From: Prevotella melaninogenica
GTDB taxonomy: Bacteria > Bacteroidota > Bacteroidia > Bacteroidales > Bacteroidaceae
Reading direction: 5' to 3'
Length of the DNA stretch: 64,000 nt
Assembly (NCBI RefSeq): GCF_018127925.1
Contig: NZ_CP072347.1
Coordinates: forward strand, 498,501 to 562,500
The notes beneath the pieces are model-generated. The model was not told the origin of the DNA and searched no databases. It was given only the letters and a program-made list of their open reading frames with translations. Made by a program: the position numbers and the translations under genes. Each line of letters begins with the position of its first letter. The stretch's first letter is position 1. This document shows, in pieces, positions 1-64,000 of the stretch.

Positions 1-81
1 TTAAAGACGGAAATTCCCATTGATGAACCCGAAAACGGCAAACTTGATTTCCACTATCCCGAGGATTATGTGCGGAATTAG
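1..81 (+). CDS. 3' end of an unidentified protein (cut by window edge)
   Basis: An open frame runs in from the window edge and ends at a TAG at 79-81, giving a 26-residue tail that finishes PEDYVRN. Nothing in it identifies the family. It is followed by a 199-bp gap before the HTH gene of the mobilizable element, so it is probably another gene of that element, but this is inference from position only. Confidence 0.4.
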   Translation, partial: LKTEIPIDEPENGKLDFHYPEDYVRN

Positions 82-280
82 GATAATCACGACACCAACG
101 ACAACCATCCGGTAACTCATAACCGCCTGTTTTACATCGTTTCCCGAGTAATTTTACCCGTCATTTATGGCTGGGCTTAATTATTCGGGAATTATTTTGC
201 AATGACGTGTCGTGGAGATATTCACGGATATATCATTTCAGTCCTTTGCGCCAAGTCTTACAAAAGAGACGAGTACGCGA

Positions 281-655
281 ATGGAAAAATCAATTCTTAC
301 CTTCAACGACCTCCCCGAGGTTGTCGCTCAGCTTCGAGACGAAGTGATGAGCCTGAAAAGCCTGCTCGCCGAGCAGCGCAGTGTGAACAATGCCAAAACG
401 GTGGACACCCACGTGCCCATGTCTGTGGACGAGGCAGCAGAGTATTTAGGTATCCCTAAGGGTACGCTCTACATGAAACTGTCAGAAGGGACAATCCCTG
501 CCACCAAGCCCGGCAAACGCTATTGCCTTTACCGTGACGAACTGGACAAGTGGCTGGAAACCGCCCGAAAGAATCCCATACCGTTGTCAGACGAGGAACT
601 GAACAAGTCCTTATCCTCTTCCCACCGTCGCAAGCCCAACCCACGTAACTGGTGA
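281..655 (+). CDS. Helix-turn-helix excisionase-like DNA-binding protein
   Basis: This is a protein of about 124 residues with a central helix-turn-helix of the MerR/excisionase type (SVDEAAEYLGIPKGTLYMKL) followed by a short beta-hairpin segment (PGKRYCLYRDELDKWL). That arrangement is usual in Bacteroidetes mobile elements, where such proteins assist excision or regulate mobilization. I chose the ATG at 281 because the residues upstream of it look like leader and the domain starts soon after. Its stop overlaps the GTG at 652, so it is probably translationally coupled to the ATPase gene that follows. Its position at the head of a HTH, ATPase, primase-like and relaxase series fits a mobilizable transposon. 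Whether it is a true Xis or a regulator cannot be told from sequence. Confidence 0.75.
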   Translation: MEKSILTFNDLPEVVAQLRDEVMSLKSLLAEQRSVNNAKTVDTHVPMSVDEAAEYLGIPKGTLYMKLSEGTIPATKPGKRYCLYRDELDKWLETARKNPIPLSDEELNKSLSSSHRRKPNPRNW

Positions 656-1758
656 ATGATATGGAAGAGGATAAGAACTATATCAACCTGATACGTGGCG
701 ACCTCACAAAAGCATCCCAAGCGCATAACGGTATGCCCGACAGTGTAGGCATGATGAATATCAAGACGGCAAACCAAACCATTCTTGAAGCATCGTTATT
801 GCCTACGCCCCGTGCGCTGTGGGACAGCTTTTGGTACGAGGGGGAACTCTCCTGCTTGTTTGCCGATTCCAACGTGGGCAAGTCCATCCTTGCCGTGCAG
901 ATAGCCGACCGCATCGCCCGAACCGACAATGTGCTGTATCTGGACTTTGAACTGTCCGAAAAGCAGTTCCAGCTCCGCTATACCAACGAGCATGGAGAGC
1001 TCTACACCTTTCCCGACAAAATCTATCGGGTGTCTATTGACTGCAACCAGCTTTTGGATGCCAACTTTGAGGAAGCTATCATAGGCGGCATTGAACAGAT
1101 GGCTGTGCAGACCGACTGCAAGATTTTCATCATTGACAATCTTACCTACCTGTGTTGCGCCATGGAGAAAGGCGATGCCGCAGGACGGCTGATGATTCAG
1201 CTGAACAATCTCAAAAAGAGATATGCGCTCTCTATCCTTGTCCTGGCACATACGCCCAAACGCTCTTTGGATTGTCCCATCACATCCAACGACCTTGCCG
1301 GAAGCAAACGGCTCTACAATTTCTTTGACAGCGTGTTCACCATTGGAAAAAGTGCCCAAGACGGAGGGCTTCGCTATGTGAAGCAGCTTAAAGTGCGCTA
1401 TGGCACGTTCTCTCATGATGCGGATAATGTAATCGTTTACGAGATTGACAAGGTGGATGCTTTCTTGCAGTTCGTGTTCAGGGGCTATTCCACGGAAAAG
1501 GAACACTTGAAAAAATTGGGCGACAATGAATCAAGCCAAAGGGATTGCCAAATTCTGCAACTCTCCCAATCGGGCAAGTCCGTCAGGGAGATAGCCTCAC
1601 AGGTGAATTGTGGCAAGTCCACCGTAAACCGTATCATCCAGCGCAGCAAAGAGAGTAAAAACGCAGGTGTCCCAAGTGTCCCACTGTCCCAACCCTTAGA
1701 GTGTGGGACAATGGGACAGGATGGGACAGCCGACAATCAACCATCAAAAACGGACTAA
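652..1758 (+). CDS. RepA/RecA-like AAA ATPase of mobilizable element
   Basis: About 368 residues. A Walker A motif (ADSNVGKS) lies near residue 87 and a Walker B strand (KIFIIDNLTYL) near 160, followed by a VLAHTPKR segment of the RepA/RecA-like fold. This fold is common in replicative helicase-like ATPases of Bacteroides mobilizable elements. The C-terminus carries a helix-turn-helix (REIASQVNCGKSTVNRII). The start is either GTG 652, overlapping the previous stop, or ATG 661. It ends 3 bp before the primase-like gene, so the two form an operon. The last 90 bp of the gene contain clustered GTCCCA/TGGGAC repeats, described separately. The likely role is DNA replication or processing of the excised or transferred element; this is inference from the family and neighbours. 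Confidence 0.75.
   Translation: MNDMEEDKNYINLIRGDLTKASQAHNGMPDSVGMMNIKTANQTILEASLLPTPRALWDSFWYEGELSCLFADSNVGKSILAVQIADRIARTDNVLYLDFELSEKQFQLRYTNEHGELYTFPDKIYRVSIDCNQLLDANFEEAIIGGIEQMAVQTDCKIFIIDNLTYLCCAMEKGDAAGRLMIQLNNLKKRYALSILVLAHTPKRSLDCPITSNDLAGSKRLYNFFDSVFTIGKSAQDGGLRYVKQLKVRYGTFSHDADNVIVYEIDKVDAFLQFVFRGYSTEKEHLKKLGDNESSQRDCQILQLSQSGKSVREIASQVNCGKSTVNRIIQRSKESKNAGVPSVPLSQPLECGTMGQDGTADNQPSKTD
1669..1727. repeat. GTCCCA / TGGGAC repeat cluster inside the ATPase gene
   Basis: Three GTCCCA hexamers (1669-1674, 1678-1683, 1686-1691) are followed by three TGGGAC hexamers (1704-1709, 1712-1717, 1722-1727). They form an inverted set at 8-10-bp spacing within the last codons of the ATPase gene. 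Such clusters can be iteron-like protein binding sites or a strong RNA hairpin between cotranscribed genes. The encoded peptide (VPSVPLSQP) is low-complexity, which suggests that the DNA and not the protein is under selection. Confidence 0.6.
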
Positions 1759-1761
1759 GCT

Positions 1762-2877
1762 ATGGGCAATTATTCATTACAGAAGTATAAAGGAACGGCA
1801 ACACGGCATACCTGCCCCAAATGCGGAGACAGGCATTCTTTCGTCTATTACGTGGACGAAAATAATGTGCCGTTGCATCCATCGGTCGGCAGATGTAACC
1901 ACGAAAGCGGTTGTGGGTATCACTACACTCCGAAAGAGTATTTTCAAGAGCATCCTGAACACAGAACTACCAATGATTTCTCTTTTGACAGGCAAAGAGC
2001 AGAGCAGAAGAAAGTGAAGCAGCAAAGTAAGCCGACAGCCATCGGCTATATTCCCCCTCACTATGTGGAGAAGTCGCAAAGCGAGCGTAGCAATTTCTTC
2101 CGTTTCCTCTTCACACTCCTTACTTCCTACTATGGCGACAAGGCGAAAGAGGTGTTGAAGCGGTTGTTGGAGGAATACCGTTTGGGGGCTACCCGTGACG
2201 GCTCTGTTATCTTTTGGCAGATAGACAGGACGGGCAAGGTACGCACGGGAAAGGTGATGCAGTACAATCCCGAAGACGGACACCGTATCAAGGGAGGACA
2301 GACATCGGCAGTGAACTGGATACACAGCATATTGAAAAAGCAGCGTGTGTTGGCAGAGGATTGGCAACTATCCCAATGCCTTTTCGGGGAACACTTGTTG
2401 AAAACGCATCCCGACAAGGTGGTGGTCTTGGTGGAATCCGAGAAGAGTGCCGTTATCGGTTCTGCTATCTTCCCCGATTATGTATGGCTGGCTACGGGTG
2501 GTAAGAGTCAGATGAGAGAAGAGAAACTCCGTGTACTGTCAGGGCGAACCGTGCTTCTCTTTCCCGATGCCGATGCTTATGCCGAGTGGAAACAGCGAGC
2601 CGAGAGCATGTACTTTTGTAAGGTGGTGGTTTCGGACATCATCGAAAGGAATGCCACCCCGAAACAAAAAGAAGCCCATATCGACATAGCCGATTGGATT
2701 ATCTTTCAGATACGGGAGGGCAAGGTGATGAGTACAGCCAACCACTTGGTCGAGGCTGAGAGAATCCTCCAGCGGATGATAGAGAAGAATCCCGTCCTGC
2801 AAAAACTGATAGACGATTTAGACCTTGTGCTGGTCGGTGCATCTCCAATCGGCAACGATGATGAAAAACCTCCCTGA
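1762..2877 (+). CDS. Zinc-ribbon/Toprim primase-like protein (DUF6371-type)
   Basis: A 371-residue protein. The N-terminus has a zinc ribbon (CPKCGDRH near residue 18 and CNHESGCGYH near 45). The middle is a helical linker, and a Toprim-like segment near 215-270 carries VVLVESEKSAVI and VLLFPDADAY, the acidic residues expected for a primase-type metal site. DUF6371-like proteins of this layout are frequent beside MobV relaxases in Bacteroidetes mobilizable elements. It follows the ATPase gene by 3 bp and precedes the oriT-like region. A role in priming replacement-strand synthesis during transfer is inferred. Confidence 0.7.
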   Translation: MGNYSLQKYKGTATRHTCPKCGDRHSFVYYVDENNVPLHPSVGRCNHESGCGYHYTPKEYFQEHPEHRTTNDFSFDRQRAEQKKVKQQSKPTAIGYIPPHYVEKSQSERSNFFRFLFTLLTSYYGDKAKEVLKRLLEEYRLGATRDGSVIFWQIDRTGKVRTGKVMQYNPEDGHRIKGGQTSAVNWIHSILKKQRVLAEDWQLSQCLFGEHLLKTHPDKVVVLVESEKSAVIGSAIFPDYVWLATGGKSQMREEKLRVLSGRTVLLFPDADAYAEWKQRAESMYFCKVVVSDIIERNATPKQKEAHIDIADWIIFQIREGKVMSTANHLVEAERILQRMIEKNPVLQKLIDDLDLVLVGASPIGNDDEKPP

Positions 2878-2934
2878 CGGAGGAGAGCGGAAGCCGTAGG
2901 CTGGAGTTTGCAGACAATGGCTTGCCATTGATAT

Positions 2935-3065
2935 AGCCCACTATAACTACACGCTCCGCTTACGTAGTTGTGGGCTCTCCCGAGGGGATTAGGGTTTTAC
3001 CCTAATGACCCACTCAGGGCGTTTCTCCCCTGAGAACCCAGAGCAAAGAGTGACCCTCTCTTTGC
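2935..3065. other. Candidate oriT / stem-loop cluster upstream of the relaxase gene
   Basis: Four inverted repeats lie in tandem just upstream of the relaxase start. They are AGCCCAC...AACTAC with GTAGTTGTGGGCT (2935-2950/2964-2976), TTAGGG/CCCTAA (2989-2994/3000-3005), CTCAGGG/CCCTGAG (3013-3019/3028-3034) and GCAAAGAG/CTCTTTGC (3043-3050/3058-3065). MobV-family relaxases nick at an oriT placed immediately 5' of their own gene, so this cluster is the best oriT candidate. The exact nick site cannot be placed by eye. Confidence 0.55.
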
Positions 3066-3160
3066 AATCTCCGCTTATGGGTTGCACCCCTAAGAACCCC
3101 ATGCGTTTACGGACAGCGGAAAAGCAAACAATAAAGTACAAACCCAAAAAACAAGTATCT

Positions 3161-4564
3161 ATGGCAACAAAATCAAGCATACATATCAAGCCCTGCAATA
3201 TCGCATCGAGTGAGGCTCACAACAGGAGGACTGCCGAATACATGCGCCACATCGGAGAGTCCAGAACCTATGTGGTTCCAGAACTCTCCACCGATAATGA
3301 GCAGTGGATAAATCCCGACTTCGGCAGTCCGGATTTGCGGATGCATTATGACAATATCAGACAGATGGTAAAGGAAAAGACCGGACGTGCCATGCAGGAA
3401 AAGGAGCGTGAACGCAAAGGCAAGAACGGTAAAATAGTCAAGATTGCGGGATGCTCCCCCATACGTGAAGGAGTGCTGCTTGTCAGGTCGGACACCACAC
3501 TGGCAGACGTGCGTAAATTCGGTGAGGAGTGTCAAAGACGCTGGGGAATCACACCGCTGCAAATCTTCCTGCACAAGGATGAAGGGCATTGGCTGAACGG
3601 TCAGCCGGAAGCGGAAGACAGGGAAAGCTTCAAAGTCGGGGACAGATGGTTCAAGCCGAACTATCATGCCCATATCGTTTTCGACTGGATGAACCACGAA
3701 ACAGGAAAGAGCCGAAAGCTCAATGACGATGACATGATGCAGATGCAGACCCTTGCATCCGACATCCTGCTGATGGAACGCGGGCAGTCAAAGGCTGTCA
3801 CTGGTAAGGAGCATCTGGAACGGAACGACTTTATCATTGAGAAGCAGAAAGCTGAACTGCAACGCATGGATGCAGCCAAACGGCACAAAGAAGAACAGAT
3901 AAATCTTGCCGAGCAGGAACTGAAACAGGTGAAATCAGAAATACGCACTGACAAGTTAAAGAAGACAGCCACCACGGCAGCGACAGCCATAACTAGTGGA
4001 GTTGCTTCTCTTTTCGGGAGTGGAAAACTGAAAGAACTGGAACGTGCCAACGAAAAACTGCAAGACGAGGTTTCAAAACGGAACACCAATATTGAAAAAT
4101 TGCAGAGCCAAGTACAGCAGATGCAGAAACAGCATGATACGCAAATCCACAATCTCAGAGAAATGCACAGGCAGGAACTTGACATGAAAGAAAAAGAACT
4201 GTCACGGCTCGCCAGAATCATAGACAAGGCTTTCAGGTGGTTTCCGATGTTCAGGGAAATGCTGCGCATGGAAAAGTTTTGTGCCATGCTGGGATTCTCT
4301 AAAGAAATGACTGAAAGTCTTATAGTCAAAAAAGAAGCCCTGAAATGTAGCGGTAAAATCTATTCCGAGCAACACAGGCGGAACTTTGATATAAAGGATG
4401 ATATTTTAAGGGTGGAAAATGACCCTGACGATGAAAGCAGGCTGAACCTGACAATAAACAGGAAGCCGATTGCCGACTGGTTCAGGGAGCAATGGCACAG
4501 GCTTAGATATGGAGCAAGAGTGCCGCAACAGGAAGAAAGAAAAAGTAGAGGATTCAAATTATAA
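3161..4564 (+). CDS. MobV-family relaxase (plasmid recombination/Pre-type)
   Basis: From ATG 3161 the protein has 467 residues. The open frame extends upstream to 3005, but that part crosses the stem-loop cluster and reads as non-protein-like sequence. The N-terminus has MobV features: a tyrosine-rich RTAEYMRHIGESRTY segment, an LHKDEGHW motif, and a three-histidine-type NYHAHIVFDW motif. A long coiled coil follows (about residues 210-340). Relaxases of this family nick oriT and pilot the strand during mobilization by a helper conjugative element. A 15-bp terminator-like hairpin lies downstream, between this gene and the convergent cfxA. The gene links the beta-lactamase to a transferable unit. 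Confidence 0.85.
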   Translation: MATKSSIHIKPCNIASSEAHNRRTAEYMRHIGESRTYVVPELSTDNEQWINPDFGSPDLRMHYDNIRQMVKEKTGRAMQEKERERKGKNGKIVKIAGCSPIREGVLLVRSDTTLADVRKFGEECQRRWGITPLQIFLHKDEGHWLNGQPEAEDRESFKVGDRWFKPNYHAHIVFDWMNHETGKSRKLNDDDMMQMQTLASDILLMERGQSKAVTGKEHLERNDFIIEKQKAELQRMDAAKRHKEEQINLAEQELKQVKSEIRTDKLKKTATTAATAITSGVASLFGSGKLKELERANEKLQDEVSKRNTNIEKLQSQVQQMQKQHDTQIHNLREMHRQELDMKEKELSRLARIIDKAFRWFPMFREMLRMEKFCAMLGFSKEMTESLIVKKEALKCSGKIYSEQHRRNFDIKDDILRVENDPDDESRLNLTINRKPIADWFREQWHRLRYGARVPQQEERKSRGFKL

Positions 4565-4583
4565 TAGAAGCAATTTGATTAGT

Positions 4584-4625
4584 AATCTAAAAGCACTCCG
4601 ATAACGATTAGAGTGCTTTTAGATT
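4584..4625. terminator. Bidirectional terminator between relaxase and cfxA
   Basis: A perfect 15-bp stem (AATCTAAAAGCACTC at 4584-4598 with its complement at 4611-4625) and a 12-nt loop lie between two convergent genes. It has A/T-rich flanks on both sides, so it can serve transcripts from both directions. Confidence 0.8.
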
Positions 4626-4656
4626 GTTTATCATTAATTATCAAAGCAAGTGCAGT

Positions 4657-5622
4657 TTAAGATTTTACTGAAGTTTGCATTAATAAAGAATATACTACAG
4701 CTGATATATGCGCAACATATTGTGACGCTTGTGATTCATTTCCCTTGAAATCCTTAACAAATACCGCTAAGGTATAACTGATATTATTAGGCAGACATAT
4801 ATAGGCAACATCATTGTGAGCTGCAAGAACACCATTTTCATTAACATAACCTGAACCTGTCTTATGCGCTATAACAACCCCTTCTTTATCAAGAAGTGGA
4901 GCTGCTATCCTATCTACACCTGTTTTGCATTCTTTTAACGTATTCTTAATGAAACTTTGTTTCTCATCATCGATAAGACCTTCAGTAAACAAACGATTCA
5001 TCAACATTGCAGCACCAAGAGGAGATGTATAGTTAGAGTAAGCCTTGTTATGGTCAGCCGACATTTCCTCTTCCGTATAAGCTATCTGAAAACTTGAACG
5101 AGGAATGAGTGTGGCTATAAAACTATCTGTTTGAGCGACATTAACCATATCCTTAAACATAAGGTTGCTTGCATTGTTGTCACTCTGAGTAAGAGTATAA
5201 CGCAGCAAATCTCTCACTGTCAATGATATGACTGGCCCTGAATAATCTTTCAGCATAGGACTCCAAGTCTTTGGGTCAAGTTTATCCCTATTTATATTTA
5301 CTAAGGTATCAAGTGAAATTCCTTTATTGTCAAAGTCATTACAAAGAGCTAATGCCTGATGAACCTTAAACACACTCATCATAGGATAAACACTCTTATT
5401 ATTGACCTTAACCGTATCTCTGTTATTAACAATAACCGCCACACCAATTTCGCCAGGACAAGCTGAGACAATTTGAGAAATGCTATCAGTCAAAACATTT
5501 GTTAAAGGAGGATTTGCGCTATCTTTTGTCGCTGATTTATGGAACAATGAAAATACCAAGATGAAAATGCAAACTAAAGCTATACTCAAAACTACGATTT
5601 GTTTTTTTCTGTTTTTTTCCAT
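4657..5622 (-). CDS. cfxA: CfxA-family class A extended-spectrum beta-lactamase
   Basis: A 321-residue protein recognised as CfxA, the serine beta-lactamase found on Tn4555-like mobilizable elements of Bacteroides and Prevotella. It hydrolyses penicillins and many cephalosporins in the periplasm. An N-terminal hydrophobic signal segment (about residues 8-27) follows a basic MEKNRKKQ. The active-site serine tetrad is SVFK at 83-86, SDN is at 147-149 and KTG is at 254-256, so the enzyme looks catalytically complete. Length matches the family. A Bacteroidetes-type promoter lies upstream on the minus strand. The CfxA allele number cannot be assigned safely by eye; residues 218 (Asp) and 247 (Glu) are candidate variable positions. 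It is convergent with the mobV gene, consistent with carriage on a mobilizable transposon. Confidence 0.97.
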   Translation of the reverse strand: MEKNRKKQIVVLSIALVCIFILVFSLFHKSATKDSANPPLTNVLTDSISQIVSACPGEIGVAVIVNNRDTVKVNNKSVYPMMSVFKVHQALALCNDFDNKGISLDTLVNINRDKLDPKTWSPMLKDYSGPVISLTVRDLLRYTLTQSDNNASNLMFKDMVNVAQTDSFIATLIPRSSFQIAYTEEEMSADHNKAYSNYTSPLGAAMLMNRLFTEGLIDDEKQSFIKNTLKECKTGVDRIAAPLLDKEGVVIAHKTGSGYVNENGVLAAHNDVAYICLPNNISYTLAVFVKDFKGNESQASQYVAHISAVVYSLLMQTSVKS

Positions 5623-5669
5623 GTTTATATTATTTATATTTGTTTGACGAGAATATCTTTATTTGCCGA

Positions 5670-5677
5670 CAAAGGTA
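5670..5677 (-). promoter_or_regulatory. cfxA promoter -7 element
   Basis: The plus strand reads CAAAGGTA, which is TACCTTTG on the minus strand and a match to the Bacteroidetes -7 consensus TAnnTTTG. It lies about 48 bp upstream of the cfxA start. Confidence 0.65.
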
Positions 5678-5717
5678 CATAACTTTACGGAAAAATATGT
5701 TTCTAAAATATATAAAT

Positions 5718-6077
5718 CAGGGCAACCGCATCAAAATGTCAATAACCTGATAATCAATACTTGTCGATTTTGTATTAATAGGGATAAGTGGGGTGGATAC
5801 AAGGATGAGAAGTTTCAACAATTTACAATATCCCCCCTTAAAAATGCATAATTTTGTATTTGTCTGAATAATAGCCTGTTGTCAAAAATCATGTTTCTTA
5901 AAAAATATTACCCGCAAGGGAAATTTGAATTATATGGGGCAAAAAATCAATTTTTATGGGGTAGTAGTTTCGATTTGGACCAATGGTTTTTTTAGGAAAA
6001 TGGACAATAAGGGAGAGGAGGAGGTTGAAAACTACGTTTGTTTCCTAAGCTAACGTTATTTTGATGCGGTTGCCCTG
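5718..6077. repeat. 20-bp inverted repeat pair upstream of cfxA
   Basis: The 20-mer CAGGGCAACCGCATCAAAAT at 5718-5737 recurs as its exact reverse complement at 6058-6077, flanking about 320 bp without a convincing gene. It may mark the end of the cfxA element, recombinase arm sites or a former insertion. No coding function is seen between the arms. Confidence 0.7.
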
Positions 6078-6127
6078 TATATAAATAGACAGCTGTGGGG
6101 AAAATGTGGGGAAAAATTAGATAATTA

Positions 6128-6165
6128 AAAAGGCTAAATGACTGAAAATAATCACTTAGCCTTTT
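6128..6165. terminator. Stem-loop terminator
   Basis: AAAAGGCTAAATGA (6128-6141) pairs with TCACTTAGCCTTTT (6152-6165) at 13 of 14 positions around a 10-nt loop, with a U-rich 3' side. It sits between the inverted repeat above and the Abi fragment. Confidence 0.65.
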
Positions 6166-6245
6166 AATCCGTACCCAGACCCGTACTTCGTAATTGCTGC
6201 GCCCATCATTCAAGACTGTCAAATCGGGTCTTTCCTGTCAAGCCA

Positions 6246-6467
6246 ATGATGCCTATGCGTATGCCAAACACATGGATTACGGATTTCTCGTTCCGTGAAC
6301 AAACACTTTATCCGCAACTCTGCTATGTGGTGTATTGGCTTAACTCCATTTCTATGGGCAACACTTTTGTTGCAGATTTCAAGCAGCTTTTATCGAAATA
6401 CCCATCAGTAAGAACTCGTTTATTAGGCTTTCCTCATAATTGGGAACAAGAGCCTTTGTGGAGATAA
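6246..6467 (+). pseudogene. C-terminal fragment of an Abi-like (Abi_2) abortive infection protein
   Basis: The 73-residue frame contains DFSFREQTLYPQLCYVVYWL and ends in LLGFPHNWEQEPLW, the typical C-terminal signature of Abi_2/AbiD-F proteins (GFPxxWxxxPLW). Family members are about 300 residues, so the N-terminal three quarters is missing. No matching frame was found upstream, where the cfxA element border region begins. It is read as a leftover of an abortive-infection gene truncated by insertion or deletion. The assignment rests on motif recognition only. Confidence 0.6.
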
Positions 6468-6671
6468 AATAATTGCCCTGTTTCTTAAAAAGCACTGGGG
6501 CAAACCAGCTCCGTCTTTAATTGTTTCCAATAAATGGATTGTTTCAAGCCCCTATAGAAAGAGAACAAAAATTCCTGTGTGAAAATTAATCTACGACAAG
6601 GAGCAAGCAAGGAGCAATATCAAACAAAAATCAATACCTTTGCAGTACATATGAGATAGACCAAAACAAAA

Positions 6672-6788
6672 GTGGAATATCGGAAACGAATAGCAAGGAA
6701 AAGAGAAGAAACGACCCAAGTTGATGTCCTTTTTGAGTTAATAATCAATAAAAGCGTTAAATCTTCACCTTTTAGAATGTGCAATTAA
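6672..6788 (+). pseudogene. Possible N-terminal fragment of a tyrosine integrase
   Basis: The frame begins at GTG 6672 and encodes VEYRKRIARKREETTQVDVL before a stop at 6786. The basic start followed by a beta-strand-like VDVLFEL recalls the N-terminal arm-binding region of Bacteroidetes tyrosine recombinases. A TACCTTTG promoter-like site lies about 40 bp upstream. It is far too short to be functional, and the resemblance is weak. Confidence 0.25.
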
Positions 6789-6831
6789 AAATAACAACCA
6801 TATTTCTGACTTATTATCTATAAAATATTGA

Positions 6832-7809
6832 GTAATAATCGGTTGTAAATACGCACGTTGCAGTGCTCTAACTTCTATCACCATTCCCAATAGTGTTAAA
6901 GAAATTGGTAAATTTGCGTTTAGTGAATGCAATATTCTAAGGTCTATAAATCTCGGCAATAGTGTTACGGAAATTGGCTACGCTGCATTCAGAGGTTGCA
7001 GTGCTCTAACTTCTATCACCATTCCCAATAGTGTTAAGGAAATTGGCTACGATACATTCAGAGGTTGCATCGCTCTAACTTCTGTAATAATTGGCAATAG
7101 TGTTACGGAAATTCACGACGAGGCTTTCATAGATTGCAAAGCACTAAATTTTGTAGTCATAGGCAATAATGTTACGACAATTGGCTCAGAAGCTTTCTAC
7201 AATTGCAGTAACCTAACTTCTGTAACCATTCCAAATAGTGTTACAACAATTGGCACCAATGCTTTCAGAAATTGCAGTAACTTAACTTCCGTAACCATTC
7301 CAAATAGTGTTAGATACATTAGTGACTATGCTTTTTCTGGCTGCCGTAAACTGAAACAATTTATCATCCCAAGCTCTGTTACTACACTCCATAAAGGTCT
7401 ATTGGCTAATTGCACTTCTTTAGAAAGCATAAGAATTCATAAAGATGTAAAGGGAATTGAAAAAAGCGCCTTCGACGGATGTACGAATGTTACACAAATT
7501 TCGTGTGAAGCAATTGTACCACCAACTTGTGGTTTAAAAGCTTTCCATCATATTGACAAAAGCAGCTGCAAACTATTTGTACCTAAAGCCAGTATTGATG
7601 CTTATAAACAAGCCCCTGAATGGAATGATTTCTTATTAATTGAGGAGAGTACTACTGGCATAACAAACACTGTTTATAATAAAGCAGGACTTGCTGATGT
7701 CTATACATTAGATGGAACAAGACGGCTAAGTAAAGCAAGCACTGACGAAATTAATGCTTTGCCTAAGGGTGTTTATATTGTCAATGGTAAAAAGATAATC
7801 ATTAAATAA
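6832..7809 (+). pseudogene. BspA-like leucine-rich repeat surface protein, 5'-truncated
   Basis: The frame is open from 6832 (after a TGA at 6829) to the stop at 7809, about 325 codons, but has no ATG before 7402. It begins inside a repeat. The residues form 23-residue BspA/Treponema-type leucine-rich repeats (units such as LTSITIPNSVKEIGYDTF). A Prevotella-type C-terminal sorting tail follows (VYTLDGTRR... then LPKGVYIVNGKKIIIK). BspA-like proteins are secreted adhesins. The signal peptide and first repeats are missing, so the gene is probably dead unless the N-terminal part was fused elsewhere. A terminator follows at 7946. The truncation lies next to the cfxA element border and the possible integrase fragment, suggesting a deletion on insertion. 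Confidence 0.75.
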
Positions 7810-7945
7810 TGAGCACATCGGTTTTCCTAAGCCACACCATATATTTTTACCTGTTGTATGTTCGTCTGACAAAGAAATAAGAATAGGAACAGAAACTTAC
7901 AAGGAAAACTTCGATGGCTTATACAGAAAACCTTATTACTATAGA

Positions 7946-7976
7946 GCAGCAAGTGAGCAATCATTTGCTGCTTTTT
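7946..7976 (+). terminator. Rho-independent terminator after the LRR gene
   Basis: GCAGCAA (7946-7952) pairs with TTGCTGC (7965-7971) and is followed by TTTTT. Confidence 0.8.
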
Positions 7977-8010
7977 CATTTACCTTCTAACAAATATCAA
8001 TGCAAAGAGT

Positions 8011-8226
8011 TATATTTGCAAAAGAAAGGGAGAGTAATATATGATTAAATTCAAAGAAAAAACAAGAGAAGAAATATTGCTTTTATACTCCTTTGCTCCC
8101 AGCATCATCGGTGCCTCTGTGGGTTGCGTATGTTTAAATAAAACCTCCATACACTCCGTTTCTCTGTGGGACATTTCATCAAATGTCTTAAACTTAGGCA
8201 GCAGCCTTATCGTTCTAAATGACTGA
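8011..8226 (+). other. Promoter-like site and a doubtful 61-codon frame
   Basis: A TATATTTG box (8011-8018) is followed by a purine-rich stretch and an ATG at 8041 that opens 61 codons (MIKFKEKTREEI...). The frame ends 78 bp before the left end of the IS982 element. An equally long frame exists on the other strand, and neither resembles a family I know. The segment also contains the CTCCGTTTCTCTGTGGGACA motif that recurs between genes in this window. I cannot say whether either frame is a gene. Confidence 0.25.
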
Positions 8227-8303
8227 AGCAAACAGACTTTACCACTCCTTCTTCCGCATGAACCGCTTTTTAGCGTGGATTTAACGTGTATTTCGTCACA
8301 TTA

Positions 8304-9430
8304 ACCTGAACTCGGGATAAATATCATCCCACTCTTCTGTTTGGTTTAGTACAACGGCTCTTTAGACTCAATCTTTTGATTGGGCCTAAAGATAATAATA
8401 AAACAGATTACTTTAGAATAATGTAAGCTGTCCCGAATGTTGCTCTATAGCAAAGTCTATGTTCACTGCTGGCTTCTTCTCAAAGAAGCTGTAAGCTGCA
8501 ATAGCAGAGAGAACATTCATTGCGAAATTAAATATGCTTCTATGCCTTGAATGCACTAATTGAGCTACATTCTTTAGCTCATCATTGATAGTCTCTATTA
8601 CAGATCTTTTCCTTAGAAGAAGTCTATCATAAAGTGGCATTAGTTTGTTTTTCATGTTACTCCTAATGCCAGTAACTAAATTTATTCCATCATTGAACAA
8701 TCGCTCAAATAATCCTTGAGAAATGTACCCTTTGTCTGCAAACAATTTACCAAACACATTGTCTGTCAACCTGTTAAATACATTTTCGTCTCGGTCATCA
8801 ACATTTGCTTTAGTAAGCATAAAGTTTAGAATCTCACCTCTTTCATTACAGATAAGATGTAGTTTGAATCCAAAATACCATCCCATTGTACTCTTACCCC
8901 TTGTTGCATAATTTCTAAAAACCTTATTGCGACAAATACATTTATTATGGCAAACTGGAATACAAGTTGAATCCATAAAACTAATACCAGTACACCTCCC
9001 AAAACAACATATCTGCAGGAACATCATCATCTCTACAGAGACTCTTGCCTCTAATTCAAGAAAACGATTATAAGACAATTGATTTGGAAATAAATCTGCT
9101 AAATGCTCTTTTACGAAAAAGGTATAATAGTGACGAAAATTACGATAGGAATTAAAGTGGAAGCAAATTAATATCGTTATGATTTCAGACTTACTCATAC
9201 GCCACCTACGATGGCGATGACATCCTTTATTCTTTTCTGAGAGACCTATTTTATCAGTTTCTAACTCAAATTCTTTGCAAAAGTCATCTGCAATACAGAA
9301 AATTTCAGTAATTTTGTCCTTGGTAATCATTGTTATATTTATTGTAATTGATTGATTTTCAACTATAAAGTTACAAAAATATAATGAGATTACCAACTTT
9401 TTGCAGACTTTTCTTATCCCGAGTTCAGGT
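8304..9430 (-). mobile_element. Complete IS982-family insertion sequence
   Basis: Perfect 17-bp terminal inverted repeats (ACCTGAACTCGGGATAA at 8304-8320 and its complement at 9414-9430) enclose one transposase gene. A 5-bp direct repeat, CATTA, flanks the element (8299-8303 and 9431-9435). Length, gene content and intact ends indicate a potentially active copy. Confidence 0.9.
8413..9330 (-). CDS. IS982-family transposase
   Basis: From the ATG at 9330 the protein has 305 residues; the frame upstream of it is probably untranslated. IS982 features include the N-terminal ITKDKITEIFCIADDFCKEF, a first catalytic aspartate in FMDSTCIPVC, the second in LFADKGYIS, and the C-terminal glutamate in SVIETINDELKN. 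It has the RNase-H-like DDE fold, and all three catalytic residues appear present. It occupies almost the whole element and should catalyse its transposition. Confidence 0.92.
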   Translation of the reverse strand: MITKDKITEIFCIADDFCKEFELETDKIGLSEKNKGCHRHRRWRMSKSEIITILICFHFNSYRNFRHYYTFFVKEHLADLFPNQLSYNRFLELEARVSVEMMMFLQICCFGRCTGISFMDSTCIPVCHNKCICRNKVFRNYATRGKSTMGWYFGFKLHLICNERGEILNFMLTKANVDDRDENVFNRLTDNVFGKLFADKGYISQGLFERLFNDGINLVTGIRSNMKNKLMPLYDRLLLRKRSVIETINDELKNVAQLVHSRHRSIFNFAMNVLSAIAAYSFFEKKPAVNIDFAIEQHSGQLTLF

Positions 9431-9435
9431 CATTA

Positions 9436-10376
9436 TGAAGTCGTCTTGAGTTTTTATTTTGTTAAAATAGAGAGGAATTCTTATCTTTGTATTATTGAAC
9501 CAAGCTTCAAATACCTCTCATGTACAAAGTACTGGACAAAGATACAATAAAAAATGAAATTCTACCTCATTTATCAGTAGCAAAACGTGGATATATTTGC
9601 CAAAGCTGCCTGTCCGAGGTAATTCAATGTATTCTTTATAAGCTTAAGACTGGTTGCCAATGGTATATGCTTCCAGTTTCATCGTTCTTCACAGCAAAGG
9701 TTCTTCATTACAAAACCGTATACGGACATTTTCGCAAATGGTGTAAGAAAGGAGAATGGCAAAAAGTGTGGACAATACTTCTAGGCCGTTATAAATCTTT
9801 CTTGGATATGTCAAGTATAGATTTGGATGGCAGCCATACTACAGCATTACGTGGTGGAGATTGTCAGAGCTATCAGGGACGCAAGAAGAGCAAGACTACA
9901 AATGCTATTTATGTAACTGACCGTCAGGGAATACCACTCGCCATATCCACTCCAGTTGCAGGTTCTCACAATGATTTGTACAATATTTCAGAAGTGGTTA
10001 AAGAAGTATTCTCACAACTCACAAAGTCTGATATTTCTACTGATGGATTATTTCTCAATGCTGATGCGGGATTCGATGCAAAAGAGTTTAGACACATGTG
10101 CCTAAGAATGGGTGTGTTTGCAAATGTAGCATTTAATTATAGAGCAGGGGGTGGGCAAGATTGCTATTTGTTTGACGATATACTGTATAAAGAAAGGTAC
10201 AGCATAGAAAGAACAAATGCGTGGTTGGATTCATACAGAAGTCTGTTGAACAGATTTGATGTTACTTTGACCAGTTGGCAAGCATGGAATTATATAGCAT
10301 TTATTGTTATTCTGATGAAGAAAGTGAAAAAGAAACAAAAGTCAAGATAAGTTCTATATTAAAAAACGAATAGAAG
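9436..10376 (+). mobile_element. IS5-family insertion sequence (boundaries approximate)
   Basis: One transposase gene is flanked by weakly matching, imperfect inverted ends (TTGAGTTTTTATTTTGTTA on the left against TATTCGTTTTTTAATATAG read from the right). GAAGTC occurs at both borders and may be a target duplication. The right border meets the remnant of a second IS982 copy, so this element appears to have inserted into that older copy. Exact ends need comparison with other copies. Confidence 0.6.
9520..10350 (+). CDS. IS5-family transposase
   Basis: A 276-residue DDE transposase. The N-terminal DUF4096-like part (GCQWYMLP, YGHFRKWCKKGEW) is followed by the catalytic residues: Asp in SIDLDGSHT, Asp in LNADAGFDAKE and Glu in YSIERTNAWLD. 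These are all typical of the IS5 group. A TATCTTTG promoter box lies at 9482-9489, 31 bp upstream of the ATG. The frame is intact and ends with a lysine-rich tail. It sits between an intact IS982 and an IS982 remnant. Confidence 0.9.
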   Translation: MYKVLDKDTIKNEILPHLSVAKRGYICQSCLSEVIQCILYKLKTGCQWYMLPVSSFFTAKVLHYKTVYGHFRKWCKKGEWQKVWTILLGRYKSFLDMSSIDLDGSHTTALRGGDCQSYQGRKKSKTTNAIYVTDRQGIPLAISTPVAGSHNDLYNISEVVKEVFSQLTKSDISTDGLFLNADAGFDAKEFRHMCLRMGVFANVAFNYRAGGGQDCYLFDDILYKERYSIERTNAWLDSYRSLLNRFDVTLTSWQAWNYIAFIVILMKKVKKKQKSR

Positions 10377-10527
10377 TCATCTGCCATACGAAATAATTTA
10401 GTAATTTTGCCCTCGGTGGCTATTGTGGTTTCTGTTTGTTGTTCTTTAGAGCGCACAGGATAAGGGGGTGGAATTTCATTAATCACTGAATTTACAGATA
10501 CTTATACCCCATTGAACTCAGGTTAAT
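10372..10527 (-). pseudogene. End of a second IS982-family element
   Basis: Read on the minus strand, the segment encodes ATEGKITKLFRMADDF, clearly homologous to the N-terminus of the adjacent IS982 transposase. It is followed outward by an imperfect copy of its inverted repeat (ending GAACTCAGGT near 10526). The rest of the transposase is absent because the IS5-family gene adjoins it. This is a remnant of an older, diverged IS982 copy. Confidence 0.7.
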
Positions 10528-10563
10528 TAGTCGCTCAAATTCACGTATATTATCATTTCATAT

Positions 10564-12264
10564 ATGAAGAAGCTTTTTTTATTTACGCTCCTTTGCGTAA
10601 TAACGATGACAACACAAGCACAGACGAATCTCTCCGACTATCTTACGAAGCGAATGCCGAAGCGGGAGACGCGTGCCGTATGGCTGACGACACTTGCCAG
10701 TCTTGATTGGCCGAAGAACTACGCACGGTCGGAAGAAAGCATCAAACTGCAAAAGCAGGAACTCATTGACATTCTCGATAAATACCAGAAGGCAAATATC
10801 AACACCGTACTCTTGCAGGCGCGTGTGCGTGCAGCTACGATTTATCCGTCGGATATTGAGCCTTGGGACCAGTGTATCACAGGCGTTGAGGGTAAGGCAC
10901 CAGGTTATGGCTACGACCCACTCGGCTTTGCCGTAGAGGAATGTCACAAACGTGGCATGGAAATTCACGCATGGATAGCGACGATTCCGGTGGGTGCAAA
11001 AAACTCATTGGGCTGTAGAACGCTGATGAAGAAGGGCTTTCGAATTAGAAACTTCTCAACGGGTTCTTATCTCGACCCTGCCGATCCCGGTGTTGCACCT
11101 TACCTTGCCTCTATCTGTGGAGAGATTGTAAGAAAGTATGATGTGGATGGTATCAACCTCGACTATATCCGTTACCCTGATGGATGGCCACGTCCTTCTT
11201 ACCGTGATGGCGATACACCCGACCAGCGTCGTAGCAATATCACAGCCATTGTGCGTGCTATTCATGACGAGGTGAAGGCTATCAAACCGTGGGTGAAGAT
11301 GTCGTGCTCGCCAATCGGTAAGCATGCCGACCTCAGTCGTTATAGTTCAAAGAATTTCAATGCCCACGATCGTGTTTCACAAGAGGCGCAGGAGTGGATG
11401 AGATTAGGGTTGATGGACCAGCTCTATCCGATGCAATACTTCCGTGGCGACAACTATTATCCTTTTGTTGCAGACTGGGTTGAGAATGCTTATAAGCGTG
11501 AGATAGTGACAGGTTTGGGTACTTACTTCCTCGATCCACGTGAGGGTAATTGGACTTTGGGCGACCTCACCCGCCAGATGTATGTGAGTCGTGACCTCGG
11601 AGTGGGACATGCTCACTTCCGTTCTTACTTCCTCACGGCTAATAAGCAGGGTGTCTACGACTTTGAGAAGCAGTTTAATGCTACGCTTTCCCTCCCTCAT
11701 AAGATGCAGGGTGTTGTGTCAACGGCTGCTATGCCATATGCTGTCAACTCCTCATTGGGAGAACGTCGAGAGGATAAGTCGGTGATCCTGAGGTGGAAGG
11801 CGGTCACTCCTTATTATAATATATACGCCAGCTACACCTATCCTGTTGATACTGAGGATGCGCGAAACCTGCTCTTTGCACGTTATACTGGGCAGACGCT
11901 GCAGTTGAAGAACGTGAATCCTAACCTCTATTTTGCGGTCAGAGGTATGGATCGTTACGGATTAGAAACGCCTGCTTTACAGGAGAATATAAAGTCTTCG
12001 ACGCTTTCGAAGTCTCCTGATACACTGCTCGCTAATGATGGAAACACCCTTACCCTCCCTGCTGCAGCAAAGCTAGCGGATGCCGATCGTTATGTAATCC
12101 TCTCTTTGCAGGGTGTCATCCTCCGCATTGTTAACGCTAAATCGGTAAGAAACAACCAGTTATATATCGGCTCCCTGTCCGATGGTATGTATTCCCTCAA
12201 GGTCTATAACCACAAGAAGAAGTCCTTCACCTTAGGGGCATTTATGGTTAAGAGGGGAAGTTGA
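10564..12264 (+). CDS. Secreted GHL10-like glycoside hydrolase (DUF187/PF02638)
   Basis: A 566-residue protein with a signal peptide (MKKLFLFTLLCVITMTTQAQ) and a TIM-barrel of the glycosyl-hydrolase-like 10 family. Signatures are TRAVWLTTLASLDWP near 37, NINTVLLQARVR near 77, the GMEIHAWI strand and the GINLDYIRYPDG acidic loop near 195. The C-terminal part (about 385-566) looks like beta-sandwich and sorting sequence. Family members are exported enzymes acting on polysaccharide or peptidoglycan-like glycans, and substrate cannot be predicted. It starts the run of secreted glycan genes. The start has no clear Shine-Dalgarno, as usual in this phylum. Confidence 0.85.
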   Translation: MKKLFLFTLLCVITMTTQAQTNLSDYLTKRMPKRETRAVWLTTLASLDWPKNYARSEESIKLQKQELIDILDKYQKANINTVLLQARVRAATIYPSDIEPWDQCITGVEGKAPGYGYDPLGFAVEECHKRGMEIHAWIATIPVGAKNSLGCRTLMKKGFRIRNFSTGSYLDPADPGVAPYLASICGEIVRKYDVDGINLDYIRYPDGWPRPSYRDGDTPDQRRSNITAIVRAIHDEVKAIKPWVKMSCSPIGKHADLSRYSSKNFNAHDRVSQEAQEWMRLGLMDQLYPMQYFRGDNYYPFVADWVENAYKREIVTGLGTYFLDPREGNWTLGDLTRQMYVSRDLGVGHAHFRSYFLTANKQGVYDFEKQFNATLSLPHKMQGVVSTAAMPYAVNSSLGERREDKSVILRWKAVTPYYNIYASYTYPVDTEDARNLLFARYTGQTLQLKNVNPNLYFAVRGMDRYGLETPALQENIKSSTLSKSPDTLLANDGNTLTLPAAAKLADADRYVILSLQGVILRIVNAKSVRNNQLYIGSLSDGMYSLKVYNHKKKSFTLGAFMVKRGS

Positions 12265-12269
12265 CAGGT

Positions 12270-12545
12270 AGACGAATGGACAAGTCAACGTGTGGACGAG
12301 TAAACGAGTAGACAAGTTAACAAGTTGCTTGCGTCGTTAAGTAGACGAGTCAACGGGTGGACAAGTTGACAAGTTGCTTGCGAAGAGAGACAAAGTAACA
12401 TAAGAACAAGTTTATCCTTTATAACAAATAACTTGTTTACTTGTCTACTCGTAAACTTGTCAACTTACCCTGTTACTTTGTCTTTAATTACCCTGTCTAC
12501 AAGCAACTGGTTAACTCGTTCACTTGTCCACTTGACAAACTCGTC
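12270..12545. repeat. Array of GACAAGTTAAC/GACGAGTAAAC units between convergent genes
   Basis: About 275 bp without a gene. The left part repeats a 10-12-bp purine-pyrimidine unit (GACAAGTTGAC, GACGAGTAAAC and similar). The longer string ACAAGTTGCTTGCG occurs near 12322 and 12371. The right part (from about 12430) contains the complementary units (ACTTGTCTACTCGTAAAC). The region can fold on itself and lies between a plus- and a minus-strand gene, so it may terminate both. Confidence 0.7.
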
Positions 12546-13171
12546 TACTTAAAAAACTGTTCACGTGGCGTTTCAAGGATAGACATCACAAGGACATCAT
12601 TTATTTTGCGTTGCTCTTCGGTTGAGGCAAGTCGGTCTCTCTCAGCCTCATACAGTGCCTTTGCCTTTTTAGGTCCCTCCATTAACCTGATGGCAAAATA
12701 TCGGTTTATCTCGTCTGGACTCTCGTGTTCTTCCTCATATAGCCTCTTGAAGTTTTCTTCAGCACGCTTGTAGTAGTCCATTGCCTCCTTCTTGTTTCCC
12801 ATCTTCTCATAGAATATACCTGCATCAAGAAGTGTGTAAGGCTCTGTTGGGTTACGCTTGAGGTAGGCATTTAGGGTCTCTAATGCCTGCGCAATATCGC
12901 CCTGATTTTTGAGGTATTTCGCCTTGTGAGCGTAGGCAATTTGATAGTCGGGGTCCTTCTCAATAGCACGATCAAGTAGGGTCATCGCCTTCTTCACAGA
13001 GTCAGGTGAGTTTGAATGATTTGTATATGCGTTTACTGCTTGATTGTTTAATTCTATTGCAGCTGGGTCAGGTTCATGTCCGCAACAAAGTTTCTTGTTG
13101 CTCTGCGCATTGCAGGGTGTCAATGTTAAGAACATGAATAGTGATAATGCCAAAAGAAAATTACGATTCAT
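12545..13171 (-). CDS. Exported TPR-repeat protein
   Basis: A 208-residue protein with an N-terminal signal (MNRNFLLALSLFMFLTLTPC, with the Cys at a plausible lipobox position) and at least three tetratricopeptide repeats between about 47 and 150 (for example AYAHKAKYLKNQGDIAQALE and AGIFYEKMGNKKEAMDYYKR). Such proteins are periplasmic or outer-membrane scaffolds. It stands alone, convergent with the hydrolase gene, with an AT-rich 860-bp gap upstream. Its function is otherwise unknown. Confidence 0.75.
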   Translation of the reverse strand: MNRNFLLALSLFMFLTLTPCNAQSNKKLCCGHEPDPAAIELNNQAVNAYTNHSNSPDSVKKAMTLLDRAIEKDPDYQIAYAHKAKYLKNQGDIAQALETLNAYLKRNPTEPYTLLDAGIFYEKMGNKKEAMDYYKRAEENFKRLYEEEHESPDEINRYFAIRLMEGPKKAKALYEAERDRLASTEEQRKINDVLVMSILETPREQFFK

Positions 13172-14037
13172 AGGTTTTAATATTTTATGTTTAAGAATAA
13201 GAGTATTCTATTGTTTAGGTTGACCTCTATTCTAATGAAGTATATCTATCTCTGCGTTTGCATAAACGCAAAAGTTCTTCTCGTGGCAAAGATAATACTT
13301 TTTTGTTAAATTAAAAATTAATTGTTACATAATACTGCCTTTCTTTAATAAAATAGCAGGACAGAACTTCAAAGAGATGGTTCACGTCGTCTGTATATAA
13401 CTTACTACGGAATGGCTAATTATAATATCAAAGGAAGCTAATACGGAGGGTGTTTCCACTCGGTATATATTTTATATGTACCTCTATTAAATGTCTTCAG
13501 TCTTCTTCAGCGTTTCCAACATGGGTGATCATAAGTATAAAATATTAGTTCTGAAAAGTGAAGTATGGGCTTAATGCTGTGGTGTCGGTGCTTAGCACAT
13601 CGTGTGCGGATGCTCCGCACATATGGTGCGGGGCGCTGAATGCTCTGCAAATGGTTACTGATAGGGTGTCAACTTGTTGTTTGGAAGGAGTTAAACGACT
13701 ATGAATAAGCTCTTTCTATTCGGTCGTACGACTTATATTCTTAGTGTAATAAGGTATTATTTAACTGAAGAAGATTCAGTATGAGCGCATAATCGATTTA
13801 CTATTATCGGCTGGTAATAGTTAAAAATATTAAATATTGTATTTGCAACAATGAATATTTAAAAGAATATGTTTATATTTGCCATCGACTTAAAGAAGGT
13901 AGACGACTCCTTTATTAAAGCCCAAAAGATAAAACCTAAAATATCAACTTAACGGTAGAAAATAGTAAACCTTAATCGAGGTAGAAACTAACATCTATTT
14001 AAAAAATAAAACAAAAACCAATTATTTATTACAACTT
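13172..14037. promoter_or_regulatory. Intergenic region with hairpin and promoter for the lectin-like gene
   Basis: No gene is seen. A strong hairpin GTGCGGA-TGC-TCCGCAC lies at 13604-13620; related wording (GTGCGGAGGCTTAGCACAT) recurs near 23219-23237. A TATATTTG -7 box lies at 13874-13881, about 157 bp before the ATG at 14038, implying a long leader for that mRNA. Confidence 0.55.
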
Positions 14038-15339
14038 ATGAAAAAATTCTTTACTCTACTCTCATTGTGCATGGTCGCAATGACAACTTTCGCTCAGTGG
14101 GTTTCAGTTCCTGAGAGCGGTGAAAAGTACTACATCGCTGTTGGTAACCAGAAAGTGGGTTACGTTACAGCTAATGGCGATGGTGAGAAGTTGACAGCTA
14201 AGGCTGCTTCTTTGGGTGATGTTGAAAAGCAGACTTGGACTTGTACAAAGAATGCTGATGAGACTTGGACATTCACTGTTACTGTTGATGGCAACACTTG
14301 GACAATGTATACCAATGCGGGTGAGCGTCTTGCTGCTGGTTCTGATACTGGCGAGAACTTCAAGGCTTTCAAAATTATCGACCACAATGACGATCCTTCA
14401 GCAGCCTTTGGTGCTATCAAGATGCTTGAAAAGGATGGTAATGCTTTCGTAAACATCTACAGTGGTCAGAAGTTAGGTAATGAGTATGGTCCTTGGACTG
14501 AAACAGACAATGGTTCTAAGGTTTACTTTATCAAGGCTTCTGAGGTAGAGATTCCAACTTGGAACTTCGACTTTAATATTTTCCAGCAGGGTGACAATAG
14601 TACTCGTTACTTCATCCAGCTCAACAGACCAGCAGCAAACAACCCAGCAAATGGTCCTACAGGTTTGAATGGTCTGACAGGAAATAAGTTGATTCTTTCT
14701 GTTGACAACGATACACTGATTGCTGATTCTCTTGTAAAGGCTGATGTGAACTTCAAGCACAAGGTATGGCACGTAACAGAGTTCGATGCTGATACAAAGA
14801 AGATTGTTCTTGTTAACGAGGCAGGTCAGTACATTAAGTTCGTTGCATTCGAGACAGAGATGCCTGGTGGTAACGATATGTATAAGAAGAATGAGGCTGG
14901 CGAGTGGGTACGCAACGGCAAGAGCGGTGGTGGTAAGATGAATGGTGGCTTCATAGCAACTACAGATCCACAAGAACTCTACATCTTCGACAGCAACCAG
15001 GGCAGCGAGTGCTACTCTATCGGTGACAGCAGTGACAGAACTACAAACAACTTCCTTAATGCATGGGGTAACGTAGCTTGGCACCACTTTATGGGTAAGT
15101 GGGCAGTTAACGATCCTAACAACGCCCTCAAGTTCATTCCAATCTCTGATATCTTGAATGATGAAGAGATTAAGGAGATGGAGAAGGCTTCAGCTACTGG
15201 CATCTCAAACGTTAAGGTACAGGAGAAGCAGGCTGATGGTTATGTTTACACCCTCGATGGTCGCATGGTAGCAAAGAGCCTCAATGGTCTTGCTAAGGGC
15301 TTGTACATCGTAAATGGCAAGAAGGTTGTTGTGAAGTAA
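14038..15339 (+). CDS. Secreted beta-trefoil/lectin-like protein with C-terminal sorting tail
   Basis: A 433-residue protein with a signal peptide ending near TTFAQ. Its repeats resemble the ricin-like N-terminal modules of the two enzymes that follow: GEKYYIAVGNQKVGYV..., KQTWTC, and W-rich units spaced about 45 residues apart. It ends in VYTLDGRMVAKSLNGLAKGL followed by YIVNGKKVVVK, a Prevotella C-terminal tail of the type-IX-secretion kind. It has no recognised catalytic domain, so it may be a glycan-binding surface protein that works with the neighbouring fucosidase and galactosidase. Lectin function is inferred from the similarity to the enzyme modules. Confidence 0.65.
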   Translation: MKKFFTLLSLCMVAMTTFAQWVSVPESGEKYYIAVGNQKVGYVTANGDGEKLTAKAASLGDVEKQTWTCTKNADETWTFTVTVDGNTWTMYTNAGERLAAGSDTGENFKAFKIIDHNDDPSAAFGAIKMLEKDGNAFVNIYSGQKLGNEYGPWTETDNGSKVYFIKASEVEIPTWNFDFNIFQQGDNSTRYFIQLNRPAANNPANGPTGLNGLTGNKLILSVDNDTLIADSLVKADVNFKHKVWHVTEFDADTKKIVLVNEAGQYIKFVAFETEMPGGNDMYKKNEAGEWVRNGKSGGGKMNGGFIATTDPQELYIFDSNQGSECYSIGDSSDRTTNNFLNAWGNVAWHHFMGKWAVNDPNNALKFIPISDILNDEEIKEMEKASATGISNVKVQEKQADGYVYTLDGRMVAKSLNGLAKGLYIVNGKKVVVK

Positions 15340-15435
15340 GTTTCACAATGAAAATAGTTTAACTCCCATTTGTCAAATGACAATGCTGTTAAAAAGAAGA
15401 ATAGACTCAGTTGTCTAAGGGCAGATAGGGGTTAA

Positions 15436-15551
15436 GGGGCTGTATCAAAAGGAAGGATACACTTGAGGGTGTGTCTGTTAGCAGGCTAAGCATAGATACA
15501 CAACATGTGTAATTCTATCACTTGCCACTGACACCATTTTGATACAACCCC
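15436..15551. repeat. 116-bp inverted-repeat unit (MITE-like) and terminator
   Basis: GGGGCTGTATCAAAA (15436-15450) pairs with TTTTGATACAACCCC (15537-15551) with one mismatch, and the right arm runs into C then TTTTT. It may be a small IS-derived element reused as a terminator between the lectin-like gene and the GH95 gene. No obvious target duplication is seen. Confidence 0.65.
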
Positions 15552-15614
15552 CTTTTTCGTCTTATTGTTCAACATTAATAATTAAATAATTATCACAATA
15601 TCTTATCCTCTATT

Positions 15615-18600
15615 ATGAATATCTGTAAGCGTCTTTGTGCTGCTTTTCTCTTGTCTGTCGTATGTCTCGGACAAGTTCTGGCACAAGGTTATCCTCGCAT
15701 CAGTACCAAAGGCAATGAGCATTGGTATTACGTTAAGTATCTTCGTTCTAACAACGTGTTGGAAGATAAGGGCGAAAAGCAAAAGTGCCTTACTGCCGTT
15801 CCACAGGTTATGAATGGTGATCGCCAGTTATGGAAGGTGGTAGCGGCAGAGAACTTTGGTCGTAATAAGAAGTACCAGTTGGTAAGCAAGAGCGGGCATA
15901 CCCTTTATGTCAATGGCACAAATCCTTATAGTTCGCGTTTTATGGCGGCTACTAAGGCTACAGATATTACCTCATTCCACATCTTCCAGAGTATGAATAA
16001 TAGCTTTGGAACGGGTGCATTCGAGTTGGGACCAGACTCTACGGGTAGTCATGCGATGAATCAAGTGGGTGATATTAAGGTAGGACAGGAAATCGGATTA
16101 TGGGATAAGGGAGACATCAACAACGTCTTGACCTTTGTTAGCAAGGATGACATGGAGTTTCCATACTATATGCCAGTCATCTCAACAGCTGCAAATCCTG
16201 TTTATTATTACATCCAGTTCCAGACTGGTAATTGGCTTCTGAGTGCCAAGGGGGATAAGGCAACTTGCCAAACAGCCGCATTGCATAATGGTAATCTTGA
16301 TGATATGCTATGGCGTGTATCAGAGAAAGACGGCAAATACTCTTTTGTTAGCAAGAGTGGAAAGATTCTTTATGTCAGCGATTCATACGTCAACGCTGCA
16401 AAGGCTCGCAACGTGAAGGATACGCTCTTTACGATGGTGGAGTCAAAGAACGCATTGGGTGGCTTCGAGATTGGTAAGTCAACCACAGGACGTAACTTCT
16501 TTAATATGTTCCAAGGTGCTGGTGAGGGTAGGTTAATCAGCTTCTGGGACTTAGGCGATGGTGGTAATGTCGTGCGCTTCGTACCAGCAGAAGAGTTGGT
16601 TCCAGTGTCAGGTATTGCTACTTTTAACCCTGCCAACAAATATACGCTTTGGTATACAAAGCCCGCAACCAACTGGATGACCTCTTGTCTTCCTATCGGT
16701 AACGGTCAGTTTGGTGCAACTTTGATGGGCGATGTAGCCATTGACGACGTACAATTTAATGACAAGACCCTTTGGAGCGGTAAGCTCGGTGGGTTGACGA
16801 GTACGGCTGCTTATGGTTATTATCTTAACTTTGGTAACCTTTATATTCGCAGTCGTGGATTGTCAAAGGTAACAGACTACGTGCGTTACCTCGATATCAA
16901 CGATGCCGTAGCAGGTGTGAAATATACGATGGATGGCGTAGCATACAGTCGTACTTACTTCGCAAGCAATCCTGATAGCTGTGTGGTAGTTCGCTATACA
17001 GCCTCACAGAACGGTAAAATCAATACAACCCTTACACTGAAGAATCAGAATGGACGTAACGTAAGTTATACCGTTGATAATAACAATCAGGCAACGATTA
17101 CCTTCGATGGTCAGGTCGCTCGCCAGGATGATCATGGTGCAACAACACCAGAGAGCTATTATTGTGCAGCGCGCATCGTGACCGATGGCGGTACGATTAC
17201 TAAGAATGCAAAGGGCATTATTGAGGTAAATGGTGCCAATAGCATGACTGTTTATCTCCGTGGTTTGACCGACTTCGATCCAGACGCACCGACATATGTG
17301 TCTGGAGCTAACCGCCTTGCAGGTCGTGCAGCAGCGACAGTGAATGGTGCACAGAACAAGGGTTACGATGCTTTGTTAGCAGCACATAAGACCGATTATA
17401 AGTCGCTCTTCGACCGTTGTCAGCTGACCCTCGGTGATGTTAAGAACAATATTCCAACCCCACAGCTCATCAGCAGCTATCGTGACAACCAGCAGGACAA
17501 CCTCTTCTTAGAGGAACTCTACTTCAATTATGGTCGTTACCTCCTTATCAGTTCAAGCCGTGGTGTATCGCTCCCAGCTAACTTACAGGGTATTTGGAAC
17601 GACAACAATACACCAGCATGGCACTCTGATATCCATGCGAACATCAACGTACAGATGAACTACTGGCCTGCAGAGCCAACCAACCTCTCTGAACTTCACC
17701 GCCCATTCCTCGATTATATCTATCGTGAGGCATGTGTGAAGCCTACATGGCGTCGCTTTGCACAGGACATGGGGCACGTGAATACAGGTTGGACCTTACC
17801 AACAGAGAATAATATCTATGGCTCTGGTACTACCTTTGCCAACACCTATACCGTTGCTAATGCGTGGTATTGCCAGCACCTCTGGCAGCACTATACCTAC
17901 ACAATGGATAAGGACTTCCTGCGCACAAAGGCATTCCCTGCGATGAAGTCGGCTGTCGACTATTGGTTTAAGAAACTCGTGAAGGCTGCTGACGGCACCT
18001 ATGAGTGTCCTAATGAGTGGTCGCCAGAACATGGACCAACGGAGAATGCTACCGCACACAGCCAGCAGTTGGTTTGGGATCTCTTCAATAACACACGCAA
18101 GGCGATTAAAGTTCTTGGCGATGATGTAGTGTCAAAGGCGTTCCGTGATTCGCTTGCAACCTACTTTGCTAAGCTTGACGATGGATGTCATACAGAGGTG
18201 AATCCAGCTGATGGTAAGACTTATCTCCGTGAGTGGAAGTACTCTTCACAGTTTAATAACCCAAGCAAAATCGGTGTTAATGAGTATAAGGCACACCGTC
18301 ATATCTCACATTTGATGGGGCTTTATCCTTGTACGCAGATCAGTGAAGATGCCGATAAGACCGTCTTTGAGGCAGCACGTCAGTCGCTGATAGCTCGTGG
18401 CGATGGCCACGGAACAGGTTGGTCACTCGGTCATAAGATTAATCTTAACGCCCGTGCCTACGAAGGTCTCCACTGTCATAACCTTATCAAGCGTGCTTTA
18501 CAGCAGACTTGGGACACCGGAACAAACGAGGCTGCAGGTGGTATCTATGAGAACCTCTGGGATGCCCATGCACCTTATCAGATTGATGGTAACTTCGGTT

Positions 18601-19106
18601 ATACAGCTGGTGTAGCTGAGATGCTCCTACAGAGTCATAATGATAAACTCGTGATTCTCCCTGCCTTGCCAACAACATTCTGGCAGAAGGGTTCAGTAAA
18701 GGGCTTGAAGGCTGTGGGCAACTTCACTGTTGACATTGATTGGGCTGCTGCGAAGGCTACGAAGGTACAGATTGTTTCCAACATGGGTACAACCTGTGTT
18801 GTGAAATATACTAACGTAGCAAAGGATTATAAGGTGACGACTGCCGACGGAAAGACGGTTAAGGCAAAGCGTATCAGTGATGACGAAATCAGCTTCCCTA
18901 CAGTGAAGGGCGGTGTGTATGTCATTGTTTCTAATACTGCAGACGCTATCGCAGCCATACAAAAGGCGCAGGACGGTAACATTGCTTCCGTAGACTACTA
19001 CAGCCTTAACGGTACAAAGACAAGTCAGTCACAGAGCCGTGGCGTGTACATCAAGCAAATGAAGTATAGCAACGGTACAACAAGCACAACGAAAGTAATC
19101 AACTAA
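15615..19106 (+). CDS. GH95-family alpha-L-fucosidase-like enzyme with lectin-like N-terminus
   Basis: A 1163-residue exported protein (signal peptide ending near VLAQG). Residues 30-340 hold two repeats of a ricin/beta-trefoil-like module (RQLWKV..., NNVLTFVSKDD). From about 350 it follows the GH95 layout: TLWYTKPATNWMTSCLPIGN at the start of the N-terminal beta-domain, then the (alpha/alpha)6 barrel with LPANLQGIWNDNNTPAWHSD near 654 and a QIDGNFGYTAG segment near 990 that carries the conserved acidic residue. GH95 enzymes remove alpha-1,2-fucose, and some act on alpha-galactose. A serine/asparagine-rich sorting-like tail ends the protein. It lies with a beta-galactosidase and a fucose/galactose permease-like gene, consistent with degradation of fucosylated mucin or milk-type glycans. 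Confidence 0.88.
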   Translation: MNICKRLCAAFLLSVVCLGQVLAQGYPRISTKGNEHWYYVKYLRSNNVLEDKGEKQKCLTAVPQVMNGDRQLWKVVAAENFGRNKKYQLVSKSGHTLYVNGTNPYSSRFMAATKATDITSFHIFQSMNNSFGTGAFELGPDSTGSHAMNQVGDIKVGQEIGLWDKGDINNVLTFVSKDDMEFPYYMPVISTAANPVYYYIQFQTGNWLLSAKGDKATCQTAALHNGNLDDMLWRVSEKDGKYSFVSKSGKILYVSDSYVNAAKARNVKDTLFTMVESKNALGGFEIGKSTTGRNFFNMFQGAGEGRLISFWDLGDGGNVVRFVPAEELVPVSGIATFNPANKYTLWYTKPATNWMTSCLPIGNGQFGATLMGDVAIDDVQFNDKTLWSGKLGGLTSTAAYGYYLNFGNLYIRSRGLSKVTDYVRYLDINDAVAGVKYTMDGVAYSRTYFASNPDSCVVVRYTASQNGKINTTLTLKNQNGRNVSYTVDNNNQATITFDGQVARQDDHGATTPESYYCAARIVTDGGTITKNAKGIIEVNGANSMTVYLRGLTDFDPDAPTYVSGANRLAGRAAATVNGAQNKGYDALLAAHKTDYKSLFDRCQLTLGDVKNNIPTPQLISSYRDNQQDNLFLEELYFNYGRYLLISSSRGVSLPANLQGIWNDNNTPAWHSDIHANINVQMNYWPAEPTNLSELHRPFLDYIYREACVKPTWRRFAQDMGHVNTGWTLPTENNIYGSGTTFANTYTVANAWYCQHLWQHYTYTMDKDFLRTKAFPAMKSAVDYWFKKLVKAADGTYECPNEWSPEHGPTENATAHSQQLVWDLFNNTRKAIKVLGDDVVSKAFRDSLATYFAKLDDGCHTEVNPADGKTYLREWKYSSQFNNPSKIGVNEYKAHRHISHLMGLYPCTQISEDADKTVFEAARQSLIARGDGHGTGWSLGHKINLNARAYEGLHCHNLIKRALQQTWDTGTNEAAGGIYENLWDAHAPYQIDGNFGYTAGVAEMLLQSHNDKLVILPALPTTFWQKGSVKGLKAVGNFTVDIDWAAAKATKVQIVSNMGTTCVVKYTNVAKDYKVTTADGKTVKAKRISDDEISFPTVKGGVYVIVSNTADAIAAIQKAQDGNIASVDYYSLNGTKTSQSQSRGVYIKQMKYSNGTTSTTKVIN

Positions 19107-19124
19107 TCACAGGTTATACATCTT

Positions 19125-19156
19125 ACCCACACTTCGGCTTAGGCTGAGGTGTGGGT
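19125..19156. terminator. Stem-loop between GH95 and GH2 genes
   Basis: ACCCACAC (19125-19132) pairs with GTGTGGGT (19149-19156), with additional pairing inside. The U-run is short, so it may attenuate and not fully terminate. Confidence 0.6.
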
Positions 19157-19188
19157 TCAAGTAAAAACATCTATTATCTTTCATTCAT

Positions 19189-22100
19189 ATGAAATCAATC
19201 AGAAACATTGGTCTTCTCGTATTCTTACTGGCGTTAGCACCATCCGTGCTAAGGGCTGGCACATGGGGTGCGAAGCCTGAACACGGTAAGACCTATTTAA
19301 TCTCGGTAGGGCAAGACACCAAGAATGTCCTTACTCCCTACAAGTATTCATGGTTAAGAGACACGGGTCTTGCGTTCCTTACTTATGCTGAAGGCAACGA
19401 TGCACAGAAGTGGAAACTCGTTGCTGTGAGGGGTAAGCAGGACTGCTATCAGTTGGTAAATGGCGACGGCGAGTTGGCTTTCGACATGGCACTCAACGAC
19501 ACAAAGAAAGTCTCTGGCTACCCTTGTATGTGGACACAGAGCATCGCCAATCCTAATCAACAGATTTATATCACTAAGAAAGGCAGTGGTTATAAGTTGA
19601 GTGCAGTGTCTGTAAAGAACGGTCAGACTTATTATGTAACCTTTGGTTCTATCTCTTCTGTCAACGGATATTACTGTGGTTATGAGAACAGTGAGGCATC
19701 AGCTGCTACGCTACAGTTCAAGGAGGTGCCTGCAGTGGTTATTCCTGAGGGTGCCGACTGGGAGAATGCGAAGGTCTATGAGCGTAACAAGGAGTGTGCG
19801 CATGCTACCTATATGCCTTATCCATCAACGAAGGCTATGAAGGCTGATGGTCAGCGTTATGACAAGCCTTGGTTGGACCCAACAGGTGCAAACTACCTTA
19901 GTTTGAATGGCACATGGAAGTTGCGTTGGAGCGAGGGAGCTAAGCCTGTCTTGCTCGGTAAGGACGACTTCTGGGGCGATGGCGTAAGTACTGAAGGCTC
20001 TGCGTGGAACGATATCACTGTTCCTTCTTGTTTAGAGATGAATGGTTATGGTCTGCCAATGTATGTGAACGTAGACTATCCATTTGAAGATCAGCAGCCT
20101 TACGTTCGTATGAAGGCTGGTTTGAAGAACTCAGTGGGCTCTTATCGTCGTGATTTCACCTTGCCTGTAGGCTGGGAGAATAAGCGTGTCTTCCTCCATT
20201 TTGATGGTATCTACTCTGCTGCTTACGTTTATGTGAATGGTAATGAGGTGGGTTATACGGAAGGAGCAAACAATGTCAGCGAGTTTGACATTACTAAATA
20301 TCTCCGCACTGGTAAGAATAATGTTGCCGTACAGGTGATTCGTTGGAGCGATGGCTCTTATCTTGAGGGTCAGGATATGTGGCACATGAGTGGTATTCAT
20401 CGTGATGTTTACCTTGTGGCTACACCAAAGACTTACTTGGCAGATCATTATATTAAGGCTACTGTTACACCGGGTTCTACTACCGTTGCTACGGGTAGTG
20501 CGGCTACATCTGTAGACCTTACCGTATGCAATCGCGATAAGACTGCAGCGAAGAAGACCGTAACCGTAACGCTCTTCGACCCATCTGGTAAGGAAGTGAA
20601 GAGGCTGAAGTCTGACTTTGTCTTTGCTGCTGGCGATAGCTTGAAAACACAGACAGTTGACTTCGGAACACTCTCTGGCGTGAAACTATGGTCTGCTGAG
20701 ACTCCAACCCTCTATACCTTCATTTTCAGCCAGTCGCAGGACGGCAAGGAAGAGGAGGCTTTCTCTACTAAATATGGCTTCAGAAAGATTGACCTTAGCA
20801 AGGGTTATCTTGAGGTAAACGGCCGTCGTACTTACCTCAAGGGTGCTAACACACAGGACACTGACCCATTGCATGGTCGCAGCATCAGCACCGACCTTAT
20901 GTTAAAAGACATAGCAATGATGAAGCAGTCTAACATGAATACGGTTCGTACCAGCCACTATCCACGTCATGCAAAGATGATGGCAATGTTCGATTACTTC
21001 GGTCTCTTCGTTGTTGATGAGGCTGATATGGAACTTCATAGGAACTGGGAAGGCTCAAAGACAATCATCAATAACACCGATTGGACAGGTGCTATCGTTG
21101 ACCGTAACGTACGTAATACGCTCCGCGACCGCAACCATCCGAGTGTTGTCTTCTGGAGTTTGGGTAACGAGAGTGGCTCTGGTCTGAACATCATGGCGGC
21201 TTACAACGCTGTGAAAGAACTCGACAACCGTTATATCCACTATGAGGGATCAACACGAGATAAGGCTGAAGGAACTGATATTCACTCTGTAATGTATCCT
21301 GCTATGGATGCTTGGCGCAGCGGAACAACGGGTCCGGTGACCTCTGATGTGAACCATCCGAACACGAATAAGCCTTACTTCATGTGCGAGTATGCCCATG
21401 CTATGGGTAACGCTGTGGGCAACCTGCGTGAGTATTGGGAGGCAATGGAAGGCTCTCAGATGGGTGTTGGCGGTTGTATCTGGGACTGGGTGGATCAGAG
21501 TATCTACTCTTATGATGCGATTAAAAACAACCAATTGACAAAGAATGGATTCCCTGCTTATATCACAGGATATGACTGTCCGGGTCCTCATCAGTATAAC
21601 TTCGTTAACAACGGACTTGTCAATGCCGACCGTGCATGGAGTGCTGAGCTTGACGAGGTGAAGCGTGTTTACCAATGGGTGGGCTTCGATTTGAATAAAA
21701 ACAGCCGTCAGGTGAAGTTGACGAATAAGTATCTCGATCGCAATCTCAACCAGTTCTATCTTAAGTGGACCCTCCTTGCCGACGGTAAGCCTGTACAGGA
21801 TGGTATCGTTAAGAAACTGAATTGTGCTGCTGGTGGTACTGAAACCGTTGACTTGAAGTATAACCCTACAGCCTTTGCAGGTAAGGAACTCTTCCTCAAT
21901 ATCGGACTTTATACGAAGGAGGCAACGAACTGGTGCGATCGTGACTATCCTGTTGCTGAGTTCCAGCAACAGTTGGCACAACGCACAGAGGTCCTCGATA
22001 AAGTTGATAACACAAAGGCTGATGCCCTTCACGCAACGAAGAATAGCGATGGTGGTTATACCTACGCGAACGGTAAGCAGAAAGTAACATTCGACGGACA

Positions 22101-23007
22101 GGGTAATATCACCCTTTGGGCATACGAGGGTAAGGACCTCTTTATGCAGAACAATGGTCCACGTTTCGACCGCTATCGTTGGATTGAAAATGATGGTCCG
22201 ATGGAGGCTTATGGTAATGATCCTACCGATAATGGCGTGAAGTCGCAGACGGCTACCTTCCAACTCTCTGACGATGGTAAGACGGCAACCGTGAATGTTA
22301 CGCAGAACGGCAACTATGGTAAGGCTACTTATAAGTACACAATCAATGCAAACGGTACGATAGACCTCGCCAGCTCGTATGAGGCACAGGGCAATGGCGC
22401 AAGACGTTTAGGCTTTAGTCTGAGCTTCCCAAGCGACATGTCAAAGGTGCGCTACTATGCACGTGGTCCTCGTGCAAGCTATATCGACCGCCTCGATGGC
22501 GAAGACTTCGGTCTCTATGAGACGACAGTCAAGGATATGTATGAGCCTTTCGCACACCCACAGAGTAACGGCAATCGCATCGGATTACGTTGGTTCACCC
22601 TCACAAACAACGAGGGCAATGGTGTGAAGGTAGAGACATCGGGTGATGTTGCCTTCTCTCTGACCCCTTGGACAGACGCAGAATTGCGCACAGCACGCCA
22701 TGAATGGGAGTTACCAACATCAGACCGCACCGTAGCTCACTTTGATGCTGTTCAGCGTGGTCTTGGTAATGGCTCTTGTGGTCCTGCTCCATTACCGAAG
22801 TATGAGATTGAAAAGGGTAAAACCTACTCAAACATCGTGCGTTTCATCCCTTTTTCGGAAGCGGCAGATGATACCGCAAACGGAATCTCTGCCGTAGTAA
22901 ACTCAGCGACAACAATGGCACAAGTCTACGACCTCTCTGGTCGTAGACTCCCTGAACCTCCTGCCAAAGGATTCTATATTCAGGGTGGAAAGGTTCATGC
23001 TAACTAA
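19189..23007 (+). CDS. GH2-family beta-galactosidase with lectin-like N-terminus
   Basis: A 1272-residue exported protein (signal peptide ending near VLRAG). Residues 25-185 form a module resembling the one in the GH95 enzyme. From about 200 the LacZ-type order follows: sugar-binding domain (LSLNGTWKLRWSEG, SYRRDFTLP), immunoglobulin-like domain, then the TIM barrel. The acid/base glutamate lies in WSLGNESGSG (residue 661) and the nucleophile in MCEYAHAMGN (residue 734). A DUF4981/Bgal small-chain part and a C-terminal sorting tail (VYDLSGRRLPEPPAKGFYI) complete it. It releases terminal beta-galactose, probably outside the cell or in the periplasm. The 82-bp spacing from the GH95 gene suggests cotranscription with partial attenuation. 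Confidence 0.93.
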   Translation: MKSIRNIGLLVFLLALAPSVLRAGTWGAKPEHGKTYLISVGQDTKNVLTPYKYSWLRDTGLAFLTYAEGNDAQKWKLVAVRGKQDCYQLVNGDGELAFDMALNDTKKVSGYPCMWTQSIANPNQQIYITKKGSGYKLSAVSVKNGQTYYVTFGSISSVNGYYCGYENSEASAATLQFKEVPAVVIPEGADWENAKVYERNKECAHATYMPYPSTKAMKADGQRYDKPWLDPTGANYLSLNGTWKLRWSEGAKPVLLGKDDFWGDGVSTEGSAWNDITVPSCLEMNGYGLPMYVNVDYPFEDQQPYVRMKAGLKNSVGSYRRDFTLPVGWENKRVFLHFDGIYSAAYVYVNGNEVGYTEGANNVSEFDITKYLRTGKNNVAVQVIRWSDGSYLEGQDMWHMSGIHRDVYLVATPKTYLADHYIKATVTPGSTTVATGSAATSVDLTVCNRDKTAAKKTVTVTLFDPSGKEVKRLKSDFVFAAGDSLKTQTVDFGTLSGVKLWSAETPTLYTFIFSQSQDGKEEEAFSTKYGFRKIDLSKGYLEVNGRRTYLKGANTQDTDPLHGRSISTDLMLKDIAMMKQSNMNTVRTSHYPRHAKMMAMFDYFGLFVVDEADMELHRNWEGSKTIINNTDWTGAIVDRNVRNTLRDRNHPSVVFWSLGNESGSGLNIMAAYNAVKELDNRYIHYEGSTRDKAEGTDIHSVMYPAMDAWRSGTTGPVTSDVNHPNTNKPYFMCEYAHAMGNAVGNLREYWEAMEGSQMGVGGCIWDWVDQSIYSYDAIKNNQLTKNGFPAYITGYDCPGPHQYNFVNNGLVNADRAWSAELDEVKRVYQWVGFDLNKNSRQVKLTNKYLDRNLNQFYLKWTLLADGKPVQDGIVKKLNCAAGGTETVDLKYNPTAFAGKELFLNIGLYTKEATNWCDRDYPVAEFQQQLAQRTEVLDKVDNTKADALHATKNSDGGYTYANGKQKVTFDGQGNITLWAYEGKDLFMQNNGPRFDRYRWIENDGPMEAYGNDPTDNGVKSQTATFQLSDDGKTATVNVTQNGNYGKATYKYTINANGTIDLASSYEAQGNGARRLGFSLSFPSDMSKVRYYARGPRASYIDRLDGEDFGLYETTVKDMYEPFAHPQSNGNRIGLRWFTLTNNEGNGVKVETSGDVAFSLTPWTDAELRTARHEWELPTSDRTVAHFDAVQRGLGNGSCGPAPLPKYEIEKGKTYSNIVRFIPFSEAADDTANGISAVVNSATTMAQVYDLSGRRLPEPPAKGFYIQGGKVHAN

Positions 23008-23050
23008 CGCTTTGCAGTCTTCACTGCCTATGATTTGACTGTAGGGTAGG

Positions 23051-23100
23051 GGCGCACGTGGTATTCATCATTCTAAGGAATGGGTGCCTCGTGCGCCTTT
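23051..23100. terminator. Terminator after the beta-galactosidase gene
   Basis: GGCGCACG (23051-23058) pairs with CGTGCGCC (23090-23097), followed by TTT. Confidence 0.65.
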
Positions 23101-23357
23101 ATATTTCACAATGGCAATTATAATGGTTGACTAAAAATATCCTTCCCCCATGTATGGAGCGATAATAAAGTAAGCCAAAGCTATAATAATGTGCACTTCT
23201 TTCCGTTTTCAAAGAGTGTGCGGAGGCTTAGCACATGGCGTGTTGATGGTAAACACCATTGGTGCGGAGCCTTAGTAAGCTCACAGAAGTCCTCTCTTAG
23301 GGGGGAGAGTAATCATTAAACCCTTGTTATGAAGTAGTAAAAAAAAATATCTTTATT

Positions 23358-24581
23358 ATGAAACAAAAAACTAACTACCTATTTCCTTTAGCCATTATCG
23401 GCTTATTCTTCTTCTCTATTGGCTTTGCCTTGGGTATCAACTCTTATCTGATGCCAGTATTAGAGAAGTCAATGCACATCTCTGGTGCGGCTTCAAGTCT
23501 GTTGCTTGCAGCGACTTTCATACCGTTTCTCTTGTTCGGTATTCCTGCAACCCATTGCATTAAGGCAATCGGTTATAAGCGTACGATGGCTTTGTCGTTC
23601 GCTATCTTCGCAGCAGCCTTTGGACTTTTCATCCTCGCAGCGAAGCAGAACTCACTGACATGGTTCCTCATTGCGAGCTTCGTCAGTGGTGCAGCCAATG
23701 CCGTTTTACAGGCATCTGTCAATCCATATGTGACGATTCTGGGTCCGATGGATTCGGCAGCACGTCGTATCTCTTGCATGGGTATCAGCAATAAGTTGGC
23801 TTGGCCAGTGACAACCCTCTTCATTACTTTGGTGATAGGTAAGGGTATTGGCGATACGCAACTCAGCGATCTTTACATGCCATTCACCATCATTATCGGT
23901 ATCTTTTTGCTCTTGGGTGTTATCGCATTGATGGCTCCACTGCCAGACGTGAAGGATGCAGGTGAGGATGAGAGTGAGCGTGGTGACGAGGCAGCAGTCA
24001 GTTCATACGCTGACGGTAAGACCAGTATTCTGCAGTTCCCACACTTGTTGTTGGGCTGTTTGGCACTCTTCCTCTATGTTGGTGTAGAGACCATCTCGCT
24101 CGCTACGGCAACAGGTTATGCACAGTCGTTAGGTTTGGAGGGTGATAACTACGGATTTATCCCTTCTGTGGGTATGATTGTGGGTTATATCTGTGGTGTA
24201 ATCTTCATCCCACGTTACCTCTCTCAGGCTGCTGCAATGCGCATCTGCGCTATCATTGCCCTCGTTGGTAGTGTGGCTGTAGCCGTAGTGCCAAACCCAG
24301 TTATCTCCGTTTATTGCATCTTCTTGATGGCATTAGGCTGTTCATTGATGTGGCCAGCGCTGTGGCCTTTGGCAATGGCAGACCTTGGCAAGTTCACAAA
24401 GTCTGGTGCTTCACTGCTAACTATGGCGATTGCTGGTGGTGCTGTGATGCCTTGGTTGCGTGGTGTCGTGCAGGATTGCACCTCTTTCCAAACCTCCTAC
24501 TGGGTCAGCGTCCCTTGTTTCCTCTTCATCCTTTATTACGGAATGGCAGGATATAAGATTCGTACGAAGAAGGAGGAGTGA
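23358..24581 (+). CDS. FucP/GluP-like sugar MFS permease
   Basis: A 407-residue integral inner-membrane protein with about 12 hydrophobic helices. It has the FucP/GluP family pattern, including NPYVTILGP near 122-130 and a second-half glycine-rich segment before the last helices. Members are proton-driven importers of fucose, galactose or glucose. Its place after a fucosidase and a beta-galactosidase suggests that it imports the sugars they release. A 350-bp leader separates it from the beta-galactosidase gene, so it may have its own promoter. Confidence 0.85.
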   Translation: MKQKTNYLFPLAIIGLFFFSIGFALGINSYLMPVLEKSMHISGAASSLLLAATFIPFLLFGIPATHCIKAIGYKRTMALSFAIFAAAFGLFILAAKQNSLTWFLIASFVSGAANAVLQASVNPYVTILGPMDSAARRISCMGISNKLAWPVTTLFITLVIGKGIGDTQLSDLYMPFTIIIGIFLLLGVIALMAPLPDVKDAGEDESERGDEAAVSSYADGKTSILQFPHLLLGCLALFLYVGVETISLATATGYAQSLGLEGDNYGFIPSVGMIVGYICGVIFIPRYLSQAAAMRICAIIALVGSVAVAVVPNPVISVYCIFLMALGCSLMWPALWPLAMADLGKFTKSGASLLTMAIAGGAVMPWLRGVVQDCTSFQTSYWVSVPCFLFILYYGMAGYKIRTKKEE

Positions 24582-24783
24582 TGAGGAGGAAAGGAGGAAT
24601 TGACGAGGAATTAAGGAGGATTTGATGTGAAGTTAAGGAGTGAAATGGAGTTAAAGGAGTTAAGACAACACCGCTGACTCATAGGAGTGATGCGGAGTTA
24701 AGGAGGATTTTATGTGGAGTTAAGGAGGAAAGGATGAGGAGTTAAGGAGTTAAATGGAGTTAAAGGAGTTAAGACAACACCGT
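24578..24783. repeat. GGAGTTAA-rich direct repeats
   Basis: About 200 bp made of AGGAGTTAAGGAGG-like units. A longer block ending TAAAGGAGTTAAGACAACACC occurs twice (ending near 24671 and 24781). No reading frame of note is present. The repeats sit right after the permease stop and before a strong terminator. Confidence 0.75.
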
Positions 24784-24871
24784 TTACACTTGCTTCTTTG
24801 CCTAATAAAATATTCCACTTTTTCCCTTCCGCCACCTCCGTATTGTAAATAAAAATCAAATCTTAAAAATA

Positions 24872-24908
24872 AAAAGAGCATGAATTGGCTTTCAATTCAT
24901 GCTCTTTT
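24872..24908. terminator. Strong bidirectional terminator
   Basis: A perfect 16-bp stem (AAAAGAGCATGAATTG at 24872-24887 with its complement at 24893-24908), a 5-nt loop and A/T-rich ends. It closes the sugar cluster and touches the dispersed repeat that follows. Confidence 0.85.
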
Positions 24909-25035
24909 CGCTTCTAAAAGGTGCCCTCTGGGACTCTTATTAACGCCCTTTTGAAGTCCAATTAAGCCCCTTTTCAAAAGCACCCTTGCAATAGCTTGAT
25001 AACAAGTTGTTTACAACGGTACTTAAATCGATATG
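24898..25035 (+). repeat. Dispersed intergenic repeat, copy A
   Basis: This copy contains TTAACGCCCTTTTGAAGTCC at about 24940-24959, GCCCCTTTTC, then TTGCAATAGCTTGATAACAA and a GGTACTTAAATC end. The same order of blocks occurs at 42.4, 48.0, 52.0 and 63.2 kb. It is the most diverged copy at its 5' half. Confidence 0.75.
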
Positions 25036-25389
25036 ATTTTAGTTCTTTCCCCAGCTTTTTCTTTTGTGTTATGTAATGTTTTTTATCTTTAAATTTTCGT
25101 CCCTTTAGGGGTGATTATAATTATGAAGTATTGAGCTTAACCTCACTTTAATTATAATGGGATGTTCGAAGTCTGGAGTTAGTTTTCTCTTCTCACTTCA
25201 CATTTCATAAGAGTCTTCTAAACTTGTTACGAGCACAAGTTTCAAGCACTTTTATGAAAACTCTTATATTATTTTTATGGAAGTGTTAATTGTTGTTTAT
25301 CTAATGTGGCTTTGTAGTTGTTTTTTTTGCAAGTGTATAATAATTATATTTCTGTCCTTTTAAATTATGGATATTTAAAATTTATGTAT

Positions 25390-25527
25390 TATATTTGCAA
25401 TCACTTAGAGCTAATATTTCATTGATAGTTAAACTATTTCTACAAAATGAGAACGTCAGATTATATAAGTATATGTCAAGGAGGCATTGTTCGATATTGT
25501 TTGTCCCTTTTCTACAAAGGATGAACA
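25390..25527 (+). promoter_or_regulatory. Promoter and structured leader of the two-RT operon
   Basis: TATATTTG at 25390-25397 matches the Bacteroidetes -7 box; the implied start near 25403 leaves a leader of about 200 nt before drt3a. The leader contains a hairpin of about 12 bp at 25498-25527 (TGTTTGTCCCTTT with AAAGGATGAACA, one bulge, loop TCTAC). The region 25036-25389 upstream is AT-rich with no gene seen. The leader may be an RNA component or simply a 5' UTR. Confidence 0.6.
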
Positions 25528-25599
25528 GTGTTTTGACAGTCTTTTTAATGAACATATAATAAAATGTCTATAAACTGCAACTACCCCAATAAAGTATAA

Positions 25600-26790
25600 A
25601 TGTATTCGCTATTATTTTCACCACATAACTTATATTCTTGTACTACACAGAGTGAGCGCAGGAATGGTAGACTTAATAAGGAAGAGTTCGCAGAGAAAGT
25701 CGACTTCATAATTGGTGAAAAAATAAATGAAGGGACATATTATTTTAATATAAAACAAAGATGGGATTTATTTCTTAATAATCATCCCAAAGATTCTATG
25801 GAATTTCTTTGTCAAGATTTGGTGTTACGTAAATTGTATAATAATATTAAACGTATATATGGAATAGAGCAGTCTAATCGTAATCAGATAGTCAAGCAGA
25901 TGGTCTCTTTGTTGAGAGAAGAGGCTTGTAAGTGGGTTATTCGCCTTGACATACGGCATTTTTATGAGTCTATTGAACGTGAGAGACTTATTAATCGTTT
26001 TGTAGAAGATGGACGTTTGAATTATCAGTCAATATATCTTCTTAAAAATCTCTTTTCTAATTCAAGTATTTCCAAAATAAAAGGATTACCTCGTGGGTTG
26101 AATATAAGTTCTGTGATGTCTGAACTTTATATGAAGTATTTCGATTTGGAAATCCGCAGAATGGATGGCGTATTCTATTATGCGCGATTTGTTGATGATA
26201 TAATAATCTTTTGTAGTAGTAGTAATTCACAAGAGAATGTTTGGACGAAAGTTCCTGAATTATTGGATAAACTGGGATTGCAACTTAATGAATCTAAATC
26301 ATACAAGGGTGATAATGATCAGGAAGATTTAAATCTTACCTATCTTGGTTATACTTTTATTCTTAAAAAAAATAATGATTTAGAAATAGCAATAGCAGAT
26401 AAGAAAGTAAATGTTATAAAGACTCGTATAACAAAGAGTTTTGTGCGATTTGCTAAAGATGGAAATTTTATCAAGTTGAAGAATAGAATTAAATTTCTTA
26501 CGGGCAATATCACTATTAATAATCCTTCTACTTTATTACCAATTAGAATTGGAATCTATTTTAATTATAATATGATAACTTCAAGGGCTTCATTATATGA
26601 GCTTGATAAGTACTATCAGAAATTACTGCATTGTAGAACGGGACGTTTGGGATTAAAATTAAAGAAAAAATTTAACGCAAATCAAGTAGAAGAGTTATCT
26701 AAATATTCTTTTGTTTTTGGTTTTGAAAAGCATGTAAGACATTATTTTACATCTGCAACGATTGCGGACATAACTAATTGCTGGCGATGA
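25600..26790 (+). CDS. drt3a: Antiviral reverse transcriptase Drt3a-like (UG3-type)
   Basis: A 396-residue reverse transcriptase without additional domains. The palm motifs are visible: motif A with the metal-binding Asp117 in VIRLDIRHFYESI, the GLPRGLNIS motif at about 162-170, and the catalytic FVDD at 197-200 (YARFVDDIIIF). Unlike group II intron RTs it lacks maturase and endonuclease domains, and unlike typical retrons it is paired with a second RT. The stop overlaps the start of that second RT by 4 nt (ATGA). Two adjacent RTs of about 400 and 640 residues with a structured RNA match DRT type 3 (UG3 + UG8), a known antiphage system. The A+T-rich codon use differs from the sugar cluster before it and suggests transfer. 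Assignment is by architecture and motifs, not by alignment. Confidence 0.85.
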   Translation: MYSLLFSPHNLYSCTTQSERRNGRLNKEEFAEKVDFIIGEKINEGTYYFNIKQRWDLFLNNHPKDSMEFLCQDLVLRKLYNNIKRIYGIEQSNRNQIVKQMVSLLREEACKWVIRLDIRHFYESIERERLINRFVEDGRLNYQSIYLLKNLFSNSSISKIKGLPRGLNISSVMSELYMKYFDLEIRRMDGVFYYARFVDDIIIFCSSSNSQENVWTKVPELLDKLGLQLNESKSYKGDNDQEDLNLTYLGYTFILKKNNDLEIAIADKKVNVIKTRITKSFVRFAKDGNFIKLKNRIKFLTGNITINNPSTLLPIRIGIYFNYNMITSRASLYELDKYYQKLLHCRTGRLGLKLKKKFNANQVEELSKYSFVFGFEKHVRHYFTSATIADITNCWR

Positions 26791-28697
26791 GTAAGAATAT
26801 AGATTTAAACAATAAATATAGAGTTCTTCTAACAGAAGTCTTACCATATGAGATACCTTTAATGCTTGATAATGAAGGGTTCTATCTTAATATGCAAGAT
26901 AAAGAATTACAAGATATATTCTATCAGACTTTTCAAGGGAAACTTAAAAAGTGGACAATCCCTTTCGATTACTCTGTTCGTAAATATGGTGGAGATAAGA
27001 GTCGTAAACTTAGTTTAATGCATCCCTATATTCAGGTAGAATGCGCAAAATTTTACGAAAGTCATGATTATTATATGCTCTCACTTTGTAGTAATAGCCC
27101 TTTTTCTATTCGCTATATATCAGAGCGTGCAAAATGTATATTCAAGGTAGAAGAATCGGAAACTAAGGAGGAGGAGAACCAGAACCGTATAGAGATATTA
27201 GATGAAGAAGTAGATAAATTATATCGTTCGTATTTCAGTTATAAGCGTTACGATATGATGTATAAGTTTTTTACCAGTGGTGATTATCTTCGCTTGGAAC
27301 AAAAGTATTCCCATCTGATGAAGATGGACATTGCTCGTTGCTTCTATCATATATATACTCATACTATTGCATGGGCTGTTAAGGGCAAAAAACAAGCTAA
27401 AGAGCTAATCGGAAAAGAAACCTTTGAAAATGCCTTTGACACCCTTATGCAGCATGCAAACTACAATGAAACGAATGGAATAATTGTTGGTCCAGAGATC
27501 TCTCGAATATTTGCAGAAGTTATATTGCAACGTATTGATATAAATGTGGTTAATCGCCTAAAGCAATCACCATATTCATTAACGCTCGGTCGTGATTATG
27601 AAGTTAGAAGATATATTGATGACCATTATATTTATGCAAATAATGAAGAAACACTTTGCTCTATATTAGATGTTTACAAAGATGAACTTCAGTTGTATAA
27701 GCTTTATATTAACGAGAGTAAACTTGAGTTTTTAAAGCGACCTTTTGTTTCAGATGTTGCAGTTGCAAAAAAAGAACTTGCAGAACTAAAAAATAGTATT
27801 TCTGAGCGGTGGTTAGTGAAGGATGAAAAAGGCAAATATAAACATTCTATAAAGAATGAGATGAGTTCTTTTTCATCCATCGTAAATAAATTTTGTTCAA
27901 TTACATATAGATATAATCAAAAATATGGAACACTAAATCGATATTTTCTTACATTGATAAGCTCACAGCTATGTGAAGAATCTAATAAAGAATACGCCAG
28001 TGAGGCAACGGGTAAACTACTTTTGATGTATCTTGAAGTTGCCTTTTATGTTTTCTCTTTGGATATGAATGTATCTGCATCTATAAAGCTGTGCCGCATA
28101 CTATATGAACTTCATAAATGGGCAGAGAAATGTATTGACAAAACAATATTACCAGAATTAGAGAATAGAATTTTTCGTGAAATAAAACGATGTTTGGATA
28201 TTTATGAGGTTAATAAAAAAAACGATGAGATTAATCTTGAAGCGCTTAATTTATTACTATGCCTCAGTCGTATAATGCAAACATCCATATCGCGAACACA
28301 ATTACTTAGACTCTTTAATATAAATAAGGGAGGTATAGACGAATATAAACAACAAAACTACTTCCAGATATGTACTCTATTATATATTATAGGTTGGGAT
28401 AAAACCTATGATGATATCAAAAAAAATATCTTAGAAGAAATAAAACGTCGAGTAAAAGAAGAGAATTCGATGTGGCACGCAGATACAGTAATGCTTTTTT
28501 TTGATGCTATAGTTTGCCCTTTTTTTGAAGAGAGTGAGAGGAAAGAGATTTTGAAAGAAGTATGTGGTAATCCAGCATCAGTAGATAAAAAACTAGAGTT
28601 ATACAATAAAACAGGGAGATGGTTTTTCAATTGGGATAAAAGATGTGATTTGTCAAACTTATTATCTAAGAAAGAATACCATTCTCCATACGAGTAA
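26787..28697 (+). CDS. drt3b: Antiviral reverse transcriptase Drt3b-like (UG8-type)
   Basis: From ATG 26787 the protein has 636 residues. A TTG three codons earlier is also in frame, but the ATG forms the ATGA overlap with drt3a and is preferred. The RT palm is recognisable: Asp181 in KMDIARCFYHIYTH, TNGIIVGPEISRIFAEVI near 229-246 in place of the usual PQG-type motif, and catalytic YIDD at 276-279 (RRYIDDHYIY). The N-terminal 150 residues and the helical C-terminal 300 residues are not known domains by eye. In DRT3 both RTs are required for defence. The gene ends 10 bp before the structured RNA described next. Codon use is as A+T-rich as drt3a, so the pair probably moved together. Confidence 0.85.
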   Translation: MSKNIDLNNKYRVLLTEVLPYEIPLMLDNEGFYLNMQDKELQDIFYQTFQGKLKKWTIPFDYSVRKYGGDKSRKLSLMHPYIQVECAKFYESHDYYMLSLCSNSPFSIRYISERAKCIFKVEESETKEEENQNRIEILDEEVDKLYRSYFSYKRYDMMYKFFTSGDYLRLEQKYSHLMKMDIARCFYHIYTHTIAWAVKGKKQAKELIGKETFENAFDTLMQHANYNETNGIIVGPEISRIFAEVILQRIDINVVNRLKQSPYSLTLGRDYEVRRYIDDHYIYANNEETLCSILDVYKDELQLYKLYINESKLEFLKRPFVSDVAVAKKELAELKNSISERWLVKDEKGKYKHSIKNEMSSFSSIVNKFCSITYRYNQKYGTLNRYFLTLISSQLCEESNKEYASEATGKLLLMYLEVAFYVFSLDMNVSASIKLCRILYELHKWAEKCIDKTILPELENRIFREIKRCLDIYEVNKKNDEINLEALNLLLCLSRIMQTSISRTQLLRLFNINKGGIDEYKQQNYFQICTLLYIIGWDKTYDDIKKNILEEIKRRVKEENSMWHADTVMLFFDAIVCPFFEESERKEILKEVCGNPASVDKKLELYNKTGRWFFNWDKRCDLSNLLSKKEYHSPYE

Positions 28698-28707
28698 TAT
28701 TTATATA

Positions 28708-28918
28708 CGGAATCAGCGAAAGCCCGAAGAGACAGTTCTGCGGAAGTAATCCATGATCAAGATAACGACCAAAGAATATACATTCAATTAGAGTTACTGA
28801 CTTAATTTAGAACTTGAGAGTTCTAAGTTATAGTTCAATGAATGCATTTGTAACAAAGAGAGAATGAGAGGATTTATCCTCACACACTAATGACCCTCAG
28901 AGGCTGTAGTTGATTCCG
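28708..28918 (+). ncRNA. Candidate DRT3 non-coding RNA with ACACAC template-like motif
   Basis: A 211-nt segment closed by an 8-bp stem (CGGAATCA at 28708-28715 with TGATTCCG at 28911-28918). Inside are a GCGAAAGC tetraloop hairpin (28716-28723), a 7-bp hairpin TTAGAAC/GTTCTAA (28807-28813/28820-28826), and GAGGA-TTTA-TCCTC (28868-28881). The last is directly followed by unpaired ACACAC (28882-28887). A T-run follows the closing stem. No reading frame is present. DRT3 systems are known to need an ncRNA. I recall, without being able to check, reports that its ACAC repeat templates alternating GT DNA. Position beside two RTs, closed fold and motif make this a good candidate. Confidence 0.75.
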
Positions 28919-28936
28919 TTTTATATATTTGAATAG

Positions 28937-29290
28937 TTGGTAATAGATCAAGTGGAAATATATGTTAGAAGAAGTAATAGTGAGGGATTGAAGCAAGCCT
29001 ATCCAAACTCGGAGGGGCGTATCCGCCACATCTTTAAGCATCAAGTGTATGGACTGGCTCCAACGGAGTGTATCTATCGTATTGCACTACGTTATATTCT
29101 TGGCTTTGATGAAGACATCCATATCTCAGAGGCTGACCATCATTTGCGACAAGCTGATAGTCTGCCAGCTGCTAAGGCTGGAACATTGGAGGAGTTCTTG
29201 GACGAGGTGTTTAAAGCTCAATTAGTTCTTATAGGAATAAACTCTCACCAACTAACTTTTGAAGTTGCTGTCACTGCTGTCAGGCTTTAG
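28937..29290 (+). pseudogene. Fragment of an unrecognised protein
   Basis: A frame of 117 codons begins only with TTG and has no internal ATG. The conserved-looking part is GRIRHIFKHQVYGLAPTECI through AAKAGTLEEFLDEVFKA; the last 20 residues come from a dispersed repeat. A TATATTTG box at 28924-28931 lies just upstream. I do not recognise the family. It is most likely the 3' part of a gene whose 5' end was replaced when the RT locus inserted. Confidence 0.4.
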
Positions 29291-29592
29291 ATGATTGTAA
29301 TATGCTGAAGGATAGCTTGTTCGTTCAAATGTTAAAAGTGACAGCAAACAAAAAATAAAAATATACTTATGGACTACGAATTTGTCTAATCATTTTTGAA
29401 CTTTGAGCATTGAACTTTATGATTTGTACGTTTAATGAACTACGAATTTCTCTAATTGCGCTAATATTATTGCGATGTAATTCGTGCCATTCGCGTAATT
29501 CGTAGTTTACTTTATGCTTAGAACTACGAATTTCTCTAATGACACGAATCATTATTGCGATGTAATTCGTGACATTCGCTTAATTCGCAGTT
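29265..29592. repeat. 83-bp inverted-repeat unit plus two CTACGAATT palindromes
   Basis: TTGCTGTCACT (29265-29275) and its exact complement (29337-29347) bound an 83-bp unit. It is followed by two long palindromes with AACTACGAATT ends (29438-29507 and 29522-29592). The same order recurs at 33135-33398. The second palindrome is the target in which the IS1634 element landed. Confidence 0.8.
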
Positions 29593-31700
29593 AACCCAAG
29601 TTTAACTGGCAAAATTATTTTTCATAAATTTTCGGGATGTTTTGTGTAGTATCAATTTGATAAATGGTTGATAATCAAGTATAGGGTATTGTAACGAGGA
29701 GTAAAATCTGATTTGTAGGACACAGCCATATCAAAAATATTTTGTTACTTTGCACTCATGCACGCAAATGTACAGACACGATTCAACCCTGCCACAGGGG
29801 ACATGGCTCCTTATTATCGCATCAAGGAGTCATATCGTGACGTGCAGGGTCATGTACATTCGCTAATTCTGTTGAACATCGGGTTCGAACCTTCACTTAC
29901 TGCTGTACAGGTTCGAAAAATTGCATACGCTCTTACCGAACGCTTCAAAAATAGAAGTACACCCTCGCTTTTCAAAGAACATCTTGACGGTCTTACTCCT
30001 ATTGAACAGGCAAAGGCTGACGAATGGTGGATCCGTATGGAGAAAGAAGGTGGAATCGATCGGTTTAATAAGGAAGAGCAGAAGTCGCTGAGAAAATATG
30101 AGAACTATATTGACCTTGAGACGGCAAACTATACTGACGCAAGGAATGTTGGTGCAGAGTGGCTCTGCAAGCAGACAATAGACAAGCTACAATTAGAGGG
30201 TTTTCTGCGCAAAAACGGCTGGACGGAGAATGCGATACACACGGCTTTGTCAGCATTGATTGTTCGCACGGTATATGCAGTTTCTGAACGTTCATCTTAT
30301 TATTATTTGCGCGATAACTCGGCTGCCGCTGAACTTTATAGTGGAGTTCCTGGCTGGACACCAGGAATCAATTCTCTGTATAAAATCACTGATAAATTAT
30401 ATGAACTAAAGGAACAGTTAGAGCGTCATTTGTGCAGCGTTACTGACGATCTCTTTAATATAGACAACAAGTTGATGCTCTTCGACTTAACCAACTTCTA
30501 TTTCGAGGGTAGCAAGCGTAATAGCGATAAAGCCAAGTTCGGTCGTTCAAAAGAAAAGCGCTCTGATTGTAAGCTACTTGTACTTGCATTATGTATCAAT
30601 AAAGAAGGTTTTATACGTTATTCTTCTATCTTGGAGGGTAATACAGCAGATTCCAAGTCTCTACCCAATATGATTGATACGCTGGCAAAGAGGAATCCAT
30701 CAAGAACCAAAGATACGCTTGTTGTCATGGATGCAGGTGTTGCCACAGAAGAGAACTTGGAGTTAATAAAGAAAAAGGGTTACAATTATCTCTGCGTATC
30801 CCGTACGCAAATGAAGGACTATACGCTCAGTGATGATAACAAGAGTGTTACGGTAATGGATGCCCGTCGGCAGAAGATAACGCTGAAAGAGGTTAAGACA
30901 GAGGATGATAAGGATTATTATCTCGAAATAACATCTCCTTCGAAAGCTATGACAGAGTCGTCCATGAACAGGGTTTGGAGAGAGCGTTTTGAGATGGAAC
31001 TGCAGAGGATAAACGAAGGAATCTCCAAGAAAGGTGGAACAAAAACCTATGAAAAGGTTGTTGAACGTACAGGACGTGCCATACAGAAGTACCCTTCTAT
31101 AGCGAAGTTCTACCAGATAAGCTACATAAAAAATGAGAAGAAGCCCAAGCAGATGCTGCGTGTAGACTGGGAGATAAAAGACCTCTCGGCAATGGAATCT
31201 GGTCATGGAGTCTATTTCCTCCGCAGCAATGTCAGGACACTTTCTGAACGTGTAACATGGGAATACTACAATCTCATTCGTGAGATAGAATGTACGAACA
31301 GACAACTAAAGAATGATCTCAACCTCCGTCCTATCTATCATCAGAAAGATGAGCGAAGCGACGCACACCTTTTCTTCGGTTTACTAGCCTACTGGGTGGT
31401 AAACACTATCCGTTGTCAATTAAAACGAGAAGGAGAATCCTGTTACTGGACTGAGATTGTACGACGTATGAGCATCCAAAAGCTCGTCACCACAAAAGGG
31501 AAGAATCCATTAGGTGAAACCATCGAGATGCGCCAGTGCAGTAGTCCTTCGAAGCAAGCAAAACAGATATACGATAAGTTGAACTTAAAACACTCACCAT
31601 TCAAAAAGAATAAAATTTGTAGGACACAGAGCCCATAAGAAAAATGAGGAAAGTACGGTGACAGTAACAATTAGGCGAAAGTGGGTGTTAAACTTGGGTT
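29593..31700 (+). mobile_element. IS1634-family insertion sequence
   Basis: The 14-bp inverted ends AACCCAAGTTTAAC (29593-29606) and GTTAAACTTGGGTT (31687-31700) enclose one transposase gene. AGTT is present on both sides (29589-29592 and 31701-31704) as a short target duplication. Comparison with the repeat at 33380-33400 (CGCAGTTAGC) supports insertion at this point. Confidence 0.85.
29758..31638 (+). CDS. IS1634-family transposase
   Basis: A 626-residue DDE transposase of the IS4 superfamily, IS1634 type. The catalytic core shows Asp in MLFDLTNFYFEG near 242, the second Asp in VVMDAGVATEENL near 324, and the C-terminal region EIECTNRQLKNDLNLRPIYH with the glutamate. HLFFGLLAYWVV precedes the tail. 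The frame is complete and fills the element, so it may be active. It sits directly after the two-RT locus. Confidence 0.92.
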   Translation: MHANVQTRFNPATGDMAPYYRIKESYRDVQGHVHSLILLNIGFEPSLTAVQVRKIAYALTERFKNRSTPSLFKEHLDGLTPIEQAKADEWWIRMEKEGGIDRFNKEEQKSLRKYENYIDLETANYTDARNVGAEWLCKQTIDKLQLEGFLRKNGWTENAIHTALSALIVRTVYAVSERSSYYYLRDNSAAAELYSGVPGWTPGINSLYKITDKLYELKEQLERHLCSVTDDLFNIDNKLMLFDLTNFYFEGSKRNSDKAKFGRSKEKRSDCKLLVLALCINKEGFIRYSSILEGNTADSKSLPNMIDTLAKRNPSRTKDTLVVMDAGVATEENLELIKKKGYNYLCVSRTQMKDYTLSDDNKSVTVMDARRQKITLKEVKTEDDKDYYLEITSPSKAMTESSMNRVWRERFEMELQRINEGISKKGGTKTYEKVVERTGRAIQKYPSIAKFYQISYIKNEKKPKQMLRVDWEIKDLSAMESGHGVYFLRSNVRTLSERVTWEYYNLIREIECTNRQLKNDLNLRPIYHQKDERSDAHLFFGLLAYWVVNTIRCQLKREGESCYWTEIVRRMSIQKLVTTKGKNPLGETIEMRQCSSPSKQAKQIYDKLNLKHSPFKKNKICRTQSP

Positions 31701-31704
31701 AGTT

Positions 31705-32212
31705 GTTTTTATGGGTATTTTCGCGCTGTCATGTCAAGGAAATTCAAAACGCATAAAGATGCTGAATGATGTCTATTTGAGGGGTAGATAAGCAAAAGAA
31801 GATATACTTCTCTTAAGAATTTCGCCAACTCGTATATGGAGAGATAAACTAAAGTCCTTACATAATATGTCACACAGAGGGATGGAGGGAACGGAGTTAA
31901 ACACAATATACGGAGGTGCCGATGGCACAAAGAGTGACAGAGACGAAGCGTACAGAATCTTGATAGCTTTTTGGGTGTAAGCTTTGTACATAGAATCTCT
32001 AATAAAACTGGCAACCAAGCTCCGCTTGCTCTACGTACCGACGGTGCCTCCGCGACTTCAACCGATTTGTTGTTAATAATCCTCTGTGTTCTCCTTTGCC
32101 CTGTGTGACATTACTTCAAAGTTCTAAATTTAAGGGAGAAAACCTTATCACCCCATATTTCGGCAAAATTAAATAATTAGGGATAAGAAAAGTAGAAAAC
32201 AATTCCGAAGTG
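31705..32212. other. Gene-free stretch with degraded repeat motifs
   Basis: About 500 bp with no supported gene. It contains TGTCACACAGAGGGATGGAG near 31869 and the inverse wording CTCTGTGTTCTCCTTTGCCC near 32082. These are members of a degenerate family also seen near 33030, 47870, 52215 and 63350. Confidence 0.5.
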
Positions 32213-32737
32213 TTAGTTACGCCATGATAAACCCAATAAAACAACATAGAGTGAAAGTGGTAAAAGGATGTCAAGTGCTATAGCCACGACGAATGCCAGT
32301 ATGGCTAAGAGTATCCCTTTCTCCAATGCAAATTTATATGCACAATTATTGCTGTCCGGTAAAAATAAACTGAAAGTTCTGTATCTCTTTATTCATCGGT
32401 GTTGCAGCCGTTTTACTTATCTAGGGGCTTGGTTCTTAGTTTTAAACTGTAAGCATTATAAAATGCGCTTATTTTGACAAGGAAAGCCCTATAATAACCA
32501 AATAAATTAATGAAATCATAAGTTTAAGCCTATTTTATCTAACACAGATAACTCCAAAAAAGTTTTATCGGACACCAATAATGCACAATAAATATTTATC
32601 ACTATTGTTGACATAAAAAGGAACAAGATAATCTCGTAGGATGCTTCTCCCATTACAAAAATAAATGGACAGAGCAACATCCAAATAAACATATAACCGA
32701 GCCAACCGTAAGGTGAAGAAGTTTCTGCCATAATCAC
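32213..32737 (-). pseudogene. Small membrane protein gene split by a MITE
   Basis: The 5' part encodes MIMAETSSPYGWLGYMFIWM and further hydrophobic residues up to INIYCA, and the 3' part encodes YKFALEKGILLAILAF to LSWRN. Removing the 234-bp element at 32347-32580 and one copy of the 9-bp duplication rejoins the two in frame. The result is a 93-residue protein with about three membrane helices. The function of the intact protein is unknown. The precise reconstruction shows the gene was whole before the insertion. Confidence 0.8.
32347..32580 (+). mobile_element. 234-bp MITE, copy 1, with 9-bp target duplication
   Basis: Ends TATTGCTGTCCGGTAAAAA (left) and the complement of TATTGGTGTCCGATAAAAC (right) form imperfect inverted repeats. 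The 9-bp ATGCACAAT occurs at 32338-32346 and again at 32581-32589. It has no transposase gene. The ends match the right end of the IS4-family remnant near 52.8 kb, which suggests mobilization by that IS type. Confidence 0.9.
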
Positions 32738-33134
32738 TTGTGTTCTTAAACGTAATTCTATCCCGCCTAAGGAGATAAAAGACTCATGAATAGTTATTTA
32801 ATAAAGTCGGTAAATCAAGGAATAACCAGTGCTATTATGATTGTTCATCAATAAGTTACACCGCTATTCAAACGATGATTACCATCAGCAAAGATACATA
32901 AATAGTTCGTAGTATCAGCGTTTTTGCAAGGATTTTGGTTAAGAAAAGGATATGAAATAACCCTTTATTTGGGTTTTCAGATGTTCGGAGTGATAGGGGA
33001 GTAGCCTAAGTTTAGAACTTTGATGAGATGTCACACGGAGAAACTGAGGCACGGAGGATTATTAAAAAATAAGCTATGGAAGTAACGGAGGCACCGTCGT
33101 GCGTGGAGCAACTCTAACCAACGGACTTCTGAAG

Positions 33135-33398
33135 TTGCTGTCACTACTGTCAGTATTTGAGTACTTGTAATGTGCTGAAGGAGAGTTGGTTCGTTCAAAT
33201 GTTAAAAGTGACAGCAAACGAGAAATAAACTTATAGACTACGAATTTCTCTAATGACACGAATCATTATTGCGATGTAATTCGTGTCATTCGCATAATTC
33301 GTAGTTTACTTTATGCTTAGAACTACGAATGGCTACGAATTTCTCTAATTACGCTAATATTATTGTGATGTAATTCGTGACATTTGCTTAATTCGCAG
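33135..33398. repeat. Second copy of the 83-bp unit plus palindromes
   Basis: TTGCTGTCACT (33135-33145) and its complement (33207-33217) bound an 83-bp unit of the same length as the one at 29265. Palindromes with ACTACGAATT ends follow at 33237-33305 and about 33333-33398. The preceding 32738-33130 holds no supported gene, only a CACGGAGG-type motif near 33030. Confidence 0.8.
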
Positions 33399-33438
33399 TT
33401 AGCTTTATGCTTTGAGTAATAGTTTTTGAGGAATAAAA

Positions 33439-33476
33439 AGCAAGTTGATAAGTTTATTACAACTCATCAACTTGCT
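33439..33476 (-). terminator. Hairpin after the fimbrillin-like pseudogene
   Basis: AGCAAGTTGA (33439-33448) pairs with TCAACTTGCT (33467-33476), with a T-rich tract on the minus-strand downstream side. Confidence 0.7.
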
Positions 33477-33524
33477 ATGATTTAACTTGTAAAGCGAGTT
33501 TACAAGTCAACTTGTCTACTTTCT

Positions 33525-35366
33525 TTATTCTGCGCTTACAGGGCGAATGCTATGCATACACCACTTAGGACTGCTGCCTCTTCTGCAGCTGTAAACTGTA
33601 CCCGGATAGAGCCAGCCACAATTCGTGTAGCAAGCTGAGAAAGCGATTGCCTGTGTGTAGTTACAGCGGTTGCCGTCAGCGGTCCAGTAGTAAGCCGAAC
33701 TACCCGGACATTGGAGGCGAGGTGCTCTGTCATTGTATTCAGTGTAAGCACCTGCAAATGGGAAGAACACACCCTTATCGATATCCTCCTTAGAGAACTT
33801 CTTCATACGTGTGTTGCGGGTATTATACTTACCTACATAGATAGCTTTTGGGCGGTTTGTATTACCAATGATGTGGCCGTTCTTATCGAGTACCTTACCC
33901 TTCTTGCAAGCAGGAACGGTTGGGTCGAAGAGCACACCGACGATGATGTTACAGCCATCTTGATAATAACCAACATACTCACCCGTCTTTGCCATCAGAT
34001 TATCGAGGTCTACCTTTGTAGGCATCATGAACTTACCATTAGAAGCATAGTAAGCAAGGTCGCCATAGCATCTATTCTGAATCGTAGCCTGAATATTACC
34101 CATGTGAGTTGAGTAGTAACGAGAGTAGCAGTAGCTGTAATTGTTTGCACAAGCGATGTTACCCCAACGGAAGTGATCGAAAGCGGAGTTGTTGAAGTCA
34201 CGTGGGAGATACTGAGGATGGGAGTTGAAAGGGTCAGCTTCGGTATAGAAGTAATCCCATGCCTGCTTAGCCAGTCTGTAACCAGGAACCCAACCCTCTA
34301 AATTTGTGCAAGGCTCATACTGCAAGTTGTATCTTCCCCACTTTGTTCCGTCAATATCAATGCATGGACCAGGAATACATGTTCCGTTAATAGTTTCTGT
34401 ATTATTGGTGTCCGATAAAACTTTTTTGGAGTTATCTGTGTTAGATAAAATAGGCTTAAACTTATGATTTCATTAATTTATTTGGTTATTATAGGGCTTT
34501 CCTTGTCAAAATAAGCGCATTTTATAATGCTTACAGTTTAAAACTAAGAACCAAGCCCCTAGATAAGTAAAACGGCTGCAACACCGATGAATAAAGAGAT
34601 ACAGAACTTTCAGTTTATTTTTACCGGACAGCAATATTTCTGTATAGAACTTTACACGCTCATATTTCAAAGGATTCTTTATCTCAGAATAATACTTCTT
34701 ACCATCTTCTGTCTCAATAACAAACTTTGGTGTGAAATGCATATCTGGGAAAACCAATAAATAAAACTCATCCAATGGCGTATCAGCGGTCATACTTAAA
34801 CTATCTTTATCACCATAAGTCATCTCACCTGTGCTCAAATTAAGTTTTGCATTGGTGTAGATGTTATAAAGCGTCACACGCTTTATTTTCTTCAAAGGGT
34901 GATTATTAAATAGTATATTCACCGACATGAGTGTATACTGCTTCTTCAGTATAAAATCTGCCCAGATATTAACACCCTCTTCCTTGATATTCTTTAGTTT
35001 ATTCCAAGAGTAATCGAAGAATCTAAAATTCTTAACGGTACCATTTTGATGACCCTTTACAACTTTACCCTTATCCATTACTTCATTCTCTCTCAGTCCC
35101 AAACTCATTGTACCCATCTGAGCTTCTAATGAATTATATCTATAAGGATAAAAAACTGCTACTTCATCGCCTTCTTTTCAGTGAATGTCTCCAATAAATT
35201 TAGAATAGACTCCATCTGTAGCTACAGATAGATAATCATAATCCTTCTGAGGTGAAGTAATATTATAAGCCATAAGACGATCTCTAGCATTCCACGTGAT
35301 TGGTTTGCCAATTACCACATTCGTACGTGTCACAGGTGCTTGTACCTCTTTGACAATAAACCGTTT
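33525..35366 (-). pseudogene. Fimbrillin-like / FISUMP surface protein, broken three ways
   Basis: The frame is open from 35366 (no start; a TAA precedes) and holds a fimbrillin-like N-domain (WNARDRLMAYN..., GDEVAVFYPYRY). It carries an in-frame TGA at 35180-35178 and is interrupted by a 234-bp MITE (34403-34636). It resumes as a FISUMP-like C-domain ending YSCRRGSSPKWCMHSIRPV. Removing the MITE and one 9-bp duplication restores the frame across FYTETINGTCIPGPC. The 5' end is lost next to another repeat at 35383-35519. Such proteins are lipid-anchored or fimbrial tip components; this one is dead. Confidence 0.8.
34403..34636 (-). mobile_element. 234-bp MITE, copy 2, with 9-bp target duplication
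   Basis: The same length as copy 1, nearly identical and in the opposite orientation. The 9-bp TTTCTGTAT occurs at 34394-34402 and again at 34637-34645. It carries no complete gene, and its insertion introduces a stop into the fimbrillin-like frame at 34506. Confidence 0.9.
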
Positions 35367-35382
35367 TTATTACGATGTATAG

Positions 35383-35519
35383 TTTCCTAATATCTTTTCT
35401 TATCGGCATCTTGTCTGGCTTTGAACTTGACGTAGCCCGCTACGCCTGCGCCCCAAAGCCAAACAATCTGCTCGATAATAAAACAAAATATGTTTAGGCT
35501 CTAATGACAGAGTTGGGTT
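35383..35519. repeat. GTAGC hairpin repeat, copy 1
   Basis: The segment TTTCCTAATATC ... ATATGTTTAGGCTCTAATGA has a central hairpin (GTAGCCCGCTAC inside TGGCTTTG/CAAAGCCA). It recurs with about 15 percent differences at 52316-52458. Confidence 0.75.
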
Positions 35520-35524
35520 TAATT

Positions 35525-36604
35525 TTACTTTATAGCGTTTCCCTTTTCATCCCTTCTTGATAGTGAAGTGACTTTTACTTCAAAGTCTGCGGTTGTGTTG
35601 TTGTCATCCACGTATTTCTTACCATCCCACTTTCTTACCAGTGCAAGGCCAGAAGATATGGGGTAATCGCTTTGTTTTAGGCTGGAGAAAGAGACGTCGG
35701 TAACGGCATTGTAGCCTCTGTCTAACTTGCTTGGACGCATCTGGAACATACGGCGAGGACAGATGGTAATGCAGTCGATGACGCACTCAAAAGGTACTTC
35801 GATGGCATAGAAGTCACCGAAGGCACTACTGGTCACGGTGATGTAATGCAGATAACCCTTACTATCCTTTGTCTCGGCATAGTTCTTCTTGAATTCCTCT
35901 GGTGTCCATGGCAGTTTTATCAAGGCAATACCGTTGCTCTCAGAGATGTGAGAGAATTCGTAAGCAGGACCAATATTGCCCTTAGCATCGGTAGATGTGA
36001 GGATTGCATTCATGTCTGGAACGTTCGGATTATTCTTCTGTCCGGGGTCGTAGTTGCTGTTTGTCCATTCGAAATCAGCCTTACTTAGGTCCAAAAAGGC
36101 ATTCAATCCGCCATACATACTCAGGTCCTCGCCCTCTAACTCAGCCTCAAATTTAGCCTTGTGGTCGATGGCATACTTTGCAACAATGATAGTCTGACCT
36201 GGCTTCACAGGGTAGTCATTGCCCTTACCGGGGAAGTAAGAGATACCCGATGCACCATAATAACGATTGACGAAATCGTCTTTCGGTGCGAACTGGATAG
36301 CTTTGCTCGGTTCAATGGCATTGACACACAGCGCCAATCCGTCAAGATATTTCACCTCGTCCGTAGGGTTAAAGATGGCGATATATTGGTCGTCATTGTA
36401 CATCTGGTTCAAATTCTTCATACCCCAAGCACGTACATCACGATACCAATAATGACCAACATAGAACACCTCCTTGATAATCAAGTGGTCTAACTTTGTC
36501 TTAGAAGTGGATTGCTTCACAGGCATTTCATTACGCGTACAGCTGTTCATCCCTAAAAGCATAAGGCTAAAAAGCAGGTACGCAGTTATCTTCTTTTTCA
36601 TCAT
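35525..36604 (-). CDS. DUF4876-type outer-membrane lipoprotein
   Basis: Starting at the first ATG of the signal peptide (36604) the protein has 359 residues. KKKITAYLLFSLMLLGMNSC ends in a lipobox cysteine, so it is a lipoprotein. The rest follows a DUF4876-like pattern, including LIIKEVFYVGHYWYRD near 43 and YIAIFNPTDEVKYLDGLALC near 74. Such proteins occur next to TonB-dependent receptors in Bacteroidetes. It is the last of four genes in the same direction here. A role in capturing a TonB substrate is inferred from the neighbours; the substrate is unknown. Confidence 0.75.
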   Translation of the reverse strand: MMKKKITAYLLFSLMLLGMNSCTRNEMPVKQSTSKTKLDHLIIKEVFYVGHYWYRDVRAWGMKNLNQMYNDDQYIAIFNPTDEVKYLDGLALCVNAIEPSKAIQFAPKDDFVNRYYGASGISYFPGKGNDYPVKPGQTIIVAKYAIDHKAKFEAELEGEDLSMYGGLNAFLDLSKADFEWTNSNYDPGQKNNPNVPDMNAILTSTDAKGNIGPAYEFSHISESNGIALIKLPWTPEEFKKNYAETKDSKGYLHYITVTSSAFGDFYAIEVPFECVIDCITICPRRMFQMRPSKLDRGYNAVTDVSFSSLKQSDYPISSGLALVRKWDGKKYVDDNNTTADFEVKVTSLSRRDEKGNAIK

Positions 36605-36736
36605 TTGTTTTCTTCTATTTATGTTTATATCATTGTGAGCAGTGGGAGGGACTATTGCCACGAGAGGAATAGATTGTGAGTTACAGACGTATAGATACTT
36701 CCTTAGCGACGATGCTGTCCTCTCCCTCTGTCCATG

Positions 36737-38143
36737 TTACAAGAACCAGTTTCCGAAACCAGAGCCACCACCAATGCCGTGGGTCTGTACATTCTGCGAA
36801 GCTTCCAACGCATCTAATGATGACAAGCCTATTTCGTGACCTAAGTAGAAATAGAGTGGGTCGTTCGGGTCGATGGTTGTAGGGTCAGTATCAAAGCTAC
36901 TGCAGAACACCTTGATAGGGATATTAAAGCGGAAAAGCTCCTTCCATTCTGAATCTGCCCCATACTCCTTTGGCTCGTCAGGGTTGTAAGCCTCCGAACA
37001 GATGAACGGACTACGGAAGACATAGGTTGAATGGCGATTAAGATACTCGTCCTTCGGTATCAATGCCTTCTTTCCTTTCGGGCATTTCATCACTCTTACA
37101 GACAGATAGAACTTTGGTAAGAGGTAAGACGGACGTGTATAACGGCCAGCCTCACCCGTTGCAGGGTCCAAACGGCGTGTAATCTCTAATGGCCACTCTT
37201 GATGAAGTGCATCGTTCTCATCGGCTTCAATGTCAAAGTTGAAATGCCCCTTCAGTCCTACACGGTCTTGGTCGTAAGGCGCAACAGCCCAGTCAGCATC
37301 CTCACGTGTCAACGGTGGGAGAAGACGTTGGTTGAATAACTCACGTGCACCATCAGCCATTGCATTATGAATCCACGTATCTCGATAGGTATATTCAAAT
37401 ATCTTTGGGGTCAATTCGGCACGTTCTTTCCACGTGGTCTTATTCGCAAAGGTTGGAGAAGGAACTGGTGTCGTGTCGACTGTACCGCCTTTCTTCCAAT
37501 CACCAAACTTATTCTTGTTTGGTTTCCACGTACCACGGCAGTCCATTACTTCGTATGGATTGCCCTTATCGTCAACCTCGCTCACCGTGAAGAATATCTG
37601 ATACTCATCAGAGTGGTCGAGAATATTGTCGTTCATCAGCTTACCCTCTTTGTCGAAGAAGTAGAGACAGAGTCCCCAACGCTTGAGTTTTCCACCAATG
37701 ATACGGATATAATCAGGTCCAATCTTACCATCGCTCTGCTCAAGATACGTCACAGTACTTTGGCGCTGCACCTCAACCGTAGGCCATTTTGCCGTATTGT
37801 TGCGGATAATGACAAACTCCTCCTGCTTCCAAGGGGCGTTATGATAGACGAAGTTACCGTGCATCATACCGTCGCCGTGGGAGTGTCCCTCTTTAAACAT
37901 CGCTAAGCAGGTAGCCCAACCATTGAAGGCTCCGTCTGGGTCAGGGTTATTCACCTGCTCAGAGACCTTAATCTTCGACAGACTATCTACATAACGGTCT
38001 GCACCACTACGTGCTAATCCCTTACTTTCTAAGGGATTTTCGTTATAATCAACATGTACATTGCCAAACACAAAGTTGTCACATGAAGTGAAAACTGCGG
38101 CAACACATGATAATAAAAGAATGTTCTTGAATATCTTATTCAT
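36737..38143 (-). CDS. Lipoprotein with His-rich segment, paralogue of the next gene
   Basis: A 468-residue lipoprotein (signal MNKIFKNILLLSCVAAVFTSC). Near residue 83 it carries KEGHSHGDGMMHGNFVYH, a histidine-rich stretch that could bind a metal ion. It shares patterns with the 485-residue neighbour (EYTYRDTW and DRVGLKGHFNF against EYRDTDP and DRLGFKGVMQF), so the two are diverged duplicates. The family was not recognised. It lies 15 bp from that neighbour, in an operon with a TonB receptor, and probably acts at the outer membrane in substrate capture. Confidence 0.7.
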   Translation of the reverse strand: MNKIFKNILLLSCVAAVFTSCDNFVFGNVHVDYNENPLESKGLARSGADRYVDSLSKIKVSEQVNNPDPDGAFNGWATCLAMFKEGHSHGDGMMHGNFVYHNAPWKQEEFVIIRNNTAKWPTVEVQRQSTVTYLEQSDGKIGPDYIRIIGGKLKRWGLCLYFFDKEGKLMNDNILDHSDEYQIFFTVSEVDDKGNPYEVMDCRGTWKPNKNKFGDWKKGGTVDTTPVPSPTFANKTTWKERAELTPKIFEYTYRDTWIHNAMADGARELFNQRLLPPLTREDADWAVAPYDQDRVGLKGHFNFDIEADENDALHQEWPLEITRRLDPATGEAGRYTRPSYLLPKFYLSVRVMKCPKGKKALIPKDEYLNRHSTYVFRSPFICSEAYNPDEPKEYGADSEWKELFRFNIPIKVFCSSFDTDPTTIDPNDPLYFYLGHEIGLSSLDALEASQNVQTHGIGGGSGFGNWFL

Positions 38144-38158
38144 CTTCCCAATTCGTTT

Positions 38159-39616
38159 TTACATCAATACTACGTTATGTCTGTACTGTATGAAGAAGTC
38201 TTGTGGCTGTGTCAGCATACGCCAGAGCTGTGCCTTGTCGGCAGCTGGATAGAATCGCTTGACATCTTCAAAACACTTGTCTTCACCGTCCTTGGTGTTG
38301 GCTATGACACGAACAGACAGCGGATAATCAATATCAAAGCTATCCCAACCGGGTTGTATCTGGTTGAAATCCCATAGGAAACTATGCTCGCTATTGTTCG
38401 TATTGCAATACTTTGCAGGCTTTTCCGACTCTCCCACGTGCTGCTGTCCTTTGTTAAGAATGTGGCAAATGCGCACTTGTAGCTGGAAAGCAATGTCTGA
38501 TTTGTGGAACTGCATGACGCCCTTAAAGCCCAATCGGTCCATGTCTGAGCCGACGTCCAAACTGCGTTTCTGATGCAGTAATCCCACTGTATGACCATAA
38601 CGCTGGCGTGGTGACTCAGTATCTGGGTCGGTGAAGTCATCGTTATAAGCTTCTGTAAAAAGTTTTCCGAGTTCTTCTTCCACTGGATCTGTGTCACGAT
38701 ACTCATAGGTAAAGACCTCTGGAGTAATCTTATTTAGCTCCATTGGATCAATGGTTTTGTAGAGATGATAGGTCTTTCCACCGAAGTTATAAGGCTGCAA
38801 AGCCTCTGGTTTTCCCGATACCTCAATCGACTTCCATGCCAACTCACTATCGAACGGCACTAAATTCTGTCCCAACGTGTAACCATCAGGGACATAGATG
38901 TTAGAAGTTGAGAACTTTGTGGCAGCTTCCATTGCTCCACCTTTCTCTTTAAAGGTGTATCGGTCATAATAAGTAGGTAGTGAAGCCAACGAACGTGGGT
39001 ATGCCATTTGCAATCCACGCACCTCCTGTCCGTGTCCTGCAGAGCTACTATCTGCCACTGCTTTGTTCAAAGATGCGTTACCAATACCGAAGAAGTGCTG
39101 GTGAACAAGCAGTGTTGCGTTGTCTTCATCAGGCACGTTATAACCGTCTTTATCCTTCATGAAGGGATAACCTGAGAACTGATGGTTGATGAGCATACCG
39201 TTTTGATCGTAGTATTTCAGCTCCAATCCATAGTAGATATCGTCTGAAGCAATCACGTCAAAGCAGTCGCGTTCGGTCGTAATCGTCATCTGTCCGTCGT
39301 CATCTTTGGCAATATCAATTTCCTGCATGACAGGGATAGAGGTCGCACCACTGACAAGATGATAAGTGTTATAGGCTCGAATAGAGTCGTTTCCGTCTGG
39401 TCCAACACCAATCATTCCCCCCTTATAGCCCATTCTCAAGATGGCATGAACCGCATAAATCTGCTCATGTCCCTTCACATCTCGCTCAATAGAGGAAGGA
39501 GGGGCTTGTATAATCTTCTTGAAGAAATCGTCAACTTGGTCGTTAGAGCAACTTCCGAGGAGAAGTCCCACTGCTACCGTGGCAAGTATGAGGCGTATGT
39601 CTTTATATAGTTTCAT
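38159..39616 (-). CDS. Large lipoprotein of the TonB receptor operon
   Basis: A 485-residue lipoprotein (signal MKLYKDIRLILATVAVGLLL, then GSC lipobox). Repeated beta-strand-rich segments include LELKYYDQNGMLINHQFSGY near 153 and TPEVFTYEYRDT near 300, which it shares with the 468-residue lipoprotein. It starts 16 bp after the receptor stop, so it is the second gene of the operon. The family is not recognised. It may be a surface-exposed partner of the receptor, in the manner of SusD-like or HmuY-like proteins, but without similarity to either. Confidence 0.7.
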   Translation of the reverse strand: MKLYKDIRLILATVAVGLLLGSCSNDQVDDFFKKIIQAPPSSIERDVKGHEQIYAVHAILRMGYKGGMIGVGPDGNDSIRAYNTYHLVSGATSIPVMQEIDIAKDDDGQMTITTERDCFDVIASDDIYYGLELKYYDQNGMLINHQFSGYPFMKDKDGYNVPDEDNATLLVHQHFFGIGNASLNKAVADSSSAGHGQEVRGLQMAYPRSLASLPTYYDRYTFKEKGGAMEAATKFSTSNIYVPDGYTLGQNLVPFDSELAWKSIEVSGKPEALQPYNFGGKTYHLYKTIDPMELNKITPEVFTYEYRDTDPVEEELGKLFTEAYNDDFTDPDTESPRQRYGHTVGLLHQKRSLDVGSDMDRLGFKGVMQFHKSDIAFQLQVRICHILNKGQQHVGESEKPAKYCNTNNSEHSFLWDFNQIQPGWDSFDIDYPLSVRVIANTKDGEDKCFEDVKRFYPAADKAQLWRMLTQPQDFFIQYRHNVVLM

Positions 39617-39632
39617 ATTCTTTTTCAGCTAA

Positions 39633-42056
39633 TTAGAACTTAAACAATGTGCGTAAAGAGAAGTTTGCTCCACGCTCATGGGCGTAGTATCTGAAGCGGT
39701 CGGTGTACTCCTTATAGAGTGCGTTGAGGATGTTATCACCGACAATCATAAACTTCAACTCTCTATTCTGTGGTAACGCGATGCGGAACTCAGCCGTACC
39801 ATTCAGTAGAAAATAGGCTGGTGGCGAGTCGGGAACGAGGTCTTTATCGGGATCAAAGCGGGTCTGCTTGGTCACGTAGATACCTGAGAGCGACAGCGAC
39901 GAATGATACTTATGATTCTTCGTCAGCGGTAGGTCGTAGGTGGCTGAGAGTCCGTAACGGTCTGATGGCATGAAAGGTAGCCAGTCGTTATGGGTCAGGT
40001 TGCGTGCAAACATCCATTCTCCCTTACCGACAAAGGTCAGTCCTTGCAGCGGCTTCACGGTTGCTTCGATGTCACCACCATAGAGTTTCACATCGTCTTG
40101 GTCGTAGATAAACTTTGGATACTTACCACTTGGATGGTTATGGAAGCGGTCCTTACCTGCTCCGATGTGGTCGTAGATATAGCTATTGATACGCTGGAAG
40201 AAGACACTTGGCTCTACGGAGAACCATGTGTTCCTATACTTCGTACCTAACACGAGTTTATAACCACGCTCGCTGGCAAGATTCTTGTTGCCTACTACCC
40301 AATAGGAACCGTCTTGCAAGCCAATGGCATAGAGCTCGTTGATATCTGGTGGACGCCATGACCAACCGATATTCGCACGTGCATCCCACTTGTCACTGAA
40401 CTGATAGTGGGTGGCAAGGCTCATGGTGAAGTTACTATAGAGTTTGAAGTCGTCGTAGTAGGTGTAGTTGCTGAGGCTGCTATAGCCATTGACCGACAAC
40501 ACACGGAAGTCATAACGCATACCGAGCGCGCACTGCAACTTACCAAACTCTGCCTTATGAAGGAAATATCCACCCATTGAAAGGGCTGCAAAGTTAGGAA
40601 CAAAAGCTGGCTGTTTGGTGCCCGGGTAGTTGAAGTTCGTTTGGTAAGTGTTAGAAAGACCAGCGTCAGTCGTCATCTTCCATAGTTTCCATTTCGCTTG
40701 CCAAAGTACGTCGAACTTATAGGTTTTCAGCATCAGGTCCTGCATTGGAATCCAACTCCATTGTGTCTTCTTTCGATTTTCAAACTCTTGACGGAGATTC
40801 TCTTGGAAGGATAGCGTGAAATTGAGGTGATGGTTAGGATTAAGTTCCCATTTCAGTTCTCCTTTTAACGTCACGTGTTGCGACTGCTGGAATGGCGGTT
40901 TGATTTCGTATGAGAAGGGTTTAACGGTCTCTGGATCAGGACGTCCGTATTCAAATCGCTTGATCAACTGTGATAGGTCGGATATCTTACTGGCGTAATA
41001 GATTCCACTTCGCTGATAGTAGATACTTGAGAAGAGCGTTGCCGTTAGTTTCTTTCCTTGCCAACCGGCTAAGGCTGAGAAACTTATGGTGTTATATCCT
41101 GTGTTGTTCAGTACGTAGTCGGCTGTATGATAGTCGCCTCCTTTCGTGTACATTCCGTGTAGGCGCAAACCAAACTGCTTATAACCAGTCTCAATAGTAC
41201 CCGACCCACTGAAGCCTCGCGCATTGGTATCGTAACCCATGTTGACGTTTCCATTCACCTTAATCTTCTTGTTTTCGTAGGGTAGGGGCGCATCATTCAA
41301 GAGTACCACACCGCCCATTGCACCGAAGCCATAGCGAATACACTCGGCACCTTTCACCACTTCTACCATGCTCGAACCTGTATAGTCGAGTTCTGGTGCG
41401 TGGTCGGCACCCCAACTCTGGCTTTCTAATCGTACTCCATTGTTCATCAAGAGGATACGACTACTGTGCATACCTTGAATAACAGGCTTGGCAATCGTGT
41501 TTCCAGTACTGATAGAACTAACGCCGGGGATGGTTTCAAGGAGTTTTGCCAATGATGTAGCACCACCTTTTTCCAATGCTTCCTGACTGATAGCAGACGA
41601 CTGCTGTAAGACGGTCGTGTGTCGTTTCTGTGCCGTGACAGTGACATTATCTAATTGCTTAGAATCGTCCTTCAACTGTAAGGTTATCATGTGGCTGTCG
41701 GGAACGCTAACAACACGTGTCACCGTCTTATAACCTACGTAAGTAACCGTTAGTTTCATGCGGTCGGCAGCACGCTTGAGTTTAATCGTACACCTACCGT
41801 CGATGTCTGTCACCGAGGGGTTTGAAACGCCTTCGCAACGTACGACAGCACCGATGAGCGGCTCTTGTGACAGTTCGGAAACAACCCGAACGGTTACAGA
41901 TGTTTTGACATCTTTATCCTCATCCTCCACGGTCTCCTGCCCATGTACAGCCGTTGCATGGACGTAGGTGGGTGGGAATAAGAACAAAGAACTTAAGAGA
42001 GTGGCGGACAGGTAGTATCTGACACGCCTTTCATAGTTCATTTTTAATTTGTTCAT
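39633..42056 (-). CDS. TonB-dependent outer-membrane receptor
   Basis: An 807-residue protein with a signal peptide (LSATLLSSLFLFPPTYVHA), a CarboxypepD regulatory-like domain (residues 50-135), a plug domain (TVTAQKRHTTVLQQSSAISQ near 140, TIPGVSSISTGN near 169) and a 22-strand barrel. The C-terminus ends in FSLRTLFKF with the aromatic residue typical of barrel proteins. It imports a substrate using TonB energy. It is a CirA/FecA-type receptor rather than SusC-type by size, which favours an iron, haem or cofactor substrate. It is first in an operon with three lipoproteins. No promoter was placed with confidence. Confidence 0.9.
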   Translation of the reverse strand: MNKLKMNYERRVRYYLSATLLSSLFLFPPTYVHATAVHGQETVEDEDKDVKTSVTVRVVSELSQEPLIGAVVRCEGVSNPSVTDIDGRCTIKLKRAADRMKLTVTYVGYKTVTRVVSVPDSHMITLQLKDDSKQLDNVTVTAQKRHTTVLQQSSAISQEALEKGGATSLAKLLETIPGVSSISTGNTIAKPVIQGMHSSRILLMNNGVRLESQSWGADHAPELDYTGSSMVEVVKGAECIRYGFGAMGGVVLLNDAPLPYENKKIKVNGNVNMGYDTNARGFSGSGTIETGYKQFGLRLHGMYTKGGDYHTADYVLNNTGYNTISFSALAGWQGKKLTATLFSSIYYQRSGIYYASKISDLSQLIKRFEYGRPDPETVKPFSYEIKPPFQQSQHVTLKGELKWELNPNHHLNFTLSFQENLRQEFENRKKTQWSWIPMQDLMLKTYKFDVLWQAKWKLWKMTTDAGLSNTYQTNFNYPGTKQPAFVPNFAALSMGGYFLHKAEFGKLQCALGMRYDFRVLSVNGYSSLSNYTYYDDFKLYSNFTMSLATHYQFSDKWDARANIGWSWRPPDINELYAIGLQDGSYWVVGNKNLASERGYKLVLGTKYRNTWFSVEPSVFFQRINSYIYDHIGAGKDRFHNHPSGKYPKFIYDQDDVKLYGGDIEATVKPLQGLTFVGKGEWMFARNLTHNDWLPFMPSDRYGLSATYDLPLTKNHKYHSSLSLSGIYVTKQTRFDPDKDLVPDSPPAYFLLNGTAEFRIALPQNRELKFMIVGDNILNALYKEYTDRFRYYAHERGANFSLRTLFKF

Positions 42057-42830
42057 ATATACTCAGATTACAAATGGTTTTTAATTAATAGACACAATTC
42101 CCCCCAACCTTCACAGCGGAGGAAACGAATCTATAAGGGTTTACTCAGGCTTCAGATCAAGTTGCAGGTGTCTGCAAATGAAGTCAGCCTTGTATTTTCA
42201 TTTGTTACGATTTACGACTGCAAAAGTAGAAAAAATATATACATCGCACAATACTTACTTTTAGTGAAATTGCATAATCCCCATTTCTTGGTAGGTGAAA
42301 CACATTCTCCTCTTTCGTCCTAACAATCCATTTTGTAAGAATAAACTCACGCCTCGCTTTTTATAGATGCTCTTTACCCCTCGAATTAACGCCCTTTCGG
42401 CTTGCAAAAGGTGCCCTTTAAGCCCCTTACTAACGCCCTTTTGAAGTCCAATTAAGCACCTTTTGGAAACCACCTTCGCAACTACCTGAAAACAAAAGAC
42501 TTATAGAGGTACTGAAATCACTCGTTCTTAACCATTTTCCCTACCATTTCCTTAACCATAATGTAAAATAAATTCAAACACTAACTACGAATTTCTCTAA
42601 TCCCGCGAATCATTTTCTTTCTTTGAACTTTTTATCCTTTGAACTTTGAGTTTTGAGCATTAAACTTTTTGATTTGTGCTTTAATCCTTGATTTTTCCAG
42701 TTGAACATTTTTCCAACAATAGTAATCATAATTATGAATTATGAATTCTGAATTATGAAATTATTAAAAAAAGTTTTGTATATTTGCCTTTGATTTATAA
42801 AGGAGTAGTAGCTAAGTCTACATAAAATAG
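42057..42830. promoter_or_regulatory. Divergent intergenic region with repeat copy B and kinase promoter
   Basis: No gene is supported. Repeat copy B lies at about 42369-42520 (TTAACGCCCTTTCGGCTTGC ... GCACCTTTTG ... GCAACTACC). A fragment of the CTACGAATTTCTCTAAT family lies near 42583. A TATATTTG -7 box at 42779-42786, 45 bp before the kinase ATG, is the likely promoter of the sensor operon. Confidence 0.7.
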
Positions 42831-45800
42831 ATGAAAAGAACAAAGACATACAGCATAATTACAGGGTGGGTAGGTTGTCTACTCCTTCTGATGCTTGCTG
42901 CATGTAATGTTCCACACGTACAAGAAGTTGACGAATTAAACGACAAGGCATATGCCTTACACTATCGTAATCTCGACTCCGTGAGAATCTATGCGGATAA
43001 AGCCTACAGCCTGGCAGGAAGCTATGACGCAGGAAAGGCGGAGGCATTAAACAATCTTGCTTTTGTTGACTTGATGAAGATGCGCTTTACAGATGCCTAT
43101 GCTAAACTCGATTCTGTCCTCAAAATCACTGATAACCAAGTAGAACTCTTGGTGGCAGACATCCAGTTTATGCGTCTTTGTCAGCGTGAGTCACTCAATA
43201 AGGAGTTCTATGACTACTATGAAAAAGCACAGAAACGAATTCATCGTATCGAAGAAGACGAGGAACTACTCTCTCCTCGTCAACGTCGTCGCATGGTTTA
43301 TGCGCGCTCAGAGTTTGCCATTGTCACTTCGACATACTATTATTATGTAGGTTTGGAGCAACCTTCTATCAAGGCAATCAGCCAGATTAATCCCGATGGA
43401 GAGATACAAACCGACATGGCTCAGCTCTTGGCTTATTACTATAACATCGGTTCGGGTGGTATTATCAATACCAATTCGCAGAAAGCCATAGAGCAGAAAG
43501 AGTTTGAGTATCTCATACGCTGTTATATGCTTGCACGCCAGCACAACTTCCCTTATTGGGAGGCAAACTCCTTGCAGGCGATCAGTGAGCTGATTCTGAA
43601 CGATAAGAGTCGAGCAACACTGATGCATGATAACCTACCGTCGTTCCAATATATCAACCTTGATAATATGCCTGAGAGACTTCTTGCGGGCAATTTAGCA
43701 CAGCGATCACTGCATATCTTCCAACGTTATGGAGATGTTTATCAGACGGCAGGTTGCTATCGTACCTTGGCTTCATGCTATTGGCAGATAAAGGATTACC
43801 GCTCGGCTATCATCTGTCTGAACAAGGCTTTGCACGATAATCCAGCTATCAATCAGGCACCCGACCTTGTTGCGTCTATCCGAGAGCAGTTGAGTGTTAC
43901 GTATTCGGCTATAAATAATAAGCAACAGAGTGATTATAACCGTAACATCTACCTTGATCTTCAGGACGAAACTCGACAAGACAGATACCTTACATCACGT
44001 GCTGAACAATTAGAGCGTACCTCAAAACAGCTGAATCTTATTATCATTGCTGTGGCACTCTCTATCTTCTTTGTGCTTGCTTCGCTTGTCCTCTTCCATT
44101 ATCTTCGTCGAAGAAAAGATACACAGGGTTCGTTAGACGATCTCCTCCTTCCGCTTGAACAGTGGCGTCATAACAATGAAAAGCACATGGCTGAACTGGC
44201 GGATAAGTATGAAGAGGTGTCTGAACAACTTGTTATCAATAAGTTACATCTTACGGATAATAAGCGTAAACACCTTGAACAACGGGCTAAGATTTCGCTT
44301 GTCAATGGTGTTATCCCACTCATCGACCGTATGTTACATGAGATTGAGAAGCTCAAGAAGGGTGGCGAAAGTGATGCTGTGCAGGCAGAACGTTACACCT
44401 ATATCCGTGAGTTGACCGATAAGATTAACGAGCTAAACGCTGTTCTCACAGAGTGGATTCAGCTTAGACAAGGTAAACTGTCGCTGCATATTGAGAGTTT
44501 CCCTATACAACAGGTGTTCGATATCGTGAAGAAAGGACGTATGGGTTTCCATATGAAGGGTATCGACCTACGTGTAGAAGACACGAAAGCTGTCGTCAAA
44601 GCCGACCGCGTTCTGACGCTTTTCATGGTGAATACATTGGCTGATAATGCCCGTAAGTTTACCGATAAGGGAGGTAAGGTGACCATTTCATCTATTGAAG
44701 AGCCGGACTATGTTGAGATATCTGTTGCCGATACGGGCTGTGGACTCACTGAGGAACAGCAACAACACATCTTCGATCACAAGCCAATTCATGATCAGAA
44801 AGACAGTGCTTCACATGGTTTTGGATTGATGAATTGTAATGGTATCATCAATAAATACAAGAAGATTAGTCAAATATTCTCTGTTTGTGAGATGGGTGTA
44901 GAGAGCGAGAAGGACAAGGGAAGTCGTTTCTTCTTCCGCTTGCCAAAGGGTATCAGCCGTGTCTTGTTGGCATTTGTCCTCGCTACAGCCTCCCTCCTGA
45001 CAGCTCAGGCACGTCCTACAAGAGCCAGCGATAAGGCTACTGCCCTTGCAAAGAAGGACTATAACACCCTTGCAGGCATCTATGCAGACTCGGCTTACTT
45101 CTCAAATATCAATGGTTCCTATAGTAAGACATTGGCTTATGCAGACACATGTCGTTACTATCTGAATCTCCATTATCTCCAACTTCGCCCTAAAGGAAAG
45201 GAGTTGATGAAGCGACTTGGAAGCCTTTCTATCGTTCCTGCAGAGATTAAGTGGTATCATGATAGCCTGCCAATGAACTATGGTATCATTCTCGACATAC
45301 GTAACGAGAGTGCTGTGGCAGCATTGGCACTGCACGAATGGGAGGTTTATAAATACAATAACTCTGTTTATACCCACCTCTTTAAGGAGCGTTATGCCGA
45401 CAACTCATTGGGCGAATACTGTCGAATGATGATGAAGTCGGAGACGAATAAGAATGTGGCTGTTGCCCTTCTTGTGCTTTTCCTGCTTTCAATTTTCCCT
45501 GTTTATTACGTGATGTATTATCGTCATCGTCTCTCTTATCAGTTCTGTTTGGAGCGTGTGAAGCAGATAAACACGATTCTTCTTAGTGATGTAAGCGAAG
45601 AAAACAAACTCAGAGAGGTTGAGAAAGGTGTTAGCGACAGATTCCCAGAACGATTACTTGCTATCGTCAACCAGATTAAGGAGGCACTAATTGCCTCTGT
45701 TGAGGAGAATCAAAAGAGCCAATCAGACATAGAAATGCTCGAAGATGAGGTGCGTTGTGTGGAATATGAGAACGAGCGTTTGCACATTAGTAACAGCATT

Positions 45801-46370
45801 CTTGATAACTGTCTATCAACACTCAAGCATGAAACGATGTACTATCCTTCACGTATTCGCCAGCTTGTAGACGAACCTGATGGTCAACTTGAGGCGATTG
45901 ACGAGTTGGCAATCTACTATAAAGAACTCTATCAGATTCTTAGTCAGCAGGCAATGAGCCAAGTAGAATCCGTGAAACTCGTGTCGCGCCCAGTGGATAT
46001 CACGACATTGGTGAGTCCATCGAAGCTGACAACAACCTTCGAGTCACCACTCATCAGTGGCGACCCTGTCTTCCTTTCTTATTTATTTGATATACTATAT
46101 CTTATCAATAACAACCAACCACTGACGGTCACAGCCGAAGAACATCAGCCTGGTTACCTCACCCTACATGTCATCATGTCGACACTGACACTCTCAGATG
46201 ACGTTTGTCGCGACCTCTTCCAGCCTTCTGCCGACCGTTTGATGTTCTTTATCTGCCGACAGATAGCCCGCGACAATGGTGAATCAACCAATAAACGTGG
46301 CTGCGGTATCTCAGCGAATGCGATACCAAATGGCGTGAGAATAGATGTGGTTTTGGCAAAAGCAAATTAG
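42831..46370 (+). CDS. Tandem two-module sensor kinase (DUF5112/DUF5113-like)
   Basis: A 1179-residue membrane protein containing two sensor-kinase modules in one chain. Module 1 has a lipoprotein-like signal (LLLMLAAC), TPR-like helices to about 390, a membrane helix (about 401-422), a dimerization helix and an HATPase with N-box NTLADNARKFTDKGG near 604 and G1 VADTGCGLTEEQQ. Module 2 starts near 709 with a second membrane helix (VLLAFVLATASLLTAQA) and continues with another periplasmic part and a helix near 882. Its cytoplasmic part contains LKHETMYYPSRI, a candidate phosphoacceptor His, but no clear HATPase nucleotide motifs. A response regulator and membrane protein follow. Signal and targets are unknown. 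Confidence 0.75.
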   Translation: MKRTKTYSIITGWVGCLLLLMLAACNVPHVQEVDELNDKAYALHYRNLDSVRIYADKAYSLAGSYDAGKAEALNNLAFVDLMKMRFTDAYAKLDSVLKITDNQVELLVADIQFMRLCQRESLNKEFYDYYEKAQKRIHRIEEDEELLSPRQRRRMVYARSEFAIVTSTYYYYVGLEQPSIKAISQINPDGEIQTDMAQLLAYYYNIGSGGIINTNSQKAIEQKEFEYLIRCYMLARQHNFPYWEANSLQAISELILNDKSRATLMHDNLPSFQYINLDNMPERLLAGNLAQRSLHIFQRYGDVYQTAGCYRTLASCYWQIKDYRSAIICLNKALHDNPAINQAPDLVASIREQLSVTYSAINNKQQSDYNRNIYLDLQDETRQDRYLTSRAEQLERTSKQLNLIIIAVALSIFFVLASLVLFHYLRRRKDTQGSLDDLLLPLEQWRHNNEKHMAELADKYEEVSEQLVINKLHLTDNKRKHLEQRAKISLVNGVIPLIDRMLHEIEKLKKGGESDAVQAERYTYIRELTDKINELNAVLTEWIQLRQGKLSLHIESFPIQQVFDIVKKGRMGFHMKGIDLRVEDTKAVVKADRVLTLFMVNTLADNARKFTDKGGKVTISSIEEPDYVEISVADTGCGLTEEQQQHIFDHKPIHDQKDSASHGFGLMNCNGIINKYKKISQIFSVCEMGVESEKDKGSRFFFRLPKGISRVLLAFVLATASLLTAQARPTRASDKATALAKKDYNTLAGIYADSAYFSNINGSYSKTLAYADTCRYYLNLHYLQLRPKGKELMKRLGSLSIVPAEIKWYHDSLPMNYGIILDIRNESAVAALALHEWEVYKYNNSVYTHLFKERYADNSLGEYCRMMMKSETNKNVAVALLVLFLLSIFPVYYVMYYRHRLSYQFCLERVKQINTILLSDVSEENKLREVEKGVSDRFPERLLAIVNQIKEALIASVEENQKSQSDIEMLEDEVRCVEYENERLHISNSILDNCLSTLKHETMYYPSRIRQLVDEPDGQLEAIDELAIYYKELYQILSQQAMSQVESVKLVSRPVDITTLVSPSKLTTTFESPLISGDPVFLSYLFDILYLINNNQPLTVTAEEHQPGYLTLHVIMSTLTLSDDVCRDLFQPSADRLMFFICRQIARDNGESTNKRGCGISANAIPNGVRIDVVLAKAN

Positions 46371-46396
46371 GAAACATAACAAAACAAAATATAACT

Positions 46397-47122
46397 ATGG
46401 AGAATTTTAGAGTCATCATCGTTGAAGACGTACCCTTAGAGTTAAAAGGAACGGAGGGTATCTTCCGAAACGAAATCCCTGAAGCCGAGATTATTGGAAC
46501 AGCAGAAAGTGAAGTTGCCTACTGGAAACTCATTAAGCAAAACCTGCCCGACCTCGTGCTTCTCGACCTTGGATTGGGTGGTTCAACAACGGTGGGAGTA
46601 GAAATCTGCCGCCAAACAAAACAGACTTATCCACATGTAAAGGTGCTTATCTTTACGGGTGAGATACTGAATGAAAAACTATGGGTCGACGTCCTCGATG
46701 CTGGTGCTGATGGTATCTGCTTGAAGAGTGGCGAACTATTGACACGTGGCGACGTGGCAAGTGTCATGTCGGGCAAGCGAATGGTATTCAATCAGCCTAT
46801 CCTCGAAAAGATTGTAGGCAGATTCAAGATGAGCGTGAGCAGTCAGCTGATGCACCAAGAAGCAATGGTTAGCTACGAGATTGACGAGTATGATGAGCGC
46901 TTCCTACGCCACCTTGCACTCGGTTATACCAAGGAACAGATTACCAACCTACGTGGTATGCCATTCGGTGTAAAGAGCTTAGAGAAGCGACAGAACGAAC
47001 TTGTACAGAAGCTCTTCCCTGATGGTAACAATGGAATGAGCGTCAACGCGACGCGTCTTGTTGTACGTGCATTAGAACTACGTATTATCGACATCGACAA
47101 CCTCCACGCTGATGAGGAATAA
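46397..47122 (+). CDS. Response regulator with helix-turn-helix output
   Basis: A 241-residue protein. The receiver domain has the acidic pair VEDVP at the start, phospho-acceptor Asp57 in LVLLDLGLGG, a threonine in LIFTGE, and Lys in ICLKSGE. The C-terminal half has an output helix-turn-helix region (LGYTKEQITNLRGMPFGVKS). It starts 26 bp after the kinase and its end overlaps the membrane gene start by 11 nt, so the three are an operon. It presumably receives phosphate from the tandem kinase. Confidence 0.85.
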   Translation: MENFRVIIVEDVPLELKGTEGIFRNEIPEAEIIGTAESEVAYWKLIKQNLPDLVLLDLGLGGSTTVGVEICRQTKQTYPHVKVLIFTGEILNEKLWVDVLDAGADGICLKSGELLTRGDVASVMSGKRMVFNQPILEKIVGRFKMSVSSQLMHQEAMVSYEIDEYDERFLRHLALGYTKEQITNLRGMPFGVKSLEKRQNELVQKLFPDGNNGMSVNATRLVVRALELRIIDIDNLHADEE

Positions 47123-47756
47123 GTTAGGTTATATAGTCTTAGTGCTTCTCATAGCCCAGTTAGCACTGATACTGCTCTCATGGCTTCTTACGGCAGCTTT
47201 TCCCGAGCTCCCGATGCGGTCTATGTTGAGCAGTGAGGGCATCCGTTGGTTCTTTGGCTCATTTGTCAGCAACCAACTTTCACCATTGCTTATCTACTTT
47301 ATTATGGCAGTGATGGCAGCAGGTGCGTGCGTTCGCAGTCGCCTTTATACTGCATTACGAGCGATGCTATCAAACATGAGAAGCGGCCTAACAAACTCCA
47401 CAAACAATCGTTACAAGTTCCATTATCGAGAAACGGTTGGACTACGCATAGCATTGGTTGAATTCATCGTCTATGTAGTTGTCATGATTCTTCTCACGGC
47501 TGTCCCCCACGCAATTCTCCTGAGCGTGACAGGACAGCTATTCCCCAGTTCCTTCTCCTCCAGTTTTATCCCCTCATTATCACTGATTATCATCATCATG
47601 TCACTAACCTATGGTGTGGCAAGTGGTACGATAGACAGTGTTGCAAAGATGCACAAGATTCTTGTAGGCGGTTTAGAGGTCGGCTCCAAGTTCATCCCCA
47701 CCTACGTCATCGGCATTCAACTCTATATGTCAGTCATATATGTGTTTATCCTATAG
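47112..47756 (+). CDS. Four-helix membrane protein of the sensor operon
   Basis: A 214-residue protein with four hydrophobic helices (about 7-25, 45-67, 105-130 and 145-165) and a C-terminal hydrophobic end (SVIYVFIL). No catalytic motif is seen, and the family was not recognised by eye. Start overlap with the response regulator means coupled translation. It could be an accessory sensor or a target of the system. Confidence 0.65.
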   Translation: MRNKLGYIVLVLLIAQLALILLSWLLTAAFPELPMRSMLSSEGIRWFFGSFVSNQLSPLLIYFIMAVMAAGACVRSRLYTALRAMLSNMRSGLTNSTNNRYKFHYRETVGLRIALVEFIVYVVVMILLTAVPHAILLSVTGQLFPSSFSSSFIPSLSLIIIIMSLTYGVASGTIDSVAKMHKILVGGLEVGSKFIPTYVIGIQLYMSVIYVFIL

Positions 47757-47984
47757 TCTCAACATATATTAATATAGGTTTGTAAACAGCTTCTAACCCA
47801 TACTTAGCGTTCCCTGCACCAACGGTACCTCTATGGTCAACATATTTTTAAATATAAACTCCCTTAGCTCCGTGACTCTGTGTGAGAATTAAATTAAGTA
47901 ACAAGGGGTTAGAAAAATATTTACAAAACGAGCAAAGAGGAGGCTGGGAATTGAGCTAAAAACAAGTAAATCTGTTACCTCCGT

Positions 47985-48135
47985 AAGTATTTTGTTATCA
48001 AGTAGTTGCAAAGGTGGTTCTCAAAAGGTGCTTAATAGGACTTCAAAAGGGCGTTAGTTAGGGGCTTAAAGGGCACCTTTTGCAAGCCAATTAGCCGTCT
48101 TTTAGAAGTCAAAAGAGCATGTATTGGTTTTGAGA
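47985..48135 (-). repeat. Dispersed intergenic repeat, copy C (inverted)
   Basis: Read on the minus strand it gives the blocks GGCTTGCAAAAGGTGCCCTT, CTAACGCCCTTTTGAAGTCC, AAGCACCTTTTGAGAACCAC and TTGCAACTACTTGATAACAA. It is the cleanest match to the common order and lies just left of the IS1595-like element. The rest of 47757-48140 has no gene. Confidence 0.85.
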
Positions 48136-48149
48136 TACATAAAAATAGT

Positions 48150-48692
48150 TTCTGTGTTTTGATAAAAGTACTAACAAACCTTAAACACTTTCAAAGTATG
48201 CCTCATAGTCATCAGAGAGTGTATAGATGCTGTCCCTCTGCCCCATAATCTCTCGCAATTTCATCATCATCAACCATGCGGGAGAGTAATATTCGAGTTC
48301 AAGCTGATGCTGGATCTCCTTAGCCGACAGTACCTGCTTGATGGATGTCATCATGTGCGCAGTAGAGAACCAATCATACAGCGGTAGTTTGCTATGTTCC
48401 ATAACGGTACCCTTTGTCAACGAGATTCTGTTGCCACAGTTCTCACATTGAAAGGATTTCCTTCCAGGCAGCCATTTATACTTTGTAGCTCCACACTTAG
48501 GACACACAACACCTATTTCCTCTCGAACAGCTCTAAGGTAGTTCTCGCAGCTATCCTCATCAGGGAACATCTGGAAGAAGTCTTTCAATAACATAGGTCT
48601 CATATTTGTGACAAATATAATTGATTTTCAGATTTTTACAATGGAGCTATATTGAAATTAACATACCTTAGTACTTTTATCAAAACACAGAA
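48150..48692 (-). mobile_element. 543-bp IS1595-family element with 8-bp target duplication
   Basis: 24-bp inverted ends (positions 48150-48173 and 48669-48692, starting TTCTGTGTTTTGATAAAAGT) enclose a single short transposase-like gene. The 8-bp AAAATAGT occurs at both borders (48142-48149 and 48693-48700), which is the duplication length of this family. The element is far shorter than a full IS1595 (about 1 kb). Confidence 0.88.
48181..48603 (-). CDS. IS1595-family zinc-ribbon transposase fragment (no DDE core)
   Basis: A 140-residue protein with the IS1595 N-terminal pattern: FFQMFPDEDSCENYLRAVR, a zinc ribbon CPKCGATKYKW...CENCGNR, and SLTKGTVMEHSKLPLYDWF. It stops at about the first catalytic position (YTLSDDYEAYFESV), 5 bp before the inverted repeat, so the DDE/DNxK domain is lacking. 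Full transposases are about 300 residues. It can bind ends at best and would need a complete transposase elsewhere; it may act as an inhibitor. The loss of the 3' half is by internal deletion, because both element ends are present. Confidence 0.8.
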   Translation of the reverse strand: MRPMLLKDFFQMFPDEDSCENYLRAVREEIGVVCPKCGATKYKWLPGRKSFQCENCGNRISLTKGTVMEHSKLPLYDWFSTAHMMTSIKQVLSAKEIQHQLELEYYSPAWLMMMKLREIMGQRDSIYTLSDDYEAYFESV

Positions 48693-48907
48693 AAAATAGT
48701 TTACAAATTCCTATAATTTGGAGATAAGTTGTTGGTGAAATACGAATAGATATAGTATTATTTGCATTTATCTTTTAGTTTATTTTCCTTTGTATAACTA
48801 TTTAGTTGGGGATATCAATACCACACAAGTATGTAAGTCTTTATTCTATTTCCAGTCTATGCATTTAACGGAAGAACCAAAGATAAGTAGTCAAAACAGC
48901 TGATGAT

Positions 48908-51802
48908 ATGGATGATTTACTGACAAGATATAATAAACTTCTTAGGCAATATGAGGTTTTGCACAAAGAGAATGAGGTTCTGAGATCACTTCTAAAAATC
49001 CATGGTGTTGAATATGAAACAAGGATGAAAGAAGATATGAATAAACCTATATATTCTTTGGTTTCAGTTCCAACTATTACTCTTTCGATAGATGAGCGCA
49101 TAAGACTTTTCCAATCTTTATTTAAAGGGAGGGAAGATGTCTTTGCACGGAGATGGTTTAGTAAGACAACTGGTAAATCTGGATATCAACCTGTTTGTAT
49201 TAATGAGTGGAAACAAGGAATCTGTGATAAGAAGAAGTATAGGTGTGTAATATGTCCAAATAGAAACTTTGCACCACTAACAACTCAAGATATGTATCGC
49301 CATTTAGAAGGAAAAGATGAGTATTGCTGTGATGTTGTGGGACTCTATGCTATCATGCAAGATAATAACTGTGCTTTCCTTTGTGCCGATTTTGATGACA
49401 AGAACTGTAAGTATGGTTATAAAGAAGATGTACTTGCCTATGTGGGTGTGTGCAGAGAATGGCTGATTCCCTATGCCATAGAGCGCTCGAGATCGGGGAA
49501 TGGTGCCCACGTGTGGATTTTCTTTGAAGCGCCTCTACCAGCATCTAAGGCGAGGAGATTAGGAAATACTATACTAACGGAAGCTATGACGCGTAATGGA
49601 CAGATGTCGTTCAACTCCTATGATCGATTCTTTCCCAATCAAGATTATTTGCCAGAAGGAGGCTTTGGCAACCTCGTTGCACTCCCACTACAAGGTCAGG
49701 CACGCAGGAAACAGAACAGTGTTTTTGTTGATAATGATTTCCTTGTATATAAGGATCAATGGGCATTTCTATATAATCTTAAGAAAATACAAGAATCTAC
49801 TATCGACCAACTACTACGCCTGCATTATCAAGAAGAACTTGGAAAACTGTCTATGTCGAGCGAAAGCAAGCCATGGGTTACCCCTTTGCCGCAAAATATT
49901 ACGCAAGAAGACTTCCATGCTAAGGTTGAGATAATCAAAGCAGACAAACTATACATCCCATTGAAGGCTGTTTCTGCAAAGGTACTAAACCATCTGAAAA
50001 GAATTGCAGCCTTCAAGAATCCTGAATTTTACAGTAAGCAAGCACTCCGTCTTTCTACATATGCCATTCCACGCATAATCTCATGTTTTGATATTACTAA
50101 CGAATACCTTGCTATGCCACGTGGTTGTGAGGATGCTACTCGATCTTTCCTTAACGACAATGCTGTAACATACACTATTACTGATAAAACAAATCATGGC
50201 AATAAGATTTCTGTTTCTTTTCAAGGGGAAGAAAGAGAGGAACAGTTGGAAGCCATCAATGCCCTATTACCATATACGAATGGCATCCTACATGCCACTA
50301 CCGCTTTTGGGAAAACCGTTACAGCAGCAGCTATTATCGCTCGTAAAAAAGTAAATACACTCATCCTTGTTCATTCGAATGCATTACTTAAACAATGGCA
50401 TGACCGCTTAACAGAGTTTCTTAATATCGACTACCCAAAACATGAAGAAAAGAATAAACGTGGTAGACGTAAGGTGTTTTCTCCTATAGGTTGCTTTGAT
50501 TCATCAGGGAATACGCTTCACGGTATTATTGATATAGCTCTTATACAGTCATGTTTGGATGAAGATGGTGTAAAACCATTTGTACAGGACTACGGAATGG
50601 TAATTGTTGACGAATGTCATCATGTGTCTTCTATAACCTTTGAACAAGTATTGATGTCTATAAAAGCTCACACCATATATGGGTTAACAGCTACCCCCAT
50701 TCGTAAAGACGGTCATCAGCCAATCATCTTCATGCAATGTGGTCCAATACGATTTTCTACTGATGTTAAAAGTCAGATAGCTAAGCAATCCTTCGATAGG
50801 TTCCTTATTCCAAGATTTACATCATATAACTTTATTTTAGAGGACAGGCTATCAATTGCAACCTTATATAAATATCTATCCGAAGATGAGATACGCAACA
50901 ATCTCATTGTAGAAGATATTTGCAAAGCAGTTAATACAGGAAGAACACCGATCATTCTGACTAATAGAACTGCCCATGTGTCTGTATTAGCAGAGAAGTT
51001 GAATGCTACCATCAAAAATGTTATCTCATTGACAGGGGCAGGTACGACAAGAGAAAAGCGAGAGGCAATGCAACGGCTACAAAATATTCCTGACAGCGAA
51101 CAATTAGTTATTGTCGCAACGGGAAAGTATGTTGGCGAAGGCTTTGATTATCCGCGTCTTGACACCCTATTCCTTGCACTTCCAATCTCATGGAAAGGTC
51201 TTTTAACTCAGTATGCAGGTCGGCTTCATCGGGAATATGAGGGAAAGAAAGATGTACGTATCTATGACTATATCGATATCCATGAACCAATTTGCGATAG
51301 TATGTATAGAAAACGACTCAAAGGCTATGCTGCAATAGGATACAAAACAATCAATACAGCCCAACCAACATTGTTTGATAACATAAACGACATACCGTCC
51401 TCCGTACCTGAAAATCAGATATTTAATGGTTCAACTTTCTACCGCCCCTACACTTCAGATTTGATAAAAGCAAAGCGTTCCATTGTGATATCTTCACCAA
51501 AACTGTATAGAACGGAGCAAAATCCCTTAGTCACTTTGTTGAAAGAACTTGCTCACCAGGGAATTGAAATTCTTATTACAACAGTTGCAGAGAACGAACA
51601 AACAGCATTCATCCAATCAAAGGGGCTATCTGTAAAAGTGAAACCAAAGCTATCATTATATACTACCATCATTGATAAAGAAGTTGTTTGGTATGGTTCA
51701 ATAAACACGCTTGGTTATGCTTCAAAGGATGATAACATGATAAAGGTGACTGATATTCACCTTGCTAATGAATTGATAGAGATGATACTCAAACATAGTT
51801 AA
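48908..51802 (+). CDS. TOTE-type primase/helicase conflict protein
   Basis: A 964-residue multidomain protein. Residues 1-37 form a coiled coil. About 60-300 form an archaeo-eukaryotic-type primase with FLCADFDDK (catalytic acids) and SGNGAHVWIFF (the His motif). A superfamily 2 helicase follows: Walker A TTAFGKTVTAAA near 462, VIVDECHHV near 564, YGLTATPIRKDG and AGRLHREYEGK. The C-terminus resembles phospholipase-D-like nuclease (TTIIDKEVVWYGSINTLGYA), but the HxK residues of the HKD motif are not present. This layout is that of TOTE conflict-system proteins, thought to act against invading DNA. The A+T-rich codon use and isolated position beside mobile elements suggest transfer. Function in defence is inferred. 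Confidence 0.8.
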   Translation: MDDLLTRYNKLLRQYEVLHKENEVLRSLLKIHGVEYETRMKEDMNKPIYSLVSVPTITLSIDERIRLFQSLFKGREDVFARRWFSKTTGKSGYQPVCINEWKQGICDKKKYRCVICPNRNFAPLTTQDMYRHLEGKDEYCCDVVGLYAIMQDNNCAFLCADFDDKNCKYGYKEDVLAYVGVCREWLIPYAIERSRSGNGAHVWIFFEAPLPASKARRLGNTILTEAMTRNGQMSFNSYDRFFPNQDYLPEGGFGNLVALPLQGQARRKQNSVFVDNDFLVYKDQWAFLYNLKKIQESTIDQLLRLHYQEELGKLSMSSESKPWVTPLPQNITQEDFHAKVEIIKADKLYIPLKAVSAKVLNHLKRIAAFKNPEFYSKQALRLSTYAIPRIISCFDITNEYLAMPRGCEDATRSFLNDNAVTYTITDKTNHGNKISVSFQGEEREEQLEAINALLPYTNGILHATTAFGKTVTAAAIIARKKVNTLILVHSNALLKQWHDRLTEFLNIDYPKHEEKNKRGRRKVFSPIGCFDSSGNTLHGIIDIALIQSCLDEDGVKPFVQDYGMVIVDECHHVSSITFEQVLMSIKAHTIYGLTATPIRKDGHQPIIFMQCGPIRFSTDVKSQIAKQSFDRFLIPRFTSYNFILEDRLSIATLYKYLSEDEIRNNLIVEDICKAVNTGRTPIILTNRTAHVSVLAEKLNATIKNVISLTGAGTTREKREAMQRLQNIPDSEQLVIVATGKYVGEGFDYPRLDTLFLALPISWKGLLTQYAGRLHREYEGKKDVRIYDYIDIHEPICDSMYRKRLKGYAAIGYKTINTAQPTLFDNINDIPSSVPENQIFNGSTFYRPYTSDLIKAKRSIVISSPKLYRTEQNPLVTLLKELAHQGIEILITTVAENEQTAFIQSKGLSVKVKPKLSLYTTIIDKEVVWYGSINTLGYASKDDNMIKVTDIHLANELIEMILKHS

Positions 51803-51928
51803 GTAACATGATATATGCCAATTTAGGATAAGTTTAGTATAAATAAATATCTGTATCTTTTATCCTTTTCAAAGCCAAATCAAACTACGAATGTAATTAT
51901 TTTTCACATCTTCATTTTTAAAAGATAC

Positions 51929-52075
51929 TCTTTAGCATTCGAATTAACGCCCTTTTGGCTTGCAAAAGATGCCCTTTAAGCCTCTTACTAACGCCCTTTT
52001 GAAGTCTAACTAAGCACCTTTTGAAAAATGATTTTGTAACTTCTTCATAACAAACGAGTTACAAAGGTGATAAGA
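51929..52075 (+). repeat. Dispersed intergenic repeat, copy D
   Basis: Blocks TTAACGCCCTTTTGGCTTGC, AAAGATGCCCTTTAAGCC, CTAACGCCCTTTTGAAGTCT, AAGCACCTTTTG and TTTGTAACTTCTTCATAACA lie in the same order as copy B. It begins 130 bp after the TOTE-type gene. Confidence 0.85.
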
Positions 52076-52261
52076 AAAGCGTTTTTTCGACTGTTTTTGG
52101 TGAATAAAGCACCGGTTAATGTAAAGATAATTCAGAGCGATGGGTTGTTTATAGGATATGAATTTGGGTCTTCAGTAATTTGAAGTGATAAGGTTTGCCA
52201 CTTGTGTTTAGAGTTTGAAACAATGTCACACGGAGGCACGGAGAGGACGGAGGATTATTTA

Positions 52262-52458
52262 ATCTAAATCGGTCATTAGACCACAATATGTATAATTCTT
52301 CTTACTCTGGTATTGTTTCCTAACATCTTTTATTTTCTTATCGGCATCTTGTCCGTCTTTGTAACTCGACGTAGCTCGCTACGCCTGCATTACAAAGCCA
52401 AACAATCTGTTCGATAATAAAACAAAATATGTTTAGGTTCTAATGACCGATTAGGGTT
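52262..52458. repeat. GTAGC hairpin repeat, copy 2, with inverted ends
   Basis: AATCGGTCATTAGA near 52267-52280 and its complement near 52440-52453 bound the unit. The central part matches 35383-35519, including GTAGCTCGCTAC. A copy of the degenerate TGTCACACGGAGGCACGGAG motif lies just before it at about 52222. Confidence 0.75.
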
Positions 52459-52485
52459 AAACCAAGATGATTAAAGCGATTAGCA

Positions 52486-52698
52486 TTAGCAAAGAGAGAG
52501 GTCTTTTATCTCACGCAGAGAGTCTAAACACATCATTACGGCATAAAGCATGACGACAAGATGATGCCATGCATCAAACTTCTTTATATAGTGTTCACCT
52601 CCCAGAGCTTGGCTCAGAGAGAGAATTTTATCACGATTAGAATAGTTTAACAGTTGAACATATAGCGATTGTCCGATAAAATGTGTACTTTTGTTCAT
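52486..52698 (-). pseudogene. N-terminal fragment of an IS4-family transposase (DUF4372)
   Basis: The 70-residue frame MNKSTHFIGQSLYVQLLNYS ... DAWHHLVVMLYAVMMCLDSL is the DUF4372 N-terminal domain of IS4-family transposases. The catalytic region is missing, because the frame ends in unrelated sequence. The right end of the element (TTTTATCGGACACCAATA at about 52815-52832) is still present and matches the ends of the two 234-bp MITEs. The 52.7-52.8 kb leader also carries a candidate small RNA. Confidence 0.8.
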
Positions 52699-52777
52699 CT
52701 TATTTCATTGTTTTATTATGACAGCTACAAAGGAAATAAGAAGGGCTGACTGTGCAAAACAATCAGCCCGTTTTTTT
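52686..52777 (+). ncRNA. Candidate antisense RNA at the IS4-family gene start
   Basis: TACTTTTG (52686-52693) matches TAnnTTTG on the plus strand. About 50 bp later is a terminator with GGGCTGA (52743-52749), TCAGCCC (52763-52769) and T7 (52771-52777). The transcript of about 75 nt would run opposite to the transposase leader, as RNA-OUT does in IS10, also of the IS4 family. There is no open frame. The hairpin could instead block read-in. Confidence 0.45.
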
Positions 52778-52837
52778 ATTATTCTGAATTAAAAAGATAT
52801 GAACGCACAAAAAGTTTTATCGGACACCAATATTAAT

Positions 52838-53326
52838 TTACATTTTGACACACCCTCTTTCTTTTTCCAACAACCACACTTTTCGGGCTGTTCCTCCTGC
52901 ATATCCTCCTAATTCTCCATTGCTTGCCACAACTCTATGGCAGGGAATGATGACCATTAATGGATTATGGTGATTGGCATTACCTACAGCACGGGCGGCT
53001 TTGTTTCTGCCGATACGTCTTGCTAATTCTGCGTAAGAAAGCGTTTCTCCGTATGGGATTTGCTGCAAACCTTCCCATGCGAGTAGCTGAAAGGGAGTGC
53101 CGTTTAATCGTATGGGGAGGTTAAAAGTCTTACGCTTCTGAGTGAAATATTCCGTTAGCTGTCGGCAAGCCTCAGTTAGTAACACGCTGTTTTGTTCCTT
53201 GTCTTCCGTCCACTTCGCTATCATTCGTTCGTCAATCGTATCTTCCCATTGGCAATAAACGATAGCGTCTTCTTCCTCGGCAAGTAATAAGTTGCCGAGG
53301 GGTGAGGGGTAACGACAGAAGTACAT
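52838..53326 (-). CDS. ogt: Methylated-DNA-[protein]-cysteine S-methyltransferase
   Basis: A 162-residue DNA repair protein that transfers alkyl groups from O6-alkylguanine (and O4-alkylthymine) to its own cysteine. The acceptor is Cys129 in IIPCHRVV, and the DNA-binding helix region YAELARRIGRNKAARAVGNA precedes it, with the usual GYAGG afterwards. Length fits the Ogt group, which lacks the Ada domains. It starts 3 bp after the stop of the HdeD-like gene, so the two are cotranscribed. Confidence 0.93.
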   Translation of the reverse strand: MYFCRYPSPLGNLLLAEEEDAIVYCQWEDTIDERMIAKWTEDKEQNSVLLTEACRQLTEYFTQKRKTFNLPIRLNGTPFQLLAWEGLQQIPYGETLSYAELARRIGRNKAARAVGNANHHNPLMVIIPCHRVVASNGELGGYAGGTARKVWLLEKERGCVKM

Positions 53327-53329
53327 GGA

Positions 53330-53992
53330 TTATTCCTCTACAACCTCAGCGTCTTCGATATTATCTGTAACCAACTTGTCGCCTGTCACAATCTTGGCAT
53401 CTTCAGCCTTCTCGTAAGATTTACGGACAAGATACATACGGATAATCAAGATGAATTCTAAGACTCCATAGTACATAAATGCCCATCCGAGAACTAACAA
53501 TGGAAGCTGCGCAGTCTCTATTGGTTTACTAATCAAAAGAATAGCTACTGCCAAGATGACTGTTGGGAAGAGCCACATATAGACTGGAACACGAGCGTAT
53601 TGACGTGAACGAGCGAGGTTCATAAACTGATTGACAGCACCGAGAATCAGTAATGCTGCAAGGATATAAACCACCCATGTGATAAACGTGTTGGGCATAA
53701 CGGCAAGGATGATACCCAAGGCAATACTGCCAACACCCGCAATAGGGAAGGAAGGCGACTTGAGGTTCTCTTCTTCTTGTTGTCCTTCTTGCTGTTCTGC
53801 CTTCGCTGTTTTCTTTGCTACTTTCTCCTTTTCAAAATAGTAAGCGATGCAGGAAACCAATCCAGAGAGTAGGAAGAGTATACCCACGGTGATGGTCATC
53901 CACGTCATAGTTTCCTCACGATATCTTACGAGGAGGAAACCTGTCACTAATACGATAATAGCCCTTATGGCTGATATTTGAAGTACTTTCAT
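53330..53992 (-). CDS. HdeD-like (DUF308) membrane protein
   Basis: A 220-residue inner-membrane protein with six hydrophobic helices in two groups of three separated by an acidic/Gln-rich loop (about residues 75-92, EQQEGQQEEENLK). The helices have the DUF308/HdeD pattern (SIALGIILAVMPNTFITWVV). Members are linked to acid stress in enterobacteria; the role here is unknown. It precedes ogt. A CAAAAATA stretch at 53998-54005 is a TAnnTTTG on the minus strand only 6 bp before the ATG, so the mRNA may have almost no leader, or the true promoter is further upstream. Confidence 0.75.
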   Translation of the reverse strand: MKVLQISAIRAIIVLVTGFLLVRYREETMTWMTITVGILFLLSGLVSCIAYYFEKEKVAKKTAKAEQQEGQQEEENLKSPSFPIAGVGSIALGIILAVMPNTFITWVVYILAALLILGAVNQFMNLARSRQYARVPVYMWLFPTVILAVAILLISKPIETAQLPLLVLGWAFMYYGVLEFILIIRMYLVRKSYEKAEDAKIVTGDKLVTDNIEDAEVVEE

Positions 53993-54048
53993 AGATGCAA
54001 AAATACAAAATAATCTCTATTCCAACGTTTTACTCCCTGATTTTTTAT

Positions 54049-54056
54049 TATTTTTG
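54049..54056 (+). promoter_or_regulatory. Promoter -7 box of the histidine phosphatase gene
   Basis: TATTTTTG fits TAnnTTTG, 21 bp before the ATG at 54077. It is arranged back to back with the promoter-like site of the HdeD gene. Confidence 0.6.
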
Positions 54057-54076
54057 CAATAAGAAATGATGAAGTT

Positions 54077-54595
54077 ATGACATTATTATATCTTGTAAGG
54101 CATGGTGAAACGGTGGATAACGCCAATCATATTATGCAAGGACAAACACCGGGAGAACTGAATGAGCAGGGTATCAAGCAGGCTGAAGATCTTGCAGAAC
54201 GTTTGAAAGATGAGCCTATCGATGCGTTTGTCTCAAGTGATTTACAGCGTAGTATTCATACCTGTGAACTTATAGCTCGACCTCATGGGAAGGCTGTTAC
54301 GACGACTCCCTTGCTTCGTGAACGTGATTGGGGTTCGTTTACTGGGAAGTATATTCCTAATTTGGCAAATCTAAATGACCCTTCTTTATGGCCTGATGAC
54401 ATCGAAAGCTTAGAAGCTTTGAAGGCTCGCGCTAAGGAATTCCTCACATGGTTGAAGGAAGAATATCCTGATAAGAAGGTGCTTGCCGTAGGACATGGTA
54501 TCATCAATAAAGCCATTCAAAGCGTTTATTTTGATAAGCCGATGAATGAGCTGAAGCCTATGGGGAATGCCGAGGTTAGGGTGCTTGAGCTATAA
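54077..54595 (+). CDS. Histidine phosphatase family protein (GpmB/PhoE-like)
   Basis: A 172-residue enzyme of the phosphoglycerate-mutase-like fold. The catalytic RHG is at 9-11 (LVRHGETVDNANHI), Arg in SSDLQRSIHTCELI, Glu in LLRERDWGSF, and the second His in VLAVGHGIINK near 139. Such proteins dephosphorylate small metabolites or phosphoproteins, and the substrate cannot be predicted. A terminator-like hairpin overlaps its stop region. Confidence 0.9.
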   Translation: MTLLYLVRHGETVDNANHIMQGQTPGELNEQGIKQAEDLAERLKDEPIDAFVSSDLQRSIHTCELIARPHGKAVTTTPLLRERDWGSFTGKYIPNLANLNDPSLWPDDIESLEALKARAKEFLTWLKEEYPDKKVLAVGHGIINKAIQSVYFDKPMNELKPMGNAEVRVLEL

Positions 54596-54629
54596 GGCTT
54601 ATTAGCCCTATCAGCCTAATTAGCCTTAT
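54592..54629 (+). terminator. Hairpin after the histidine phosphatase gene
   Basis: ATAAGGCT (54592-54599) pairs with AGCCTTAT (54622-54629), with further TTAG/CTAA pairings between. It also includes the stop codon of the phosphatase gene. Confidence 0.65.
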
Positions 54630-54848
54630 TGTGCCTAATAGTAAAAAGCGAAGAGGAGCCTCACTCACGTGAAACTCCTCCCCTTCATTTAAATAACTCT
54701 CTTTGTTACATCTCTAATTTGGTCTGAATGCAGTTTTACTCATTGGTTTGCTAACTGCTAAACAATCTTAATTACCTTAATTTAAAACCTTAGTGCTTAG
54801 TATTTAAACCTGATTGAATCAACGTCTATTTATTATATCTTAATGTCG

Positions 54849-55718
54849 TTATCTATGTCCACCAAATGAGCTACTTCCGTTTGAAACGCTTCCACCACCT
54901 GAGCGGTTTCCGCCAAATGTTGCGCCACCACCACCGAAGCTGTTGCTTGGTGCATCGAATGAGCGACTTGGCTCATAGCTTCTTGTTGCGCCACCATAGT
55001 TCCTACTTCCACCGAAGTTACCACCATAGTTAGGTTGAGTAACCGTTGTTCGTGTTGAACTCTCTCGTGGAGCGTAGTACTGATAATTACGTGGTCCATC
55101 AAAGTTTCCGCGTTGCTGATTGCCGAAGCTGCGTGGGCGGTCGTTCTGATAAGTAGGACCATTGTTATAATAGTAGTTTCCTCCTCTATTGTAATCGCCA
55201 CGTATGTAGCTATCTCTCATCCCATATCGGCTGTTATAATCTCCGCCGTAGAAGATTTCTCTTCCGTTATACCAACTTCTTCCGCCATTCATTCGCCAGC
55301 TGTGGGCTCCGTTGTAAACGTTGTAGAACGATGGTCGTCCGAAGTAATAATAGTCGCGGCGTGGATAACGAGCATAAATGCCAAATCTCCAGTAGCCTGC
55401 GTCCCATCTCAGTGGGCGGTAGAAATATGCTGCTTCAACGTATGCACGATATTGCCAATCATAGAGGATATAGCTCAAATCTACATTTCGATGTGACCAA
55501 TACATTCCATAGAGGTCGTCTACCGTGTTGACATTCATGAGGTAATCCAAGTTTATTTCGTAGGCTGCCTCATATTGTGCCTCCGTCAGATTCAGCTCGT
55601 AAGCCATCTTATCTGTTAGAAAGAGTGCTTGTACTCGAGCCTGCTCATAACTCATTGCGCTTGTTGATGCGCCGATAACTATGAGCGATGCGATGAGGGT
55701 TAGTACTATCCTTCTCAT
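54849..55718 (-). CDS. Secreted Gly/Asn/Arg/Ser/Tyr-rich low-complexity protein
   Basis: A 289-residue protein with a signal peptide (RRIVLTLIASLIVIGASTSA). The N-terminal domain (about 25-130) begins with a helical QARVQALFLTDKMAYELNLT segment that resembles Spy/CpxP-like helices in spacing. It is followed by a long tail of Y, N, G, R and S (GNYYYNNGPTYQND and similar) ending in a GGG/FGG repeat part. A function in stress sensing or a surface layer is possible but not shown. The gap from 54630 to 54848 has no gene. Confidence 0.65.
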   Translation of the reverse strand: MRRIVLTLIASLIVIGASTSAMSYEQARVQALFLTDKMAYELNLTEAQYEAAYEINLDYLMNVNTVDDLYGMYWSHRNVDLSYILYDWQYRAYVEAAYFYRPLRWDAGYWRFGIYARYPRRDYYYFGRPSFYNVYNGAHSWRMNGGRSWYNGREIFYGGDYNSRYGMRDSYIRGDYNRGGNYYYNNGPTYQNDRPRSFGNQQRGNFDGPRNYQYYAPRESSTRTTVTQPNYGGNFGGSRNYGGATRSYEPSRSFDAPSNSFGGGGATFGGNRSGGGSVSNGSSSFGGHR

Positions 55719-56637
55719 AATCGTTACCTTTTTAAGTTCTTATTCAAGTTTCGGACTACTTCGAAAAGCATTTCCTAACTTTCACGATGCAAAGGAACGA
55801 AGAAAAAAAGAGATGTGAAAAGGATTTCCCCTATACAGTGGGGGATTTTCCCTAAACTTGTGTTTGACACGATATAACGGCTTAAAATCTCACCTTATTT
55901 ATATACAGTTAGTTTTATTTTTACGTTACTGTCACTTTTAACAATTCTCGTAATCGATTGGAAATTAAATGGTTATATACTGAAAGGTGATGATAGGAAT
56001 GACAGGAAAATAAGTTTCGATGGATTCTTTTAGTTCTCATTTAAATTGATTCTTCCGTTAAATGTGTGTACGTTTTTGTATAGCTTTAAAGAAAGAAACG
56101 AGCTTATGCGTTAAACAAAACTGGGTGTGTCAAAATGGATACATCCTCTTTCACTCTCTTTTTTTTACGCATTACTTGTTGATTTTCCGCTCATGGGGAT
56201 GCTCGGCCCAAACCGCTCAGTGTTTTCTGGTATAGCTTATTAAGCTACACCTGTACTTAGGATTGCAGTTCTATGTTGAGCTTTCGATGCTGGTGTCCTA
56301 CAAATCGGATTTTATGACTGGAAGATTGAACGTGCCGCTCAAGGCTTGAGCAGGTAAAAGAAAGTTACTAGTCTTGCCATGATATTCACGGCGAGTCCAG
56401 CAACCTATCTTTGTCAAAGTGCAAAAGTGCAAAAGTGCAGAAAGTGCAAAGTGCAGCGGATAGAAATTCCTGCACTTCATTCCAGTAGTTTTTTCAATAT
56501 GGCAGCTCCAATCTTACGCTCTAACCCCTGTTTGCTCATGGAGATTCCCGTCTCACGAGATATTTTCTGCTTCGCTTGGGTTATGCCAAGAGCTCTTTTC
56601 CATGAGAACGAGAGCCCTGGTATTGGAGATTTCTTAC
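55719..56637. other. Gene-free stretch with repeat traces
   Basis: No convincing gene. It contains TACTGTCACTTTTAACA near 55926-55942 (a piece of the 83-bp unit), GTGTCCTACAAATC near 56292 (matching a motif just inside the IS1634 element), and tandem GTGCAAAA-like units near 56418-56455. A 118-codon plus-strand frame at 56379 looks like a shadow. Confidence 0.4.
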
Positions 56638-57900
56638 TCATGACTTTGGTTGGTTCGTTGCAGTTCCTGTCTGGATATACTGTGAAGGGTTCTTCTCTAT
56701 CTTTGTCAGTTCCTCTTCACGCCATTTGGCGATAGCTGTTGTGAGAAGTTCTGCTTGCACTGTCGCTATTTGATTCAACAACTCTTTATTAGCAGCCATT
56801 TCTGCCTCAAGTCTGCTATGATTCTTTTCGGTAGAAATTTTGACCTCTGTATTTACGTTGTCATTCAAGTCAGATATTTGTTGATCAGAAAGCACTCTTA
56901 CCCGATGCATCTCCGAACGAAGCAAGTCATCATATGGGCCAGATGCTATCATCATTTTGAAGAAAGTAGGAGTTGTTTCTATAATAATAAACAGCAACAT
57001 AACGAAGATAGAGACGAGTTGAAGCGAAAAATTCTCTGACTTTACATTGCTAAATGCCTCATATCTCACGCAGAAACCATTCTCTTCCGAAGCCTTTGAA
57101 ATGTTGGCACCGGCGTTGCTCGCATTAGCTGAAATTTGTTGCTTTATATCGGTCAGTTCTGTTTGGTGCGCAGATGTCCAGTCATCCATTTCTTTCTGAA
57201 TAGCATCTCGGTTTGCCTTTTTGTCTTCATATATAGGACCATGGCCAACTTTTCCACTCAGGGCAGTACCCTCAGCTTCCTGCTGTAGCTCATAGTTGGC
57301 TTTCGCCAGACGTTTACTTATTTCCTTGCGCTCTTTCTCTAGTTCATTACGACGTTCAATGAATGACTTATTGCCTAGCTCAGATTCCTTTCTAGCATCA
57401 TTGGCGCGCTTGATATTGTCAATTACTAATTGATGATCTATCCTGTCCTCGAATATCTTCATCTCAAGAGGTGTCGAAATAACAATGCCAAGAAAAATAG
57501 CCATGATAATTCTGGGCAAGCCGCCGATAATTTCATCTTTGCTGATGGTGTGCTTGCCATCTGAATACATGGTATTTACGATAAATCGGTCAAGATTAAA
57601 AATCAAGAGGCCCCAAAATATACCGAAGCAGATAGCCATAAGTTGAGCATGACCGTCTATGTGGTCGGTTGATAGTTTCTCTATATCGGGGTTAGCAAAC
57701 ACGAAATACATAGCATAGCCACCAGAAAACATAGCCATCAACGCAGTAAAGAGAATTGTACCACCCATACCGGCATACTTGGCGTAGTCGGCGCGACACT
57801 GTCTCAGAATCTTTTTGTTTACTCCAGCGCAAGTCCAAAGGAACTCGTTTAGGAGTCCTCCCCATTTCATCTCGTTTGCAGGTTCATTAACTTTATCCAT
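56638..57900 (-). CDS. DUF4407 membrane protein
   Basis: A 420-residue protein with the DUF4407 pattern. Membrane helices lie near 48-68 and 88-106, with a third near 128-146 (PRIIMAIFLGIVISTPLEMK). A long coiled coil follows (about 165-240, rich in KERKEISKRL-type heptads), then another helix (LVSIFVMLLFIIIETTPTFF near 298-317) and a Glu/Lys-rich C-terminal coil. Its start overlaps the kinase end by 8 nt, so it is the last gene of a coupled five-gene operon. It probably links the phospho-signalling module to the membrane; the exact role is unknown. Confidence 0.8.
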   Translation of the reverse strand: MDKVNEPANEMKWGGLLNEFLWTCAGVNKKILRQCRADYAKYAGMGGTILFTALMAMFSGGYAMYFVFANPDIEKLSTDHIDGHAQLMAICFGIFWGLLIFNLDRFIVNTMYSDGKHTISKDEIIGGLPRIIMAIFLGIVISTPLEMKIFEDRIDHQLVIDNIKRANDARKESELGNKSFIERRNELEKERKEISKRLAKANYELQQEAEGTALSGKVGHGPIYEDKKANRDAIQKEMDDWTSAHQTELTDIKQQISANASNAGANISKASEENGFCVRYEAFSNVKSENFSLQLVSIFVMLLFIIIETTPTFFKMMIASGPYDDLLRSEMHRVRVLSDQQISDLNDNVNTEVKISTEKNHSRLEAEMAANKELLNQIATVQAELLTTAIAKWREEELTKIEKNPSQYIQTGTATNQPKS

Positions 57901-59524
57901 GTTTCTTGATTTTTTTCAATTTGTTAAACACATTGTCTAATTTTACAATGATCTTATTCCACCAATTATTACGATTCAATGGGATATGTAAACTGTGGAA
58001 TTTATCGATACTGATTTTGGGAGTTTCTTCAATCATGGCTGCCGACAACTCTATCTTCGGAGGGTCCTTCAGGTTGAGCGTAGCTTGAAGCATATTGAAG
58101 TTAATGCTCACAGATACATTGTTGATTATCTGAGGAGTAGGTACCATTATCGATTTGATTATAGGGAGGGGCAGTATCTTTACTTCTATCTCCTTATTGG
58201 TTTCTCCAAAAACATCAGCAACTTTCAACCTATATTTTGTGTTTCGACGAGGCTCTACTATTTGACTTCCTATAGTTTCCACCATGCCATGACCTTCAAG
58301 TTCTACTGAGATGGCATTACAAATATTCCAAGAGAGGACAACTGGTACACCTGAAACCGTAAATTCTTTATCAGCGCAAAAATCTATCTTGCATTCAGGT
58401 TTTACCTCTATAGTTACTGTTAGCTTGTCTTCTCGTCTTCCATCAAGACTTATAACGGTAAGAGTATACGTTGTGTCCCGTGCTGGGGAAACAACCTTGG
58501 AGGCTTTTGGCTCAACTATCTCAGTGATGTTGTCGTAACTCAACTTTACAGCCTTAGCATTTTTTACATTCCATGTAAGTGTAGAAGAGTCACCATTTCC
58601 TTTCCTTAGTATTGTTGACGATGCGGAGAAGTTTGTCTGCCATTTAGTAAGGAGTTCGTCAAATGGTCTGAGATTGTCGATGTCTGTTTCTGAAAGATAT
58701 TGCATCAACGCTTTCAGTAAGAGAGGGAATACTCCGTCCAGACTCTTTAGCCTTGTATAAATAGTCGAGGACGTAATATCCTCGTAATCTTTTGCCGTAA
58801 ACAATAACGCTTCAGACCCTTCTACTTGATAGTCATCTATCAATGACAAGTCTCCAGAGATAGCCAGTATACTTGTGTAAATGATAAGTTCCGAGAAGTA
58901 ATCAAGTCTCTCTGATGATTTGTGATTATTCTTTCTGCACGGGTGCTGATAATCCTTCTTGCCGATGATGATATCGTCAAAGTCATTCATCGTTGGCACA
59001 TACATTGAATCGTAATCAATCAGATATAGTTGTCCGTTATTGCCTACGATAATATTCTCATGCTGGAGGTCACCATGGGCAAACTGATGTAGGTGCATAT
59101 CATGACATAGAGACAAGAAATCGTCAGCCAGTTTCTTCAAGGTTAGCTTATCTCTGTGACTACATATAAATTCTTTCAGATTGAGCCCATCCACCCATTT
59201 CATCCTGGTTGTTGGGTATATTTTACCTCCAACCACGATACCCTCATCTACATAGGTGAACTCACAGAAATAAGGCAGAGGATGCTTTGATAACGCTTCG
59301 GACACAAGTTCCATCCTATGTTTGACATTCCCCAAATCACTATGCCAACAACGAAAAGCCCATTTCTCACCATTCTTCACAAATGGATACACAGAGGTGA
59401 ATCCCCCAGAGTATCTCTTGGGATTACCGTCTGGCAAAACCTCAAAGGTTCCGTCTTTAACAAATGAATCCTTGATTAATGCCGGGACAAGTATACTTTG
59501 TGTTATCTCTGATATTTCAGGCAT
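57893..59524 (-). CDS. Atypical protein kinase with Ig-like C-terminal domains
   Basis: A 543-residue protein. Residues 1-290 form a protein kinase-like domain: KWAFRCWHSDL (strand 3, Arg where Lys is usual), FAHGDLQHENIIV (HGD-type catalytic loop with Asp), and YLIDYDSMYV (DYD for DFG). Residues from 305 on contain two beta-sandwich repeats (LTWNVKNAKAVKLSYDN and LSWNICNAISVELEGHG). The kinase domain resembles that of the upstream gene (identical HGDLQH, DYDSMYVP and DYFSEL motifs), so they arose by duplication. It starts 1 bp after that kinase. It lacks a membrane helix; the Ig-like repeats suggest protein binding. ATP use is likely but needs proof given the Arg. Confidence 0.8.
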   Translation of the reverse strand: MPEISEITQSILVPALIKDSFVKDGTFEVLPDGNPKRYSGGFTSVYPFVKNGEKWAFRCWHSDLGNVKHRMELVSEALSKHPLPYFCEFTYVDEGIVVGGKIYPTTRMKWVDGLNLKEFICSHRDKLTLKKLADDFLSLCHDMHLHQFAHGDLQHENIIVGNNGQLYLIDYDSMYVPTMNDFDDIIIGKKDYQHPCRKNNHKSSERLDYFSELIIYTSILAISGDLSLIDDYQVEGSEALLFTAKDYEDITSSTIYTRLKSLDGVFPLLLKALMQYLSETDIDNLRPFDELLTKWQTNFSASSTILRKGNGDSSTLTWNVKNAKAVKLSYDNITEIVEPKASKVVSPARDTTYTLTVISLDGRREDKLTVTIEVKPECKIDFCADKEFTVSGVPVVLSWNICNAISVELEGHGMVETIGSQIVEPRRNTKYRLKVADVFGETNKEIEVKILPLPIIKSIMVPTPQIINNVSVSINFNMLQATLNLKDPPKIELSAAMIEETPKISIDKFHSLHIPLNRNNWWNKIIVKLDNVFNKLKKIKKHG

Positions 59525-59525
59525 T

Positions 59526-60572
59526 TTACCACTTCTTGCTTATATTGTCTATATTAGGAGTTTCACTGATACGAACATTCTGTTTCCATTTGGACGACAT
59601 ATCTTCTGCTCCTTTCTTGTAATCAGGTTCAGAAGGAGGGGTGTAACTGTTGTTAACCCACTTGCTTGATATGGAATCAATAGGCGAACCCACTATTTCC
59701 TCCAATGGATTTAAGTCTTCAATAGATATCTGTAATAGAGCATCTTTTAGTGATTGGGACAAATGTTTAAGTTCAGAATCTGTTTCAAGTACCTTGAATA
59801 TGTTTGAACTTCCACGAGAGGCAATATCGTCAGAATTAAAAAGCAGTGTGTCGGTATCTTCTATCCCAAGATCATTCCATAATGACGGCATCTTTGACAA
59901 TGCAAGAATGCTTATGTAGATGACCAACTCAGAGAAGTAGTCTGCCTTGGGGGTTAGTTTCTTGTTCTGCCAGCGTGCAGGATGCTGATACCCCTCAAGG
60001 CCCTTTATGTCATCTGAATAACCATCAAGAGATGGAACATACATGGAGTCATAATCCACAAGCACAAGTTCACCGCTGTCCTTCACCATGATATTTCCAT
60101 GCTGAAGGTCGCCATGAGAGATACCGTGCTCATGGAGTGATTTTGCCATTTTCAAGAAATTAGCAGCAAGAGTTTTCAACTTCTCTGGAGAGTAGAGATA
60201 CTTACTTATATAATCTTTTAGCGGCGAGGCATCAACCCAGTCCATAGCGACAATAGGCTGAACGCCTTCATTTGTCAAAATACCATCAGAGAAATACTCA
60301 AAACCTACGAAATAAGGCAATTGAAGGCGCCGCAGTTCATCAGCAATCTCCTTAGTCCTTTTCTGAGCATCGTCTACGCTTGCATGCCAACACCTTATGG
60401 CATATTTACGATTGAGATTTTCAAATGGAAAGACCACACAGAAACCTCCTGCATAACGAATAACGGTGTCGTTACGCTTCACCACATGGCCACCCATTAA
60501 GACGGGGGATTTAAATAATTGTGGAGTTTCTATAGCTGACAGATACTCACTACATTCCGGAAGTTTTGCCAT
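59526..60572 (-). CDS. Atypical serine/threonine kinase of a TerY-P-like triad
   Basis: A 348-residue kinase-like protein: YAIRCWHASV (strand 3), ISHGDLQHGNIMV (catalytic loop) and LVLVDYDSMYV (metal-binding Asp). It ends with a tail (SSKWVNNSY, SSKWKQNV, ISKKW) of three SKW-type repeats, which could be target or docking sites. Its start overlaps the PP2C gene by 23 nt. VWA-PP2C-kinase sets are described as TerY-P triads linked to tellurite and stress-response systems; this gene would be the kinase partner. Confidence 0.8.
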   Translation of the reverse strand: MAKLPECSEYLSAIETPQLFKSPVLMGGHVVKRNDTVIRYAGGFCVVFPFENLNRKYAIRCWHASVDDAQKRTKEIADELRRLQLPYFVGFEYFSDGILTNEGVQPIVAMDWVDASPLKDYISKYLYSPEKLKTLAANFLKMAKSLHEHGISHGDLQHGNIMVKDSGELVLVDYDSMYVPSLDGYSDDIKGLEGYQHPARWQNKKLTPKADYFSELVIYISILALSKMPSLWNDLGIEDTDTLLFNSDDIASRGSSNIFKVLETDSELKHLSQSLKDALLQISIEDLNPLEEIVGSPIDSISSKWVNNSYTPPSEPDYKKGAEDMSSKWKQNVRISETPNIDNISKKW

Positions 60573-61662
60573 CTTCTAGCTTTTTTACACGTTCTTCGAG
60601 TTTCTTTATTCTCTCAAGCAGTTGATTGACAAAACTCTTTAATTTCTCAAGTTTGATATTCATCTTCTTCCTCTTCTTGTTTTCTTTCTTCGGGATGATA
60701 GAACTAAGGGAGTCGACTAGTTTTGAGAACTTCTCCCGTAGTGAAGCTGTGTTATCTTCTCTTGTAAAATTGTCAGGAGTCTGTTCCACATAACTTTCGT
60801 CTTCGGCAACATTGCTTCCTACTTCATGTGTGCTCGAAGCCTTTTCTGTTGGGAGGATTGGACTTTTTTTCACAGACTCCTGGGCGATTAGATTACTTAA
60901 GTTGTCTGTAAGGCTGACTTTAAATTCTGAGACACCATCGTTCTCTATGATTACAAGTGTAGTGTCGTCGTTATGCATTTTCTCTTCCTTGCGCCATTTC
61001 CCCACCAGTTCTATAAACTCTTGGTGTGATTGTATAGATAGAAGAGACTCAACATATGATTGCTCTTGTCCTTCGGCGTGTTTTCGATAGAGAAATTCAG
61101 AAAGGGCATCTGTTACAAGTAGAAGTTTTCCACCAGCATCGAGAACATCATCCTTAATCTTGGGTTCTCCCTTACCACCTTCCATACTATCGAAATAATC
61201 TGGATGATTACCAAAATCCCCTTCTTGCGAGCGAATAAAATCCGTAATGTTATTATTGGCATCTAACTTTACGATGCAGGAATCTCCCAATACGTAGCTG
61301 CTGTATGCTGCCTCCTTTTCGAACTTAACGCCACACAAGGTGGAGCCCGCTCCTCTACGCTCTGCCAGGATGTTCTCAAGCATCCATGTGGGCTTGCCTT
61401 TTTCTTGCTCTGTTTCTAGAAAATTACGCACACGTTCCATCCATAGTAGACGAAGATTCTTAATCTCATCCACAGCTTTAGGTTTGAAATCGTCGTTTGC
61501 GTATGCGTTGGCAAGCAGTTCTGCCCACCATTGAGGAAAAATAGACTGAGACATGCCATCCGAGACCGCCACAGATTTCCTCTCTACGTTTATAGAGAAG
61601 AAATCCTGGCAGTCGGAATATTGTTCAGCCTCTTTGTGTGTTATGAAGCCACGAACTATCAT
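60550..61662 (-). CDS. PP2C-like protein phosphatase with C-terminal coiled coil
   Basis: A 370-residue protein. Residues 1-240 follow PP2C order: DCQDFFSI near 17, VAVSDGMSQS near 31, GAGSTLCGV near 104, YVLGDSCIV near 122, LLVTDALSEF near 181 and HNDDTTLVI near 234. These supply the metal-binding Asp residues. A linker follows, then a basic stretch (KKENKKRKKM near 325) and a coiled coil (LLERIKKLEERVKKLEDG). It is a Ser/Thr phosphatase that should oppose the two kinases. The start overlaps the VWA stop by 4 nt (ATGA). Confidence 0.85.
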   Translation of the reverse strand: MIVRGFITHKEAEQYSDCQDFFSINVERKSVAVSDGMSQSIFPQWWAELLANAYANDDFKPKAVDEIKNLRLLWMERVRNFLETEQEKGKPTWMLENILAERRGAGSTLCGVKFEKEAAYSSYVLGDSCIVKLDANNNITDFIRSQEGDFGNHPDYFDSMEGGKGEPKIKDDVLDAGGKLLLVTDALSEFLYRKHAEGQEQSYVESLLSIQSHQEFIELVGKWRKEEKMHNDDTTLVIIENDGVSEFKVSLTDNLSNLIAQESVKKSPILPTEKASSTHEVGSNVAEDESYVEQTPDNFTREDNTASLREKFSKLVDSLSSIIPKKENKKRKKMNIKLEKLKSFVNQLLERIKKLEERVKKLEDGKTSGM

Positions 61663-62507
61663 TTTTTATCTTTTTGTCCCTTACTTGAGCCGAAATTAAT
61701 TAGATTGATGAGGTCAACACCCTCTGCATGGAAAATGCATCCACGAGCATTGTCGCTCATAGGTAGTTCATTCTTAGTTGCAGCCTCTTTATAACCTTCT
61801 GGCACCACACTTGTAATCTCGTACAAGAACTCAGCACCGGCACCAGTAGAAGATATTGCTGACTTGTCATTGGGGAACACAACCTTTGTTCCATTTTCCG
61901 AACCAACCTCAGCGTTGAATATCAATACGTTGCCATCCTCACAAGAAAGGTTCATTATTTCGTTTGCAACGTCAATGGTTTCACGCATGCAAATACTTAT
62001 ATCCTGACCATTATAATACGGAATTCCGTCGGAGATGTTGATGATAACAGGTGCGGGATTCTGTGGCTTGTCTTCCATCCATTTGGAGACAAGTTCTTTA
62101 GCCATCTCAAAGGCACCCTTCATGTTTGTAGTGCCATCCTTGTCAATGGCTTCTACCCAAACTGGCATCTTTGTGTCTATTTCAATGATTCCGCCAGCAC
62201 CATCAGGCATCTTCTTCTTCACAGAGTCTATTCTTACAGGATTACTATACAAATCCTCTAGGTATCCAGAACAAATCTCCTTCACATTATGGTTATATCC
62301 AATAACGGTGATAAAACAACGGTTCTTTGGCTTTTCTCCGTTGAAATTCTTCTGGATAATCTCATTGATAACTCGGTTGATTACCTTTGAGGCGAAAGAT
62401 GTCCTTGTCTCTCCTTCGTAAGGACTCATCATAGAGCCGGACTGATCTATCAAGATGATAAGGTAGCCTGGTGTTGCGGAACTCCATTGCATGTCGTTTG
62501 CTGCCAT
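61659..62507 (-). CDS. VWA-domain protein (TerY-like)
   Basis: A 282-residue von Willebrand factor A protein with a complete metal ion-dependent adhesion site: DQSGSMM at 21-27, the Thr in DGTTNMKGAF near 125, and the Asp in INISDGIPYY near 157. It is first in the operon. TerY-like VWA proteins act as binding scaffolds in stress and defence systems and are regulated by phosphorylation. A 54-codon frame lies 90 bp upstream on the same strand. Confidence 0.85.
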   Translation of the reverse strand: MAANDMQWSSATPGYLIILIDQSGSMMSPYEGETRTSFASKVINRVINEIIQKNFNGEKPKNRCFITVIGYNHNVKEICSGYLEDLYSNPVRIDSVKKKMPDGAGGIIEIDTKMPVWVEAIDKDGTTNMKGAFEMAKELVSKWMEDKPQNPAPVIINISDGIPYYNGQDISICMRETIDVANEIMNLSCEDGNVLIFNAEVGSENGTKVVFPNDKSAISSTGAGAEFLYEITSVVPEGYKEAATKNELPMSDNARGCIFHAEGVDLINLINFGSSKGQKDKK

Positions 62508-63131
62508 AGGTAGTAAATTTATTCCGGCTGCTCCTGTTCAGATAGTTAAGTTTAGATTAAGTTACATACAAGCGCAAAAACGTGGAGCTACGTCCTGTCA
62601 CTCGTTCCACACTATAAGGCTTCTAGCATTGCCCTGATTCTCGAAACGAGCAACGCCATTAGCCCCACGCTGATGTAGATATATAGTACTTCCACGCCCT
62701 GCCAAATAAATGATAGGACACAATGAGGGTTGTATGTAGTACACCCAGTGAAGCATTGACATTGCTTTTTTTTGACAATCAGTTTGAACTTTGCAAGAAT
62801 TCTATAGCGTCAAATCCAAAGCATCAGTAAACGCCTTTGCCTATGTATGCGCCCATCCTTATTCCGCTCCTGCTGTCTTGCGACAGAGGCTCGGAGTGAG
62901 GTAAGCGGTCGTAAAATTAAGCAAAATCAGACAAACCCACAAAAAAAATGTAGAGAAATGTGTGTCGGAGTTAAAAAATGACTGACAGTATCAGCAAGAT
63001 AATACCCAATATCTACCATATTGTATATTTGAGCGCTACAAGGCGTCAATCTTTCAATAACCAGAAAGATTCCCATTCCCCACATTTCAAAGAATTCATC
63101 AACGTATGATTAATTTTAGCGAAACATAAGG
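62508..63131. other. Gene-poor leader region of the VWA operon, with a doubtful 54-codon frame
   Basis: No confident gene. A minus-strand frame (62598-62762, MSMLHWVYYIQPSLCPIIYL ... RSLIVWNE) lies just upstream of the VWA gene and could be a small operon gene or part of a degraded one. The family is unknown. The stretch near 62830-62920 is GC-richer with TCGGAGTGAGG-type words but no frame. Confidence 0.3.
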
Positions 63132-63265
63132 CAATTGATGCTTAATAGGCTTGCAAAAGATGCCCTTTTAAAGTCTTATTAACGCCCTTTTGAAACCTTG
63201 CTAAGCATCTTTTGAATCCTCTTTTTGCAACTACTTGGTAATAAATGACTTAGAAAGGAAATAAA
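63132..63265 (+). repeat. Dispersed intergenic repeat, copy E
   Basis: Blocks GGCTTGCAAAAGATGCCCTT, TTAACGCCCTTTTGAAACC, AAGCATCTTTTGAATCC and TTGCAACTACTTGGTAATAA lie in order. It is 280 bp upstream of the wzi-like gene and on its strand. The remaining 63266-63517 has no gene, only a short TTACACAGAGCCAAAG motif near 63348. Confidence 0.85.
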
Positions 63266-63517
63266 ACAACTCACGTTTAAGTTATTTCCCTATCTTTTCT
63301 TTGAACATTTTGTCAATATATTTCCTTGTCTTTTGAAGTTAAATCTTACACAGAGCCAAAGAGTTAAGGGAGGGTTTATTTAAAGATATGTATCCACAGT
63401 GCGCTATTAATGCAAAATAGAGGAGGTGTGGACTGTTTTAACCACTTTTCTATTTGAAATCTAATAAGTTGCGTTTACTTGTGGAGGGATTAAGTTTGCC
63501 GGTCATCTTTTTTTTAT

Positions 63518-63525
63518 TATCTTTG
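63518..63525 (+). promoter_or_regulatory. Promoter -7 box of the wzi-like gene
   Basis: TATCTTTG fits TAnnTTTG, 20 bp before the ATG at 63546. Confidence 0.65.
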
Positions 63526-63545
63526 TAGCTGGTATTAACTTTATA

Positions 63546-64000
63546 ATGATGAAGAAGTTATTTTCAACCTTGGTTGTCCTTTTGATGACATCGACGATGC
63601 AGGCTCAGTATCAAGAGCCGGTGCGACGTGACACGTTAAAGTTGCAGCCATTAAAGGGCTTAGAATATAAGGTGGAGATGCAGGGGAGCCTTTCAAAAGG
63701 CAAGACCCCACTCTGGCTCAATGCCAATAAGTATGGACTCAGTTCGCTGGAGACGGCGAACGGCTATCTACGTGGGGGCATAGAACGCCCATTGAGCACG
63801 GATGAAGGGCAGAAGTTCGGCTTAGGCTATGGGTTAGATGTTGTCGTTCCTATCAATTATACAAGTAAGGCTGTTATCCAGCAGGCATACGTGGAAGGGC
63901 GATGGTTACATGGAACACTGACCATTGGAGCTAAGGAACAGCCGATGGAACTGAAGAACAATGAGCTCAGTTCGGGTTCGCAGACATTGGGTATCAATGC
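63546..64000 (+). CDS. Capsule assembly Wzi family protein (5' part)
   Basis: The frame runs off the window; 151 residues are visible. A signal peptide (MMKKLFSTLVVLLMTSTMQA) is followed by the Wzi/OprD-like barrel start, with LTIGAKEQPMELKNNELSSG near 126 and SQTLGINA at the edge. This wording is typical of Bacteroidetes Wzi proteins, outer-membrane barrels that anchor capsule polysaccharide. The ATG at 63546 is followed by a second ATG; either could be used. Confidence 0.8.
   Translation, partial: MMKKLFSTLVVLLMTSTMQAQYQEPVRRDTLKLQPLKGLEYKVEMQGSLSKGKTPLWLNANKYGLSSLETANGYLRGGIERPLSTDEGQKFGLGYGLDVVVPINYTSKAVIQQAYVEGRWLHGTLTIGAKEQPMELKNNELSSGSQTLGIN

Follow-up and report, generated by a model that had tools for sequence, protein, structure and literature searches.

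The question raised by this locus in Prevotella melaninogenica is whether two adjacent reverse transcriptase (RT) genes, and the RNA-like segment that follows them, make up a whole DRT type 3 (DRT3) anti-phage system, and what its relatives reveal about the two templates of such systems. The locus adds to a class whose mechanism, including its alternating-dinucleotide product, is already published from E. coli (PMC13174585); among published proteins that serve as a DNA template, DRT3b stands out. We can say with high confidence that the Prevotella genome holds a DRT3 system that is complete and probably functional, and that is expected to build repeat (CA/TG) DNA. The protein identities, the catalytic, gate and priming residues, the RNA structure with its covariation and the template are all present in the window, by which we mean the whole 64,000-nucleotide stretch of DNA that was analysed. 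The protein-coding features are as follows.

25588..28928, plus strand: DRT3 cassette (drt3a, drt3b and RNA), the part common to relatives, with differing flanks.
25600..26790, plus strand: drt3a, RNA-templated RT (UG3), 396 aa, from NF041747, PADLOC and PDB 9z6y.
26188..26199, plus strand: Drt3a catalytic motif FVDD, from the translation.
26787..28697, plus strand: drt3b, protein-templated and protein-primed RT (UG8), 636 aa, from NF041748, PADLOC and PDB 26cz/9z6y.
26850..26852, plus strand: E22 codon, dA gate, aligned with E22 of EcoDRT3b and E26 of the 9z6y chain.
27504..27506, plus strand: R240 codon, dC gate, aligned with R241 of EcoDRT3b and R253 of the 9z6y chain.
27612..27623, plus strand: Drt3b catalytic motif YIDD, from the translation and alignment.
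28689..28691, plus strand: Y635 codon, presumed priming tyrosine, equivalent to Y666 of EcoDRT3b.

An earlier note, made from the letters of the sequence, had proposed a DRT3 locus with two coupled RT genes, and this identity is supported. Both proteins score above the NCBIfam equivalog cut-offs of the UG3 and UG8 models, Drt3a with 364.5 bits against NF041747 (cut-off 200) and Drt3b with 598.2 bits against NF041748 (cut-off 350), and their best PADLOC matches are Drt3a (2.1e-107) and Drt3b. The genes overlap at the ATGA of 26787-26790, and the two active sites that the note had read, FVDD and YIDD, are intact. E22, R240 and Y635 align with the gate and priming residues of the solved DRT3 enzymes; the first two sit within the DRT3b motifs LPYE and GPEISRIFAE, and Y635 is invariant among the 10 DRT3b sequences of alignment A1.

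The E. coli system EcoDRT3 (PMC13174585) was compared through locus L041, whose 667-aa Drt3b has E22, R71, R241 and Y666 where the published numbering places them. PDB 26cz, which Drt3b matches at 3.8e-97, is taken to be the EcoDRT3b of that paper, judged by length and numbering. A hexameric Drt3b with an alpha-solenoid domain is another hallmark of the class; the comparison with 26cz and 9z6y was by sequence alignment. The Prevotella and E. coli systems share gene order, the UG3 and UG8 pairing, the same gate and priming residues, and an RNA downstream in which a stem encloses ACACAC. In contrast, Drt3b identity to L041 is only about 32%, the template lies 128 nt after the stop in L041 and 184 nt in the Prevotella locus, the L041 RNA is missed by our RNA model, and the Prevotella host has AddAB-like genes. 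The DRT3 described by Deng et al. 2026 (PDB 9z6y/9z6z), as cited in PMC13314766 and PMC13213688, is likewise represented in the PDB by both partners, Drt3a and Drt3b, and its E26 and R253, named in PMC13213688, align with E22 and R240, although it is distant in sequence (9z6y: Drt3b, E = 2.2e-83; Drt3a, 6.4e-38). DRT9 and DRT10 resemble Drt3a in their loop template and RNA-templated tandem-repeat product but, unlike DRT3, use a single Class 2 RT and other templates (PMC13174585).

The segment downstream of drt3b holds the remaining features.

28707..28919, plus strand: predicted DRT3 ncRNA, bounded by the closing stem, from the fold (z -5.17) and covariation.
28707..28724, plus strand: 5' arm of the closing stem, 18 nt, helix 1 of alignment A2.
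28868..28881, plus strand: hairpin GAGGA-UUUA-UCCUC, directly 5' of the template and its probable 5' boundary, helix 9 of A2.
28882..28887, plus strand: ACACAC, predicted template for poly(TG), conserved in A2 and downstream of drt3b.
28902..28919, plus strand: 3' arm of the closing stem, 18 nt, helix 1 of A2.

The note had also read a structured RNA here, with a hairpin followed by ACACAC and a closing stem, and had named loss of both stem and motif in homologous loci as grounds for refutation; the structure is borne out, and stem and template are kept in close relatives. The stretch 28698-28930, which begins just after the drt3b stop (ending at 28697), folds better than all 200 of 200 shuffles. 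The arms of the closing stem are 83% complementary over their 18 nt and include 9 perfect pairs, a number reached by 8 of 300 shuffles. In A2, made up of nine sequences including the window and the RNAs of L005 and L006 despite their interrupted drt3b, the consensus has 43 pairs with 90.8% of cells paired, compared with 36-46% when slid, and 17 of the 43 pairs contain double changes, whereas shuffles average 7.5 and none of 500 is as high. Helix 1 contributes 10 pairs with 88.9% of cells paired, and helix 9 is 97.2% paired with double changes in 1 of its 4 pairs. ACACAC is exact in 8 of the 9 rows, and the wider context CACACACUAAUGACC is found in 7, window included. Such comparative evidence indicates that the downstream RNA is real. 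A search of the window against Rfam gave no hit that reached the gathering thresholds.

The limits of the cassette are set by its relatives. When the whole window was compared by blastn with nine loci (L003 and L142 being one contig), the matches ran from 25588 to 28928 with L002, L003/L142 and L143 and from 25588 to 28937 with L006; the sole match elsewhere was 61687-62847 with L008. The cassette is thus conserved between these relatives without its flanks. The locus of the earlier note stands, but its boundaries shift: the first 200 bp or so after its start at 25390 are absent from the relatives compared, and homology at the 3' end continues past 28918 to about 28928. A sigma-70-like TTGACA-16-TATAAT at 25533 was rejected as the cassette promoter because it lies outside the shared stretch. 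A transposase gene is found 0.8 kb downstream of the RNA.

The relatives in Prevotella pallens, P. falsenii and Bacteroidales MAGs (L002-L008) share the gene pair and the RNA fold but differ from the window in their flanks, and several are damaged. L002 (P. pallens ATCC 700821) is one template base off (GCACAC), L005 has UAUUGACC after the template and a drt3b split by about 650 bp, and L006 (P. falsenii) has stops in drt3b. Given the altered template of L002 and the stops of L006, some family members may be decaying. It could be argued from these three loci, and from the nearby transposase gene, that the window too holds a decayed DRT3 that has lost its defence. This is unlikely, as both genes in the window are full length, their catalytic, gate and priming residues are intact, and so are the template and stems.

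Template and gates were then followed across the class, where 67 full-length DRT3b were reduced to 53 at 90% identity. Left out of the 67 as incomplete, interrupted or truncated at the end of a contig were L001, L005, L006, L019, L020, L029, L046, L052, L072, L076, L077, L078 and L079; L110 and L112 also stand outside the 53. On virus contigs, 56 loci matched the A1 profile, and the 28 scoring below 150 bits were not counted as DRT3b. In 47 of the 53 loci, ACACAC occurs in the 300 nt that follow drt3b, and it is the commonest hexamer there, followed by the overlapping CACACA (44/53) and, as the next unrelated hexamer, one found in 25/53. L077 and L079, outside the count, carry ACACAC downstream. 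Arg241 (EcoDRT3b numbering) is kept in 53/53, while position 22 is Glu in 45 and Asp in 6 of the 51 that can be aligned there, L023 and L051 having no alignable E22. Among the 53 loci, no case was seen of the template and gate residues changing together. Scans of the Viral_contigs set with the alignment queries A1 and A3 did retrieve relatives; the protein queries P0002 and L036 retrieved none in that set, and L037 found only itself.

Alternatively, the RT pair could be a genuine DRT3 while the downstream hairpins are a 3' untranslated region or terminator, the working RNA being encoded elsewhere. Stem-rich 3' ends are common, the RNA appears to be located elsewhere in other branches, and a sigma-70-type scan assigned the RNA no promoter (27 sites in the region against a shuffle mean of 26.0). 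Against this stand the covariation over 43 pairs, the position of ACACAC, which is kept in the window group and recurs downstream in most of the 53 loci, and the homology that stops at about the RNA end; moreover, a scan of both strands of 28700-28930 called no intrinsic terminator. We regard this explanation as very improbable, even more so than decay. That the locus belongs to another UG/Abi class, an AbiK or DRT4-like RT paired with an unrelated one and making another product, is extremely unlikely: Drt3b has weaker PADLOC matches to Drt6, Drt4 and AbiK, but the lead of the Drt3b models exceeds 400 bits and that of the Drt3a models exceeds 200, the DRT4 model reaches 112.5 bits (cut-off 450), AbiK/DRT4 systems have a single Class 1 RT and no RNA partner where two RTs and an RNA are found here, E22 and R240 lie in DRT3b motifs, and the RNA bears the DRT3 template.

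For a complete DRT3 system, the repeat-DNA chemistry and the abortive outcome can be taken over by analogy from the E. coli account, with which the alternating-dinucleotide product named in the earlier note agrees. Drt3a would bind the RNA encoded 3' of drt3b and recopy its ACACAC loop into poly(dT-dG), with read-through restricted by the hairpin that immediately precedes the template. Drt3b, using no nucleic-acid template, would take its C-terminal tyrosine, Y635, as primer and alternate dC and dA, chosen via E22 and R240, to give poly(dC-dA), and the two strands would anneal into repeat double-stranded DNA. A host double-strand-end nuclease is expected to hold this DNA low; a phage that blocks the nuclease would allow it to accumulate, and growth would stop. 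The host genome has a GreA-type gene and also, side by side, AddAB-like genes for a nuclease and a helicase that score below the NCBIfam equivalog cut-offs. It is possible that the AddAB-like pair acts as the guard in place of RecBCD. Since this Prevotella host has such end-processing genes, the RecBCD-guard model becomes testable outside E. coli.

If the two templates must specify complementary strands, neither the RNA nor the protein template can drift alone, and a comparison of many DRT3 loci is a natural test of the protein-template claim, which the data fit. What varies, while template and gates persist, is the scaffold of the RNA and, it appears, even the strand on which its gene lies. 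The RNA model R1, built from the window group, matched strongly only the window, L004 and L007 among the 45 sources searched; the next match had E = 0.029, a short weak match fell near the L027 RNA (E = 0.29), and the L041 RNA gave none up to E = 5. Because R1 misses the L041 RNA, the case for homology to the RNA of the tested E. coli system is limited to position, closing stem and template. Three layouts broadly track the protein tree, which was built without L002, L023 and L051 and with L110, L112 and three outgroup RTs, and in which one outgroup row is nested among the others and the placement of the long branches L026 and L035 is insecure. A long downstream RNA is found at this locus and in some E. 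coli systems. A compact RNA, which begins right at the end of drt3b or still within it, belongs to one clade (97/87). The last 15 codons of drt3b show high synonymous conservation in four of five compact sets (27/732, 34/686, 8/682 and 58/712 overlapping windows at least as high), though not in set B (610/759) or the window group (385/644), which is no more than suggestive of an RNA extending into the gene.

In the third layout, we infer an antisense RNA between drt3a and drt3b in a clade from phage and virus contigs, together with one plasmid-borne pair that falls outside the clade on the tree; the source records are phage, plasmid and virus-contig. No description of an antisense RNA was found in the DRT3 literature searched for it. 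ACACA is antisense in 6/6 of these loci and sense in 0/6, and ACACAC is antisense in 4/6. L035, L036, L037 and L080 are the loci that first revealed the pattern, so that the only independent checks are L110, which has ACACACA, and L112, which has only ACACA. Five of the six loci have a best antisense promoter-like score at the drt3b start of 10-12 of 12 (p 0.001 to 0.061, single-letter shuffles) and a sense score of 8-9; the order is reversed in L035, a Lactiplantibacillus pair (antisense 9, p 0.5; sense 10). A terminator scan of L035, L036, L037, L080 and L112 called minus-strand terminator-like sites at the drt3a 3' end in L036 and L080 and, in L035, next to where the flipped drt3a starts; in L037 and L112 it called plus-strand sites only. 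A sense GUGUGU template was dropped for this clade on the ACACA orientation, the promoter-like scores and the terminator-like sites.

Together these patterns suggest that the six-letter RNA template and the template built into the enzyme stayed matched while the RNA gene moved. We think it likely, on these comparisons, that DRT3 carries two evolutionarily locked templates for one duplex, RNA ACACAC and protein E22/R241, and that nearly all other features of the RNA have been free to change, its gene having been re-scaffolded and moved among long downstream, compact and antisense positions, the last with its own promoter. The antisense and compact layouts show annotators where to seek the RNA when it is absent downstream. 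In a single locus, L026, the RNA may lie upstream of drt3a with an altered template, ACACAACACA.

Both reverse transcriptases (RTs) of the locus score above the curated cut-offs for Drt3a and Drt3b, and PADLOC assigns them in the same way, which bears out the earlier note's call of a two-RT DRT type 3 system.

Reverse transcriptase genes of the window
25600-26790: drt3a, RT gene 1 (NF041747, 364.5 bits, cut-off 200; PADLOC Drt3a)
26787-28697: drt3b, RT gene 2 (NF041748, 598.2 bits, cut-off 350; PADLOC Drt3b)

The genes overlap by four bases and are followed by a structured stretch, and the catalytic FVDD and YIDD motifs that had been read from them are confirmed to be intact. By sequence, their nearest relatives of known structure are the two 9z6y chains, Drt3a and Drt3b, and the chain of 26cz. 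As reported in PMC13174585, an ACACAC loop serves Drt3a of E. coli as the template for poly(TG), while poly(CA) is synthesized by Drt3b with no nucleic-acid template; E22 and R241 act as its gates and Y666 primes the reaction. Alignments place these residues at E22, R240, and Y635 of the window Drt3b, and E26 and R253, the residues named for the other solved DRT3 system in PMC13213688, align with the same E22 and R240. The locus is a new member of the already known DRT3 kind; what is new lies in the RNA layouts seen across the family.

The stretch at 28698-28930 of the window has a folding energy of -60.7 kcal/mol (z = -5.17), with 0 of 200 shuffles as low. When the window was aligned with eight relatives over the RNA, the consensus fold of the nine sequences comprised 43 pairs, with 90.8% of cells paired against 36-46% when the structure was slid, a comparison in which the consensus has an advantage as it was derived from the same alignment; the nine sequences are also related to one another. 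Pairs changed on both sides numbered 17, against a shuffle mean of 7.5 (0/500 as high), and the hairpin immediately 5' of ACACAC was paired in 97.2% of cells. Together, the fold and the covariation support the proposal of a structured RNA 3' of drt3b that carries ACACAC after a hairpin; a search of Rfam over this RNA returned no family at threshold. The exact ACACAC is present in eight of the nine rows, the exception being GCACAC in L002 (P. pallens ATCC 700821); L045, from another genome and near-identical to L002 over the RNA, has ACACAC. At L002:6918-7150, GCACAC is accompanied by one additional C nearby, reflecting either real decay or a draft error. Two further loci have an interrupted drt3b with ACACAC and the downstream RNA still there: in a Paludibacteraceae MAG the gene is split by about 650 bp (L005:6542-7193), and in P. 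falsenii the interruption lies at about L006:6731-6770.

For a family-wide comparison, loci in genomes, on plasmids, in phages, in E. coli, and in virus contigs yielded 67 full-length DRT3b proteins, which were reduced to 53 by removing copies at 90% identity or more. ACACAC occurs within 300 nt downstream of drt3b in 47 of the 53 loci and is the top hexamer of all, followed by CACACA (44) and the next unrelated hexamer (25). The arginine gate is found in all 53 proteins, and the glutamate position holds E in 45 proteins and D in 6, with 2 that cannot be aligned there. ACACAC is missing downstream of drt3b in L002 and in five distant loci (L026, L035, L036, L037, and L080), all six of which have E22 and R241. 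Two observations count against a simple story, however: the third contact, R71, is replaced by N in the branch of L009 and L033, and L040 and L036 have no tyrosine among their last eight residues, the conserved tyrosine being placed further in within L036 and L080.

The distance from the drt3b stop to the template divides the 47 loci into a compact layout (24-70 nt) and a long layout (91-261 nt), the latter including the window at 184 nt. On a tree of 55 proteins, the 19 with the compact layout cluster together (97/87), and the window, within the long layout, falls with L007, L004, and L008. Over the 47 loci, the stem closing around the template had a mean score of 19.7 against 15.7 for shuffles (0/60 sets as high); taken singly, p was at or below 0.05 in 19. 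A covariance model of the window group, run over 45 sources, scored strongly for the window, L004, and L007 only; the next match (E = 0.029) lay at another place in the window, and near the RNA of L027 there was a short match (E = 0.29). Template and gates are thus constant, while this model does not allow the scaffold to be traced between branches. The last 15 drt3b codons are unusually conserved at synonymous sites in four of the five compact sets tested, so the compact RNA may start within the gene. The compact set consists of L012-L018, L021, L022, L024, L025, L032, L034, L038, L042, L048, L049, L066, L067, L073, and L074. Strains of E. coli have both layouts (L040 and L041 long, L042 and L043 compact), which is handy for side-by-side tests.

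A third layout is seen in six distant loci whose RT genes lie 112-289 nt apart and whose proteins retain Drt3a and Drt3b as top PADLOC models. Five form a single clade (100/100), and the plasmid pair L035 is a long branch outside it.

Gaps between the RT genes
L036:3864-3988
L037:3712-4000
L080:3797-3976
L110:3040-3218
L112:4389-4500
L035:3757-4015

On the strand opposite drt3b, these gaps contain ACACAC in four of six loci and ACACA in all six, against none of either on the sense strand, and 0 of 5000 shuffle sets were as high as the antisense pattern. An antisense promoter-like site at the drt3b start matches 10-12 of 12 positions in five of the six (L037 12, L036 11, L080, L110, and L112 10; p 0.001 to 0.061), with L035 at just 9; among other DRT3 loci, 2 of 45 score 10. 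Minus-strand terminator-like hairpins lie at the drt3a end in L036 and L080 and adjoin the flipped drt3a in L035, while the scan of L037 and L112 called plus-strand sites only. The simplest reading of these sequence patterns is that gapped DRT3 pairs apparently encode a template RNA on the antisense strand, transcribed from a promoter of its own. Neither a Prevotella DRT3 nor an antisense RNA was found in the DRT3 literature searched, a set apart from the Deng et al. primary paper and the Mestre et al. UG classification. The word "antisense" is absent from PMC13174585, PMC12632851, and PMC13213688, and in the passages retrieved from PMC13314766 it refers to oligonucleotide drugs.

In L026, a stem just 5' of drt3a, counted by eye as 8 pairs and by script as 9, surrounds ACACAACACA, making an upstream RNA with an altered template possible; a stem of 9 pairs arises in 13 of 300 shuffles. 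This upstream region (L140:3008-3125) is a lone locus with an 8-9 bp closing stem around ACACAACACA, and a search of 164 genomes of its order found no relative beside itself.

The whole window was also compared with nine relative loci, two of which (L003 and L142) belong to a single contig. Matches run from 25588 to 28928 with L002, L003/L142, and L143, extend to 28937 with L006, and span 25600 to 28920-28923 with L004 and L008; the sole match outside is at 61687-62847 with L008. The unit is thus drt3a-drt3b-RNA, located at differing sites. The start of 25390 proposed earlier includes a 5' part not common to relatives, while the unit from 25588 is shared. A perfect sigma-70-like TTGACA-16-TATAAT lies at 25533-25560, 40 bp 5' of drt3a and outside the shared cassette, a type that is unusual for a Bacteroidota promoter. 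Directly after the RNA is a 117-aa open frame with a TTG start (28937-29290) and no match in Pfam or PHROGs. A DDE transposase gene occupies 29758-31638, and no tRNA was found in the 64-kb window. DRT3b is present in 10 of 299 genomes of the genus (E up to 1e-60), 13 of 399 of the family, and 6 of 395 in a phylum-wide draw (both E up to 1e-80), the window's own genome counted each time; in the phylum of L009 it is present in 2 of 398 (1e-60), one being L009's own genome.

In E. coli, loss of RecBCD renders DRT3 toxic and GreA is required for defence, as reported in PMC13174585. The window's genome has a GreA-type gene and two adjoining genes of 958 and 1100 aa whose products, a nuclease like AddB and a helicase-nuclease like RecB/AddA, both score under the equivalog cut-offs, and we infer that this pair would guard against the DRT3 product.
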